Assembly (NCBI GenBank): GCA_025965195.1
Contig: JAOPXK010000026.1
Span: forward strand, 1 to 48,935
DNA length: 48,935 bases
Origin: Marmoricola sp.
GTDB lineage: Bacteria; Actinomycetota; Actinomycetes; Propionibacteriales; Nocardioidaceae
Direction: 5' to 3'
The position numbers and the translations under genes were made by a program. The notes below the pieces were generated by a model. The model was not told where the DNA came from, searched no databases, and worked only from the letters and a program-made list of their open reading frames with translations. Shown here one piece after another: positions 1 to 48,935 of the stretch (position 1 is its first letter; every line of letters begins with the position of its first letter).

Positions 1-621
1 GAGGAGAACCTCGAGATCGGCAAGGACCTGCTCGCTAGGTGTGCGGCCGCGCACATCATCCTCGAGGTCGAGATCGGTGTCGTCGGCGGTGAGGAGGACG
101 GTGTCGTCGGTGAGATCGACGAGAAGCTCTACACGACTCCCGAGGACGCGCTCGCGACCGTTGCCGCGCTCGGCGCCGGTGAGAACGGCCGCTACCTGAC
201 CGCGCTGACCTTCGGCAACGTGCACGGCGTCTACAAGCCGGGCAACGTCAAGCTGCGGCCCGAGATCCTGAAGAGCGCGCAAGAGGCTGTCGTGGCCAAG
301 CTCGGCCTGGCCGCCGGGTCGAAGCCCTTCGACCTGGTCTTCCACGGCGGATCCGGATCGAGTGAGGCAGACATCGCGGCCGCCGTCAGCTTCGGAGTCG
401 TGAAGATGAATGTCGACACCGACACCCAGTACGCCTTCACCCGTCCGGTCGCCAACCACATGTTCAGCAACTACTCCGGCGTCCTGAAGGTCGACGGCGA
501 GGTCGGGGACAAGAAGGTCTACGACCCGCGTGCGTGGGGCAAGGCCGGCGAAGCGGGTATGGCGGCTCGCGTCGTCGAAGCCTGCGCCAACCTGAGCAGC
601 ACCGGCCAGACGATCGGCTGA
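1..621 (+). CDS. fba: Class II fructose-bisphosphate aldolase, 3' part
   Basis: Cleaves fructose 1,6-bisphosphate to dihydroxyacetone phosphate and glyceraldehyde 3-phosphate in glycolysis, and runs in reverse in gluconeogenesis. The reading frame is open from base 1, so the 5' end lies outside the window; about 206 C-terminal residues of a family usually near 340 are present. Visible motifs are ILEVEIGVVGGEEDGV, the zinc-site histidine regions FGNVHG and FHGGSGS, and the substrate-binding NVDTDTQYAF, which together are diagnostic for the zinc-dependent class II enzyme. The gene converges on an MFS exporter with a 22-bp gap. An ATG at 220 is internal, not the start. From memory, fba, DUF3151 and purA are also near each other in mycobacteria. 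Confidence 0.96.
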   Translation, partial: EENLEIGKDLLARCAAAHIILEVEIGVVGGEEDGVVGEIDEKLYTTPEDALATVAALGAGENGRYLTALTFGNVHGVYKPGNVKLRPEILKSAQEAVVAKLGLAAGSKPFDLVFHGGSGSSEADIAAAVSFGVVKMNVDTDTQYAFTRPVANHMFSNYSGVLKVDGEVGDKKVYDPRAWGKAGEAGMAARVVEACANLSSTGQTIG

Positions 622-623
622 CC

Positions 624-638
624 CGGGCGCATCGCCCG
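624..638. terminator. Compact hairpin between convergent genes
   Basis: CGGGCG and CGCCCG form a perfect 6-bp stem with a CAT triloop, filling most of the 22-bp gap between the aldolase stop and the MFS stop. No T tract follows on either side, so its terminator role is inferred from position. Confidence 0.4.
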
Positions 639-643
639 AACCG

Positions 644-2161
644 TCAGACAGCCGGCGCGAGCGGTGCCTTCGCCGCCGCGGCCTGCGGCCTGACGAAGAA
701 GAGCACTGCCACGACGCCGAGCACCAGCACGGCGGGAGCGACCAGCATTGACTGCGCCATCGCCTGGGCGAACGGGTCGAGCGCGGCCGCGGGCAGCTTG
801 CCGCTGCCACCGGCCTTGCTCGGATCGAAGTTGAGCCCGTGCGATGCGAGTCGCGAGTCCATGAGTACGGCGATGGCCGCCGAGCCGAGCACCGCACCGA
901 CCTGACGGGTCGCGTTGACGACGCCTGCGCCCGCACCGGCGAGATGCATCGGCAGGTTGCGCGTCGCGGTCGCGCTGAGCGGAGCCCAGATGCCGGCGCT
1001 GCCTGCACCCATCAGCGCCATCGGCAGCAACAGCTGCCAGGTCGCCGACTCCGGGGTCATCTCGTGCGAGAGCCAGACGAAGGAGATCAGGGTCGAGCTG
1101 AAGCCGATGGTGGTGATCAGGCGTGGGTGCAGCCGGTCGGTCAGCTTGCCGACGACCGGCGCCAGCAGGATCGACATCAGGGCCATCGGCACCAGCAGCA
1201 GCGCCGACTTGATCGGGCTGAGGTCACGGACCAGCTGGGCATAGAGCATCAGCGGGAAGGCCATGGAGGTGAAGGCGAAGCTGATCGCAGACATGCCGAC
1301 GTTGGCGAGCGAGAAGTTCCGCTCGGCGAACAGGCCGAGCGGCACCAGCGGCTCCCGCCGGTTCTTCGCCTGCCAGAGCACGAACAACCCGAAGATCACG
1401 ATCCCGGCGACGATCAGCAGCGGCACCGAGATCAAGCCGGTGACCTTGCCCCAGTCGTACTGGTGGCCTTCCTGGATGCCGAAGACCAGCAGGAACATGC
1501 CGATGCCACTGAGGGCGACGCCGAGCCAGTCGAACTTGTGCGGGTGGGTTGGCAGCGTCGGCACCAGGCGCCACGCCATCACGAACCCGAGCACGCCGAC
1601 CGGGACGTTGATGAAGAAGATCCACTCCCAGCCGAGCGAGTCCACCAGGACACCCCCGAGGATCGGTCCTACGAGGAGGGCGACGCCGGCCGTGGCTCCC
1701 CACAGTGCCATCGCCTGCCCGCGGCGTTCGGCCGGGAAGATCCGGGTGATGATCGCCATCGTCTGGGGCGTCATCATCGACGCGCCGAGGCCCTGGAACA
1801 CCCGGGCGATGATCAGGCCCTCGATGCTTCCGGTCAGGCCGCACGCCAGGGACGAGGCGGTGAAGAGGACCAGCCCCAGGAGATACAGCCTCTTCTGGCC
1901 GTACCTGTCGCCGAGCCGGCCGGTGATCAGCACAGGGACGGCGTACGCCAGCAGGTAGGCACTGGTCACCCACACCACGGAGTTCACCTGGGCGTGCAGG
2001 TCCTCGATGATCGCCGGCGTCGCGACCGTGACGATCGTGGAGTCGACCATGATCATGAAGAACCCGAGGACGAGCGCGCCCAAGGCGGGCCACGGGTCCT
2101 TCTCCTCGATCGCGGGGGCAGGTGGAGACGTAATCGGATTGGCCACGAGGACACTCAACAC
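644..2161 (-). CDS. MFS drug/H+ antiporter, DHA2 (EmrB/QacA) family
   Basis: Predicted 14-helix inner-membrane exporter that uses the proton gradient to expel small toxic compounds. The 505 residues show motif A (LGDRYGQKRLYLLG) in the first cytoplasmic loop, the antiporter motif C region (GPILGGVLVDSLGW), and the WEWIFFINVPVG signature typical of DHA2 proteins. The start is a GTG at 2161, about 30 bp after the stop of the upstream fatty acid desaturase on the same strand, so the two probably share a transcript. The substrate cannot be read from sequence. The Ala/Lys/Pro-rich C-terminus after the last helix is unremarkable. Confidence 0.9.
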   Translation of the reverse strand: MLSVLVANPITSPPAPAIEEKDPWPALGALVLGFFMIMVDSTIVTVATPAIIEDLHAQVNSVVWVTSAYLLAYAVPVLITGRLGDRYGQKRLYLLGLVLFTASSLACGLTGSIEGLIIARVFQGLGASMMTPQTMAIITRIFPAERRGQAMALWGATAGVALLVGPILGGVLVDSLGWEWIFFINVPVGVLGFVMAWRLVPTLPTHPHKFDWLGVALSGIGMFLLVFGIQEGHQYDWGKVTGLISVPLLIVAGIVIFGLFVLWQAKNRREPLVPLGLFAERNFSLANVGMSAISFAFTSMAFPLMLYAQLVRDLSPIKSALLLVPMALMSILLAPVVGKLTDRLHPRLITTIGFSSTLISFVWLSHEMTPESATWQLLLPMALMGAGSAGIWAPLSATATRNLPMHLAGAGAGVVNATRQVGAVLGSAAIAVLMDSRLASHGLNFDPSKAGGSGKLPAAALDPFAQAMAQSMLVAPAVLVLGVVAVLFFVRPQAAAAKAPLAPAV

Positions 2162-2191
2162 CCTGGCGCTGACATTTACTCCGTGAGTGGC

Positions 2192-3247
2192 TCATGCGGC
2201 GGGCGCGCGTGATGCGGCCCGGAGCTCGGCTCCGACCGAGTTCATGTGGTGCAGCGCGATCCGGTAGGACTCGACCAGCCCGGCCTCGGCGTACTCCACG
2301 TCGCGCTCGGCGCAGAACGCCTTCACGATCGGCTGGGCTGCCCGCAGGTTCGGGCACGGCATGCTCGGGAACAGGTGGTGCTCGATCTGGTAGTTCAGAC
2401 CGCCGAGGGCGACGTCCTTCACGACACTGCCCCGGACGTTGCGTGAGGTCAGCACCTGCTTGCGGAGGAAGTCGGGCTCGGTCCCTCCGCGCAGGGTGGG
2501 CATGCCCTTGTGGCTCGGCGCGAACGAGCAACCGAGGTAGAGCCCGAACAGGGCCTGCTGCACGAAGATGAACGCGATCGCCTTGCCCGCAGGGAGCGCC
2601 GCGAGGACCAGGCCGAGGTAAGCCACGGCGTGGACGAGGAGCAGGCCACCCTCGAGGCGGCGGCGCTTCAGCTTCGGGTCCAGCACTGCCTGCGCGCTCG
2701 ACCAGTGCAGGTTGAACGCCTCGAGGCAGAGCAGCGGGAAGAACAGCCACGCCTCGTACTTCGCCACGAACTGCGCCAGTGGCCGCGCGTCCCTGGCCTG
2801 CTCCTGCGACCAGACCAGGACGGTCGGTGCGATGTCCGGATCCAGCTCCTCGTGGTTGGGGTTCGCGTGATGCCGGGCGTGCTTGTCCATCCACCAGCCA
2901 TAGCTCATCCCGACGCCGAGGTTGCCGACCAGCCGGCCCGCGATCTCACTGGGGCGGCGGGTCCGGAACACCTGCCGGTGCGCAATGTCGTGTGCCAGCA
3001 GGGCGAGCTGGGCGAACACGACCGCCAGTCCGACCGCGACCAGGAGCTGCCACCACGAGTTTCCGACCACCACGAACGTGGTCCAGGTCGCGACGAGGGC
3101 GACAGCGACGGCAGCGAACCGGATGGCGTAGTAGCGCGGTCGCCGTGCCAGGAGCCCGGCGTCATCCACCCGGCGGCGCAGCTCGGCGAAGTCGGAGCCG
3201 CCTGTGCGGCGACTGGTGACGGACGGTGCGGGCGTATCGAGGCTCAT
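2192..3247 (-). CDS. Membrane fatty acid desaturase
   Basis: Di-iron membrane enzyme that introduces a double bond into an acyl chain, affecting membrane fluidity. The 351 residues carry the three histidine boxes of the family: HDIAH (86-90), KHARHH (122-127) and QIEHH (287-291). The glutamine-containing third box resembles the front-end/acyl-lipid subgroup, but there is no fused cytochrome b5 domain, so electrons must come from a separate ferredoxin or reductase. Hydrophobic segments lie near 41-85 and 205-240. ATG start at 3247. It lies immediately upstream of the MFS exporter (30-bp gap), suggesting co-transcription, and diverges from the DUF3151 gene. Regiospecificity is not predictable here. 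Confidence 0.92.
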   Translation of the reverse strand: MSLDTPAPSVTSRRTGGSDFAELRRRVDDAGLLARRPRYYAIRFAAVAVALVATWTTFVVVGNSWWQLLVAVGLAVVFAQLALLAHDIAHRQVFRTRRPSEIAGRLVGNLGVGMSYGWWMDKHARHHANPNHEELDPDIAPTVLVWSQEQARDARPLAQFVAKYEAWLFFPLLCLEAFNLHWSSAQAVLDPKLKRRRLEGGLLLVHAVAYLGLVLAALPAGKAIAFIFVQQALFGLYLGCSFAPSHKGMPTLRGGTEPDFLRKQVLTSRNVRGSVVKDVALGGLNYQIEHHLFPSMPCPNLRAAQPIVKAFCAERDVEYAEAGLVESYRIALHHMNSVGAELRAASRAPAA

Positions 3248-3355
3248 GCTTCGAGTCTTCGTCGGGACGACCCCACGAACGATGGTGCTCGCACCCGAGA
3301 TGGGGTGGACCTAGCCCCCCGGTGGACGCCTGGCCCGTCGGTGGACACTGGGGCC

Positions 3356-3784
3356 ATGACCAACCCGATGAGACCCGGCCAGGACCTGATGGCCGGACCA
3401 CCCGCCACCCACCTTCCCGAGGACCCGGCCGCTGCCGATCTCGCTGCCGGCACCGACGCACATGCCGTGGTCCGCAGCCACCCCGAGTCGCCGCTGGCGT
3501 GGGCGACGCTGGCCGAAGCCGCGCTCGCCGACGAGTCCGTGGACGACGTCACGGCCTACGCCTACGCACGGGTCGGCTACCACCGCAGCCTGGATCAGCT
3601 CCGTCGCAATGGCTGGAAGGGCACGGGTCCGGTGCCGTGGTCGCACGTGCCGAACCAGGGTTTCCTGCGTGCCCTTGCCGCACTCACCAAGGCGGCCGGC
3701 CGGATCGGTGAGTCGGCAGAGGAGGTCCGCTGTGGCGAGTTCCTGCGCGACTCCAGCCCCGAGGCGTACGACGCGCTGATGTGA
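3356..3784 (+). CDS. DUF3151 family protein
   Basis: A 142-residue cytosolic protein of unknown function, recognised by the conserved core GWKGTGPVPW, the following PNQGFLRALAAL and the C-terminal RCGEFLRDSSPEAYDAL. Homologues are widespread in Actinobacteria, and from memory the mycobacterial one lies between fba and purA, as here. The ATG at 3356 is preferred because upstream sequence in frame is antisense to the desaturase and lacks family character. The stop overlaps the next start (TGATG), so it is translationally coupled to the PLP enzyme. No catalytic motif is visible. Confidence 0.88.
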   Translation: MTNPMRPGQDLMAGPPATHLPEDPAAADLAAGTDAHAVVRSHPESPLAWATLAEAALADESVDDVTAYAYARVGYHRSLDQLRRNGWKGTGPVPWSHVPNQGFLRALAALTKAAGRIGESAEEVRCGEFLRDSSPEAYDALM

Positions 3785-4722
3785 TGGCAGACATGTCGTG
3801 GGCGCCGCTCAGGCTGGGAAGCTGGCCGACGCCTGTCGAGCCGATGCCGCGTCTTGGCGCCGCGATCGGGCTGGGTCCGGACGACCTCTGGATCAAGCGC
3901 GACGACCTGACCGGCCTCGGCGCAGGCGGCAACAAGGTGCGCAAGCTGGAGTACCTCTGCGGCCAGGCGGCCGCCCTTGGTGCGACCGCGCTGATCACCT
4001 CCGGCGCGGCGCAGAGCAACCATGCCCGGATCACCGCTGCGGCGGCTGCCCGGATGGGCGTGAAGTGCACGCTGGTGCTGTGGGGGTCCGCCCCCTCCGC
4101 AATGGAGGGCAACCACCTTCTCGACGTACTCGCCGGGGCGGAGCTCGTCTGGGCCGGCGACGAGCCGATGGACGCGGTCATCAGTCGTACCTCGGACCAG
4201 CTGCGTGAGCAGGGTGAGGCGCCGTTCGTGGTGCCGTACGGCGGCTCGAGCCCCGACTCGGCGCGTGGCTACATCGACTGTGCAACCGAGCTGCTGGACC
4301 AGCTGCCCGGCTTCGACCGGGTGGTGGTGGCCGTTGGCTCCGGCGGGACGATGGCCGGCCTTGTCGCCGGACTCGGCCCGGAGCGGGTGGTCGGGGTCGA
4401 CACCGGTGCTGTCGCCGACGCCGGCGCGACCGTGACTGGCCTGCTGGCGGCGATGCCCGGCGCGCCAAGCGGCGAGCTGCGCATTCTGGGCGAGTACGTC
4501 GGCGAGGGCTACTCGACGATCGGGCCGGCGACCCGGGCGGCCCTCGAGACAACCGCACGCACCGAGGGCATCTTCCTCGACCCGATCTACACCGGCAGGG
4601 CGATGGCCGGTCTGCTCGGCCAGGTCGAGAGCGGCGCGATCGCGGCCGGCACCAAGACGGTGTTCCTGCACACCGGCGGTCTTCCCGGCCTGCTGGCCAG
4701 AACCGACGTTCTCAGCCTCTAG
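3784..4722 (+). CDS. PLP-dependent D-cysteine desulfhydrase / ACC deaminase family enzyme
   Basis: Fold-type II PLP enzyme of the 1-aminocyclopropane-1-carboxylate deaminase/D-cysteine desulfhydrase family; likely removes ammonia from a small D-amino acid, for example D-cysteine to pyruvate, sulfide and ammonia. The 312 residues show the PLP-lysine motif GAGGNKVRKLEYL (Lys51), SGAAQSNHARITAAAA, and a glycine-rich phosphate loop VGSGGTMAGL. ATG at 3784 overlaps the DUF3151 stop by one base; a GTG one codon earlier is possible. The substrate cannot be settled from sequence, since family members differ by a few active-site residues. Confidence 0.88.
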   Translation: MADMSWAPLRLGSWPTPVEPMPRLGAAIGLGPDDLWIKRDDLTGLGAGGNKVRKLEYLCGQAAALGATALITSGAAQSNHARITAAAAARMGVKCTLVLWGSAPSAMEGNHLLDVLAGAELVWAGDEPMDAVISRTSDQLREQGEAPFVVPYGGSSPDSARGYIDCATELLDQLPGFDRVVVAVGSGGTMAGLVAGLGPERVVGVDTGAVADAGATVTGLLAAMPGAPSGELRILGEYVGEGYSTIGPATRAALETTARTEGIFLDPIYTGRAMAGLLGQVESGAIAAGTKTVFLHTGGLPGLLARTDVLSL

Positions 4723-4741
4723 CCAGATCGCTCAGCAGTAG

Positions 4742-4747
4742 TAATCT
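4742..4747 (+). promoter_or_regulatory. -10 box for leaderless DUF3311 gene
   Basis: TAATCT fits TANNNT and lies 7 bases before the ATG at 4755. No Shine-Dalgarno is present, so the transcript probably begins at the ATG. This supports the ATG over the GTG at 4749. Confidence 0.55.
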
Positions 4748-4754
4748 CGTGGCC

Positions 4755-5030
4755 ATGAATCTCGGGTCAGAAACCGGGGGCGACGGCGTCCCACCAGCCA
4801 ACAAGGGGTTGCTCGCGGCAGCCAGTGTGCTGCTTCTCATCCCGATCGTCGCGTTGATGTGGGTGAGCAGCTACGCGCGGGAGACGCCGAGGCTCGGCGG
4901 CATCCCGTTCTTCTTCTGGTACCAGTTCGCGTGGGTCTTCCTGTGCTCGGCGATGACCTGGACGGCGTACAAGCTGGTGCTCGCGGCGCGGCCCAGACCG
5001 CCTGCTCGGGGGCCGGGAGAGCAGCGATGA
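4755..5030 (+). CDS. DUF3311 small membrane subunit partnered with symporter
   Basis: A 91-residue membrane protein with two hydrophobic segments (about 20-36 and 54-74) and the conserved RLGGIPFFFWYQFAWV stretch typical of DUF3311. Such proteins are regularly encoded directly before sodium:solute symporters and are thought to be a small accessory subunit. The stop overlaps the symporter start as ATGA, which argues for translational coupling and stoichiometric synthesis. Start set at ATG 4755 by the -10 box spacing; no ribosome binding site is visible. Confidence 0.86.
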   Translation: MNLGSETGGDGVPPANKGLLAAASVLLLIPIVALMWVSSYARETPRLGGIPFFFWYQFAWVFLCSAMTWTAYKLVLAARPRPPARGPGEQR

Positions 5031-6697
5031 TCCCGCTGGACGTGCACAAGGGCGTCAACGGTACGGCGCTGACGGTGCTGATCGTGCTGTTCCTCGTGGT
5101 CACCGTGCTGGGCTTCATGGCCAGCCGGTTCCGCCGCTCGGGGGATCTGAACACCCTGGATGAGTGGGGGCTCGGCGGACGTGGCTTCGGGACCTGGGTG
5201 ACCTGGTTCCTGCTCGGCGGCGACCTCTACACGGCGTACACCTTCGTGGCGGTGCCGGCGGCGATGTTCGCTCTCGGGTCGGTCTCCGGGTTCTTCGCGG
5301 TGCCCTACACGATCGTGCTCTACCCGATCATCTTCGTGTTCATGGCCCGGCTCTGGTCGGTCAGCCACCGCAACGGCTACGTCACCTCGGCGGACTTCGT
5401 CCGGGGACGCTACGGCTCGCGCGGGCTGTCCCTGGCCGTCGCGGTCACCGGCTTCGTGGCGACAATGCCCTACATCGCGCTCCAGCTCGTCGGCATCCAG
5501 GCGGTGCTCGAGGTGGCCGGCGTCGGTAGCGGCGACAACTGGCTCGCCAAGGACCTGCCGCTGTTCATCGCGTTCGTCGTGCTTGCGGCGTACACCTACT
5601 CCTCGGGTCTGCGAGCTCCCGCGGTCATCGCGTTCGTCAAGGACACCCTCATCTATCTGGTGATCATCGTCGCGATCATCTACCTGCCCCACAAGTTCGG
5701 TGGCTGGAGCCATATCTTCGGCGCCGCGCAGGAGAAGATGAATGCAACCAACCCGGCGACGGGCAAGCCCACCGGAGCGTTCATTCCGGGCTCGGGTCAG
5801 ATGTGGGCCTACGCCACCCTGGGTCTTGGCTCAGCGATGGCCCTGTTCATGTATCCGCACTCGATCACTGCCTCGCTCTCGTCGAAGAGCCGGAACACGA
5901 TCAGGCGCAACGCCGCGCTGCTGCCGGCGTACTCCTTCGTGCTGGGGCTGCTCGCGCTTCTCGGCTGGGTGGCGATCGCAGCCAAGACCAACCCGGTCGG
6001 GCTGGACGGGAAGCCCAACCCGCAGCTGGTGATCCCGCAGCTCTTCGAGGACGCGTTCCCGAGCTGGTTCGCCGGCGTCGCGTTCGCTGCGATCGCAATC
6101 GGCGCACTGGTCCCGGCGGCGATCATGTCGATCGCGGCGGCCAACACGTTCACCCGCAACATCTACAAGGAGTGGGTCAACCCGACGGCGACGCCTGCCC
6201 AGGAGGCGAAGATCTCGAAGCTGATGTCGCTGGTGGTGAAGGCTTTCGCGCTGGTGTTCGTGCTGAGTCTGGACAAACAGAACGCGATCAACTTCCAGCT
6301 GCTCGGCGGCGTCTGGATCCTGCAGACCTTCCCGGCCATCGTGTTCAGCCTCTACACGCGCTGGTTCCATCGCTGGGCGCTGTTGCTGGGCTGGGCAGCG
6401 GGGATGGTCTACGGCACCGTTGCCGCCTACCGGGTCGTGAACCCGGCGACCAACGCGCACTTCGCCGGCTCGCTCGCAGACATCCCCGGGCTCGGCGACA
6501 TGGGCTACATCGCGATGACGGCCTTTGTGCTCAATGTCGTGGTCTGCGTCGTCGGCACCCTGGTGCTCCGGGCCGCGAAGATCGGCAATGGCTTCGACCA
6601 GACCAAGCCGGCCGACTACTTCGCCGACGCCGGTGATCCCCGCGTCGACCACGACCTCGCAGCCGGGCCGGCGTCCGGTGAGCGCGCCGAGGCCTGA
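5027..6697 (+). CDS. Sodium:solute symporter (MctP-like monocarboxylate permease)
   Basis: SSS-family secondary transporter, about 13 membrane helices in 556 residues, taking up an organic solute with sodium or protons. Recognisable features are GLGGRGFGTWVTWFLLGGDLYTAYTF in the first helices (amphipathic GD-Y-TA region), RNGYVTSADFVRGRYG in the following loop, and GALVPAAIMSIAAANTFTRNI near helix 8. Pairing with a DUF3311 protein resembles the MctP class, which transports lactate, pyruvate and similar acids, but the substrate is inferred. The ATG at 5027 overlaps the DUF3311 stop; reading upstream in frame gives no credible N-terminus. The C-terminus is a polar tail after the last helix. Confidence 0.9.
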   Translation: MIPLDVHKGVNGTALTVLIVLFLVVTVLGFMASRFRRSGDLNTLDEWGLGGRGFGTWVTWFLLGGDLYTAYTFVAVPAAMFALGSVSGFFAVPYTIVLYPIIFVFMARLWSVSHRNGYVTSADFVRGRYGSRGLSLAVAVTGFVATMPYIALQLVGIQAVLEVAGVGSGDNWLAKDLPLFIAFVVLAAYTYSSGLRAPAVIAFVKDTLIYLVIIVAIIYLPHKFGGWSHIFGAAQEKMNATNPATGKPTGAFIPGSGQMWAYATLGLGSAMALFMYPHSITASLSSKSRNTIRRNAALLPAYSFVLGLLALLGWVAIAAKTNPVGLDGKPNPQLVIPQLFEDAFPSWFAGVAFAAIAIGALVPAAIMSIAAANTFTRNIYKEWVNPTATPAQEAKISKLMSLVVKAFALVFVLSLDKQNAINFQLLGGVWILQTFPAIVFSLYTRWFHRWALLLGWAAGMVYGTVAAYRVVNPATNAHFAGSLADIPGLGDMGYIAMTAFVLNVVVCVVGTLVLRAAKIGNGFDQTKPADYFADAGDPRVDHDLAAGPASGERAEA

Positions 6698-6728
6698 GCA
6701 TCGTGAGACTGCCCTGAGGGAAGACGAA

Positions 6729-6760
6729 CGCCGGAATCGTCCCCTACATCGATTCCGGCG
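6729..6760. terminator. 11-bp stem hairpin downstream of symporter
   Basis: A perfect 11-bp inverted repeat (CGCCGGAATCG / CGATTCCGGCG) with a 10-base loop lies 31 bp after the symporter stop. There is no T tract. Position favours a terminator, but it could also be an operator for the next gene. Confidence 0.5.
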
Positions 6761-6774
6761 CCGAGCCCGTTGTG

Positions 6775-6816
6775 CCGATCAGTTCGTCCCGATCGGTTTG
6801 TCCCGATCGGTTTGTC
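6775..6816. repeat. Three 14-bp direct repeats (iterons) upstream of the LuxR-type regulator
   Basis: Units at 6775-6788, 6789-6802 and 6803-6816 read CCGATCAGTTCGTC, then CCGATCGGTTTGTC twice. The last two units contain the palindrome CCGATCGG. Exact 14-bp periodicity is unlike neighbouring DNA. They sit about 110-160 bp upstream of the regulator start, so they are candidate operator sites. Confidence 0.8.
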
Positions 6817-6923
6817 CACAGCGGCCCCGCCGGTCCCCCGATCCGAGGGGCGACGCTGTGGAACCTGAGCCCATGATGTCAGCAAACGGCCAGACGCTCG
6901 ACGCAGGTTGTTGCCAGTGGCCA

Positions 6924-6929
6924 TAAGGT
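6924..6929 (+). promoter_or_regulatory. -10 box for leaderless regulator gene
   Basis: TAAGGT, 7 bases before ATG 6937, with no Shine-Dalgarno. It supports ATG 6937 over GTG 6928, which would overlap the box. Confidence 0.55.
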
Positions 6930-6936
6930 GACACGC

Positions 6937-7941
6937 ATGCCCTCCGCGAAACCATCTCCTCCGACGGCTGGCGGCAACGCCCTGGCCGTGCTCGGCCTCG
7001 ATCCTGTGACCGAGACGACCTACCGAGCGGTGATCCGGCACGCCGGCGCGCTGCGGTCGACCGTTGCCACGGCGCTGGGCGTGCCGGTCGAGGAGCTTCC
7101 TGAAGTGCTGGCGTCACTGATCGAGCTCGACCTGGTGCAGCTCGGCGGCGACTTCGTCGAGGCCGCTCCGCCCGACGTGGCGCTCGGCCGGCTGCTGGCC
7201 GCGGAGGTCAAGCGCTATCGCGAGACCGGTGACCAGCTCCACGCGCTTCGTGAGCTGATGCCGGTGCTGCGCCGCGAGCACGTCGCCGAGCGTGGACCGG
7301 CGGGGGACCGGATCGCCGGCGATGTGATCGCCGGCGGCGACATCGTCCGTCTCTGGCGCGATCTGGCCCAGGAGAGTGACGGCGAGATCCTGCAGTTCCG
7401 TTCCGACCAGTGGCGACTGCCGACGAGTCCCGCGATGGACGCCCTTGCCGCGGAGCTGCTTGCCGCGGGTCGAGCCTTCCGGTCGCTCTATCCGGCGATT
7501 GCCCTCACCGAAGCGCACGACGTGTTGCGGAACCGGACCGCCGAGGGCGAGCAGATCCGGATGGTGGCCCACCTCCCGGCACGCATCGTCGTCTTCGGTA
7601 CGACCGCGGCGATGGTGCCGCAGGACTGGGGCATCAACAACGAACGCAGGGTCGTCGTACGGCAACCGGCGCTGGTGGCCGCGCTCGGCTTCCTCTTCGA
7701 GCAGATGTGGGAGCGCGGAGTCGTCGTGCCTGGAATGCCCGGTGGCGAGTGGAGCCCCGCCGCCGCGCGAACCTTGCTCCTCGACCGGATGTCGCGGGGC
7801 GAGAAGGACGAGCAGATCGCCCGCGCCCTCGGGGTCAGCCTGCGGACGGTCCGGCGGCGGATCGCGGACCTCCAGGAGCAGCTCGGCGTGAGCTCGCGGT
7901 TCCAGACCGGCGTTGAGGCCGTACGCCGAGGCTGGCTCTAG
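6937..7941 (+). CDS. TrmB/LuxR-type helix-turn-helix regulator
   Basis: A 334-residue DNA-binding regulator. The N-terminal part (about 20-75) resembles a TrmB-like winged helix (TYRAVIRHAGALRSTVATALG). The C-terminus (about 270-325) is a LuxR-type HTH, DEQIARALGVSLRTVRRRIADL, followed by LGVSSRFQTGVEAVRRGWL. The middle likely binds a ligand or mediates dimerisation, but no known sensor domain is recognised. It has no receiver domain, so it is not an orthodox response regulator. It converges on the lipid kinase gene, and the two stop codons share the tetranucleotide CTAG. The 14-bp iterons upstream may be its own target. Confidence 0.85.
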   Translation: MPSAKPSPPTAGGNALAVLGLDPVTETTYRAVIRHAGALRSTVATALGVPVEELPEVLASLIELDLVQLGGDFVEAAPPDVALGRLLAAEVKRYRETGDQLHALRELMPVLRREHVAERGPAGDRIAGDVIAGGDIVRLWRDLAQESDGEILQFRSDQWRLPTSPAMDALAAELLAAGRAFRSLYPAIALTEAHDVLRNRTAEGEQIRMVAHLPARIVVFGTTAAMVPQDWGINNERRVVVRQPALVAALGFLFEQMWERGVVVPGMPGGEWSPAAARTLLLDRMSRGEKDEQIARALGVSLRTVRRRIADLQEQLGVSSRFQTGVEAVRRGWL

Positions 7942-8816
7942 CTCAGCAGCGAATACGCGGCCGGCTCCACGTGCCAGGTACGCCGGCGCTCGGGCCCGCT
8001 GATCTCGCCGTCGGCGCTGAGCCAGAAGTCCTCGCCCGAGACCGACACCTGCTTGGCCCGGCAGCTGACGACGTCGTCTCGCTGGTGGTGCGAACCCCGC
8101 AACAGGTTTGCGACGTACCCGACGCGAGCCACGGGGCTGGTCGCGAACGACACGAGCACGTCGAGCTCGCCATCGCCCGGATCGGCGAGGGGCGTCACCC
8201 GTGCACCGCCTCCGACGCTGGCGCCGTTGCCGACCGCGACCATCAGCACCGGTCGATCCATGTCGGCGATCACCACTCCGTCGGCCTCGACGCGGACCCG
8301 CACCGCCGGTGGTCGGAGGGCGGTGAGGAGGACGCCGACCGGATAGCCGACCAGTCCGAGCACCGACTTCCAGTCCGCACCGCGTCGGCTGGCAAGCGCG
8401 CTCGCGCCGAGATGCACGTTGTTGACCACGACCTCGCCGAGCTCGTCGACGACCAGGTCCATCGGCCGCGCACTGCCGTCGAGGACGAGGTTGGCGGCCT
8501 CGGTGACGTCGAGCGGAATGCCCGCCGAGCGGGCGAAGTCGTTGCCGGTGCCGAGCGGGAGCAGCCCGAGGGTGCGTCCGTCCAGGTCGTGGCGTCGATG
8601 GAGCGCGGCCACCACCGCGTGCAGGCTGCCGTCGCCGCCGGCCACCACGATCCGTCGGGAGCCCGCCCGGTGCAGCACGCCGTCGAGCTCGCCCGGGTTT
8701 GCCGTCGTAGCGACCTCGACGTCGGTGCGCTCCCTCAGGACCGCCAGCGCGACCTGCATGGTCGCATCGGCCGCGCTGCCGGCATCGGCGTTGCTGATCA
8801 GCAGGAGCGGCTCCAC
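7938..8816 (-). CDS. Diacylglycerol kinase-like lipid kinase (YegS/DagK family)
   Basis: Soluble lipid kinase of the DAGK catalytic-domain family, likely ATP-dependent phosphorylation of diacylglycerol or a related lipid in phospholipid recycling. The 292 residues show the nucleotide motif GGDGS (60-64) and LGTGND (88-93), with the C-terminal beta-rich domain ending in LSADGEI-type sequence. The GTG at 8816 is chosen because a TACTGT box lies exactly six bases upstream and the protein then begins with the expected PLLLISNADAGS strand. A longer frame to 9074 translates an intergenic repeat and is rejected. Exact lipid substrate unknown. Confidence 0.86.
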   Translation of the reverse strand: MEPLLLISNADAGSAADATMQVALAVLRERTDVEVATTANPGELDGVLHRAGSRRIVVAGGDGSLHAVVAALHRRHDLDGRTLGLLPLGTGNDFARSAGIPLDVTEAANLVLDGSARPMDLVVDELGEVVVNNVHLGASALASRRGADWKSVLGLVGYPVGVLLTALRPPAVRVRVEADGVVIADMDRPVLMVAVGNGASVGGGARVTPLADPGDGELDVLVSFATSPVARVGYVANLLRGSHHQRDDVVSCRAKQVSVSGEDFWLSADGEISGPERRRTWHVEPAAYSLLS

Positions 8817-8822
8817 CGGATC

Positions 8823-8828
8823 ACAGTA
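8823..8828 (-). promoter_or_regulatory. -10 box for leaderless lipid kinase gene
   Basis: TACTGT on the minus strand, 6 bases from GTG 8816. It fixes the start and implies a leaderless mRNA. Confidence 0.55.
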
Positions 8829-8855
8829 GTGCCGTCCGCTGTCGGCATCCTGTGG

Positions 8856-10325
<1,470 letters not shown>

Positions 10326-10337
10326 GCGGCCGACCAC

Positions 10338-10343
10338 TACGGT
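10338..10343 (+). promoter_or_regulatory. -10 box for leaderless lipase gene
   Basis: TACGGT, 6 bases before ATG 10350, located 12 bp after the purA stop. The lipase is therefore likely transcribed on its own rather than only by read-through. Confidence 0.5.
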
Positions 10344-10349
10344 GCGTCC

Positions 10350-11411
10350 ATGCGGATTCGTCGTACGGCGACAGTGAGCGTGCTCGCCGTCCTGGCCGTG
10401 ATGCTGATGTCCTTCGGTCAGGCCGCGATCGCCGAGCAGAAGCCGTTCGCCCCGCTGAACCGGCCGGGTCCGAAGCTGAGCGTCAAGACGGCCACGCTGA
10501 AGGCGGCGCTGAAGTGCAGCGGTTCATTCACCGCCAACAAGCTCGAACCCGTGCTGCTCAGCCCGGGCACCGGCACCACGCCGGACCAGAACTTCTCCTG
10601 GAACTACGAGCGTGCGTTCACCGCACAGCACCGGCCCTGGTGCGCGGTGACGATGCCACATCACGCGCTCGGCGAGATGCAGAGCGCGGGGGAGTACCTC
10701 GTCTACGGGATCCGCACGATGCACGCGAAAGCGCATCGCCGGATCGCGATCCTCGGCCACAGCCAGGGCGGCATGTCGATGCGCTGGGCGCTGAGGTTCT
10801 GGCCGGACACCCGGCCGATGGTCGACGACGTGATCGGGCTCGCCGGTGACAACCACGGCACCACGGTCGTCAGCGGGCTCTGCAACCCGGGGAAGGGCAA
10901 GTGCACGCCCGCCCAGTGGCAGCAGACCAGTACGGCGAACTACGTCAAGGCGATGAACAGCCGGGCCGAGACGTTCGCCGGCATCTCCTACACGGAGGTC
11001 TTCAGCCACACCGACGAGGTCGTGCAGCCCAACCTGACCGACCAGGACTCCACGAGCGCGCTGCACACGGGGAAGGGCCGGATCACGAACGTGTCGACCC
11101 AGGACATCTGTCCCCTCGACGTCAACGAGCACCTGCTCATCGGCACGATCGACCCGGCGGCGTACGCCCTCTCGATGGACGCGCTCACCCACGACGGGCC
11201 CGCGAAGCCCGCACGGATCAGCCGCTCGGTCTGCGCTCAGGTCTACCAGCCCGGCGTCGATCCCCTCGAGGCCAACACCTATCTGCAGATCATCGCCGTA
11301 CTCCCCGGACTGCTCAGCGTCTCCCTGCCCGGGATCAACCTCGTCGGTGCCCCCGAAGTCTCCAACGAACCCACCCTCCGCTGCTATGTGTACTCCGACC
11401 GTTGTCGTTGA
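10350..11411 (+). CDS. Secreted CalB-like lipase
   Basis: Predicted exported alpha/beta-hydrolase of 353 residues acting on lipid esters. A signal peptide covers about 1-29 (MRIRRTATV, hydrophobic core, AIA-EQ). The catalytic triad can be assigned as Ser138 in GHSQGG (136-141), Asp222 in HTDEVVQP, and His261 in DVNEHLL. The TDEVVQP motif closely resembles that of Candida antarctica lipase B, so that family is the best match. Six cysteines after the signal peptide could form disulfides. The stop codon TGA (11409-11411) lies inside the first 22-bp unit of an intergenic repeat, which may have altered the native C-terminus. Confidence 0.85.
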   Translation: MRIRRTATVSVLAVLAVMLMSFGQAAIAEQKPFAPLNRPGPKLSVKTATLKAALKCSGSFTANKLEPVLLSPGTGTTPDQNFSWNYERAFTAQHRPWCAVTMPHHALGEMQSAGEYLVYGIRTMHAKAHRRIAILGHSQGGMSMRWALRFWPDTRPMVDDVIGLAGDNHGTTVVSGLCNPGKGKCTPAQWQQTSTANYVKAMNSRAETFAGISYTEVFSHTDEVVQPNLTDQDSTSALHTGKGRITNVSTQDICPLDVNEHLLIGTIDPAAYALSMDALTHDGPAKPARISRSVCAQVYQPGVDPLEANTYLQIIAVLPGLLSVSLPGINLVGAPEVSNEPTLRCYVYSDRCR

Positions 11412-11525
11412 GTTGGGCCGCAATCACCGTTGAGTTGTGCTCGCGTCACGGTTCAGTTGTGCCTGCGTGACATTAGGGCCGCAATTGCGGCGCAACTCAA
11501 CGGTGACCAAGGCCCAACTCAACGA
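11405..11525. repeat. 22-bp-unit inverted array, copy 1
   Basis: Tandem 22-bp units with the core CGTTGAGTTG start at 11405, 11427 and 11449, followed by units in inverted orientation. The arms 11405-11437 and 11493-11525 pair as 15 bp, a 4-base internal mismatch, then 14 bp. The 55-base loop holds the palindrome CCGCAATTGCGG (11479-11490). The left end contains the lipase stop codon; the right end is 1 bp from the -10 box of the next gene. It is related to 28927-29070. Confidence 0.9.
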
Positions 11526-11526
11526 C

Positions 11527-11532
11527 TAGGTT
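11527..11532 (+). promoter_or_regulatory. -10 box for leaderless catalase-like gene
   Basis: TAGGTT, 6 bases before ATG 11539. The -35 region, about 18 bp upstream, falls within the right arm of the 22-bp repeat array. Confidence 0.55.
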
Positions 11533-11538
11533 GCGAGG

Positions 11539-12420
11539 ATGCTGGATCCCGAGAGTGCCATTGACCAGATCAACGCGGCGTTCGGAAAGCCGAAGGGCTA
11601 CCGGACGTTGCACGCCAAGGGTCGGTTCTACACCGGCACGTTCACGGCGACGCCTGAGGCGGGCGACCTCGGCAGCGCCCTGCACCTGCAGGGTCCACCA
11701 GTCCCGGTCGTCGTGCGGTGGTCCAACGGCGGCGGCAATCCGCACCACCCCGACGGTGCCACCGACGTACGCGGGATGGCAGTGTCGTTCCGGCTTCCCG
11801 ATGGCACCGCGACCGACCTGCTCGGCCAGACGGCTCCTCGATTTCCGGTGCGTACGCCGGAGGCCTTCGTCGAGCTCGTGAAGGCAGCGAACAAGCCCTA
11901 CCTCCTGCCGGTGTTCCTGGCCAGGCACCCGAGTGCGGTGCCCGCGATGATTGCCAATGCCAGGGCGAAGTCGATCGCAGCGCCTGCCAGCTATGCGGAC
12001 GCGACCTTCTACCCGGTACACGCCTACAAGTGGCTCGCGGCCGACAAGACGGCATCCTGGGTTCGCTACACCTTCGTGCCGCAAGCCGGCGAGAGCCCGG
12101 GAGTCTTCACGGGCGCCGACCGGCTGCAGGACGAGATGGCCGCGCGGCTCCAGAGGGGTCCGGTCCGGCACACGATGCGGGTCCAGGTCGCAGGCCCGGC
12201 GGATGACCCACACGACCCGATGTCGGTCTGGTCCTCGTCGGCCCGGGTCTTCGATGCCGGCACGATCGAGGTGACCGCCCTCGATCCCGATCGCGAGAAG
12301 GACGGCGCGATCTTCGTCTTCGACCCGGCGCGCATCGTCACCGGCATCGAGCTCTCCGGCGACCCGATCCTGCGCTACCGGCCAGGGGCGTACACCGCCT
12401 CGGTGAACCGACGGGTCTGA
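11539..12420 (+). CDS. Catalase-related heme protein (small catalase-like family)
   Basis: A 293-residue member of the small catalase-related (SrpA-like) family; probably a heme peroxidase that uses peroxide with an organic substrate rather than a full catalase. Visible family signs are the distal histidine region LHAKGRFYTGTF (His25), RWSNGGG, TDVRGMAVSF, and a C-terminal RPGAY matching the RxxxY proximal heme-ligand motif (Tyr285). It has no signal peptide. Full catalases are about 480 residues or longer, so this is the compact form, not a truncation. It is preceded by an intergenic hairpin array and followed 31 bp later by purD. Confidence 0.82.
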   Translation: MLDPESAIDQINAAFGKPKGYRTLHAKGRFYTGTFTATPEAGDLGSALHLQGPPVPVVVRWSNGGGNPHHPDGATDVRGMAVSFRLPDGTATDLLGQTAPRFPVRTPEAFVELVKAANKPYLLPVFLARHPSAVPAMIANARAKSIAAPASYADATFYPVHAYKWLAADKTASWVRYTFVPQAGESPGVFTGADRLQDEMAARLQRGPVRHTMRVQVAGPADDPHDPMSVWSSSARVFDAGTIEVTALDPDREKDGAIFVFDPARIVTGIELSGDPILRYRPGAYTASVNRRV

Positions 12421-12437
12421 GCGACTCGCAAGTTCAG

Positions 12438-12443
12438 TAGGAT
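12438..12443 (+). promoter_or_regulatory. -10 box for purD-purB
   Basis: TAGGAT, 8 bases before GTG 12452, with no Shine-Dalgarno. Leaderless or near-leaderless start is likely. Confidence 0.5.
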
Positions 12444-12451
12444 TCGGTCAC

Positions 12452-13738
12452 GTGAAGACCCTCGTGATTGGCCCTGGAGGACGCGAGCACGCGCTTGCCG
12501 TCGCCCTCGCCCGGGATCCGGCTGTGAGCGAGGTGCACGTCGCCCCCGGCAACCCGGGAATGGCGGCCATCGCAACCTTGCACCCGGTCGACCCGATGGA
12601 CGGCGCTGCCGTTGCCGATCTCGCGGTATCGCTCGCCGCGGACCTCGTCGTGATCGGACCCGAAGCACCGCTGACCACCGGGGTCGCCGACGCCGTCCGC
12701 GCGCGCGGGATCGCCTGCTTCGGGCCGACCGCCGAGGCTGCCGTCCTCGAAGGCTCGAAGGCCTTCGCGAAGGACGTGATGGCTGCTGCCGGCGTACCCA
12801 CTGGCATGGCGCACCTCTGTACGACACCCGAGGAGGTCGTGGCCGCGCTGGACGCCTTCGGAGCTCCGTACGTCGTGAAGGACGACGGCCTCGCCGCAGG
12901 CAAGGGCGTCGTCGTCACGAACGACCGCGACGAGGCGATCGCGCACGCGGCAGGTTGCGAGCGGGTGGTGATCGAGGAGTTCCTCGACGGCCCCGAGGTC
13001 TCGTTGTTCGCCATCACCGACGGGAAGACCGTCTATCCGCTCCAGCCCGCCCAGGACTTCAAGCGGATCCATGACAACGACGAGGGCCCGAACACCGGCG
13101 GGATGGGCGCCTACACGCCGCTCCCGTGGGCCCCGGCCGATCTCGTCGAAGACGTGCTGGCCCGGGTGCTCCAGCCGACCGTCGACGAGCTCGCGCGCAG
13201 GGGCACGAGCTTCCAGGGTCTGCTGTACGCCGGACTGGCCCTCACCAAGCGCGGCACGAAGGTCATCGAGTTCAACGCCCGCTTCGGCGACCCCGAGACC
13301 CAGGCGCTGCTGTCGCTGCTCGACTCCGGCCTCGGTTCGCTACTGCTCGCCGCCGCGCAGGGTCGACTCGACGAGGTACCGGCCCCGCGCTGGAAGGCCG
13401 GTGCCGCTGTCGCGGTGGTGATGGCCTCGGCCGGCTACCCCGAGTCGTCCTCGAAGGGTGACGAGATCACCGGCATCGCGGATGCGGAGGCGCTCGGCGC
13501 CACTGTCCTGCATGCCGGCACCGTTAGTTCGTCCGACGGGGCTCTGGTCACCGCCGGGGGCCGGGTCCTGGCTGTCGTCGGACAGGGCGTCGACGTCGCC
13601 TCGGCTCGCAAGCTCGCCTACGCCGGAGTCGGTGCCATCAAGTTCGACGGCGCCCAGTTCCGGTCGGACATTGCCGGAGACGTGGTCGCGACAAGCTCGA
13701 CCACCGGCGCCACCTCGACCACAGAGCAGGGAGTCTGA
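12452..13738 (+). CDS. purD: Phosphoribosylamine-glycine ligase (GAR synthetase)
   Basis: ATP-grasp enzyme joining phosphoribosylamine and glycine to GAR, step two of purine synthesis. The 428 residues begin with GPGGREHALA (7-16) and contain KDDGLAAGKGVVV, the GPEVSLFAITDG strand, and FNARFGDPETQ, all standard for PurD. The last 18 or so residues (DVVATSSTTGATSTTEQGV) are Ser/Thr-rich, beyond the conserved domain. They are partly encoded by 13689-13707, a reverse copy of the interspersed 27-base element. The start is GTG 12452. The stop overlaps the purB ATG by one base (TGATG), so the two are coupled. Confidence 0.96.
   Translation: MKTLVIGPGGREHALAVALARDPAVSEVHVAPGNPGMAAIATLHPVDPMDGAAVADLAVSLAADLVVIGPEAPLTTGVADAVRARGIACFGPTAEAAVLEGSKAFAKDVMAAAGVPTGMAHLCTTPEEVVAALDAFGAPYVVKDDGLAAGKGVVVTNDRDEAIAHAAGCERVVIEEFLDGPEVSLFAITDGKTVYPLQPAQDFKRIHDNDEGPNTGGMGAYTPLPWAPADLVEDVLARVLQPTVDELARRGTSFQGLLYAGLALTKRGTKVIEFNARFGDPETQALLSLLDSGLGSLLLAAAQGRLDEVPAPRWKAGAAVAVVMASAGYPESSSKGDEITGIADAEALGATVLHAGTVSSSDGALVTAGGRVLAVVGQGVDVASARKLAYAGVGAIKFDGAQFRSDIAGDVVATSSTTGATSTTEQGV
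13689..13707. repeat. Partial copy of the interspersed element inside purD
   Basis: Nineteen bases, CGACAAGCTCGACCACCGG, are the exact reverse complement of part of the elements at 8908-8934 and 42250-42276. Here they encode part of the TSSTTG peptide in the PurD C-terminal tail. Confidence 0.8.
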
Positions 13739-15156
13739 TGACCGTTCCCAACGTCCTCGCCACCAGGTACGCCGGAGCAGACCTCGCCGCGATCTGGTCG
13801 CCGGAGCACAAGATCGTGCTCGAACGCGAGCTCTGGATCGCCGTGCTCAAGGCCCAGCGGGACCTCGGGGTCGACGTACCCGAAGGTGTCGTCGAAGCCT
13901 ATGAAGCCGTTGTGGGCAAGGTGGATCTCGAGTCGATCGCTGCTCGTGAGCGGGTCACCCGCCACGACGTGAAGGCCCGCATCGAAGAGTTCAGTGCACT
14001 GGCCGGTCATGAGCACATCCACAAGGGCATGACCTCCCGCGACCTGACCGAGAACGTCGAACAGTTGCAGATCATGGCGTCGCTCAAGGTCGTCCGTCAG
14101 CGCGTCGTTGCCACGCTCGCGCGTCTCGGCCGGCTCGCCACCGAGCACGAATCCCTTGTGATGACAGGGCGTTCGCACAACGTGGCCGCGCAGGCGACCA
14201 CCCTCGGCAAGAGGTTCGCGACGGTCGCCGACGAGATGCTCGTCGGTCTGCAGCGGCTCGACGACCTGATCGGGCGCTACCCGCTCCGGGGGATCAAGGG
14301 GCCGATGGGCACGTCCCAGGACATGCTCGATCTGCTCGATGGCTCGACCGCCAACCTTGCCGAGCTCGAGACGCGCGTCGCCCAGCACCTCGGCTTCGAC
14401 CAGGTGCTGACCAGCGTCGGCCAGGTCTACCCGCGCTCGCTCGACTTCGACGTCGTCTCCGCCCTGGTGCAGATGGTGGCCGGGCCGTCGAACCTGGCCA
14501 CCACGATCCGGCTGATGGCCGGCATCGAGCTCGTCACCGAAGGCTTCAAGGAGGGCCAGGTTGGCTCATCCGCGATGCCGCACAAGATGAACACGCGATC
14601 CTGCGAGCGGGTCAACGGCCTCGCGGTGATCCTGCGAGGTCATCTCTCGATGGTCGGTGAGCTCGCGGGCGACCAGTGGAACGAAGGCGACGTCTCCTGC
14701 TCCGTCGTACGCCGGGTTGCCCTGCCGGATGCGTTCTTCGCGACCGACGGCCTCTTCCAGACCTTCCTCACCGTCCTCGACGAGTTCGGTGCGTTCCCGG
14801 CCGTGATCCAGCGCGAACTCGACCGCTACCTGCCGTTCCTGACGAGCACCAAGGTGCTGATGACCGCAGTACGCAACGGCGTCGGCCGCGAAGAGGCCCA
14901 TGAGGCGATCAAGGAGCACGCCGTCGGGGTCGCGCTCGAGATGCGGCAGGGCCTCGACAGGAACGACCTCTTCGAACGACTCGGCAACGACCCGAGGCTG
15001 GGTCTCACGACCGACCAGATCGCTGCGCTGGTTGCCGATCCGATCAAGTTCACCGGTGCGGCCGTCGAGCAGGTGCAGGCCGTCGTACGCCGGATCGCGG
15101 AGGTCGTCGAGACCGATCCCGCGGCAGCGGCGTACTCCCCAGGTGCGATTCTCTAG
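13738..15156 (+). CDS. purB: Adenylosuccinate lyase
   Basis: Catalyses two beta-eliminations of fumarate: SAICAR to AICAR, and adenylosuccinate to AMP. The 472 residues are all-helical in pattern and contain the fumarase/aspartase superfamily signature GSSAMPHKMN at 276-285, the TSRDLTENVEQLQ helix, and GRSHNVAAQATT with the conserved histidine. ATG 13738 overlaps the purD stop. The protein acts after both PurC (encoded at 19117) and PurA (encoded at 9045), so the window encodes its two upstream partners. The next gene, an MBL hydrolase, begins 2 bp after the stop and is likely co-transcribed. Confidence 0.96.
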   Translation: MTVPNVLATRYAGADLAAIWSPEHKIVLERELWIAVLKAQRDLGVDVPEGVVEAYEAVVGKVDLESIAARERVTRHDVKARIEEFSALAGHEHIHKGMTSRDLTENVEQLQIMASLKVVRQRVVATLARLGRLATEHESLVMTGRSHNVAAQATTLGKRFATVADEMLVGLQRLDDLIGRYPLRGIKGPMGTSQDMLDLLDGSTANLAELETRVAQHLGFDQVLTSVGQVYPRSLDFDVVSALVQMVAGPSNLATTIRLMAGIELVTEGFKEGQVGSSAMPHKMNTRSCERVNGLAVILRGHLSMVGELAGDQWNEGDVSCSVVRRVALPDAFFATDGLFQTFLTVLDEFGAFPAVIQRELDRYLPFLTSTKVLMTAVRNGVGREEAHEAIKEHAVGVALEMRQGLDRNDLFERLGNDPRLGLTTDQIAALVADPIKFTGAAVEQVQAVVRRIAEVVETDPAAAAYSPGAIL

Positions 15157-15158
15157 CC

Positions 15159-15878
15159 ATGACCCGGTCACCGGCCATCGAGCTCGCACCGAATGTCTGG
15201 CGGATTCCCACTCAGGGCAAGGACTACATCAACTCGTTCGCCTTCGTCGATGACGACGGGGTGACGCTGGTCGACTGCGGACTCAAGAAGGCGCCGCCGA
15301 AGATCGTGGCCGGGCTCGCGGCGATCGGCAAGCAGCCGAGCGACGTGACCCGCATCGTGCTCACCCACGTGCACCCCGACCATGCCGGCGGTGCGGCCGA
15401 GATGGCGCGCCGGACCGGCGCGCCGGTGCTGATCCACCAGGGCGCCGACCGTGACTGGGCCATCGGGGGCGAGGTCATCGGCGGGACGGACACCTCATCG
15501 CTCAGCGGCAAGATCTTCGCCCGGCTCGGGAACGGCAGGTTCGAGGCCTTCCAGCCGGGTCCGGCCCTGTCGGACGACGAGGTGCTTCCGGTAGCGGGTG
15601 GCCTGCGCGTCGTACACACTCCCGGGCACTCGCCCGGCCACATCTCTTTGCTGCATGAGGAAACCGGCACGATGATCACCGGTGACGCGCTCTTCAACTT
15701 CACCTTCATGCGTGGCCTGCGGATCTCGCCGAAGTTCCTCTGCTCCGATTTCGCGATGACCAGGCAGACCGCCCACAAGCTGGCCGAGCTGGACTATGCA
15801 GTCGCCGCCTTCACCCACGGGCCCGAGATCACCGAGAGCCCCCGCGAGCAGATCCGGACGTTCCTGAGGACCATCTAG
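15159..15878 (+). CDS. Metallo-beta-lactamase-fold hydrolase
   Basis: A 239-residue MBL-fold enzyme with the dinuclear metal motif THVHPDH (His70, His72, Asp74, His75), the second-site histidine in HTPGHSPGH, and the bridging aspartate in MITGDALF. It is a likely hydrolase of a thioester, ester or phosphodiester, but the substrate is not predictable, and it lacks the extra domains of glyoxalase II or RNase Z. It starts 2 bp after purB, in the same transcription unit. No signal peptide, so probably cytosolic. Confidence 0.87.
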   Translation: MTRSPAIELAPNVWRIPTQGKDYINSFAFVDDDGVTLVDCGLKKAPPKIVAGLAAIGKQPSDVTRIVLTHVHPDHAGGAAEMARRTGAPVLIHQGADRDWAIGGEVIGGTDTSSLSGKIFARLGNGRFEAFQPGPALSDDEVLPVAGGLRVVHTPGHSPGHISLLHEETGTMITGDALFNFTFMRGLRISPKFLCSDFAMTRQTAHKLAELDYAVAAFTHGPEITESPREQIRTFLRTI

Positions 15879-15884
15879 ACCGCG

Positions 15885-16490
15885 TCAGACCAGCGCCGTC
15901 CCGCCATGGGTCGCGAGGTGCTTCGCGACGTACGCCAGGTCCGCGCGCCAGATGTCCTCGGGCACGGCGGGAAGGATCTCGTCCCAGTCGACGGCCGGGC
16001 TGCCGAGGATGTTGGTCATCCGGGCCGTCCGGGCGATGAAGAAGGCATGCAGGTGCGCGCTGCCGTCGCCGATCTTCTGGACGTGAACTCTCCCGATGTT
16101 CGGCATCCGGCTGATGATCCGGTGCAGCCACACGCTGAGCAGGCCGAACTCCGCTGCCATGTCGTCGTCGAGATCCTCGAAATCGAGATGCTCGAGTGGA
16201 CACAGGTTCACCACCAGGGGCAGGCCACCCGGTTGTCCAGGAGCGCGCACCTCCCAGCGGTCGTTCGCCCAGATGGCCCCTTTGGCCGGAGAGCCGGTGC
16301 ACGAGCAGTTCCTGTCGCCCTCGCCGTGCCGCGGCGGCTCGTCCGACGGTGGCTCGACCACGCGTGGTCTGAGGCCGGTGCCCTCCCACGGGAAGATGTC
16401 CCAGCCGCCCTGCGCCGGCATCGGCAGGTGTCCGTCGACGCCGACCTGGGCGACGACGCGGGCATAGACCTCTTCGGCTGACTCAGGCAT
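15885..16490 (-). CDS. Hypothetical protein with HIT/GalT-like HxH motif
   Basis: A 201-residue protein not assigned to a named family with confidence. The region GRVHVQKIGDGSAHLHAFFIARTAR (about 142-166) has the strand-HLHxFF pattern of the HIT/GalT nucleotide-transferase superfamily. An N-terminal RNCSCTG cluster (61-67) could bind a metal. W-rich segments occur at GGWDIFPWEG and KGAIWANDRWEV. A role in nucleotide-monophosphate transfer or hydrolysis is only an inference. It converges on the MBL gene with a 6-bp gap and starts at ATG 16490, 12 bp from the DUF421 stop, so it is probably in an operon with DUF421. Confidence 0.72.
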   Translation of the reverse strand: MPESAEEVYARVVAQVGVDGHLPMPAQGGWDIFPWEGTGLRPRVVEPPSDEPPRHGEGDRNCSCTGSPAKGAIWANDRWEVRAPGQPGGLPLVVNLCPLEHLDFEDLDDDMAAEFGLLSVWLHRIISRMPNIGRVHVQKIGDGSAHLHAFFIARTARMTNILGSPAVDWDEILPAVPEDIWRADLAYVAKHLATHGGTALV

Positions 16491-16502
16491 GTGCCAAGAC
16501 TT

Positions 16503-17072
16503 TCATGCCGTCGACGCGAGACGTTCGAGAAGGTCATCGAGCTTGGCCTCGATGCGCTCGACGTCGGCCTGCGTCGCTGGGCGCTGCCCGCTCCGGAGAG
16601 TGGCGATGATCGCGCCGCCGGGCTCGATGCTCACCTTGTCGACGTCTTCGACGCCGCTGGCGCTCTGCCGCCGCAGCGCCACCTCGGCGTCGGCCTGCCG
16701 CACTCCCTCCCGGCGAAGCGCGTCGGTGAGCCACCGGCCGCTCACGGCCAGCGTGGTCGGCGTGCCCTCCATCAGCCGGGCGACCGTCTCGTTGCCCCGG
16801 ATCAGCCGGACCAGTCCGGCGTTGAAGGCGACCAGCACGGTCGCCCCGATGAGCCCGCCGAGGAGCGAGTTGTCCGGACCGATGATCGAGTTCTGGACCA
16901 CGTTGGAGAGCAGCAGCATCACGATGAGGTCGAAGGAGTTGAGCTGCGCGAGGTCGCGCTTGCCGGCCAGCCTGAGCAGGATGGCGAGCACGAGGTAGAC
17001 CACGATGGTCCGGATGATCTTGTCGGGCGCCGAGACGCCGAGGTGCACCAAGTCGTTCCACATGCTGCCCAT
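16503..17072 (-). CDS. DUF421 (YetF-like) membrane protein
   Basis: A 189-residue membrane protein with three N-terminal hydrophobic segments (about 17-36, 42-62, 66-90) containing the family signature RLAGKRDLAQLNSFDLIVMLLLSNVVQNSI. A small soluble domain follows, with RWLTDALRREGVRQADAEVALRRQ and a C-terminal coiled-coil-like helix (VERIEAKLDDLLERL). YetF-family proteins have no settled biochemical role. ATG at 17072 has GGATGG about 8 bp upstream; another ATG lies three codons inside. A longer frame upstream would run antisense through the divergent gene and is rejected. Confidence 0.84.
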   Translation of the reverse strand: MGSMWNDLVHLGVSAPDKIIRTIVVYLVLAILLRLAGKRDLAQLNSFDLIVMLLLSNVVQNSIIGPDNSLLGGLIGATVLVAFNAGLVRLIRGNETVARLMEGTPTTLAVSGRWLTDALRREGVRQADAEVALRRQSASGVEDVDKVSIEPGGAIIATLRSGQRPATQADVERIEAKLDDLLERLASTA

Positions 17073-17110
17073 GGTGCACCCATCCGGGACGTTCGCCGCG
17101 AGGTGCTCGG

Positions 17111-17135
17111 ATAGTCGAGTCCTCTGCTCGACTAT
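17111..17135. promoter_or_regulatory. 9-bp inverted repeat overlapping a promoter
   Basis: ATAGTCGAG (17111-17119) and CTCGACTAT (17127-17135) form a perfect inverted repeat with a 7-bp spacer. Its right half overlaps the -10 box TATGCT (17133-17138) of the glycosidase-like gene. The position, between divergent genes, suits a repressor operator. Confidence 0.6.
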
Positions 17136-17138
17136 GCT
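17133..17138 (+). promoter_or_regulatory. -10 box for leaderless propeller gene
   Basis: TATGCT, 6 bases before ATG 17145. It excludes the GTG at 17139, which directly follows the box. Confidence 0.6.
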
Positions 17139-17144
17139 GTGCTG

Positions 17145-18032
17145 ATGGAGACGAGCACGCTGCCCATCCCGTCGTACGACGGTGCGACGGTGGTCGTGCC
17201 AGCACCGGGGGCCGGACCGGGCAACTGGACCGGCGCCGCGAGTGCCGTTCTCGAGGATGGCGTGTTCTGGCTGACCTATCGCGTACGTCGGCCGCTGACC
17301 GACGGCCGAGGCGTGACGGTGGTGGTGGCGAGCTCGGGGGACGGGGAGCGCTTCCGGACCGTGGCGGAGGTCCATCGTGAGCAGTTCGGCACCGAGTCGT
17401 TCGAGCGCCCCGCACTGGTCAAGGTTCCTGGCATCGGCTGGCGTCTCTACCTCTCGTGCGCGACGTACGGCTCGAAGCACTGGTGGGTCGACAGCCTCAC
17501 CGCGGCAACTCCGGAGGAGCTGCCGACCGGACATCGCCAACTGGTGCTCCCGGGCGACTCGGGGACTGCCGTGAAGGATCCGGTGATCCGCCGCGCGGAC
17601 GACGGCTGGGACCTCTGGCTCTGTTGCCACCCGCTCGACCGGGTCGGCGACGAGGACCGGATGACCACGCGACACCTGACGAGTCCGGACGGCCTGGCCT
17701 GGACCGACCGCGGGGAGGTTCTCGCCGGCCGCCCTCGCTCCTGGGACGCGCGCGGAGCCCGGATCACCGCTGTGATCGGGGAGAGTCCCCTCACGGTGCT
17801 GTACGACGGCAGGGCCGATGCCGAGTCGAACTGGCACGAGCGCACCGGGGTTGCCGAGTGGGACGGCTCGCGCTTCCTGTCGGTCGATGACGAGCCGCGA
17901 GGAGTGTCGCCGTACTCCGACGGCGCGCTGCGCTATGCGACGGCCGTGGCGCTACCTGACGGCCGGACCAGGTTCTACTTCGAAGCCGCCCGGCCCGACG
18001 GCGCTCATGACCTCCTCACCTGCGTGCGCTGA
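17145..18032 (+). CDS. Putative five-bladed propeller, glycoside hydrolase-like
   Basis: A 295-residue protein with repeated beta-blade patterns: GVFWLTYRVRRP, SFERPALVKVPGIGWRLYLSCA, VKDPVIRRADDGWDLWLCCHP, ARGARITAVIGESPLTVLYDGRAD. This spacing of W-LYLS and KDP motifs is typical of the GH43/GH32/GH130-type propellers, which cleave or phosphorolyse glycosidic bonds. No export signal is present, so an intracellular sugar substrate is more likely. Candidate acidic catalytic residues exist, but I cannot assign them. It overlaps the sulfotransferase stop by 17 bp, in convergent orientation. Confidence 0.6.
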   Translation: METSTLPIPSYDGATVVVPAPGAGPGNWTGAASAVLEDGVFWLTYRVRRPLTDGRGVTVVVASSGDGERFRTVAEVHREQFGTESFERPALVKVPGIGWRLYLSCATYGSKHWWVDSLTAATPEELPTGHRQLVLPGDSGTAVKDPVIRRADDGWDLWLCCHPLDRVGDEDRMTTRHLTSPDGLAWTDRGEVLAGRPRSWDARGARITAVIGESPLTVLYDGRADAESNWHERTGVAEWDGSRFLSVDDEPRGVSPYSDGALRYATAVALPDGRTRFYFEAARPDGAHDLLTCVR

Positions 18033-18984
18033 CCCGTCGCTCCCGGAACGACCCACGGCTCGCGTTCGACAGCCAGTCGCTGTAGTCCTCACCGGTGATC
18101 TTCGTGAGCAGCCGGACGTCGTCGGCGAAGGCTGGCAGGAGTCGCTCACGCTGGTCAGGCGTGAGCAGTGGCCGGTGCACCTCGCGTCCGCTCAGCTGGG
18201 CGATCAGCGGAACACTCGCCCGCCGCCAGACCTCCGGTGCTGCGTGGGCGCCGAGTCGGGCGCCGAGTCTCACCAGCGGCCCGAACACCGTTGGCCGCCA
18301 GCCGGGCTCTGAATAGTTGCGCGAGTTGTCGTGGGGGATGTCGGCAACGTGGCCCTCGTCGATGCCGAGGAAGCGGCAGGCGCGGTCGACCGTTGCCTGG
18401 GGCGAGTCGACGACATCGCGATAGCGGAGCACCAGGATCCGGTCCGGGTCGACGTGCCGGCGGAGATGGGCCAGCTGTTCGCCGTACAGGCCGAGCTCGC
18501 GATAGCGCCAGAACGGTGCGTGACCCGACCGGACCCGCTCGTCCTGCAGGTTGAAGGCCTCCTCGAAGTCCGCGACCGGCTCGAGGCCGTCGGACCACAG
18601 GTGCATCCAGTTGCTGTAGGCACGGTCGACCGGATCGCGAACCACCGCGATCAGGCGTACGGCGGGCAGCGACTCGCCGATCCTCCGGTGCGCGCCACGG
18701 CTCCACAGGTAGAACGGGGTGCTCTCGCCGCGGATCTGGTGGCTGCCCGCGGGCTCGAAGAGCCTGACGTAGTCACGCTTGCGCCAGATCCACTCCTGTT
18801 GCGAGTGCGCGTCACCGGGCCCGTTCCAGGCAGGTGGGGGAGCGTCGTCGCAGAGCCAGTACTTCGGCTCCTTCGGACTCGTCACGAACACCTGGGGATG
18901 CTGCGCGAGCGCTGAGTGCAGGGCTGTCGTTCCCGCTTTCGGGGCGCCGATGATCAGGAAGTCAGGACGTGGTTCCCGGGTCAT
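18016..18984 (-). CDS. Sulfotransferase (PAPS-dependent)
   Basis: Transfers sulfuryl from PAPS to a hydroxyl acceptor. The 322 residues have the 5'-phosphosulfate loop IIGAPKAGTTALHSAL (11-26) and the 3'-phosphate motif VVRDPVDRAYSNW, with the typical EESTPFY-like region RGESTPFYLWS between them. The acceptor may be a glycolipid or polysaccharide, but nothing nearby identifies it. ATG 18984 is preceded by a good GAGGAGA ribosome binding site. Upstream DNA is markedly AT-rich for this window and carries an inverted repeat (19010-19031), suggesting specific regulation and possibly acquisition. A much longer upstream frame is antisense to purC and is rejected. Confidence 0.85.
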   Translation of the reverse strand: MTREPRPDFLIIGAPKAGTTALHSALAQHPQVFVTSPKEPKYWLCDDAPPPAWNGPGDAHSQQEWIWRKRDYVRLFEPAGSHQIRGESTPFYLWSRGAHRRIGESLPAVRLIAVVRDPVDRAYSNWMHLWSDGLEPVADFEEAFNLQDERVRSGHAPFWRYRELGLYGEQLAHLRRHVDPDRILVLRYRDVVDSPQATVDRACRFLGIDEGHVADIPHDNSRNYSEPGWRPTVFGPLVRLGARLGAHAAPEVWRRASVPLIAQLSGREVHRPLLTPDQRERLLPAFADDVRLLTKITGEDYSDWLSNASRGSFRERRVSARR

Positions 18985-19009
18985 CAGCGGTCTCCTCGGA
19001 TTGATATAC

Positions 19010-19031
19010 GTGTTAGGCACTCTACTAACAC
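19010..19031. promoter_or_regulatory. 7-bp inverted repeat in AT-rich divergent region
   Basis: GTGTTAG (19010-19016), an 8-base spacer, and CTAACAC (19025-19031). It lies in the AT-rich region between the sulfotransferase and purC; TATATC-like sequence toward the sulfotransferase may be its -10 box. Candidate operator. Confidence 0.5.
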
Positions 19032-19103
19032 TTGTATGAGAGTTGTACTCCCGATCCTGGTCTCGCCCACGGTGCTTGCCAGCCGCCACCGGCCCGACCT
19101 TTG

Positions 19104-19109
19104 TAGGCT
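19104..19109 (+). promoter_or_regulatory. -10 box for leaderless purC
   Basis: TAGGCT, 7 bases before GTG 19117. Two overlapping GTGs occur here; only that at 19117 is in frame with PurC. Confidence 0.55.
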
Positions 19110-19116
19110 TGGGGGT

Positions 19117-20022
19117 GTGACCCCACCCGCTGACCTCAACATTCCTGCTGCGCCCGGGATCGACGGGGCTGAGCACATCCACTCTGGGAAGGTCCGCGAT
19201 CTCTACCGCCTTGCCGGTGGACCCTGGGACGGACAGCTGCTCATGGTCGCCAGCGACCGCATCTCCGCCTTCGACTTCGTGCTCGACACGACCATCCCGG
19301 GGAAGGGCGAGATCCTCACCCGGATGTCGTCGTGGTGGTTCGACCAGCTCAAGGATCTGGTGCCCAACCATGTCCTCGCGACCGAGGTGCCCGCTGAGGT
19401 TTCGGGCCGGGCGGTTATCTGCGAGGAGCTCGCGATGTTCCCGGTCGAGTGTGTCGTTCGCGGTTATCTGACCGGCTCTGGGTTGCTGGACTACCGGGTG
19501 AGTGGTGAGGTCTGCGGGATCGCGTTGCCGGCCGGGCTCGAGGATGGCAGCCGGTTGCCGGAGCCGCTGTTCACGCCGGCCACGAAGGCTGCGGTCGGTG
19601 ACCACGACGAGAACGTCTCGTACGCCGCGGTCGCGGGCGAGGTCGGGGACGAGGCTGCGGCCGAGCTGCGCGAGCTGACGATGAAGGTCTATGCACGGGC
19701 GGAGGAGATCGCCCGTGCACGGGGGATCATCCTGGCCGACACGAAATTCGAGTTTGGCCAACGAAAGGACGGCACCACGGTGCTCGCCGATGAAGTGCTC
19801 ACCCCCGACTCGAGCCGTTTCTGGCCCGCCTCGGACTGGCGACCGGGCCAGGCCCAGCCGTCCTACGACAAGCAGATCGTGCGCAACTGGCTGCTCTCGG
19901 CGGAGAGTGGCTGGGACCGGGCGTCGGGGGTAAGGCCGCCGGCACTGCCTCAAGCGGTCGTGGACCGCACCCGGCAGCGGTACGTCGAGGCCTTCGAGCT
20001 GCTCACCGGACTGAGCTACTGA
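19117..20022 (+). CDS. purC: SAICAR synthetase
   Basis: Phosphoribosylaminoimidazole-succinocarboxamide synthase; ligates aspartate to CAIR using ATP. The 301 residues include SGKVRDLY near the N-terminus, SDRISAFDFVLDTTIPGKG, the CVVRGYLTGS motif, ILADTKFEFG and LADEVLTPDSSRFWP, all conserved PurC blocks. GTG 19117 gives the expected N-terminus and is preceded by a -10 box at leaderless spacing. The stop overlaps the next ATG (TGATG), coupling it to an SRPBCC protein. The product, SAICAR, is the substrate of PurB. Confidence 0.96.
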   Translation: MTPPADLNIPAAPGIDGAEHIHSGKVRDLYRLAGGPWDGQLLMVASDRISAFDFVLDTTIPGKGEILTRMSSWWFDQLKDLVPNHVLATEVPAEVSGRAVICEELAMFPVECVVRGYLTGSGLLDYRVSGEVCGIALPAGLEDGSRLPEPLFTPATKAAVGDHDENVSYAAVAGEVGDEAAAELRELTMKVYARAEEIARARGIILADTKFEFGQRKDGTTVLADEVLTPDSSRFWPASDWRPGQAQPSYDKQIVRNWLLSAESGWDRASGVRPPALPQAVVDRTRQRYVEAFELLTGLSY

Positions 20023-20456
20023 TGGAGTTCACGGTCACGGTCGAGATGACGCAACCACTCGCGGAGGTCTTCGACTACCTGACGGATCCGCGTCAGCGCC
20101 CCGAGTGGCAGGCCTCCCTGCGCTCGGTGAAGCTGCTCGACGAGGGCGAGCCGCGGCTCGGCATGCACTGGCGCGAGACGACCATGATCGGGATCAGCCC
20201 CGAGATGGAGATCACCGGCTGGGAGTCCAACAAGTCCTGGTCCGAGAAGGGCCAGTGGGCCGGCGTCACCGGCCATCTCCACCTGATCTTCCTCGCGACC
20301 GACAACGGGACCCGGGTGACGGCCAAGGTGCACATCGACGCGAGCGGGCCCTGGACACTGGTCGCCTGGCCGGCCGGCAAGCTCGGTCCAACGGCGATCC
20401 GGTCCGACCTGGACCGTGCTTCGCGAATCCTGACGGAGCGAGCTGCCTCGAAGTAG
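20022..20456 (+). CDS. SRPBCC family protein
   Basis: A 144-residue START/Bet v 1-like fold protein of the polyketide cyclase/dehydrase type: it begins FTVTVEMTQPLAEVFDYLTDPRQRPEWQ, with the usual N-terminal strand-helix and P-W motif, and ends in a long helix (DLDRASRILTERAA). These proteins form a hydrophobic cavity for a lipid or aromatic ligand; the ligand is unknown. It is coupled to purC by stop-start overlap and followed by an acyl-CoA synthetase-like gene 30 bp later, so a lipid ligand would fit the context, but this is inference. Confidence 0.82.
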   Translation: MEFTVTVEMTQPLAEVFDYLTDPRQRPEWQASLRSVKLLDEGEPRLGMHWRETTMIGISPEMEITGWESNKSWSEKGQWAGVTGHLHLIFLATDNGTRVTAKVHIDASGPWTLVAWPAGKLGPTAIRSDLDRASRILTERAASK

Positions 20457-20486
20457 GTTGTCAGCAGCCGAGCCGCAGGAGGCCCC

Positions 20487-22034
20487 ATGTACAACCTGTC
20501 GATCTTGCTCGAGGACAGCTCGCGACAGTTCCCTGACCGCGACGCGCTGGTTCTCGGGGACACCCGGCTGACCTACGCGCAGGTGAATGCCGCCGCCAAC
20601 CAGGTGGCGAATCTCCTTGTCAGCAAAGGGATCGAGCGGGGCGACAAGGTTGCGCTGAGCTGCCCGAACCTGCCGTTCTTCCCGATCATCTACTACGGGA
20701 TCCTCAAGGCCGGCGCTGTCGTCGTACCCCTGAACGTGCTGAACAAGGGCCGTGAGGTGACCTACTACCTCGACGACTCCGAGGCCAGGGCGTACCTCTG
20801 CTTCGAGGGCACTGCCGACCTCGCGATGGGCAAGGAGGGGCACGACGGCTTCTCCAACGCCAAGGCCTGCGAGAACTTCTGGATGGTGATGGCCGACCCG
20901 TCCGCACCTTCGAGCATCGAGGGAGCCGAGACCCTTGCCTCAGCTCTCCGGGCACAGCCCACGACTTTCGAGGCCGTGCTCGGCCCCGAGACCGACACAG
21001 CAGTCATCCTCTACACGAGCGGCACGACGGGCCAGCCCAAGGGCGCGGAGCTCACCCACGCCAACCTGGTGCTCAACGCCCTGACCTGCAACCGGCTGTT
21101 CGGCTCCGCCCCTGGGACCGACGTACACCTCGTGACGCTGCCGCTGTTCCACTCCTTCGGCTCGACCGTGCAGATGAACGCAGGGTTCTCGATGGGCGCG
21201 ACGCTGGTGCTGGTGCCGCGCTTCGACGCCCAGCAGGTGGTTGCGCTGATGGAGAAGGAGGAGATCACCTTCTTCGCCGGCGTGCCGACGATGTACTGGG
21301 GCCTGCTCCACGCGCTGACCCCCGAGGTCGACGTCAAGCGGATCGCCGGCAACCTGCGCCGCGCGGTCGCGGGTGGTTCGAGCCTGCCGGTCGAGATCAT
21401 CAAACAGGTCAAGGAGAAGTTCGGTGTCGAGATCCTCGAGGGCTACGGCCTCTCGGAGACCTCACCGGTCGCGACGTTCTCCGATCCCGATCGCGACGCG
21501 CGTCCCGGCTCGATCGGCGTTCCGATCTGGGGCGTCGAGGCAAAGCTGATCGACGACGACTGGAACACCATCGACGGCGCCGACGAGATCGGCGAGATCG
21601 CGATGCGCGGCCACAACATCATGAAGGGCTACCTCAACCGCCCCGAGGCGACTGCTGAGGTGATGCGTGACGGGTGGTTCCGCTCGGGCGACCTGGCCCG
21701 CCGCGACGCCGACGGCTACTACTACATCGTCGACCGTTCCAAGGACATGATCATCCGTGGCGGCTTCAACGTGTACCCGCGAGAGGTCGAGGAGGTGCTG
21801 ATGACCCATCCGGACGTCTCACTGGCCGCGGTCATCGGCGTACCCCATGACAGCCACGGCGAGGAGATCAAGGCGGTCGTCATCCGCAACGAGGGCGCGA
21901 CGATCACCGAAGCAGAGCTCGTTGCGTGGGGAAAGGACCAAATGGCCTCCTACAAGTACCCTCGCGTGGTGTCCTTTGTCGACAATCTGCCGATGACGGC
22001 CACAGGGAAGATTCTCAAGCGCGAGCTCAGCTAG
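20487..22034 (+). CDS. Long-chain fatty acid-CoA ligase-like AMP-binding enzyme
   Basis: Activates a carboxylic acid to an acyl-adenylate and then to the CoA thioester. The 515 residues show motif A3 [10 protein letters not shown] (about 177-186), GYGLSETSP, the hinge-adjacent [27 protein letters not shown], and the C-terminal catalytic lysine region [12 protein letters not shown]. Length and motifs match bacterial FadD-like ligases. The ATG at 20487 has a strong AGGAGG ribosome binding site. Chain-length preference cannot be read. The SRPBCC gene upstream may be co-transcribed. Confidence 0.9.
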
Positions 22035-22056
22035 CGCCCGCACAGGGAGATCCAGC

Positions 22057-23553
22057 ACGAACGACAAGCACCGCGGGAGCTCTGGCGGCCCGAGCCACCG
22101 GACCAGGAGCGCATCGGCGACCGAGCCCCGACGACGTCGGGTCAAGGAGCGTGCCCACGGTTACAGACGCTCGCTCGGCCTGACCACGCTCGCAGCCGTG
22201 ATCCCGCTGAGCGTCCTGGCGGTGGCCGCCTGGTTCTACGCGCGGCCGCACCGGACCCAGATCGTCGCGGACCTCGTCGATCCCGCGAAGCTGCTCCGGG
22301 TCACGATCGGTCTCGGGGTCGCACTGCTGCTCTGGGTCGCCCTGATCGTCGGCACCTACCGGGGCACCCGGCCGCGGTCGATCGCCTTCAACAGGCGCCT
22401 CGCCGGCAACGTGTTCACCAGCCTGCTCTGCCTGGTGGTCGCGGCTCCGCTCGCGCTCGGCGGCTACTACGCCATGGTTCAGCGAGATCTCGTCAAGACG
22501 GTCTTCAAGCCGACCGAGAGCACCACCACGCCCCATGTCACGAAGGCCAACCCGTGGGGCAAGCGCAAGCGCGTGAACCTGCTGCTGCTCGGCGGCGACG
22601 GCGACACCGACCGCGAGGGCGTCCGGACCGACTCGGTGATCCTGGCCAGCATTGACGTGCGCACAGGCAAGACGATCCTGTTCAGCCTGCCCCGCAACCT
22701 GGAGAACGTGCCGTTCCCGGCAAACTCCCCACTCGCCAGGATCTACCCGAATGGCTTCGACGGCGGCGGCGACCCCGCGGAGTGGTTCCTCAACGCGATC
22801 TACCGCAACGTCCCGGCCCTCAACCCGGGCGTCCTCGGCAAGACCAGCAACGAGGGCGCCGACGCAGTCAAGCTCGGGGTCTCGGGGTCGCTCGGCATCC
22901 CGGTCGACTACTACATGCTGATCAACTTCAAGGGCTTCCAGCGGATCGTCGACGCGATCGGCGGGATCACCGTCAATGTTGACGACCGGGTGCCGATCAA
23001 CGGCGACGACGACGCCCACATCCCCCCGACCGGCTACATAGAGCCGGGACCGGACCAGCACCTCGACGGCTTCCACGCACTGTGGTTCGCGCGCGGTCGC
23101 TACGGGCTCAACGACTACAACCGGATGCAGCGCCAGCGGTGCGCGATCAACGCGATCGTCGCGAAGGCCGATCCGCTCACCCTCCTCCGCCGCTACACGG
23201 CGCTGGCGTCGGCGACCAAGAAGATCCTGCGCACCGACATCCCGCAGAAACTGCTTCCGGCCTTCGTCAACCTCACCACGAAGATGAAGGCGCAGCCACT
23301 CCGGTCGGTGGTCTTCCAGTACGACGACAACTTCAACCCCAACGACCCCGACTTCGACTACGTGCACGCCACCGTCAAGGCCGCGTTGAAGCCGACGACA
23401 CCCGGCAGTACGCCGACGAAGTCCGCGACCGGCGGCACGGGGACCACCCAGCCGCCGGACACGACGAAGGTCGGCACTGCGACCGCCGCCGCCGCCGACT
23501 GCACCTACCAGCCGAGCCAGGAAGCGCTGAACTACCTGGCGGCACAGAAGTAG
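22057..23553 (+). CDS. LytR-CpsA-Psr (LCP) family cell-wall glycopolymer transferase
   Basis: Membrane-anchored enzyme that attaches lipid-linked glycopolymers to peptidoglycan. The LCP domain (about 170-385) has the acidic metal site GDGDTDREGVRTDSVILASID, the LPRNLENVP pyrophosphate-binding arginine motif, and ARGRYGLNDYNRMQRQR. Two hydrophobic segments precede it, then a Thr/Pro/Gly tail. The first in-frame ATG/GTG/TTG is GTG 22198, which falls inside the first membrane segment (SLGLTTLAAVIPLSVLAVAAW). The frame is open upstream, with a basic N-terminus (TEPRRRRVKE), and the best start is ACG at 22057, six bases after AGGGAGA. An alternative is CTG 22180. Confidence 0.78.
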   Translation, partial: TNDKHRGSSGGPSHRTRSASATEPRRRRVKERAHGYRRSLGLTTLAAVIPLSVLAVAAWFYARPHRTQIVADLVDPAKLLRVTIGLGVALLLWVALIVGTYRGTRPRSIAFNRRLAGNVFTSLLCLVVAAPLALGGYYAMVQRDLVKTVFKPTESTTTPHVTKANPWGKRKRVNLLLLGGDGDTDREGVRTDSVILASIDVRTGKTILFSLPRNLENVPFPANSPLARIYPNGFDGGGDPAEWFLNAIYRNVPALNPGVLGKTSNEGADAVKLGVSGSLGIPVDYYMLINFKGFQRIVDAIGGITVNVDDRVPINGDDDAHIPPTGYIEPGPDQHLDGFHALWFARGRYGLNDYNRMQRQRCAINAIVAKADPLTLLRRYTALASATKKILRTDIPQKLLPAFVNLTTKMKAQPLRSVVFQYDDNFNPNDPDFDYVHATVKAALKPTTPGSTPTKSATGGTGTTQPPDTTKVGTATAAAADCTYQPSQEALNYLAAQK

Positions 23554-23566
23554 CCGCGACAGCCCG

Positions 23567-23572
23567 TAGAAT
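23567..23572 (+). promoter_or_regulatory. -10 box for purS-purQ
   Basis: TAGAAT lies 14 bp after the LCP stop and about 38 bp before the purS GTG. Unlike the leaderless genes, purS has its own ribosome binding site. Confidence 0.45.
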
Positions 23573-23609
23573 CGGACCCGTCGATCCCCCCTTTCCCAGG
23601 AGTTGCCCC

Positions 23610-23855
23610 GTGGCCCGTGTCGTCGTCGACGTGATGCCCAAGCCCGAGATCCTCGACCCGCAGGGCAAGGCCGTGCAGGGTGCGCTGCCTCGGCTGGGCT
23701 TCGAGGGCGTCACCGAGGTCCGCCAGGGCAAGCGGTTCGAGATCGAGCTCGACGGTGAGGCCACCGACGAGCGGCTTGCCGAGGTCAACAAGATGGCCGA
23801 GACGCTGCTCTCCAACCCGGTGATCGAGGACTACAACGTCACGGTCATCTCGTGA
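23610..23855 (+). CDS. purS: FGAM synthetase subunit PurS
   Basis: Small subunit (81 residues) of the three-part phosphoribosylformylglycinamidine synthase; it dimerises and bridges PurL and PurQ. The sequence has the typical [23 protein letters not shown] and [14 protein letters not shown] ends. GTG 23610 is preceded by AGGAG at 23598-23602. The stop overlaps the purQ start in GTGA. PurL, the catalytic subunit, is encoded 2.5 kb away in a separate unit. Confidence 0.95.
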
Positions 23856-24523
23856 GGATCGGGGTCGTCACCTTCCCCGGCTCGCTCGACGATGCGGATG
23901 CCCGTCGCGCCGTACGCATGGCTGGCGGGGAGGCCGTCGCGCTGTGGCACGGCGACCATGACCTCAAGGGCGTCGACGGCGTACTCCTTCCGGGCGGGTT
24001 TTCCTACGGCGACTACCTCCGCTGTGGCGCCATCGCCCGCTTTGCGCCGGTGATGACCGAGGTCGTCGATGCCGCTCGCGGCGGGATGCCCGTGCTCGGC
24101 ATCTGCAACGGTTTCCAGATCCTGTGTGAGTCGCACCTGCTGCCCGGCGCGCTGATCCGCAACGACCATCGCAAGTTCGGCTGCCTCGACCAGGTCGTGC
24201 GCATCGAGAACAACAAGACCGCCTGGACCACGGCGTACGACGAGGGCGACGAGATCACCATCGTGCTCAAGAACGGCGAGGGTTCCTACGTCGCCGACGA
24301 GGCCACCCTCGATCTGCTCGAGGGCGAGGGCCGGGTGGTTGCGCGCTACCTGGGCAACCCCAACGGCTCGCAGCGGGCGATTGCCGGGATCAGCAACGAA
24401 GCCGGCAACGTCGTCGGCCTGATGCCGCACCCCGAGCACGCCGTCGAGGACCTCTGCGGCCCCGGCACCGACGGACTCGGCTTCTTCACCTCGGTCCTCA
24501 CCACCCTCGCCAATTCCCGATAG
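23852..24523 (+). CDS. purQ: FGAM synthetase glutaminase subunit PurQ
   Basis: Class I glutamine amidotransferase that supplies ammonia to PurL. The 223 residues have the nucleophile elbow GICNGFQ (Cys85) and the His-Glu pair in [13 protein letters not shown] 23852 overlaps the purS stop by four bases. The stop codon TAG at 24521-24523 lies inside the left arm of a very long palindromic terminator. Confidence 0.96.
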
Positions 24524-24581
24524 TCCGCCACGAAAAGCACCGTTTCGGGGTCTCGTACGGTGCTTTTCGTGGCGGACTATC
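24519..24581. terminator. Perfect 25-bp stem bidirectional terminator
   Basis: Arms 24519-24543 and 24557-24581 are exact reverse complements, with a 13-base loop. AAAAGC and GCTTTT in the stem give U-rich tracts in both directions. It separates the convergent purQ and DUF1906 genes, and purQ's stop is in the left arm. Such a perfect stem is longer than ordinary terminators. Confidence 0.85.
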
Positions 24582-24587
24582 CGTCGA

Positions 24588-25970
24588 TCAGCGCAGTCCC
24601 CTGGCCATCGCGGCCCAGGTGGTCGGGGCCGTGATGCCGGTCCTGGGGAGCTTCACCCGGGCCTGGTAGGCAGCCACCGCGTTGATCGTCGGGGTGTTGA
24701 CGATGCCCTTGATCGGCACCGGGTGCCCCGCCGCCACCAGCGTCCGCTGCAGCCGCCAGGACGCCTCGGATGACGAGCCGTACTTCAGCACCGGTTGCGC
24801 ACCGTCGCTGAGCAACGAGACCCAGTCGTTCGTCGTCCAGATGTTGCTCACCGGCCGGCCGTGCGCCGCCTGCCACGCCTTCAGCGCCTTGAGCAGCGCT
24901 GGGCCGTAGGTCCCGCTCCGCACCTTGCCGCCGAACAGCTTCTTCTCACTCAGCAGGCACTTGAGCGCCTGGACCTGGGCGCCCTGCGTGGTGTGGACCT
25001 GCAGCTGGGCGTACGTCGTGAAGTCGATCGGTACGCCGCCGCAGTGCTGTCCCTCGGGCGCCCGGACGAGGCCCTTGCCGAGGTCGACCCAGTTCTTGTC
25101 GATGTTGATCGTGACGCCGCCGTACGTCTCGTTGTGCCCGCCCTGGTACTGGTGGGCACGCGCGTGTGGCGACCAGCCGTCGCTGCGGACGTACGTCGAG
25201 TTGTCGTCCGCCCGGCCGTTCCAGTCTGCGATCCAGACCTGGTCGGGCATCACGAAGGTGTTGCCGGCGGTCGCCCGGGCATCGTCGAGCATCTTGATGC
25301 CCGAGGCGGCACTCGAGTAGGCGCCCGAGATGTACCTGGCCTGGTGCAGCCGGTTGGTCCACGCCTGCAGGAAGTAGCGAGCCGACTGGGTGCAGGCGGT
25401 GCTCTTCTTGATGTTGAACGCCTCGAGGTCGTAGAACAGCGTGCTGCCGGGAACGATGCCGAGCGCCTGCGCCGCGGCCACCGCCTTGTCGGCCTCCTTG
25501 GCTCCCTGCACCCGGGCGGCGTAGTAGGTGGTGGCCGTACTCGGGTTGATCCGGACCTGGTGGAGGTAGCGCGGGACCGTCGTACAGGATGCCTGCGGGC
25601 CGAGCGTGATCGGTAGCAGGTGCCAGCCGGCGGCGAGCTGAGTGCTCACCCAGGTCGTGGTCAGGTTCGGCTGGTTGGTGCAGGCGCGGGAGTCGCCGGA
25701 GATGTAGATGCCGACCGCGAAGTACGGCGAGTCCGTCGTCCACCTGTCCATCGCGGCCTGGGTCGGAGCGATGCACTGGTCGAACCCGTAGCCCGTGAAA
25801 CTGCCCGGAGTGACCGGGTTCGGAGCGTTCTTCTTCGCATCGGCCGGCCCGGTCGCGAGCACGCCGACCACGATCGCGAGCACCACCGCGAGCACTGCGA
25901 AGCCAGCGCGGGACCGATGGCCGAGCGCCGGTGGGACGGGGTGCGGCTGGGCAGACAGCGCGGATCGCAT
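24588..25970 (-). CDS. Secreted DUF1906 (Rv2525c-like) glycosidase-like protein with peptidoglycan-binding repeats
   Basis: A 460-residue exported protein. A signal peptide spans about 1-45 (basic stretch, AGFAVLAVVLAIVVGVLATGPADA). The DUF1906 TIM-barrel-like domain (about 55-280) shows GYGFDQCIAP, YFAVGIYISG, LFYDLEAF with a likely catalytic Asp/Glu pair, and a WIADWNG strand. The C-terminal 150 residues hold two peptidoglycan-binding-like repeats (VQALKCLLSEKKLFGGKVRSG; TINAVAAYQARVKLPRTG). It probably acts on the cell wall. ATG 25970 has GGAG upstream and a TATGGT box at 26000-26005 on the minus strand. An upstream in-frame start at 26012 would add residues before the signal peptide and is less likely. 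Confidence 0.85.
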   Translation of the reverse strand: MRSALSAQPHPVPPALGHRSRAGFAVLAVVLAIVVGVLATGPADAKKNAPNPVTPGSFTGYGFDQCIAPTQAAMDRWTTDSPYFAVGIYISGDSRACTNQPNLTTTWVSTQLAAGWHLLPITLGPQASCTTVPRYLHQVRINPSTATTYYAARVQGAKEADKAVAAAQALGIVPGSTLFYDLEAFNIKKSTACTQSARYFLQAWTNRLHQARYISGAYSSAASGIKMLDDARATAGNTFVMPDQVWIADWNGRADDNSTYVRSDGWSPHARAHQYQGGHNETYGGVTINIDKNWVDLGKGLVRAPEGQHCGGVPIDFTTYAQLQVHTTQGAQVQALKCLLSEKKLFGGKVRSGTYGPALLKALKAWQAAHGRPVSNIWTTNDWVSLLSDGAQPVLKYGSSSEASWRLQRTLVAAGHPVPIKGIVNTPTINAVAAYQARVKLPRTGITAPTTWAAMARGLR

Positions 25971-26091
25971 GGGAAGCTCCGTGGGTCGAGGACCCCGGAA
26001 CCATAACCTCACCAGTCACATCAGCAACAGTGGTTCGACCAATTCGTGACCCGACTACGGCGTGTCGGCTTGTAAACACGCCCATCGAGGC

Positions 26092-26214
26092 CTATTCGCG
26101 TGGGTCCATCCGAGGAGGACCTTCCAGCGGGACGATCGGATCGACCGGGTCTTCAGGGTCGGTCGGCTCGGGGGTCGGCGGCTCCTTGGTGTCGCCGGGA
26201 TCGACGGTCGTCAT
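26092..26214 (-). CDS. Small proline-rich protein, 40 residues
   Basis: A short ORF, MTTVDPGDTKEPPTPEPTDP, then EDPVDPIVPLEGPPRMDPRE, preceded at the right distance by AGGAGG (26220-26225, 5-base spacer to ATG 26214). It is acidic and rich in proline, with no membrane segment. It lies between the DUF1906 gene, on the same strand downstream, and purL, divergent. The ribosome binding site and codon usage support translation; no family is recognised. It could be an independent small protein or a leader peptide for the DUF1906 gene. Confidence 0.55.
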   Translation of the reverse strand: MTTVDPGDTKEPPTPEPTDPEDPVDPIVPLEGPPRMDPRE

Positions 26215-26299
26215 CACTGCCTCCTGGCCCGAGAAGGACCCAACCCTTCGAACCTATCCACCGGCTGCTCTCGCGTCACGGCGTGACGGCGCGGCCCGG

Positions 26300-26305
26300 T
26301 AGATT
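26300..26305 (+). promoter_or_regulatory. -10 box for leaderless purL
   Basis: TAGATT, 6 bases before GTG 26312, with no Shine-Dalgarno in between. Confidence 0.6.
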
Positions 26306-26311
26306 GGCGCC

Positions 26312-28576
26312 GTGCCCGAACGCTCTGCTCTCGACACCGTTTCCGTTGCATCCACCGACCCCGATCGCGAGCAGCCGTGGGCTGAGCTCGGTCTGAAGGC
26401 CGACGAGTACGCCCGGATCCGCGAGATCCTCGGCCGCCGTCCGACGAGCTCCGAGCTGGCGATGTACTCCGTGATGTGGAGCGAGCACTGCTCGTACAAG
26501 TCGAGCAAGGTGCACCTCAAGCAGTTCGCAGAGATCAACATCGCTGTTCCTCCCGACGCGCCAGGCAAGATGCTCGCCGGCATCGGTGAGAACGCCGGCG
26601 TGATCGACATCGGTCAGGGCTACGCGGTCACCTTCAAGGTCGAGTCGCACAACCACCCGTCGTACGTCGAGCCCTACCAGGGTGCGGCCACCGGAGTCGG
26701 CGGCATCGTCCGCGACATCCTGGCGATGGGCGCTCGTCCCGTGGCGGTGATGGACCCGCTGCGCTTCGGCCCGCTCGACGCCGCCGACACGCATCGGGTG
26801 ATGCCCGGGATCGTGGCCGGTGTCGGTGGTTACGGCAACTGCCTCGGGCTGCCGAACATCGGTGGCGAAGCGGTCTTCGACGCGTCGTACGCCGGGAACC
26901 CGCTGGTCAACGCGCTCTGTATCGGCGTACTCCGCCATGAGGACCTGCACCTCGCGAAGGCGAGCGGTGTCGGCAACCTGGTGATCCTGTACGGCGCCCG
27001 CACCGGCGGCGACGGGATCGGTGGCGTCTCGGTGCTCGCTTCGGAGACCTTTGAGTCCACGGGTCCGGCGAAACGACCGAGTGTGCAGGTAGGCGACCCG
27101 TTCCAGGAGAAGCTGCTGATCGAGTGCACGCTGGAGATCTTCGCCGCCGGTCTGGTGGCCGGCATCCAGGACCTCGGTGGTGCCGGGCTCTCGTGTGCGA
27201 CCTCCGAGCTGGCGTCTGCCGGCGACGGCGGCATGCGCGTCGAGCTCGACAAGGTGCCGCTGCGCGACTCGACGCTCGCGCCCGAAGAGATCCTGATGAG
27301 CGAGTCGCAGGAGCGGATGATGGCGGTCGTCGAGCCGGCCGACGTCGATGCGTTCATGGCGATCTGCGCGAAGTGGGACGTCGAGGCCGTGGTCGTCGGC
27401 GAGGTCACCGACGGCGACCACCTGCAGATCGACTGGCACGGCCAGCGGGTCGTCGACGTACCTCCTCGCTCGGTGGCGCACGACGGTCCGACGTACGACC
27501 GGCCGTTCGCGCGACCGTCGTGGCAGGACGCCCTGCAGGCCGACGGCGCCGAGAAGCTTGCCCGGCCGTCGACCGGTGCCGAGCTCAAGGCGACCCTGCT
27601 GCAGCTCGTCGCCAGCCCGAACCTCTGTGACAAGTCGTGGATCACCGACCAGTACGACCGCTACGTGCAGGGCAACACCGTCCTCGCCCAGCCTTCCGAC
27701 AGCGGCATGATCCGGGTGGACGACGAGACCAACCTCGGTGTCGCGGTGTCGACCGACTGCAACGGCCGGTTCGCCAAGCTCGACCCGTACGCCGGCGCGC
27801 AGCTCGCGCTCGTCGAGTCCTACCGCAACGTCGCCGCCGGTGGGGCCGTTCCGCTCGCGATCAGCGACTGCCTGAACTTCGGCTCGCCCGAGGACCCCGA
27901 TGTGATGTGGCAGTTCGCCGAGGCCTGCCGTGGCCTCAAGGACGCCTGCATCACGCTGGGGATCCCGGTCACCGGCGGCAACGTCAGTCTCTACAACCAG
28001 ACCGGTCAGACCGCGATCCTGCCGACGCCGGTCGTGGCCGTGCTCGGCGTGATCCAGGACGTCACCCGTCGTACGCCGACCGGCTTCGCCTCCGCAGGCG
28101 AGCAGATCTTCCTGCTCGGGTCGACGCAGGAAGAGCTCTCGGGATCGGAGTGGGCGAACGTCGTACACGGACACCTGGGTGGTCTTCCGCCTCGGGTGGA
28201 TCTGGCGGCCGAGAAGGCGCTTGGGTCGATGCTCGTCGAGGGTGTCGGCCTGCTCACCTCCTCGCACGACCTGTCCGACGGCGGCCTCGCGCAGACGCTG
28301 GCCGAGTGCTGCCTCAGGCACGGTGTCGGCGGGTCCGTGCAGCTCGAGGGCGACGCCTTCATCGGCCTCTTCTCCGAGTCGGCCGCCCGGGTCGTGGTGA
28401 CCGTCAAGCCGGCGGATGCTGACCGGCTGACGGACCTGGCGGCGAGGTACGGCGTACCGCTGACCGCTCTCGGTCAGACCGGCGGCACCGGCTTGGTCGT
28501 CGAGGGCTCGTTCGAGATTGCGGTCGAGGACCTGCGGGCCGCCTGGACGGCCACCATCCCTGCCGCCATGGCCTGA
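26312..28576 (+). CDS. purL: FGAM synthetase catalytic subunit PurL
   Basis: Converts FGAR plus ammonia to FGAM using ATP; this is the small PurL form (754 residues) that needs PurS and PurQ, both encoded just upstream. Recognisable blocks are [70 protein letters not shown] and [12 protein letters not shown]-like [17 protein letters not shown] 26312 follows a -10 box with leaderless spacing. The stop overlaps the following SCP-like gene by one base. Confidence 0.97.
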
Positions 28577-28926
28577 TGGCCGCGCGACTGACTCCCGCGG
28601 ACCCGTTGCTGGTGGCCGAGGCTCTCGCGCGCCAGCCGCGAACGCCTGCTGACCTCCGGCTGCTGACCAAGCATTTCCTTGCCCTGCTTGAGGATCGAGC
28701 CCCTGGGCACTCGGTCGAGGTGCGCGTCCCGCCGTACGCCGCGGTGCAGGTCATCCCCGGCGTACGCCACACCAGGGGTACGCCGCCGGCCGTGATCGAG
28801 ACCGACGCCAACACCTGGATCGCCCTCGCGACCGGTGAGCTCAGCTGGGACCAGGCCCACGCCGACGGCTCCGTCCGCGCCAGCGGCGAACGTACCAACC
28901 TCACCTCCTACCTCCCCCTCACCTGA
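28576..28926 (+). CDS. Sterol carrier (SCP2-like) family protein
   Basis: A 116-residue protein resembling the actinobacterial sterol carrier family member found next to purL and purF in mycobacteria (Rv0807 type, from memory). The segment SVEVRVPPYAAVQVIPGVRHTRGTPPAVIETDANTWIALATGELSW has the beta-rich SCP2 pattern ending in W-x-ALATG. It is translationally coupled to purL through TGATG. A lipid-binding role is family knowledge; why it travels with purine genes is unknown. The 22-bp repeat array begins immediately after its stop. Confidence 0.8.
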   Translation: MAARLTPADPLLVAEALARQPRTPADLRLLTKHFLALLEDRAPGHSVEVRVPPYAAVQVIPGVRHTRGTPPAVIETDANTWIALATGELSWDQAHADGSVRASGERTNLTSYLPLT

Positions 28927-29070
28927 CCCGTTGACTTGGGTCTCCATCACCGTTGACTTGGGTGCTGGTCACTGTTGAGTTGGGCCCCGGTCACCGTTGA
29001 CTTGCGCCTCCGGTCCGCAGGTAGGTAATGGAGGCCCAACTCAACCGTGATTTAGACCCAACTCAACGGG
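28927..29070. repeat. 22-bp-unit inverted array, copy 2
   Basis: Four tandem 22-bp units with the core CGTTGACTTGGG or TGTTGAGTTGGG start at about 28928, 28950, 28972 and 28994, and two inverted units (CCCAACTCAAC) close the array. GCGCCTCC and GGAGGC flank the loop. The array starts one base after an SCP-like gene and ends 4 bp before the -10 box of the M20 peptidase. It has the same architecture as 11405-11525 but different unit sequences, with GACTTG dominating in the left arm. Confidence 0.9.
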
Positions 29071-29074
29071 TGGC

Positions 29075-29080
29075 TAAGGT
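29075..29080 (+). promoter_or_regulatory. -10 box for leaderless M20 peptidase gene
   Basis: TAAGGT, 7 bases before ATG 29088. The -35 region (about 29052-29057) is inside the repeat array. Confidence 0.55.
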
Positions 29081-29087
29081 GCAGATC

Positions 29088-30422
29088 ATGAGTGTCGAAG
29101 AGCTGCGTGCGCGCGTCCAGGAAGTCATGCCGGGGATCCGTCAGGTGCTGGAGGATCTGGTTCGGATCGAGTCGGTGAGTGCCGACCCCGAGCGGGCCGG
29201 CGAGGTCCAGCGGAGCGCCGAAGCTGTCGCAGAGCTGTTCCGCAAGGAGCACTTCGACGACGTCCAGATCCTCAGCGTCGACGGGGGCGCACCAGCCGTC
29301 GTTGCACGCAAGGCCGCACCCGAGGGACGGCCGACGGTGCTGCTCTACGCCCACCACGACGTCCAGCCTGTGGGCGACCCTGCCGACTGGAACACCCCGC
29401 CGTTCGAGCCGACCGAGGTGGGCGACCGGCTCTACGGCCGTGGCACCGCCGACGACAAGGCCGGCATCGCGGCGCACCTGGCGGCGATCCGGGCGCTCGG
29501 CGATGACCTCGACGTCGGACTGACGATGTTCATCGAGGGCGAGGAGGAGATCGGCTCGGACTCGCTGCCGGCGTTCCTCGAGAAGCACCAGGACCTGCTC
29601 GAGGCCGATGTCATCGTGATCGCCGACTCCGGCAACTGGGACATCGGCGTACCCGCTCTCACGACCAGCCTCCGCGGCCTCGTCCGCGCCGACATCGAGG
29701 TCCGCACGCTCACGCACGCGGTCCACTCCGGCATGTGGGGTGGTCTCGTGCCCGACGCGCTGATGACCCTGACCCGGTTGCTCGCCACGCTCCACACGGA
29801 CAACGGCGACGTCGCCGTCGAGGGACTGCACAGCGGCCCGGCAGCCGACGTCGACTACCCCGAGGACCGGCTGCGCGCCGAGTCCGGTGCCCTTCCCGGC
29901 GTGCACTGGATCGGTGAGGGCAGCGCCGTCGAGCGGCTCTGGACCAAGCCGGCGATCACGATCACCGGCATCGACGCACCGAAGGTCGACGGCGCGAGCA
30001 ACACCCTGACGCCGGCCGCCCGCGCGAAGATCACCGTCCGGGTCGCGCCCGGCGACAACGCCAAGAACGCCACCGAATGCCTCAAGAGACACCTCGAGGC
30101 CCGGGTGCCGTGGGGCGCCGACTTCTCCTTCACCGTCGTCGACACCGGGGAGGCGATTGCCATCAACGCCAGCGGTCCGGCGTACGACGTGGCACGGGAT
30201 GCCTTCAAGCAGGCCTGGGACGGCGTCGAACCCGTCGACATGGGTGTCGGAGGCTCGATCCCGTTCATCGCCGAGTTCCTGAACGCGTTCCCGAAGGCGA
30301 GCGTCCTCGTCACCGGAGTCGAGGACCCGGACACCCGGGCCCATGGCGCCAACGAAGGCCTGCACCTTGCGGAGTTCGAGCGGGTCTGCCTCGCCGAGGC
30401 GCTCCTTCTCTCGAACCTCTGA
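29088..30422 (+). CDS. M20 family metallopeptidase (dipeptidase)
   Basis: Di-zinc aminoacylase/dipeptidase-type hydrolase of 444 residues. Motifs seen are the first metal/catalytic region YAHHDVQPV (His89, Asp91), the bridging aspartate in GRGTADDKAG (Asp122), the general-base glutamates in EGEEEIGS, and a dimerisation-domain histidine in THAVHSGMWGG. It resembles the dipeptidase/carboxypeptidase G2-like group that cleaves dipeptides or N-acyl amino acids. ATG 29088 fits the -10 box; the longer frame from 29028 would translate the repeat array. The PucR regulator follows 12 bp later. Confidence 0.88.
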   Translation: MSVEELRARVQEVMPGIRQVLEDLVRIESVSADPERAGEVQRSAEAVAELFRKEHFDDVQILSVDGGAPAVVARKAAPEGRPTVLLYAHHDVQPVGDPADWNTPPFEPTEVGDRLYGRGTADDKAGIAAHLAAIRALGDDLDVGLTMFIEGEEEIGSDSLPAFLEKHQDLLEADVIVIADSGNWDIGVPALTTSLRGLVRADIEVRTLTHAVHSGMWGGLVPDALMTLTRLLATLHTDNGDVAVEGLHSGPAADVDYPEDRLRAESGALPGVHWIGEGSAVERLWTKPAITITGIDAPKVDGASNTLTPAARAKITVRVAPGDNAKNATECLKRHLEARVPWGADFSFTVVDTGEAIAINASGPAYDVARDAFKQAWDGVEPVDMGVGGSIPFIAEFLNAFPKASVLVTGVEDPDTRAHGANEGLHLAEFERVCLAEALLLSNL

Positions 30423-30434
30423 CGAGGCAGAGCG

Positions 30435-31619
30435 ATGCGCGTCGGCACCCTGGAGTTCCTGGCGGACCATCGCGCGAGACGCATCGAGGTGCTCACCGAC
30501 CGGCTGGTCGACACGATCGTCGAGCAGAACCCGGGCTACAAGGCCGCCGCGGTCGTGCCGCTCTCGGACCTCCGGCTGTCCTGCCGCGACAACATCTCGC
30601 GCGTGCTCGAACTGTTGGGTACGTCGATCGACGGTGCAGCTCCCGGTGACAACGACCCGAGGTACGACGCCGCCGAGGAGACCGGCCACCGGCGGGCAGC
30701 CCAGGGACTGCCCCTGGATGACGTGCTGCGTTCCTTCCGGATCGGAGGCCGGCTGATCTGGGAGGACCTGATCGCGGAGGCACAGACCCTCAACGCGCTC
30801 GACGCCGATGGCCTGCGCGAGGTCGGTACCCGGCTCTGGGAGGTCGTCGACAAGACGTCCTCGCAGGTCGCGATGGCCTATCACGCGACCGAGCGCGACC
30901 ACGTCCGCGCCGACGAGCAGCGCAGCGCGGCCATGTGGGAGGAGCTCCTGAGCGGCCGCGCCCAGGAGCATGCCTTCGCTGTGGTCGCTGCGCAGACCCT
31001 CGGGCTGCCACTCCAGGGACCGTTCGTGGCGGCCGCGCTCTCCGTTGCCGCGAACGACATCGAGAGCCGGCTGGAGCGGCGCCGGATCGGATCGGCGTGG
31101 CACCGGCGTACCGACTCGGTCGTCGGCGTGCTCGCACTCGGACAGGCCACGCTCGGCGAGGCCATGGAGATCCTCTCGGCGGCGGGAGCCGCTCGGGGCG
31201 GCGTCTCCAGCGTGGTGCCGGGCCTCGCCGCGATCGACAGCGCGTTCACCCAGGCCAGCCTCGCCCTGCGCACCCTGACGCCGGGCGAGGCCGGGGTCGT
31301 CGCGTTCGACCAGCGCCTGGTCGAAGCGCTGCTGCTCAACTCCTCCGACATCGCTGGCCGGCTGGTGCGGGTCTGGCTCGGACCGGTCCTCGACCTGTCG
31401 GAGGCCGACGGGCGGGTGCTGCTCGGGACGCTCCGCGCCTGGGTCGACAGCGGCGGCTCGATGACACGTACGGCGGAACTCGCGAGCTGTCACCGCAACA
31501 CCGCGATCAACCGCATCGCCCGGGTGAGCGCGCTCATCGGGAGCCACCTCGGCGAGGGCACGGTGCCCGTCGACCTGGTGCTCGCGCTGCGGAGCCTGGA
31601 GCTCGACCGGCTGCCCTGA
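30435..31619 (+). CDS. PucR-family transcriptional regulator
   Basis: A 394-residue regulator with a CdaR/GGDEF-like middle domain (about 170-280) and the C-terminal PucR HTH: GTLRAWVDSGGSMTRTAELASCHRNTAINRIARV (about 335-368). Family members sense nitrogen or purine-catabolic metabolites; PucR of Bacillus controls the purine degradation and xanthine dehydrogenase genes. Here it precedes a molybdenum hydroxylase by 160 bp, the same kind of pairing. A ribosome binding site GAGGCAGAG precedes ATG 30435. A palindrome between the two genes is a candidate binding site. Confidence 0.87.
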   Translation: MRVGTLEFLADHRARRIEVLTDRLVDTIVEQNPGYKAAAVVPLSDLRLSCRDNISRVLELLGTSIDGAAPGDNDPRYDAAEETGHRRAAQGLPLDDVLRSFRIGGRLIWEDLIAEAQTLNALDADGLREVGTRLWEVVDKTSSQVAMAYHATERDHVRADEQRSAAMWEELLSGRAQEHAFAVVAAQTLGLPLQGPFVAAALSVAANDIESRLERRRIGSAWHRRTDSVVGVLALGQATLGEAMEILSAAGAARGGVSSVVPGLAAIDSAFTQASLALRTLTPGEAGVVAFDQRLVEALLLNSSDIAGRLVRVWLGPVLDLSEADGRVLLGTLRAWVDSGGSMTRTAELASCHRNTAINRIARVSALIGSHLGEGTVPVDLVLALRSLELDRLP

Positions 31620-31624
31620 CCGGC

Positions 31625-31641
31625 CTGTGCACTTTGCACAG
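31625..31641. promoter_or_regulatory. Palindrome between PucR regulator and Mo hydroxylase
   Basis: CTGTGCA-CTT-TGCACAG is a perfect 7-bp inverted repeat with a 3-base centre, starting 5 bp after the PucR stop. A second inverted repeat, CCGATGC (31642-31648) with GCATCGG (31662-31668), follows. Either could be the PucR operator; the first could alternatively be a weak terminator. Confidence 0.55.
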
Positions 31642-31779
31642 CCGATGCGGGCGAACAGTGGGCATCGGCACCCTGTCGCCCCGGTGTGAGCCCTGTCACG
31701 ATTGCCGGTGGGAGGGCAGCAGCCCGGCCGGTTCTCGGGAGCGGGTCGTTCGGGCGTGATCCTGGAAAGGACTGCCCGA

Positions 31780-34122
31780 ATGTCTGAACACACATCGGTG
31801 CCCGACGCTGGGCCCGGTTTCATGCCTCGTCGCCGAGGTCAGCTCGGTCGGCGCGGCTTCATGGGGTACCTCATGGCCGGCACGACGCTCGTCGTCGCTG
31901 CCGACCTCAGCCTCGGTGGCTCACCGGCCGCTGCCGCGATCCCGTCACTGCCGCAGATCCCGGAGCTCTACGACCTCGAGGACCTGCAGACCGACGCTGC
32001 GCGACCGACAGCCCAGCTGATCACGATCACGATGAACACCGACGGCACCGCGTCCTTCCAGCTCCCACGGGCCGAGGTCGGCCAGGGCATCACCACGTCG
32101 ACCTCGATGATCATCGCCGAGGAGCTCGACCTGCCGCTCGACAAGGTGCACGTCACCCTGGCTCCGGCCCGCCCCGAGCTGTTGTTCAACCAGCTGACCG
32201 GCGGTTCCAACACCAGCGTCTCCACCTTCACCCCGATCCGGGTGGCCGCCGCCATCGCCAAGGGCGCGCTGCTCGACGCCGCGGCGATCGAGCTCGGCTC
32301 GATCGTCGCGTTGCTGACCTCGAAGGCCGGGGTCGTCTCGGCACCGGACGGCTCATCGGTCACGTACGGCGAGCTGGCCACCAAGGCCGCCAGCCCGACC
32401 ACCAAGAAGGTCAACGTCACGCTCAAGGCCACATCGAAGTTCAAGGTGATCGGTACGTCGCAAGGCCGGGTCGACGCCCACGACATCGTGACCGGCAGGA
32501 AGCAGTTCGCGATGGACCTCCAGGTCCCGGATGCGCTGCCCACGATGGTGTGCCGCCCACCCACCCTCAACGGCTCCCCGAAGTCGATCAACAACGAGGC
32601 GGTCGTCAAGGCGATGCCGGGGGTCACCGACATCGCGATGGTCGACACCGGTGTCGCCGTCCGCGCGCAGACCTTCGGTCAGTGCATCGACGCGATCCGG
32701 GCCCTCGACGTGGTGTGGAACACGGGCAGCGTCGAGGGAGAGTCGGACGCGACGATCAAGGCCAAGCTGAAAGCAGCCGAGATCCCGCTCGTCGTACCCC
32801 AGGTGCCGATCCTGGCCCAGACCGTCGATGCGGATTTCACCTTCATGTTCCGCAGCAGCGCGGCGCTCGAGCCGAACTGCTCGATCGCCGACGTGCGCAA
32901 GGACAAGGCGACGGTGTGGGCCGGGCTGAAGTCGCCGATCGTCGCCCAGGGCCACATCGCCGAGGCCGTCGGACTGCCTGTCAGCGCGGTCACGGTCAAC
33001 GTGATCACGGGCGGCGGGTCCTTCGGGCACAAGCTGTTCGGCGACGCTGCCGTGGAGTCGGCCAAGATCTCCAAGGCGATGGGCAAGCCCGTCAAGCTGA
33101 TGTGGCACCGGGCCGACGAGCCCCGCCAGGGCCGGGTCCACCCGATGTGCACCTCCCGGATCCGGGCCACGATCCTGGCCGGCCAGGTGCTCACCTTCGA
33201 GCAGCGCCACACCAGCGTCTCCACCGACTTCACCCACGGTCTGGGCGAGATGCTCACTTCGCAGGCAGCCGCTCTCCCCGGAGGGCTCGGCAACCTCGGC
33301 TTCTCGGAGTCGATCTTCCTGCTCACCCAGGAGCTGCCCTACAACTTCGGGTTGGTCACCCAGCTGCTCAACGAGGTGGATCTCAGCTTCAACACCGGCA
33401 GCATGCGCAACATCTACTCACCCGACGTCGCCTGTGCCAACGAGCTGGTCGTCGACCAGCTGGCGAAGAAGCTCGGCCAGGACCCGCTCGCGTTCCGGCT
33501 GGCCTACCTGAAGGACCCGCGCGTGAAGGCAGTCCTCCAGAAGGTCGCCGACGTCGGCGGCTGGGGGCGCAAGATGCCGGCGGGCACGGCTCAGGGGATC
33601 GCCGTGCACAAGGAGTACAAGGGCGCCACCGCCGTCCTCGTCGAGATCGACTGCCGGCCGGAGACGGTCAACCGCCAGATCCCCAACGCGGTCGCGGGTC
33701 CGCGGGTGACCAAGGCGGTCATCGCCGTCGACGCCGGGCTGGTGATCAACCCGCGCGGGCTGGACGCCCAGATGATGGGTGGCGTCTCGGACGGGATCGC
33801 GCTCGCGCTGACCAGCAGCGTGCACCTGGTCGACGGGCACTTCCTCGAGGCGAGCTGGGACAACTACTTCTACACGCGACAGTGGAACATCCCGCCTGAC
33901 TTCGAGTGCATCGTGATGCCGTCGGACTCCCAGCAACCCGGCGGTGCCGGTGAAGCCGGAGTCGCCGCCTCGGTCTCGGCCACCGCATGTGCCTACGCCC
34001 GGGCGACGGGCACGATGCCGACGACGTTCCCGATCAACCACGACCAGCTGTCATTCACTCCGAAGCCGTTCATCCCGCCCGTCCCCGAGTCGCCGACCGA
34101 TGGCCTGAGCCAGACCTACTGA
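31780..34122 (+). CDS. Molybdenum hydroxylase large subunit (isoquinoline 1-oxidoreductase beta-like), Tat-exported
   Basis: Large molybdopterin-binding subunit of a xanthine-oxidase-family enzyme. It carries out hydroxylation or aldehyde oxidation using water as oxygen source. The N-terminus contains a twin-arginine signal, GRRGFMGYLMAGTTLVVAADL, then an Ala-rich cleavage region, so the heterodimer is likely exported folded. Visible features include EVGQGITTSTSMIIAEEL, GGGSFGHKLFGDAAVESAKI, and the active-site glutamate in PGGAGEAGVAASV. It has 780 residues, matching isoquinoline oxidoreductase-type subunits, and lacks an FAD subunit. The ATG at 31780 has GAAAGGA upstream. The iron-sulfur subunit starts 11 bp after its stop. 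Substrate unknown. Confidence 0.86.
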   Translation: MSEHTSVPDAGPGFMPRRRGQLGRRGFMGYLMAGTTLVVAADLSLGGSPAAAAIPSLPQIPELYDLEDLQTDAARPTAQLITITMNTDGTASFQLPRAEVGQGITTSTSMIIAEELDLPLDKVHVTLAPARPELLFNQLTGGSNTSVSTFTPIRVAAAIAKGALLDAAAIELGSIVALLTSKAGVVSAPDGSSVTYGELATKAASPTTKKVNVTLKATSKFKVIGTSQGRVDAHDIVTGRKQFAMDLQVPDALPTMVCRPPTLNGSPKSINNEAVVKAMPGVTDIAMVDTGVAVRAQTFGQCIDAIRALDVVWNTGSVEGESDATIKAKLKAAEIPLVVPQVPILAQTVDADFTFMFRSSAALEPNCSIADVRKDKATVWAGLKSPIVAQGHIAEAVGLPVSAVTVNVITGGGSFGHKLFGDAAVESAKISKAMGKPVKLMWHRADEPRQGRVHPMCTSRIRATILAGQVLTFEQRHTSVSTDFTHGLGEMLTSQAAALPGGLGNLGFSESIFLLTQELPYNFGLVTQLLNEVDLSFNTGSMRNIYSPDVACANELVVDQLAKKLGQDPLAFRLAYLKDPRVKAVLQKVADVGGWGRKMPAGTAQGIAVHKEYKGATAVLVEIDCRPETVNRQIPNAVAGPRVTKAVIAVDAGLVINPRGLDAQMMGGVSDGIALALTSSVHLVDGHFLEASWDNYFYTRQWNIPPDFECIVMPSDSQQPGGAGEAGVAASVSATACAYARATGTMPTTFPINHDQLSFTPKPFIPPVPESPTDGLSQTY

Positions 34123-34133
34123 GGAGCAGTTCC

Positions 34134-34610
34134 ATGTCAATGCAAACCTTTCTGCTCAACGGCACGTCGGTGACCGTCGACGTGAACCCCGACGTACGCC
34201 TGCTGTGGGTGATCCGCGACATGCTCGGGGTGACAGGCCCGAAGTACGGCTGTGGCATCAACGTCTGCAAGGCGTGTACGTCGCACATCAACGGCAAGGC
34301 CTTCAACCCGTGCTCGGTCCGGGTCGGTGACATCAAGCCGACCGACGAGGTGACCACGATCGAGGGACTTCCGGCGACGGTCGGCAAGGACCTGCACCCG
34401 ATGCAGGAAGCCTGGCTGGAGTTCGACGTCGCGCAGTGCGGCTACTGCCAGCCGGGTCAGATCATGGCCGCGGTCGCCAAGGTCAAGGCCGCTCGCGCGG
34501 CAGGCCACGAGATCGGCGATGCCGACTTCGACGAGATCCGGAACGTGTGCCGGTGTGGCACCTACAACCGGATCCGGGAGGCGATCACCGCGGGCGCCAA
34601 GAACATGTGA
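34134..34610 (+). CDS. [2Fe-2S] small subunit of the molybdenum hydroxylase
   Basis: A 158-residue electron-transfer subunit with a plant-type [2Fe-2S] site (GCGINVCKACTSHINGKAFNPC pattern: cysteines spaced 5, 3 and 12) and a second cluster in the helical domain (QCGYCQPGQ and NVCRCGTYNRI). It shuttles electrons from the molybdenum centre to an external acceptor. It has no signal peptide, so it probably hitchhikes with the Tat-targeted large subunit. A strong GAGGAG ribosome binding site overlaps the upstream stop. No accessory chaperone (XdhC) is adjacent. Confidence 0.9.
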   Translation: MSMQTFLLNGTSVTVDVNPDVRLLWVIRDMLGVTGPKYGCGINVCKACTSHINGKAFNPCSVRVGDIKPTDEVTTIEGLPATVGKDLHPMQEAWLEFDVAQCGYCQPGQIMAAVAKVKAARAAGHEIGDADFDEIRNVCRCGTYNRIREAITAGAKNM

Positions 34611-34613
34611 GCG

Positions 34614-34650
34614 CACCTGGGGCACCACATCTGACGTGATGCCCCAGGTG
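34614..34650 (+). terminator. 11-bp stem hairpin after the Mo hydroxylase
   Basis: CACCTGGGGCA (34614-34624) pairs perfectly with TGCCCCAGGTG (34640-34650) across a 15-base loop, starting 3 bp after the stop of the iron-sulfur subunit. The right arm merges into a 12-bp tandem repeat. Confidence 0.6.
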
Positions 34651-34701
34651 ATGTCCCAGGTGATGTCCCAGGTGATGTCCCGGTGATGTCGCAGGTGTCG
34701 T
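34636..34701. repeat. 12-bp tandem repeat upstream of purF
   Basis: Units GTGATGCCCCAG, then GTGATGTCCCAG twice (34636-34671), continue as GTGATGTCCC and GTGATGTCGCAG with small indels to about 34701. The repeat ends about 46 bp before the purF -10 box. It may have grown from the right arm of the preceding terminator by slippage. Confidence 0.85.
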
Positions 34702-34747
34702 GAGTCCAGCCCGGCGGTTGGGTTCGTCGTAGCGCTGGGTACGCCCG

Positions 34748-34753
34748 TAGACT
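34748..34753 (+). promoter_or_regulatory. -10 box for leaderless purF
   Basis: TAGACT, 6 bases before GTG 34760. Confidence 0.6.
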
Positions 34754-34759
34754 TCGACC

Positions 34760-36322
34760 GTGGCCAGCCCAGCACGCCGCCCCGGAGACGGGCGACTGAC
34801 GCACGAGCTCGATCCCCAAGACCGTGGACCCCAAGATGCCTGTGGCGTCTTCGGAGTCTGGGCCCCCGGCGAAGACGTCGCCAAACTCAGCTACTTCGGC
34901 CTCTACGCCCTCCAGCATCGGGGCCAGGAGTCGGCCGGAATTGCGGTCAGCAACGGCCGTCAGATCCTGGTCTACAAGGACATGGGCCTCGTCTCCCAGG
35001 TCTTCGACGAGTCCACGCTCGAGGCCCTGAAGGGCCACGTCGCGATCGGCCATGCGCGCTACTCCACGACCGGGGCGAGCACCTGGCACAACGCCCAGCC
35101 GACCTTCCGCCCGACCGCGGATGGCTCGATTGCCCTTGGCCACAACGGGAATCTCACCAACACCCGCGAGCTCGCCCAGATGGTTGCCGACCTCCCGAGC
35201 GACAAGGGCGAGCTCGACATCCACGCTCGCAACCTCGAGACCAGCACCAACGACACCTCGCTGGTCACCGCCCTGCTGGCCCACCACCCGGACAAGTCAC
35301 TCGAGGAGCATGCGGCCGAGCTGCTCCCCAAGGTGAAGGGCGCGTTCTGCTTCACCTGGATGGACGAGAACACGCTCTACGCCGCGCGCGACCCGCAGGG
35401 GATCCGCCCGCTGGTGCTCGGCCGGCTCGAGCGCGGCTGGGTGGTTGCCTCCGAGACCGCTGCCCTCGACATCGTCGGTGCGTCGTTCATCCGTGAGATC
35501 GAGCCAGGCGAGATGGTCGCCATCGACGAGGACGGCCTGCGCACCCGCCGCTTCGCCGAAGCCGTGCCCAAGGGCTGCCTCTTCGAGTTCGTCTACCTCG
35601 CCCGCCCGGACACCCGCATCTCCGGACAGCGCATCCACAGCGTCCGCGTCGAGATCGGCCGCCGCCTCGCGCACGACTTCCCGGCCGACGCCGACCTGGT
35701 CATCCCGGTTCCTGAGTCCGGCACCCCCGCCGCGATCGGGTACGCCGAAGCCAGCGGCATCCCCTACGGCACCGGCCTGGTCAAGAACTCCTACGTCGGC
35801 CGGACGTTCATCCAGCCCAGTCAGACGATCCGTCAGCTCGGCATCCGGCTGAAGCTGAACCCGCTCCGCGACGTCATCGAGGGCAAGCGGCTCGTGGTCG
35901 TCGACGACTCGATCGTCCGCGGCAACACCCAGCGCGCGCTGGTCCGGATGCTCCGCGAAGCCGGCGCCCGCGAGGTGCACGTCCGCATCGCCAGCCCGCC
36001 GGTGAAGTGGCCGTGCTTCTACGGCATCGACTTCGCGTCCCGCGCCGAGCTGATCGCCAATGGCCTGACCAGCGACGAGATCCGTTCCTCCATCGACGCC
36101 GACTCGCTGGGCTACATCTCGCTCGAGCAGCTCATCGAGGCGACCGCGGTGCCTGCGGACGACCTCTGTCGGGCCTGCTTCGACGGTGTCTACCCGGTCG
36201 CGTTGCCCGATTCGGAGCGGGTCGACAAGCACCTGCTCGCTGCGCCCGTGCTGCTCGACGCCGACGGACTGGCTTCGTCCCTTGCCGGCGGCGGCGCTGC
36301 CGACGCCCTCGACCGTCCCTGA
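34760..36322 (+). CDS. purF: Amidophosphoribosyltransferase
   Basis: First enzyme of purine synthesis: makes phosphoribosylamine from PRPP and glutamine. The 520 residues have an N-terminal propeptide of 27 residues before the Ntn nucleophile Cys28 (QDACGVFGVW). They also have GHARYSTTG, NGNLTN, and the PRPP loop VVVDDSIVRGNT (about 379-390). Cysteines in KGCLFEF, KWPCFYGIDF and DDLCRACFDG indicate the Bacillus-type [4Fe-4S] cluster form, which is oxygen-sensitive. GTG 34760 follows a leaderless promoter. purM follows 19 bp later. Confidence 0.97.
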   Translation: MASPARRPGDGRLTHELDPQDRGPQDACGVFGVWAPGEDVAKLSYFGLYALQHRGQESAGIAVSNGRQILVYKDMGLVSQVFDESTLEALKGHVAIGHARYSTTGASTWHNAQPTFRPTADGSIALGHNGNLTNTRELAQMVADLPSDKGELDIHARNLETSTNDTSLVTALLAHHPDKSLEEHAAELLPKVKGAFCFTWMDENTLYAARDPQGIRPLVLGRLERGWVVASETAALDIVGASFIREIEPGEMVAIDEDGLRTRRFAEAVPKGCLFEFVYLARPDTRISGQRIHSVRVEIGRRLAHDFPADADLVIPVPESGTPAAIGYAEASGIPYGTGLVKNSYVGRTFIQPSQTIRQLGIRLKLNPLRDVIEGKRLVVVDDSIVRGNTQRALVRMLREAGAREVHVRIASPPVKWPCFYGIDFASRAELIANGLTSDEIRSSIDADSLGYISLEQLIEATAVPADDLCRACFDGVYPVALPDSERVDKHLLAAPVLLDADGLASSLAGGGAADALDRP

Positions 36323-36341
36323 ACCCGATAGAGGATTTGCG

Positions 36342-37406
36342 ATGAGTGGAGCGACGTACGAGGCCGCAGGCGTCTCGATCGAGGCCGGCGAGAAGGCCGT
36401 CGAGCTGATGAAGGTCTGGATCGACAAGGCCCGCCGCCCCGAGATGCTCGGCGGCATCGGTGGCTTTGCCGGTCTCTTCGACGCCAGCGCCCTCAAGGCC
36501 TATGACCGGCCGATCCTCGCCACGTCGACCGACGGCGTCGGCACCAAGGTCGCGATCGCGCAGGCGATGGACATCCACGACACGATCGGCTTCGACCTGG
36601 TCGGGATGGTCGTCGATGACCTGGTCGTGTGTGGGGCCGAGCCGCTCTTCATGACTGACTACATCGCCACCGGGCGCGTCGTACCCGAACGCATCGCGGC
36701 CATCGTCAAGGGCATCGCGGAGGCCTGCGTCGAGGCCGGCTGTGCGCTCACCGGTGGGGAGACCGCCGAACACCCGGGGCTGCTGGACCCGAATGAGTAC
36801 GACGTCGCGGGCGCGGCCACCGGCGTTGTCGAGGCGAGCCAGCTGCTCGGCCCGGGCCGGGTCCGCCCCGGAGACGTCGTCATCGCGATGGCCTCGAGCG
36901 GGCTGCACTCCAACGGCTACTCCCTGGTGCGGTACGTACTGCTGGATCAGGCCGGCCGCGACCTCCACGAACACGTCGACGAGCTCGGCCGCACGCTCGG
37001 CGAAGAGCTGCTCGAGCCGACCCGGATCTATGCGAAGGCCTGCCTCGACCTGGCCCGCCGGACCGAGACCCATGCGATGTCCCACATCACCGGTGGTGGC
37101 CTGGCCTCGAACCTCGAGCGCGTGATGCCGGCCGAGCTGACCGCGACCCTGGACCGCTCGACGTGGACCCTCCCGCCGGTCTTCGGCCTGGTCCGCGACA
37201 CCGGCAAAGTGGCGACCGCCGACCTCGAGCGCACCCTCAACTGCGGAGTCGGCATGGTCTCGCTGACTTCCCCGGACGACGCCGACAAGGCCATCGCCGT
37301 CCTCAACGAGCACGGCGTCGAGGCCTGGGTGGCGGGCTCGGTCAGCGCCGTACAGAGCGGTCAAACCGGTGGCAGCGTCACCCTTGTCGGCGAGCACAGC
37401 GTCTGA
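36342..37406 (+). CDS. purM: AIR synthetase
   Basis: ATP-dependent cyclisation of FGAM to aminoimidazole ribonucleotide. The 354 residues have LATSTDGVGTKVAIA, DLVVCGAEPLFMTDY, LTGGETAEHPG, SSGLHSNGYSLVR and MSHITGGGLASNLERV, the standard PurM signature. ATG 36342 has AGAGG upstream. It is in an operon with purF, as in most Actinobacteria, and is followed by DUF3073, which is also conserved next to purM in mycobacteria. Confidence 0.97.
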   Translation: MSGATYEAAGVSIEAGEKAVELMKVWIDKARRPEMLGGIGGFAGLFDASALKAYDRPILATSTDGVGTKVAIAQAMDIHDTIGFDLVGMVVDDLVVCGAEPLFMTDYIATGRVVPERIAAIVKGIAEACVEAGCALTGGETAEHPGLLDPNEYDVAGAATGVVEASQLLGPGRVRPGDVVIAMASSGLHSNGYSLVRYVLLDQAGRDLHEHVDELGRTLGEELLEPTRIYAKACLDLARRTETHAMSHITGGGLASNLERVMPAELTATLDRSTWTLPPVFGLVRDTGKVATADLERTLNCGVGMVSLTSPDDADKAIAVLNEHGVEAWVAGSVSAVQSGQTGGSVTLVGEHSV

Positions 37407-37578
37407 GGTTCGGCCCGAAACCGGCTCAATCCGGCTTGCGTTGCGCTCGGCGGTGTTCACAACCCGGAGTCGATGTGCGGGAACAACACCCGGGCAGGTA
37501 CGGTTGGACACACGAAATGACAACAGCAGACCGGCAGATCCCATGCGGAGCCGGCCAAGTGTGCGAGGGGGTCGACCC

Positions 37579-37776
37579 ATGGGGCGCGGCCGTGCGAAAG
37601 CGAAGCAGACCAAGGTTGCTCGCGAACTGAAGTACCAGTCCCTCCAGACTGACTTCGGTGCGCTTGCCAAGGAGCTTCACGGAGAACCAGACACACCCGA
37701 CAGCAGCGCTGTCGATGACGAGGCTGATGAGGAGTACGACCAGTGGTCGGACTACTCCGAGTCGTCTCGCGATTGA
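37579..37776 (+). CDS. DUF3073 protein
   Basis: A 65-residue, highly charged protein that begins MGRGRAKAKQTKVARELKYQ and ends in an acidic stretch (VDDEADEEYDQWSDYSESSRD). The basic N-terminus and acidic tail are characteristic of DUF3073, which is almost confined to Actinobacteria. Function is unknown; the basic part suggests nucleic-acid or ribosome contact, which is inference. It starts at ATG 37579 after GAGGGGG. The 172 bp upstream holds a candidate -10 box TACGGT (37499-37504) and no other gene. Confidence 0.92.
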   Translation: MGRGRAKAKQTKVARELKYQSLQTDFGALAKELHGEPDTPDSSAVDDEADEEYDQWSDYSESSRD

Positions 37777-37808
37777 CCCAACGCACCTGACTCGTCCCTG
37801 ACCCGTCG

Positions 37809-37854
37809 TGGGCCCGCAGGCCCATGGCCGGTTGCATCGCGCCTTGTCGCGATG
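37809..37854. terminator. Two hairpins between DUF3073 and the oxidoreductase
   Basis: TGGGCC/GGCCCA (37809-37824, CGCA loop) is followed by CATCGCG/CGCGATG (37835-37854, 6-base loop). The first may end DUF3073 transcription. The second lies 2 bp upstream of a -10 box and could instead be an operator. Confidence 0.45.
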
Positions 37855-37856
37855 GA

Positions 37857-37862
37857 TACCGT
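37857..37862 (+). promoter_or_regulatory. -10 box for leaderless oxidoreductase gene
   Basis: TACCGT, 6 bases before ATG 37869. Confidence 0.55.
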
Positions 37863-37868
37863 GGACCC

Positions 37869-38735
37869 ATGACTGGACTACCAACCGTTGCCCTTCTCGG
37901 GACCGGAATCATGGGTGCCGGGATGGGACACAACATCCTCGGATCGGGTATGCCTCTGCAGGTCTGGAACAGGACCAGCGAGAAGGCCGAGCCACTGGTT
38001 GCCGGGGGCGCTACGCCTGCGGCCACTCCCGCTGAAGCCGTCCGCGGCGCCGACGTCATCGTCACGATGCTCGGCAACGCCGACGACGTTGCCTCCGTGA
38101 TGCGAGAGGCAGCCGACGGTCTCTCGGCGGGGCAGATCTGGCTGCAGACCACGACAGTCGGTGCCGAGCCGCTCGCCGGACTCGTCGGGATCGCCCGTGA
38201 GCACGGCCTGGTCCTCCTCGACGCGCCGGTGTCAGGCACTCGCAAGCCTGCCGAGGAAGGTCAGCTCACGATCTTCGTCGCCGGCCCACCTGACGCGCGT
38301 CAGGCGGTGCAGCCGGTGCTCGATGCCGTCGGCGGCAAGGTCGTGTGGCTCGAGGACACGGCCGAAGGGGCCGCCGCTAGCCGGCTGAAGCTCGTCGTGA
38401 ACAACTGGGTGCTCTCGGTGTCGGCGGCTACCGGCGAGACGATCTCGCTCGCCCAGGGCCTCGGCGTTGACCCGCGGGCGTTCCTCGAGGCGATCGCGGG
38501 CGGCCCGCTCGACCTGCCCTATCTGCGGGCAAAGGCGAATGCGATCCTGACCGACGACTTCGAGCCCAACTTCAGCGTGGACAACGCGGCCAAGGATGCA
38601 GCCCTCATCGCGGATGCAGCGGAGCGAGCCGGCCTTCGGCTCGACCTGGCTGTGGCCACTCGTGACCGGCTGCAGCGGACCTCGCAGCGTGGTCACGGGG
38701 ACGAAGACCTGGCCGCGGCCTACAAGGCGTCCTGA
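37869..38735 (+). CDS. NAD(P)-dependent beta-hydroxyacid dehydrogenase family oxidoreductase
   Basis: A 288-residue member of the 3-hydroxyisobutyrate dehydrogenase family, with the dinucleotide fingerprint LLGTGIMGAGMG (9-20), the substrate motif DAPVSGTRKPAEEGQLTIF, and the catalytic lysine region SRLKLVVNNW (Lys near 176). Possible substrates are 3-hydroxyisobutyrate, tartronate semialdehyde or an imine. A ketopantoate reductase-like gene follows after 4 bp, so the two form an operon. Leaderless start by -10 spacing. Confidence 0.87.
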   Translation: MTGLPTVALLGTGIMGAGMGHNILGSGMPLQVWNRTSEKAEPLVAGGATPAATPAEAVRGADVIVTMLGNADDVASVMREAADGLSAGQIWLQTTTVGAEPLAGLVGIAREHGLVLLDAPVSGTRKPAEEGQLTIFVAGPPDARQAVQPVLDAVGGKVVWLEDTAEGAAASRLKLVVNNWVLSVSAATGETISLAQGLGVDPRAFLEAIAGGPLDLPYLRAKANAILTDDFEPNFSVDNAAKDAALIADAAERAGLRLDLAVATRDRLQRTSQRGHGDEDLAAAYKAS

Positions 38736-38739
38736 GGCC

Positions 38740-39732
38740 ATGCGTTTCGTCGTCTACGGGGCTGGTGCTGTCGGCGGAGTGGTCGGAGGACTGCTCCATC
38801 GAGCGGGGCACGACGTCCATCTGATCGCCCGCGGCGCCCACCTCGACAAGATCCGCACGGACGGGCTCCGACTGCTTGCGCCCGGCTTCGAGAGCGTCGA
38901 GCAGATCCCCGCATCTGCGTCCCCTGCCAACCTCACCTGGACGGCCGACGACGTGGTACTGCTGGCCGTGAAGAGCGATGCCACGGCCGGCGTACTCAGC
39001 GAGCTGGCGAGGCACGCGCTGCCGGACACCCCGGTGGTCTGCCTGCAGAACGGGGTCGCCAACGAGCCGGCCGCGTTGCGCTGGTTCGCCAACGTGTACG
39101 GCGTCTGCGTGTTGGCGCCGACCGAGCACCTCGAGCCGGGTGTGGTCGCCGCGAAGTCCGGACCCGTTGCCGCGATCCTCGACATCGGCCGGTTTCCCGG
39201 AGGTGTCGACGAGACCGCTCGACGCATCGCCGCCGCGTTCGAGAGCGCCGGGATCATCTCGGTGCCACGGCCGGACATCATGCGCTGGAAGTACCGCAAG
39301 CTGGTGATGAACCTGACCAATGCGATCGACGCGGCCTGCGCGCCCGGTGACGACGCCCAGGCGCTGCGCAGCCGACTCCGTGACGAGGGCGAGGCAGTGC
39401 TGGCGGCCGCAGGCATCACCGTCGCGACGGTGGAGGAGGACGAGGTACGCCGTGGCGACATCCTCAAGGTGCCGGCCGCCGGATCGGACCGACCAGCTCA
39501 GGGCGGCTCGTCGTCCTACCAGAGCCTGGCTCGGGGCACCGGGTCCATCGAGAGCGACTGGCTCAACGGCGAGATCGTCCGGATCGCGCGCACGCAGGGA
39601 GCCGACGCACCGGTCAACGACCTGGCCCGCCGGCACGCCAACGCGATGGCAGCGGGGCACGTCGCACCCCGGACGCTCAGCGCATCGACGATCCTCGCCG
39701 AGCTGGACGTTGCGCAGCTAGATCCGGCGTAG
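38740..39732 (+). CDS. Ketopantoate reductase-like (2-dehydropantoate 2-reductase family)
   Basis: NADPH-dependent reductase of the PanE/ApbA family, 330 residues. It shows [14 protein letters not shown] at the N-terminus, the LAVKSDA segment, QNGVANEP, the catalytic lysine in [17 protein letters not shown], and the C-terminal helical domain with [22 protein letters not shown]. It may reduce ketopantoate to pantoate for CoA synthesis, but several PanE-like paralogues act on other 2-keto acids. It follows the preceding dehydrogenase by 4 bp. Its 3' end overlaps the convergent amino acid dehydrogenase by 15 bp. Confidence 0.87.
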
Positions 39733-40803
39733 CCGCCCGATGTCGTGGATCCGTTGCTCGGCAAGGCGATCTGCGGCAACGGCAGGGGGAACCTTCTCGG
39801 CCGTTGCCAGCCGGAACACCTCACGGGTGGTCTCGTAGATCTTCGAGGCCCGCTGCTTAGCACGGTCGAACGAGAAGCCCTCCAGCTCGTCGGCGACCTG
39901 GATCAGCCCGCCCGCATTCACGCAGTAGTCCGGCGCGTAGAGGATCCCGCGCTCATCGAGCAGCTTCTCGACCCCGGGGTGGGCGAGCTGGTTGTTCGCG
40001 GCCCCGCAGACGATCTTCGCGGACAACGTGTCGACGACGACGTCGGTGAGGGCATCGCCGAGCGCACACGGGGCATAGACGTCCAGCGGCAGGGCGACGA
40101 GCGCGTCGGTCGACGGCACGCTGCGCACCTCGGGATGGGCAGTCGTGACCCGGCGTACGGCGGCGTCGGAGACGTCCGTGATCACCACGGAGGCGCCATC
40201 CTCGACCAGGTGCTCGACCAGATGATGACCGACCTTGCCGACACCGGCGACACCGACTGTGCGGCCGCGCAGCGTCGCCTCGCCCCAGCTGGTCTCGGCT
40301 GCGGCGCGCATGCCCTGGAAGACGCCGTACGCCGTGAGGACGGAGGAGTCTCCGGCGCCGCCGTGGGCGACCGTCCGGCCCGTCACGTAGGCGCACTCGC
40401 GGGCGATCTGGTCCATGTCGCAGGAGTTCGTACCCACGTCGCACGCGGTGTAGTAGCGGCCGTGCAGCGACTCGACGAACCGGCCGTAGGCCCGGAGCAG
40501 GCCTTCGGACTTCAGGGTCGCCGGGTCACCGATGATGACGGCCTTGCCGCCGCCGAGGTCGAGCCCGGCTAGGGCAGCCTTGTAGGACATCCCGCGCGAA
40601 AGGTTGAGTACGTCGCGAAGGGCCGCTGCCTCGCTGGCGTAGGGGAAGAACCGGGTGCCGCCGAGAGCGGGCCCGAGGGCGGTGGAGTGGATGGCGATGA
40701 TCGCCTTGAGGCCGGTGCGGTCGTCGGCGGCGAACACGACCTGCTCATGACCGGCGAAGCTGTCAAAAACGGTGCTCTGGAGCGAGCTTTCGAAGGCGGT
40801 CAC
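39718..40803 (-). CDS. Leucine/valine (branched-chain amino acid) dehydrogenase
   Basis: NAD-dependent oxidative deaminase of leucine or valine to the 2-keto acid; these keto acids also prime branched fatty acids. The 361 residues include [22 protein letters not shown], the lysine motif [32 protein letters not shown], and the Rossmann fingerprint [19 protein letters not shown] 40803 is chosen from GAAAGG upstream and the usual N-terminus. It is divergent from bldC, the arrangement of vdh and bldC in Streptomyces as I recall it. Candidate -10 box TATGGT at 40887-40892 (minus), with a structured leader between. Confidence 0.9.
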
Positions 40804-40854
40804 GGTGGTGACCTTTCTGCTTGACGAGCCAGGGATGGCGGCACGTGTGGTGGT

Positions 40855-40907
40855 GGGCACCCATTGGGTGGGGGTGCCCTGGACCAACCATACGAGTGTC
40901 CGGACAC
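40855..40907 (-). promoter_or_regulatory. Promoter, leader hairpin and palindrome for the amino acid dehydrogenase
   Basis: On the minus strand, TATGGT (40887-40892) is a -10 box. GTGTCCGGACAC (40896-40907), a perfect 12-bp palindrome, lies just upstream, in the -10/-35 spacer. Downstream, GGGCACCC (40855-40862) pairs with GGGTGCCC (40872-40879) in the leader. The palindrome's half-site GAGTGTCC recurs at 40912-40919. Confidence 0.5.
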
Positions 40908-41032
40908 CGCCGAGTGTCCACGCCCGATTTGATGCGCTTCACAACGAGTCGTCCCGAGTGGCACACTCGAGGCAGTCGTACCTCGGGGCATTGGCGTTTG
41001 AACGTCGATGCATGACAAGCAAGGGGGGCCGC

Positions 41033-41248
41033 ATGGGAATGCGTCCATCTGAATCAGAAGCACTACTGACTCCGGCCGAGGTCGCCGCGCTTTTCCGCGT
41101 CGACCCGAAGACCGTCACGCGCTGGGCGCAGTCCGGAAAGCTGAGCTCCATCCGGACGCTCGGTGGACACCGGCGCTACCGCGAGTCCGAGGTCAACGAG
41201 CTGCTCGGCCGGACCATCCCGGCGCAGCGCAACGGCGAGGACAGCTAG
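41033..41248 (+). CDS. bldC: BldC, MerR-like developmental DNA-binding protein
   Basis: Small MerR-type DNA-binding protein of 71 residues, made of a single winged-helix domain with no effector domain: LLTPAEVAALFRVDPKTVTRWAQSGKLSSIRTLGGHRRYRESEVNELL. It closely resembles BldC of Streptomyces, a regulator that binds DNA cooperatively at tandem sites and controls the timing of development. The start ATG 41033 follows AAGGGGGG; an ATG two codons later is possible. In a Nocardioides-type organism without known sporulation its regulon is unclear. Confidence 0.93.
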   Translation: MGMRPSESEALLTPAEVAALFRVDPKTVTRWAQSGKLSSIRTLGGHRRYRESEVNELLGRTIPAQRNGEDS

Positions 41249-41260
41249 CGGCCTGGCCGA

Positions 41261-42043
41261 CTACCTCCAATCGGCGAACGACCCGCTTCTGCCGCTGCCT
41301 TCGGCGAACCGGGTCGCTCCGCCGGTTGCCTCCTGCCGCAGGGCCGCCATGCCGTGGTGCAGCTCGCCGTCCATCGCGCCGGCCTCATCGAGACCCCATT
41401 GCTCGAGGGCGCTGAGCCGGTCGCTGCGCAGGCAGGTCTGCGGGAACTTCGCCAGCTGCTCGGCGAGTGCCAGCGCCTCGACCAGGGCAGCGCCGGGCTC
41501 GACGACCCGGTTCACCAGGCCCATCCGCTCGGCCTCCTGCGCCCCGACCGGTCGTCCGGTCAGGATCATGTCCAGCGCCCGGGACTGACCGATCAGCCGC
41601 GGCAGCCGAACCGTCCCCCCGTCGATCAGGGGGACGCCCCAGCGTCGGCAGAACACTCCGAGCACGGCATCGCGAGCAGCCACCCGCAGGTCCGCCCAGA
41701 TCGCGAGCTCCAGCCCGCCAGCGACCGCGTGGCCCTCGATCGCCGCGATCACCGGCTTGCCGAGCCTCAGCCGGGTCGGCCCCATCGGACCGTCGCCGTC
41801 GGCCTCGACGCGGTTTCCCCGGCCCTCGCTGACGGCCAGGAGATCGGCGCCGGCGCAGAACGCTCCGCCCGCTCCGGTCAGGACGGCGACGCTCGCCTCT
41901 GGATCGGCGTCGAATGCGCGGAAGGCGTCGGCCAGCAGTTCCGCCGTACGACGGTCAACGGCGTTGCGTACCTCGGGTCGGTTGATCGTGATCGTGACGA
42001 CCGGGCCGGACTGCTCGACGACGACGGTGCTGGCAGTGCTCAT
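41261..42043 (-). CDS. Enoyl-CoA hydratase/isomerase family protein
   Basis: Crotonase-fold protein of 260 residues with the oxyanion-hole motifs GAGGAFCAGADL (about 56-67) and AIEGHAVAGGLELAIWAD. The catalytic loop reads CRRWGVPLIDGGTVRLPRLIG. Classic hydratases have glutamates at the two catalytic positions here; they are not evident, so a different crotonase reaction (for example isomerase, hydrolase or decarboxylase type) is plausible. It starts 13 bp after the kinase stop on the same strand, so the two are probably co-transcribed. Confidence 0.85.
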   Translation of the reverse strand: MSTASTVVVEQSGPVVTITINRPEVRNAVDRRTAELLADAFRAFDADPEASVAVLTGAGGAFCAGADLLAVSEGRGNRVEADGDGPMGPTRLRLGKPVIAAIEGHAVAGGLELAIWADLRVAARDAVLGVFCRRWGVPLIDGGTVRLPRLIGQSRALDMILTGRPVGAQEAERMGLVNRVVEPGAALVEALALAEQLAKFPQTCLRSDRLSALEQWGLDEAGAMDGELHHGMAALRQEATGGATRFAEGSGRSGSFADWR

Positions 42044-42056
42044 CGGACGGCTCTTC

Positions 42057-43109
42057 TCATCTCAGCTGGGTGGTCACGGCGTACGCGATCCCGAAGGTGA
42101 CAGCCAGCATCACCAGCACGCCGAGCGCCAGCAACAGCGGGCGTCCGGAGCGGGTCGGCCCCGACGAAACCAGGTCGGGTGTCTTCGACGCGGAGTCCAC
42201 GACCGCGCGGGGCCCTCCGGTGGTCGAGCGCCCTCCGGTGGTCGCGCGCCCTCCGGTGGTCGAGCTTGTCGAGACCATCCGCGGAGCCAGCAGGGTGTGC
42301 TCGGGATCGGCGGCGGCCGCCAGCGCCCGGGTGAACGCCTCGATGTCGGGCCAGCGGTCAGCGGGATCGGGTGCCAGCGCCCGGAGGAGTACGTCGTCCA
42401 TGGCCGGCGGCACATCGGCGAGCGAGGACGGCGGGGGCGGCGCGACCGGGTCGATCAGGCCGGCGAGACCGTCGTCGCGGACCGTACGGCCGGTGAGCAT
42501 CCGGTAGGCCACGGCCGCCAGCGCGTGGGTGTCGGCGCGGGTGGACAGGCCGATGCCGGTGGCCTGCTCGGGAGCCATGTAGGCCGGCGTACCGACGACC
42601 TGGGTGAGACCGCTGGCCTGAAGCATCGCCTTGGCCACCCCGAGGTCCGCCACGAGGAGTCGAGGGACACCGTTGCCGTTCGAGCGCAGCAGCAGGTTGT
42701 GCGGCTTCACATCGCGGTGGATCACGCCCTGCGCGTGCAGGACTGCCAGGCCCTCCCCGGCCTGGCTGATCAGGTTCACGATCTCCTCGAGACTCGGCTG
42801 CGGGTCGTTCTCGAGGCGGGCCGCGATCGAGCCGAGGTCGGCGTACGTCATCACGAAGTACGGGGTTCCGTCCGCCTCGCCGATGTCGTAGACGCGAACC
42901 ACGTGGTCGGAGTCGGCGCGGCGGAGGATGCGAGCCTCTTCGAGGAACCGGTCGCGTACGTCGAGCCGCTGCGACCAGTTGTCCGCCAGTGCCTTGACCG
43001 CGACATCGGAGTCGAGCTCGTTGTCGTGATAGAGCCAGACGGTCGCGAAGCCCCCGGCGCCGATGCGCTCGACCCGGCGCAGGCGGCCGAGACTCTCCGG
43101 GAGGGACAC
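42057..43109 (-). CDS. Membrane-anchored Ser/Thr protein kinase
   Basis: Hanks-type kinase of 350 residues. The N-lobe has IGAGGFATVW and VAVK (Lys39); the catalytic loop is HRDVKPHN (Asp133); the DFG position is DLG (155-157); GTPAYMAPEQ marks the P+1 loop. A Thr/Gly-rich linker (279-300), encoded by the interspersed repeat, leads to one membrane helix (about 324-346) with only a few residues outside, so there is no extracellular sensor domain. GTG 43109 gives the usual short N-terminus; a longer upstream frame overlaps the divergent sigma gene's promoter region. A crotonase follows. Confidence 0.89.
   Translation of the reverse strand: MSLPESLGRLRRVERIGAGGFATVWLYHDNELDSDVAVKALADNWSQRLDVRDRFLEEARILRRADSDHVVRVYDIGEADGTPYFVMTYADLGSIAARLENDPQPSLEEIVNLISQAGEGLAVLHAQGVIHRDVKPHNLLLRSNGNGVPRLLVADLGVAKAMLQASGLTQVVGTPAYMAPEQATGIGLSTRADTHALAAVAYRMLTGRTVRDDGLAGLIDPVAPPPPSSLADVPPAMDDVLLRALAPDPADRWPDIEAFTRALAAAADPEHTLLAPRMVSTSSTTGGRATTGGRSTTGGPRAVVDSASKTPDLVSSGPTRSGRPLLLALGVLVMLAVTFGIAYAVTTQLR
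42213..42276. repeat. Three 18-bp units ending in the 27-base interspersed element
   Basis: Units at 42213-42230 and 42231-42248 (CCCTCCGGTGGTCGAGCG and one-base variant) precede a third that continues into GAGCTTGTCGAGACC. The final 27 bases (42250-42276) are identical to 8908-8934. The 18-bp period preserves the reading frame and encodes TTGGRA, TTGGRS and TSSTTGG in the kinase linker. Confidence 0.88.
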
Positions 43110-43246
43110 GTTCCGTATTGTGCCGCAGGCGCGCCCCTGGGCCCGGGAGGCGAGCAGTGACCCGGGATTCGACGGCCTGCTGCGTGGGGTCTGGGTGGGT
43201 AAGGTGCGAGTGAGGTGCCATCGATCGAGGGGGAGCGGGGGGAACA

Positions 43247-43801
43247 GTGCAGCACGCCGACCCGGACTCACTGGAGGCGCTCGCAACCAGGGCCGCGACG
43301 GGTGACCAGGCTGCGCTCGAGGACCTGCTGGCCCAGATCCAGCCGCGCATCCAGCGGATCGTCGGCCGGATGCTGCTGCACCCGCAGGACGCCGAGGAGG
43401 CGACCCAGGACGCGATGCTCTCCGTCGCGAAGAACATCACCAAGTTCGAGGGACGCAGCAAGTTCACGACCTGGTTGCACGCGGTTGCGAGCAACAGCGC
43501 GCGATCGACGTACCGCTCCCTGAAGCGGCGCGCGGCCGAACTGCCCACCGACGACTTCCCGATCACGGCGGACCCCCGCACCACCTCGGTGATCGCCGGC
43601 AGCCGGCTCGATCTCCTGGAGGCGCTGGAGGTGCTCGGCTCACGCAACCCGGAGCTGGTGGAGCCACTGGTGCTTCGTGACGTGAACGGACTCGACTACA
43701 ACGAGATCGCCAGGTTGCTCGACACCCCGCTCGGCACGATCAAGTCGCGCATCCACAACGCCAGGCGGCTCGTCCGGCCGTTGCTCGCCGCGACCGACTA
43801 G
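43247..43801 (+). CDS. ECF-like RNA polymerase sigma factor
   Basis: A 184-residue sigma-70 family protein with region 2 (about 22-90: LEDLLAQIQPRIQRIVGRMLLHPQDAEEATQDAMLSVAKNI and KFTTWLHAVASNSARSTYR) and region 4 (about 125-180: LVLRDVNGLDYNEIARLLDTPLGTIKSRIHNARRLV). No anti-sigma gene is adjacent. It is divergent from the kinase, and its stop shares CTAG with the convergent propeller gene. GTG 43247 is preceded by GGGGGGA; a TAAGGT box at 43200-43205 is a likely -10. Confidence 0.9.
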   Translation: MQHADPDSLEALATRAATGDQAALEDLLAQIQPRIQRIVGRMLLHPQDAEEATQDAMLSVAKNITKFEGRSKFTTWLHAVASNSARSTYRSLKRRAAELPTDDFPITADPRTTSVIAGSRLDLLEALEVLGSRNPELVEPLVLRDVNGLDYNEIARLLDTPLGTIKSRIHNARRLVRPLLAATD

Positions 43802-44895
43802 TTGCTGGTTCCGACCGTCAGCAGCTCCTTGCGGGTGACCACCCGATTGCACGCGCCTTGGAGGTCACAGCGGTCCACCCAGGTCCCGCTCCGGCTGGCA
43901 TTCGGGTCGGTGGCGTTGGAGCCGTAGACGTAGAGGTGCGCGTTGTCGCCCCACTCGGCGCCGAGCGTGTGAGCGGGAGTGTCGAACTCACCGACCAGCT
44001 TGCTCGGTCCGTCCGAGGCGTCGATCACCGCGAGGTGCGTGACGCCCTTGGCGGAGTCGCCGGGAGGGGCGACGAGCAGCCGGGTGCCGTCCGGGCTGAA
44101 CACCGGCAGCATGACGTCGGCGTTCCAGTCGCAGGTGTCCCACGCGACGCTGTTGGCCTTGAGGAAGGTCGACTGCAGGTGCAGGCAGTTGTCGGTGCCC
44201 GAGTCGCCGCCGGACTTGTCCACCTGTCCGACGAGGTAGGAACCGCCAGGCGAGAGCTGCATGCCCTGGAAGCCCTGCCCGGCCTGGGTCGTGCTGCCCG
44301 AGACGGGATCCCAGCGCTTGAGCACGTCGGGGTCGCCGAACAGCTGTGAGATGAGGACGTCGGTGCCGGCGAACCCGGCATAGCTGCCTGCGTCGGTGTC
44401 CTGGTTCCACTTGGCGATCACCTCGCCGGCCGGCACGGTCATCACCTCGGTCGTGTTGGTGTTGTAGTCGTGGCCGACGACCTCGGTGCCGCGGGCGTTG
44501 AGGTCGCCGAGGCCGGCGAGCATCCCGATCTTGTGGGTCTCGCCGGAGGTGCTGACCACCCACAGCTGGTACGACGGCTCCTGTGGGCTGGTGCGCTCGT
44601 CGATGAGGTAGCCGGTCTTCAGCCGGAGCACCCGGGCGATGTTGGTCGGGCCACTGAAGTCGATGACCTGGGTGCCGTCGTGGATCTGACGGGTGCTCGC
44701 CCAGAGCAGCGGCTCGTTGGTCTGGTCTGGAGTCGGGGTGTCACTCGGGGTGGTCACCGGAGTCTGGTTCGTCGGGTCGCCCGCCGGCTTCGAGGGGCCG
44801 GCGTTCTGACCCGCGTTGACCGTCGCGAACACGACGCCGCCCGTCGTACCGAGGACTGCGGCGACGCTCAACGCGATCACGGCAAAGCGGTTCAT
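43798..44895 (-). CDS. Membrane-anchored or secreted beta-propeller protein
   Basis: A 365-residue protein of unknown function. Residues 6-28 form a hydrophobic signal or anchor without a lipobox cysteine. A Thr/Pro/Asp linker (about 30-62) precedes a propeller-like domain with TolB/WD-type strands (LSPGGSYLVGQVD, MLPVFSPDGTRLLVAPPGD, HLAVIDASDG). Four cysteines near the C-terminus and middle may form disulfides. ATG 44895 has a GAGGGGG ribosome binding site. Its convergence on the sigma gene with a shared CTAG stop is compact, but a functional link is only inferred. Confidence 0.75.
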   Translation of the reverse strand: MNRFAVIALSVAAVLGTTGGVVFATVNAGQNAGPSKPAGDPTNQTPVTTPSDTPTPDQTNEPLLWASTRQIHDGTQVIDFSGPTNIARVLRLKTGYLIDERTSPQEPSYQLWVVSTSGETHKIGMLAGLGDLNARGTEVVGHDYNTNTTEVMTVPAGEVIAKWNQDTDAGSYAGFAGTDVLISQLFGDPDVLKRWDPVSGSTTQAGQGFQGMQLSPGGSYLVGQVDKSGGDSGTDNCLHLQSTFLKANSVAWDTCDWNADVMLPVFSPDGTRLLVAPPGDSAKGVTHLAVIDASDGPSKLVGEFDTPAHTLGAEWGDNAHLYVYGSNATDPNASRSGTWVDRCDLQGACNRVVTRKELLTVGTSN

Positions 44896-45157
44896 GGCAT
44901 CCCCCTCATCGGCCCATTCTTGCTGGTACCCATCTGATGGCCGATCGGCGACTTTTGTTCCGGGCCGTTCCTGGATCTATTCCGGGTCGGTTCTGGGTGA
45001 TCGGAGTGGCCGAGGCCACCCGACCAACCTGCGCGTTTCGCCCTTGTGGCCCCCTGATCCGGGACAGAATGCCCAAGCCGACCTGCTCGTCTCGCCGGTC
45101 GGCATCAGCACGTTCCCGCTCTCGGTGGGTACGACGAACGAGTCAGGCCGCTCTCCT

Positions 45158-46006
45158 ATGCCCCGAGCTTCGTCCGCGATGACCCGCGGTTCCAGCAATG
45201 TCTCGACCTCGCATGCGGGCTGGTCGCGCCGCGCAGCCGAACTGCTGTTGGCGCTCAGCCTGCTGATCGGCGCGGGTGTCTTCGACGGCGCCGGCGCGAC
45301 CGTCGGTCCGGCAGCCCCGGCCGTCCAGGGCTGGTGCATCCTGGGGATCTGCATCCCGCCTCCGCCTCCGCCCACCCCTGTCACCCCGCCTCCGGCGCCG
45401 AGCACCGACGCCACCCATCCGTTCCCGGCCGCCGGCTGGACGCTGAAGACGTCGACCGACCCGCGGGACGAGTGGTACGAACCGCACGCTCTCAAGGGCA
45501 GCGTCTATGTGATCGGCGACTCGATCACGGCCGGAGCCAGCGCCCGCCTGCACGCGCTGCACCCGACGTGGCAGATCAACGGCGTCATCGGGCGCAACGT
45601 CCACACCCTTCCGACCATGCTGCAGTACCGGCTGAACAACGGCCCGCGCCTGTCAAAGGTCGTGCTGGCCCTCGGCACGAACGCCGATGCCGCGTGGACC
45701 GAGGCCGACTTCGCCAGGGTCGCCCGGATGGTTCCGTCCAGCACCAAGGTCATCTTCGTCTCGACCTTCAGGAACCCGAAGAGCTGGCCGGCGACGATGC
45801 CCTACTACGAGCGGGCTGCGATCCAGGGCCCCTACTCGCACTGGATGAACCACGTCGCGTCGGGTCGCGCCCACACCTGTGTCGTCCCGTGGCGGCAATG
45901 GGCGACCAAGCACCCCCAGATGCTCAGTGATGGCACCCATCCGACCAGTCCGGCCAAGGTGGTCTGGGCACATTTGGTCTCGACCACCGTCACGCACTGC
46001 TCCTGA
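45158..46006 (+). CDS. Secreted SGNH/GDSL hydrolase-like protein
   Basis: An exported hydrolase of about 282 residues. The N-terminus has arginines and a hydrophobic segment (AAELLLALSLLIGAGVF), then a proline-rich linker (CIPPPPPPTPVTPPPAP). The SGNH blocks are GDSIT (120-124, Ser122), LALGTNAD as block III, and DGTHPT (Asp258, His261) as block V. Possible substrates are acyl or acetyl esters on polysaccharide or lipid. The start is uncertain: ATG 45158 and ATG 45179 both lack a clear ribosome binding site or -10 box. The 262 bp upstream, 44896-45157, holds a GTGGCC/GGCCAC mini-hairpin (45009-45022) and nothing else recognised. Confidence 0.78.
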   Translation: MPRASSAMTRGSSNVSTSHAGWSRRAAELLLALSLLIGAGVFDGAGATVGPAAPAVQGWCILGICIPPPPPPTPVTPPPAPSTDATHPFPAAGWTLKTSTDPRDEWYEPHALKGSVYVIGDSITAGASARLHALHPTWQINGVIGRNVHTLPTMLQYRLNNGPRLSKVVLALGTNADAAWTEADFARVARMVPSSTKVIFVSTFRNPKSWPATMPYYERAAIQGPYSHWMNHVASGRAHTCVVPWRQWATKHPQMLSDGTHPTSPAKVVWAHLVSTTVTHCS

Positions 46007-46047
46007 ATGCGCGCGCCGACCGGTCGTTGCCGTGGGATCGTGGGCGG

Positions 46048-46641
46048 ATGACGGTGACCGGGCTGCTGCTCGCGGCGGGTGCGGGCACCAGGCTCGGCAA
46101 GCCGAAGTCCCTTCTGGTGCACCCCTCCGGTCAGTCCTTCATCGGGTCGGCCGTGAATGCCCTTCGCGAAGGTGGCTGTGCCGACGTGACGGTCGTCCTC
46201 GGTGCCGCCCGCGAGGCCGCGGCGTCGATGGTGGCGGGCGCGGACGTGGTTATCGCCGAGAGCTGGGAGGTGGGCATGGGGGAGTCCCTGAAGGCCGGCC
46301 TGCTCGCCCTGGGCCCGTCCGACGCGTCCGCGGCGCTCGTGCTGCTGGTTGACCTTCCGGATGTCGGCACTGCGGTGATCCAGCGGGTGCTGGGCACTGC
46401 CCCCGTCGGACCCGGATCACTTGCGCGGGCCTCCTTCGACGGGGTTCCGGGACATCCGGTCCTGCTCGGCCGGGACCACTGGGAGGCGGTCAGCGGTTCG
46501 GCGTACGGCGATCGCGGCGCACGCGACTACCTGGGCTCACACGACGTACTCCTTGTCGAGTGCGGCGATCTGGCGTCCGGTCGCGACATCGACACCCCCG
46601 AGGACGAGCGCCGCTACCGCGGGCCGAACGAGCCGAGCTAG
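46048..46641 (+). CDS. MocA/MobA-like nucleotidyltransferase
   Basis: A 197-residue NTP-transferase with the MobA-type signature GLLLAAGAGTRLGKPKSLL (5-23), SWEVGMGESLKAGL, and LVDLPDVG (metal-binding aspartate). The closest named relatives are molybdenum cofactor cytidylyltransferases (MocA), which add CMP to the cofactor of xanthine-oxidase-family enzymes. The window encodes such an enzyme at 31780-34610, so MocA is a reasonable inference despite the 12-kb distance. ATG 46048. It converges on bluB with a 3-bp gap. Confidence 0.82.
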   Translation: MTVTGLLLAAGAGTRLGKPKSLLVHPSGQSFIGSAVNALREGGCADVTVVLGAAREAAASMVAGADVVIAESWEVGMGESLKAGLLALGPSDASAALVLLVDLPDVGTAVIQRVLGTAPVGPGSLARASFDGVPGHPVLLGRDHWEAVSGSAYGDRGARDYLGSHDVLLVECGDLASGRDIDTPEDERRYRGPNEPS

Positions 46642-46644
46642 CTC

Positions 46645-47316
46645 CTAGTCGAGCGCCCCGTACCGGTCGAGATGGATCGCCTGCTCGAGTGGACGCTTCC
46701 GGCGCCAGCCGTGTCGTTCGAGATCCGGCGTCGTCCGGAGTTCGGAGACCGGTCCGATGCAGAGCCACGCGATCGGGCGCACGCCGGCAGGCACGTGCAG
46801 CAGGTCGGCGAGGAACTGCTCGCGATAGAACGAGACCCAGCCGACTCCGATCCCCTCGGCGGTCGCCGCGAGCCAGAGGTTCTGGATCGCCAGGCAGGTC
46901 GAGTACAGCCCGGCATCGGCGATCGCGTGCCGGCCGAGGACTGCGGGACCGCCACGGGACGCGTCATAGGTCACCGCGATGCCGAGGCTCGACTCGAGCA
47001 CGCCCTCGACCTTGATCCGGGAGAACGTCTCGGCGCGCTCGCCCTCGAGTGACGCGGCGAACACCTCGCGTTCGGTCCGCACGTGCTCGACGAACCGGCC
47101 GCGCAGGTCGTGGTCGCGGACCAGCACGAAGTCCCAGGGCTGGCTGTGCCCCACGCTCGGCGCGGCGTGCGCAGCCCCCAGGATGCGCAGCAACGCGTCC
47201 TCGGCGATCGGCTCGCCGGTGAACTCCGCGCGGACGTCGCGCCGGCTGTGGATGGCGTCGTACAGGGTGGACATGGGCATGGGGGTTGAAATCGGCACAG
47301 CACTTGAAATCGGCAC
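46645..47316 (-). CDS. bluB: 5,6-dimethylbenzimidazole synthase
   Basis: Flavin-destroying enzyme that converts FMNH2 and oxygen to 5,6-dimethylbenzimidazole, the lower ligand of vitamin B12. The nitroreductase-fold protein has the BluB-type LYDAIHSRRDVRAEF N-terminus, APSVGHSQPWDFVLVRD and GVGWVSFYREQFLADLL. The start is uncertain: GTG 47316 has GGGAG upstream and yields an N-terminus with a VPIS repeat, while ATG 47280 and 47274 lie nearer the conserved start. A cobalamin riboswitch precedes it on the same strand, confirming the B12 connection. 223 residues from the GTG. Confidence 0.9.
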   Translation of the reverse strand: MPISSAVPISTPMPMSTLYDAIHSRRDVRAEFTGEPIAEDALLRILGAAHAAPSVGHSQPWDFVLVRDHDLRGRFVEHVRTEREVFAASLEGERAETFSRIKVEGVLESSLGIAVTYDASRGGPAVLGRHAIADAGLYSTCLAIQNLWLAATAEGIGVGWVSFYREQFLADLLHVPAGVRPIAWLCIGPVSELRTTPDLERHGWRRKRPLEQAIHLDRYGALD

Positions 47317-47319
47317 AGC
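47286..47319. repeat. 16-bp direct repeat at the bluB start
   Basis: TTGAAATCGGCACAGC occurs at 47286-47301 and 47304-47319, a period of 18 bp. If GTG 47316 is the start, it encodes the repeated VPIS; if not, it is leader sequence between riboswitch and start. Confidence 0.85.
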
Positions 47320-47369
47320 GGCTCCCGCGGTCAGCGCCGTCGAGACCGGATGGTCAAGGCGGCGTACGT

Positions 47370-47538
47370 TGCGAGGCCGGTCTTCGGACTTCCCGTCGAC
47401 ATCGCCGATCGCCTTCCCAGGCCGGTGAGCCCAGTGGCTGCGCCGAAGCGCGTGACCGGCGACTCGGGGTCACCGCAGCGGGCCCTGCGCCGGAGTCTCA
47501 CCGGCTTCCCGATTCTCCCCAGGACGGGGCACCTCGCA
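47370..47538 (-). promoter_or_regulatory. Cobalamin riboswitch upstream of bluB
   Basis: Read on the minus strand, a P1 helix forms from TGCGAGG (47532-47538) and CCTCGCA (47370-47376). Between them the conserved elements occur in order: GGTGCC, GGGAAGCCGGTG, TCCGGCGCAGGGCCCGC, CGGTGA, GCCACTGGG, GGGAAGGC, and the B12-box region GAAGTCCGAAGACCGGCC (as GGGAAGTCCGAAGACC). The aptamer ends 54 bases before GTG 47316. A GCGG-GAG-CCGC mini-hairpin encloses the GGGAG ribosome binding site, so translational control is plausible. Together with the rest of 47317-47656, no other gene is seen here. Confidence 0.88.
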
Positions 47539-47656
47539 GGTCATGCCGTCACCGAGCCTAGGCGGTCACGTTCGAGAACCTGGCCGCTGGGTACCCGTTC
47601 GACGAGCGCACGCTGCGCCGGTGCCCAGCCGAACCGGGGAACGACCAGGAGGAATC

Positions 47657-47854
47657 ATGCGCATTGGAACTGTCATCGTGGTGGTCTGGCTCGTCATCGG
47701 AGCCATCGCGGCCGGACAGCGACACTACTTCTCGGGTGACAACGCGAGCTGTGCGAAGGTCGGGAGGATCGCTCTCACGATCATCGCCGGTCCGCTCAAC
47801 TATGTGGGCGCGAACCCGAAGGTCACCTGCAAGACACCCCAGCCCAGTAAATGA
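47657..47854 (+). CDS. Small membrane protein, 65 residues
   Basis: One strong membrane segment (about 4-20, GTVIVVVWLVIGAIAAGQ) near the N-terminus and a second weaker hydrophobic stretch (IALTIIAGPLNYVGA), with two cysteines (SCAK, TCKT) that could be extracytoplasmic. An excellent AGGAGG (47647-47652) precedes ATG 47657. I do not recognise a named family. The DUF1206 gene starts 8 bp later, so the two are probably co-transcribed. Confidence 0.8.
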   Translation: MRIGTVIVVVWLVIGAIAAGQRHYFSGDNASCAKVGRIALTIIAGPLNYVGANPKVTCKTPQPSK

Positions 47855-47861
47855 TGCTGTG

Positions 47862-48683
47862 GTGACGGAGATCTCGGCTGGGCGGGAGGCCGCGACCAGC
47901 CGCTGGGTGCGGGGGTTCGCTCGTGCCGGGCTGGTGGCTCGCGGTGTCAACTACCTGCTGCTGGGGCTGCTCGCCTGGCAGATCGCCTTCGGCAGAGCCG
48001 GCCGTCATGCCGTCCGCGTGGGGGCGCTCCGTGAGGTCGCAACACATCGCGGTGGACTGGTCGTGCTGTGGCTGCTCGCGGTTGGGTTCGGCGCGATGAC
48101 GATCTGGCGTCTCACCGAGGCGGCGTACGGCCGAGCCGGGCCTGACGGCCGGAAGCCGCTGAAGCGACTGACCTCGCTGGCCGGTGCGATCGGCTACGGT
48201 GCGTTGGCCACCGGGACCACCAGCTTTCTGCTCGGGAACAGCAGCCAGTCCTCGGGCAACCGTCAGTCCAAGGCGCTGACCGCCCGGTTCATGAGCCACC
48301 CCGGCGGCCGGTGGCTCGTCCTGCTGGTCGGTCTGGTTGTCATCGGCGTCGGCCTCGCACTCGTGGTGGGCGGGCTGCGCAAGACGTTCTTGAAGAACTT
48401 GAGCCGTGCGCGGATGAGCCCTCGCGCCCGGCCGGTCGTCGAGTTGCTGGGCATGGTGGGGATCAGCGCCCGTGGGATCGCCTTCGGCGCTGTCGGCGTG
48501 TTCCTGGCCGTGGCGGCCATCACCTTTGATCCGAAGAGGGCGCAAGGCCTCGACGGCGCCTTGTACAAGCTGGCCACGACGCGGCTCGGGCCCTGGCTGC
48601 TCGTGGCGGTGGCGGCAGGCCTGGTGATGTTCGGTTGCTACTCGTTCTGCGAAGCGCGCTGGCGCAACGTCACGCCCGGCTAG
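47862..48683 (+). CDS. DUF1206 membrane protein
   Basis: A 273-residue membrane protein with six predicted helices arranged as three related two-helix units, each beginning with an A-R-G/G-Y pattern (RAGLVARGVNYLLLG, LAGAIGYGALATG, MVGISARGIAFGAVG), as expected for DUF1206. Function unknown. GTG 47862, eight bases after the preceding stop, is the likely start; there is no strong ribosome binding site, so translation is probably coupled to the small protein. It ends before a bidirectional terminator shared with tRNA-Phe. Confidence 0.87.
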   Translation: MTEISAGREAATSRWVRGFARAGLVARGVNYLLLGLLAWQIAFGRAGRHAVRVGALREVATHRGGLVVLWLLAVGFGAMTIWRLTEAAYGRAGPDGRKPLKRLTSLAGAIGYGALATGTTSFLLGNSSQSSGNRQSKALTARFMSHPGGRWLVLLVGLVVIGVGLALVVGGLRKTFLKNLSRARMSPRARPVVELLGMVGISARGIAFGAVGVFLAVAAITFDPKRAQGLDGALYKLATTRLGPWLLVAVAAGLVMFGCYSFCEARWRNVTPG

Positions 48684-48717
48684 CCCGGGTGTCTCACGCC
48701 GGTCGTGGGAACCAAAC

Positions 48718-48752
48718 AGCCGCAGGCCAGAAGAACTCTCTGGCCTGCGGCT
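48718..48752. terminator. Bidirectional intrinsic terminator
   Basis: A perfect 14-bp stem (AGCCGCAGGCCAGA / TCTGGCCTGCGGCT) with a 7-base loop, followed by TTTTGCTT on the plus strand and by GTTTGGTT on the minus strand. It ends the DUF1206 transcript one way and the tRNA-Phe transcript the other. Confidence 0.9.
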
Positions 48753-48760
48753 TTTGCTTG

Positions 48761-48834
48761 TGGTCAGGGGCGGGGTCGAACCGCCGACCTTCCACTTTTC
48801 AGGCGGACGCTCGTACCGACTGAGCTACCTGCCC
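48761..48834 (-). tRNA. tRNA-Phe (GAA)
   Basis: A 74-base cloverleaf: acceptor GGGCAGG/CCTGACC, D arm GCTC/GAGC, anticodon stem TCCGC/GTGGA with loop CTGAAAA (anticodon GAA), and T arm GGCGG-TTCGACC-CCGCC. CCA is not encoded. Pair 3:70 is a G-A mismatch; the usual actinobacterial sequence has C-G there, from memory. A TAAGGT -10 box lies 12 bp upstream (48847-48852, minus strand). Confidence 0.95.
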
Positions 48835-48869
48835 GAGCGAGGCATCACCTTACCCGAGCGTCGCGCGGG

Positions 48870-48935
48870 TCACGAAAGCGAGCGTCCGCGGTGGACCAGA
48901 CCCAGCGCCGCATGCGGGCTCTCGACGAACCTCGA
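48870..48935 (-). CDS. Possible 3' end of an upstream gene
   Basis: On the minus strand, the frame entering from the right edge reads RFVESPHAALGLVHRGRSLS and then stops (TGA at 48870-48872), just upstream of the tRNA promoter. It looks protein-like, but 21 codons are too few for assignment. An alternative is the start of a plus-strand gene at GTG 48891. Confidence 0.3.
   Translation of the reverse strand, partial: SRFVESPHAALGLVHRGRSLS

Follow-up and report, generated by a model that had tools for sequence, protein, structure and literature searches.

Background

Among described systems, REP/BIME elements and REPINs with their RAYT ('REPtrons') come close to the elements studied here: as outlined in the reports cited, they are inverted-paired short extragenic repeats, often located near stop codons or between convergent genes, their repeats flank the enzyme gene, and repeat and enzyme co-evolve (PMC8266576, PMC3733652, PMC8049555). 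Orphan repeats are known for REPs as well: according to the account in PMC8049555, REPINs persist, in smaller numbers, in E. coli genomes that have no RAYT. A further group, the CGTC-tagged REPs without known transposase, is characterized in the relevant parts of PMC3733652 as extragenic, with convergent and unidirectional contexts and with conv-REPs at most 20 bp from 3' ends.

EDxHD (Vsr-like) homing endonucleases, e.g., I-Bth0305I, provide a case of a Vsr-like domain in a nuclease that is tied to a mobile sequence. Mycobacterial MIRU are actinobacterial short repeats that are said to insert at stop codons; they are not known to have facing phased arrays or a nuclease-bearing version. In the AbiE type IV toxin-antitoxin setting, AbiEi and Rv2827c are reported to bind 23-bp inverted repeats (PMC7319586).

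The locus presented here lies in a window of 48,935 nucleotides, i.e., the whole stretch of DNA that was analysed, and consists of tandem 22-bp units followed by the same units inverted, at 11406-11524 of the window. Judging from its dispersal and from its association with a nuclease gene, both of which are read from sequence, the array is quite probably the non-autonomous ('empty') form of a mobile element that encodes a nuclease, which would have a REP/RAYT-like way of working with an unrelated enzyme and whose movement we infer.

Unlike in REPtrons, the enzyme is an AbiEi-type winged helix (wHTH) plus a Vsr-like nuclease and not a Y1 HUH transposase, and the units, which measure 21-22 or 31-32 bp, are repeated in phased tandem arrays. 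The tag letters of the CGTC-tagged REPs are partly similar to ours (CGTC/CGTT), but those REPs are single or paired palindromes of 20-40 bp from Proteobacteria, Chlorobi, Bacteroidetes, Spirochaetes and Thermotogae, and the portion of PMC3733652 devoted to them describes no such nuclease gene. In contrast to EDxHD homing endonucleases, no intron or intein was seen, the ends are repeat arrays, and many copies are gene-free. The N-terminal domain resembles the AbiEi antitoxin; unlike in AbiE, however, the nuclease domain is part of the same protein and the arrays are dispersed genome-wide. Searches of the open-access literature brought up no recognisable description of these arrays or of their link to DUF559 proteins.

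Anatomy of the Array and Its Second Copy

The forward arm (11406-11471, + strand) contains exact CGTTGAGTTG cores at 11406 and 11428 and a third, degenerate unit GGTTCAGTTG at 11450. It is followed by a short loop (11472-11480), the place at which nuclease-bearing versions elsewhere carry the nuclease gene, and by the inverted arm (11481-11524, - strand) with two 22-bp units, whose cores are located at 11493-11502 and 11515-11524. A first-pass annotation had described such an inverted array of 22-bp units, with 33-base arms at 11405-11437 and 11493-11525, a palindrome, and a lipase stop codon supplied by the array. All of this was recovered: 29 of the 33 arm positions match, the palindrome CCGCAATTGCGG is present and starts at 11479, and the TGA of the lipase-like gene is that of the first unit, ending at 11411. 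The right end had further been placed at a -10 box; a scan by consensus only returned no sigma-70-like site within 11200-11700.

The upstream host gene (10350-11411, + strand) encodes a lipase-like protein with Pfam matches to Palm_thioest and Lipase_2, which are below cutoff. Its stop codon (11409-11411, + strand) is read from the CGT TGA of the first unit, and the protein terminates in ..RCR* here versus ..GC* in the six closest orthologues (L225-L230; 60-66% identity). By this comparison it looks as if the array gave the lipase-like gene a new stop codon. The downstream host gene, encoding a catalase-related protein (11539-12420, + strand), is co-directional with the lipase-like gene, and its ATG (11539) follows 14 nt past the array end.

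Allowing at most one mismatch, the core matches 12 times in the window, the two copies summed, versus 2.04 expected and a maximum of 6 in 100 shuffles. The second copy (28926-29071) is composed of forward units at 28929, 28951, 28973, and 28995 and inverted cores at 29037-29046 and 29059-29068; its first core begins 2 nt past the stop of the ORF at 28576-28926. For the units of this genome, the conserved pattern is linear and reads roughly CGTTGAGTTGGGYC, four variable bases, TYAC. At one position of the core, both G and C occur (GAG/GAC), in these units as well as in those of genome G186, a hint of reader tolerance.

Hairpin Structure and Possible RNA-Level Function

When the RNA of 11400-11535 was folded, as had been suggested for this locus, a very stable structure of -80.5 kcal/mol (z = -9.05) was obtained. 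Such a fold would suit arrays that are functional 3'-end elements under selection, be it as terminators, mRNA 3' stabilisers or convergent-gene insulators, with the nuclease gene merely being located among them. However, no intrinsic terminator (GC hairpin plus T tract) was found by consensus scan in 11200-11700, in line with the first-pass annotation, which had spoken of no normal terminator, and no covariation links the two arms of a locus. Among 19 two-armed loci of this genome, spacer matches within the locus amount to 294 of 456, compared to a shuffled mean of 306.4 (p = 0.96). Because arms within one locus match no better than arms between loci, the long hairpin is a by-product.

Base-pair covariation was likewise absent from within the units of this genome, in which mutual information mainly reflects neighbour effects; on visual inspection, the units of certain other species appear self-complementary. 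A structured cis-RNA, formerly one of the options for this locus, was rejected, since paired positions covary neither between arms nor within own-genome units.

An Rfam scan of the window returned only a cobalamin riboswitch (47358-47551, - strand, 96.1 bits) and a tRNA. At 24519-24581 of the window, a perfect 25-nt inverted repeat encloses a 13-nt loop. A similar hairpin (GATAGTCCG..AAGCACCG) is located directly 3' of ispG in genome G010 (L204), and for this reason the former may be another dispersed 3'-end hairpin.

Dispersal of the Arrays

In the own genome, the two-unit pattern reveals 85 matches at up to 3 mismatches, which were grouped by eye into about 30 loci, most of them with inverted units behind the tandem ones; the reversed control gave 45, and these may overlap real units. 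Six of the 24 genomes of the genus, the own one included, match at up to 2 mismatches. At family level, the generalised core CGTYGAGT with 22-bp spacing is found in 46 of 294 genomes, while the remaining 14 bases of the unit are species-specific.

A three-unit scan over named genomes yielded at least 119 stretches. Of those listed, 91 originate from Nocardioides, Nocardioidaceae or Propionibacteriales records. The other 28 belong to more distant organisms, among them Azospirillum, Bacteroidales, Verrucomicrobia, and haloarchaea; they yielded no homologue of the nuclease and were treated as background tandem repeats. Viral contigs contributed 2 matches. Several 22-bp arrays with the core CGTCGAGTT and varying spacers occur in the Bacteroidales MAG RUG12391 (L095, L121, L154, L170), possibly as a parallel case or as background tandem repeats. 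Further 22-bp arrays, with the core CGTTGAGTCACA, were observed at L110, L168, and L184, which belong to two Azospirillum genomes and one Verrucomicrobia assembly.

Could each array have expanded locally, as tandem repeat or quasi-palindrome, by replication slippage at its junction, such that the shared core is a common motif and not a product of dispersal? Unit numbers do vary between orthologous copies (e.g., 4+7, 15+6, 3+3), and some arrays hold near-identical units. Yet one unit recurs at the roughly 30 loci of this genome and gives hundreds of matches in some other genomes, and the arms of one locus are no more alike than those of different loci, which makes this explanation very improbable.

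If the arrays were REP/BIME elements and a RAYT (Y1) transposase moved them, the similar location, the inverted pairing and the conserved tag with a species-specific remainder would fit. We give this possibility hardly any credence: a match to Y1_Tnp (PF01797) was obtained in none of the 24 genomes of the genus, whereas 5 of 14 control genomes were positive, and the own-genome units lack the internal base-pair covariation. At the search sensitivity used, RAYT-moved REPs are thus refuted for this genus.

Position at Stop Codons and Array-Free Junctions

The genomic context was counted for 134 elements from Nocardioides and related loci; duplicates and elements less than 150 nt from a locus end were dropped, and the 28 stretches from other organisms were left out. 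Two arms within 130 nt are present in 44 of the 134, and all of these face inward and none outward. Across several species, 99 of 124 stop-side array ends map to -10 to 15 nt from the stop codon, with a median of 2 nt, compared to a median of 86 nt for the start-side ends (n = 70). For co-directional sites, 32 of 40 are at most 15 nt away from the stop versus 15.1 expected under a crude random placement. Lone arrays are mostly oriented like the preceding gene (33 vs. 6 and 28 vs. 10).

This sense polarity and closeness to stop codons, as well as the location of 24 of the 44 two-armed copies between convergent genes, fits the 3'-end function introduced above. We nevertheless consider that function unlikely, since the same junctions are array-free in relatives. 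The convergent ispG junction measures 195 nt and is array-filled here, while it spans -8 to 20 nt and is array-free in each of the 12 relatives with the same convergent neighbour, whose identity in these relatives is 31-42%; 10 other loci have no neighbour match and are uninformative. On this comparison of sequences, the array at the ispG junction is an insertion. The TldD junction holds 142 nt of element here and is array-free, at -4 to 96 nt, in five relatives; in L257 it measures 130 nt and matches just partially on the right-hand side, in G023 its place is taken by a different 21-bp array, and in the remaining loci the neighbour is absent or distant. A third junction was compared in eight genomes of another clade, with flanks 90-95% identical to the query genome (72 and 85% in G272). 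Six of the eight contain arrays of 89-362 nt, and two are array-free with 23 and 30 nt. The array of G283 at this junction belongs to a different repeat family and resembles the unit beside the nuclease of that genome (L446).

The first-pass annotation had proposed a dispersed, non-autonomous element, and had reserved the reading as a local regulatory structure for an array that is confined to this site and the second copy and fully conserved in all relatives. Its recurrence in this genome, at about 30 loci, the array-free orthologous junctions revealed by the syntenic comparison it had recommended, and the nuclease-bearing long versions all speak for the dispersed element.

The Nuclease Gene Inside Long Versions

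In long versions, the loop gene encodes an AbiEi-like winged helix combined with a Vsr-like nuclease (MTES_1575/DUF559). Homologues of the protein encoded at L054:2789-3691 (- strand) were identified in 6 of about 160 array-bearing loci, which had been fetched because of their arrays, and all six directly adjoin arrays. Four of them have arrays on both sides; L104 ends at a contig edge, and the upstream array of L096 is degenerate as judged by eye. In another locus of the own genome (L055, 2478-3416), a 286-aa ORF without Pfam match is located between two facing half arrays, and the nuclease query has no match there.

The own nuclease element, L054, bears the same units as the dispersed arrays of its genome, and terminal inverted repeats are common to both, as would be the case for a classical MITE/IS-derived element. 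Unlike for such an element, the search for a target-site duplication, proposed earlier for this array, ended without one: the 44 two-armed copies show no clear excess of direct repeats.

At E-values up to 0.1, MTES_1575 and DUF559 match all six homologues. The own protein scores 37.6 of 38.2 for MTES_1575, just under the curated cut-off, and 22.3 of 20.6 for DUF559, just over it. AbiEi_4 matches four of the six at E up to 0.1, the own protein being under the cut-off, and the AbiEi model of PADLOC matches all six. The nuclease part gives a weak profile match (E = 0.095) to PDB 3r3p, 'Mobile intron protein', which we take to be I-Bth0305I. E200, D232, E243, and H250, presumably the EDxHD positions, are invariant in 70 of 70 nuclease proteins, and on account of this conservation the enzyme seems to be kept active. 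The MTES_1575 domain is referred to as a Vsr-type REase in the pertinent section of PMC3710099.

An AbiEi-like N-terminus together with units of 21-22 bp also raises the question whether the arrays are operators, by which the AbiEi-like domain represses its own gene, with the dispersed arrays being a regulon or decoy sites and not products of transposition. According to PMC7319586, the promoters of both AbiEi and Rv2827c contain 23-bp inverted repeats to which the respective protein binds, two in the case of AbiEi and two pairs in that of Rv2827c. However, our arrays are also present 3' of the nuclease stop, the dispersed ones map to 3' ends and not to promoters (see the stop-side and start-side medians above), and array presence differs between orthologous junctions. 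Operators are hence a rather doubtful explanation.

Of 50 nuclease loci, 38 have the element between convergent host genes, whereas in control loci 53 of 180 pairs of adjacent genes are convergent. Only right-hand neighbours were used for comparing sites, and not the 31 pairs of neighbours counted automatically, as some left-hand neighbours are antisense ORFs due to strand errors of the gene caller. They fall into up to 20 homology clusters, the largest of which (14 loci) is situated at the 3' end of one gene. The flank of L304 ends with a gene end also seen at other sites, and in G212 two related copies of the nuclease occupy separate sites. The location of the nuclease element is often the same among related genomes, which suggests that movement is slow or infrequent.

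Association of Arrays with the Nuclease

A profile built from the six proteins reaches at least 300 bits in 90 of the 294 family genomes. Of 122 places at this score, 70 were fetched, namely the 30 best, 20 hand-picked at 369-381 bits, and 20 more at 319-376 bits; L291 was dropped for its short flanks, so that 69 loci (49 + 20) were scored. In this set, which was assembled without selection for arrays, 67 of 69 loci (47/49 + 20/20) are accompanied by a tandem array on one side or on both, and 55 (39 + 16) on both. Of 67 control genes, i.e., relatives of ispG, the lipase, and TldD, 14 give a tandem signal on a single flank and none on both flanks; five loci were dropped for short flanks, and one control reached an inverted score of at least 40. 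One-sided arrays are therefore weak evidence. No significant array was detected at two of the 49 loci (L304, L306). Within the 49-locus set, the period is 21, 22 or 42-44 in 83 of 86 significant flanks.

A sister group of nucleases at 250-287 bits, represented by 20 hand-picked loci, has arrays at 15 of 20 loci and on both sides at 10. Here, the period is 31-32 in 22 of 25 significant flanks; one locus, L331, has 22-bp arrays. In 8 of the 20 sister-group loci (L326-L345), a host gene ending in ..(D/E)(I/L/V)IF precedes.

On the level of genomes, the nuclease (at least 300 bits) is present in 36 of 46 array-positive genomes versus 54 of 248 others (p = 3e-13, from lists compiled by hand). With 8 nuclease candidates scored per genome, 10 of the 46 array-positive genomes have no nuclease above 300 bits, or 5 of 33 (G005, G018, G176, G270, G274) among those with at least three array matches. 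Conversely, 54 genomes contain the nuclease and no CGTYGAGT array; the nuclease flanks were inspected for part of these. In a sample of the phylum, homologues at E up to 1e-25 occur in 29 of 396 genomes, the own one included, and 4 of the 28 loci scored have arrays on both flanks. Outside the family, L347 displays inward-facing 21-bp units GTTGACCGTGCGTCCCAAACC.

Co-Diversification and Prediction of Dispersed Arrays

Mapped onto the tree of 69 nucleases, unit length requires 11 changes, whereas shuffling gives a mean of 32.3 and none out of 200 shuffles is as low. The upstream and downstream flanks of the same nuclease resemble each other with a mean score of 64, compared to 21-28 between loci for proteins of less than 75% identity and 47 for the seven closer nuclease pairs. 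The more identical two nuclease proteins are, the more alike are their arrays (Mantel r = 0.26, a value reached in 0 of 2000 permutations).

The units at the nuclease flanks predict dispersed arrays elsewhere in the same genome. G186 is negative for CGTYGAGT, and the 21-bp unit taken from its nuclease flank gives 53 matches in this genome, none in the reversed control, and one in eight other genomes; 14 of the 23 arrays so predicted begin at most 20 nt from a stop codon on the same strand. A unit derived from the nuclease flanks of G243, G263, and G229 yields 222, 277, and 82 matches in the respective genomes and none in the control. The same pattern is also found in G249, G247, and G283, with 349, 91, and 72 matches, where the fetched nucleases (L321, L464, and L446, respectively) are flanked by another unit; only a second nuclease of G249, L451, has a unit similar to this pattern. 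These exceptions imply that repeat families and nucleases are not one-to-one within a genome. The dispersed units are not best matched to the flanks of the fetched nuclease in 5 of 15 genomes (G031, G011, G182, G161, G197), matches close to nuclease genes having been excluded by eye. A 3'-end function would leave both the tight nuclease link and these predictions unexplained.

A Model for the Elements and Its Implications

In the model that we propose, the full element extends from the stop codon of a host gene through a forward array of 21-22-bp units, a leader of about 100 bp, the gene for a nuclease of about 300 aa, and an inverted array, up to the stop codon of the convergent gene. Dispersed copies such as the one in the window have one or both arrays but not the gene. 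On either arm, the winged-helix part would bind the helically phased units side by side in a row. Cutting of DNA by the nuclease part would then allow the element to be copied or moved, its targets being short gaps 3' of stop codons, for the most part those that separate convergent genes. A protein-binding role is consistent with unit lengths near two or three helical turns that follow the nuclease phylogeny. What we infer is the binding, the cutting, the roles of mover and moved, and any advantage for the host.

On the wider scale, we lean towards a new class of bacterial mobile elements, in which a Vsr-like nuclease with an AbiEi-type reader recognises phased arrays and spreads them behind stop codons; a unit would correspond to two helical turns in one subfamily and to three in the other. 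Array and reader would drift together and thereby give rise to species-private repeats. Distant relatives of the same layout exist outside the family, as in L347.

If this holds true, a family of actinobacterial proteins that can be identified by no more than a DUF559 or AbiEi-like match would serve to mobilise dispersed DNA, and the REP/RAYT way of life would have been invented a second time, independently, by an unrelated enzyme. It would account for the short arrays at gene 3' ends in relatives of Nocardioides, with up to 349 pattern matches per genome, and would offer many natural pairs of reader and array, with units of 21, 22, 31, and 32 bp, for the study of how DNA specificity co-evolves.
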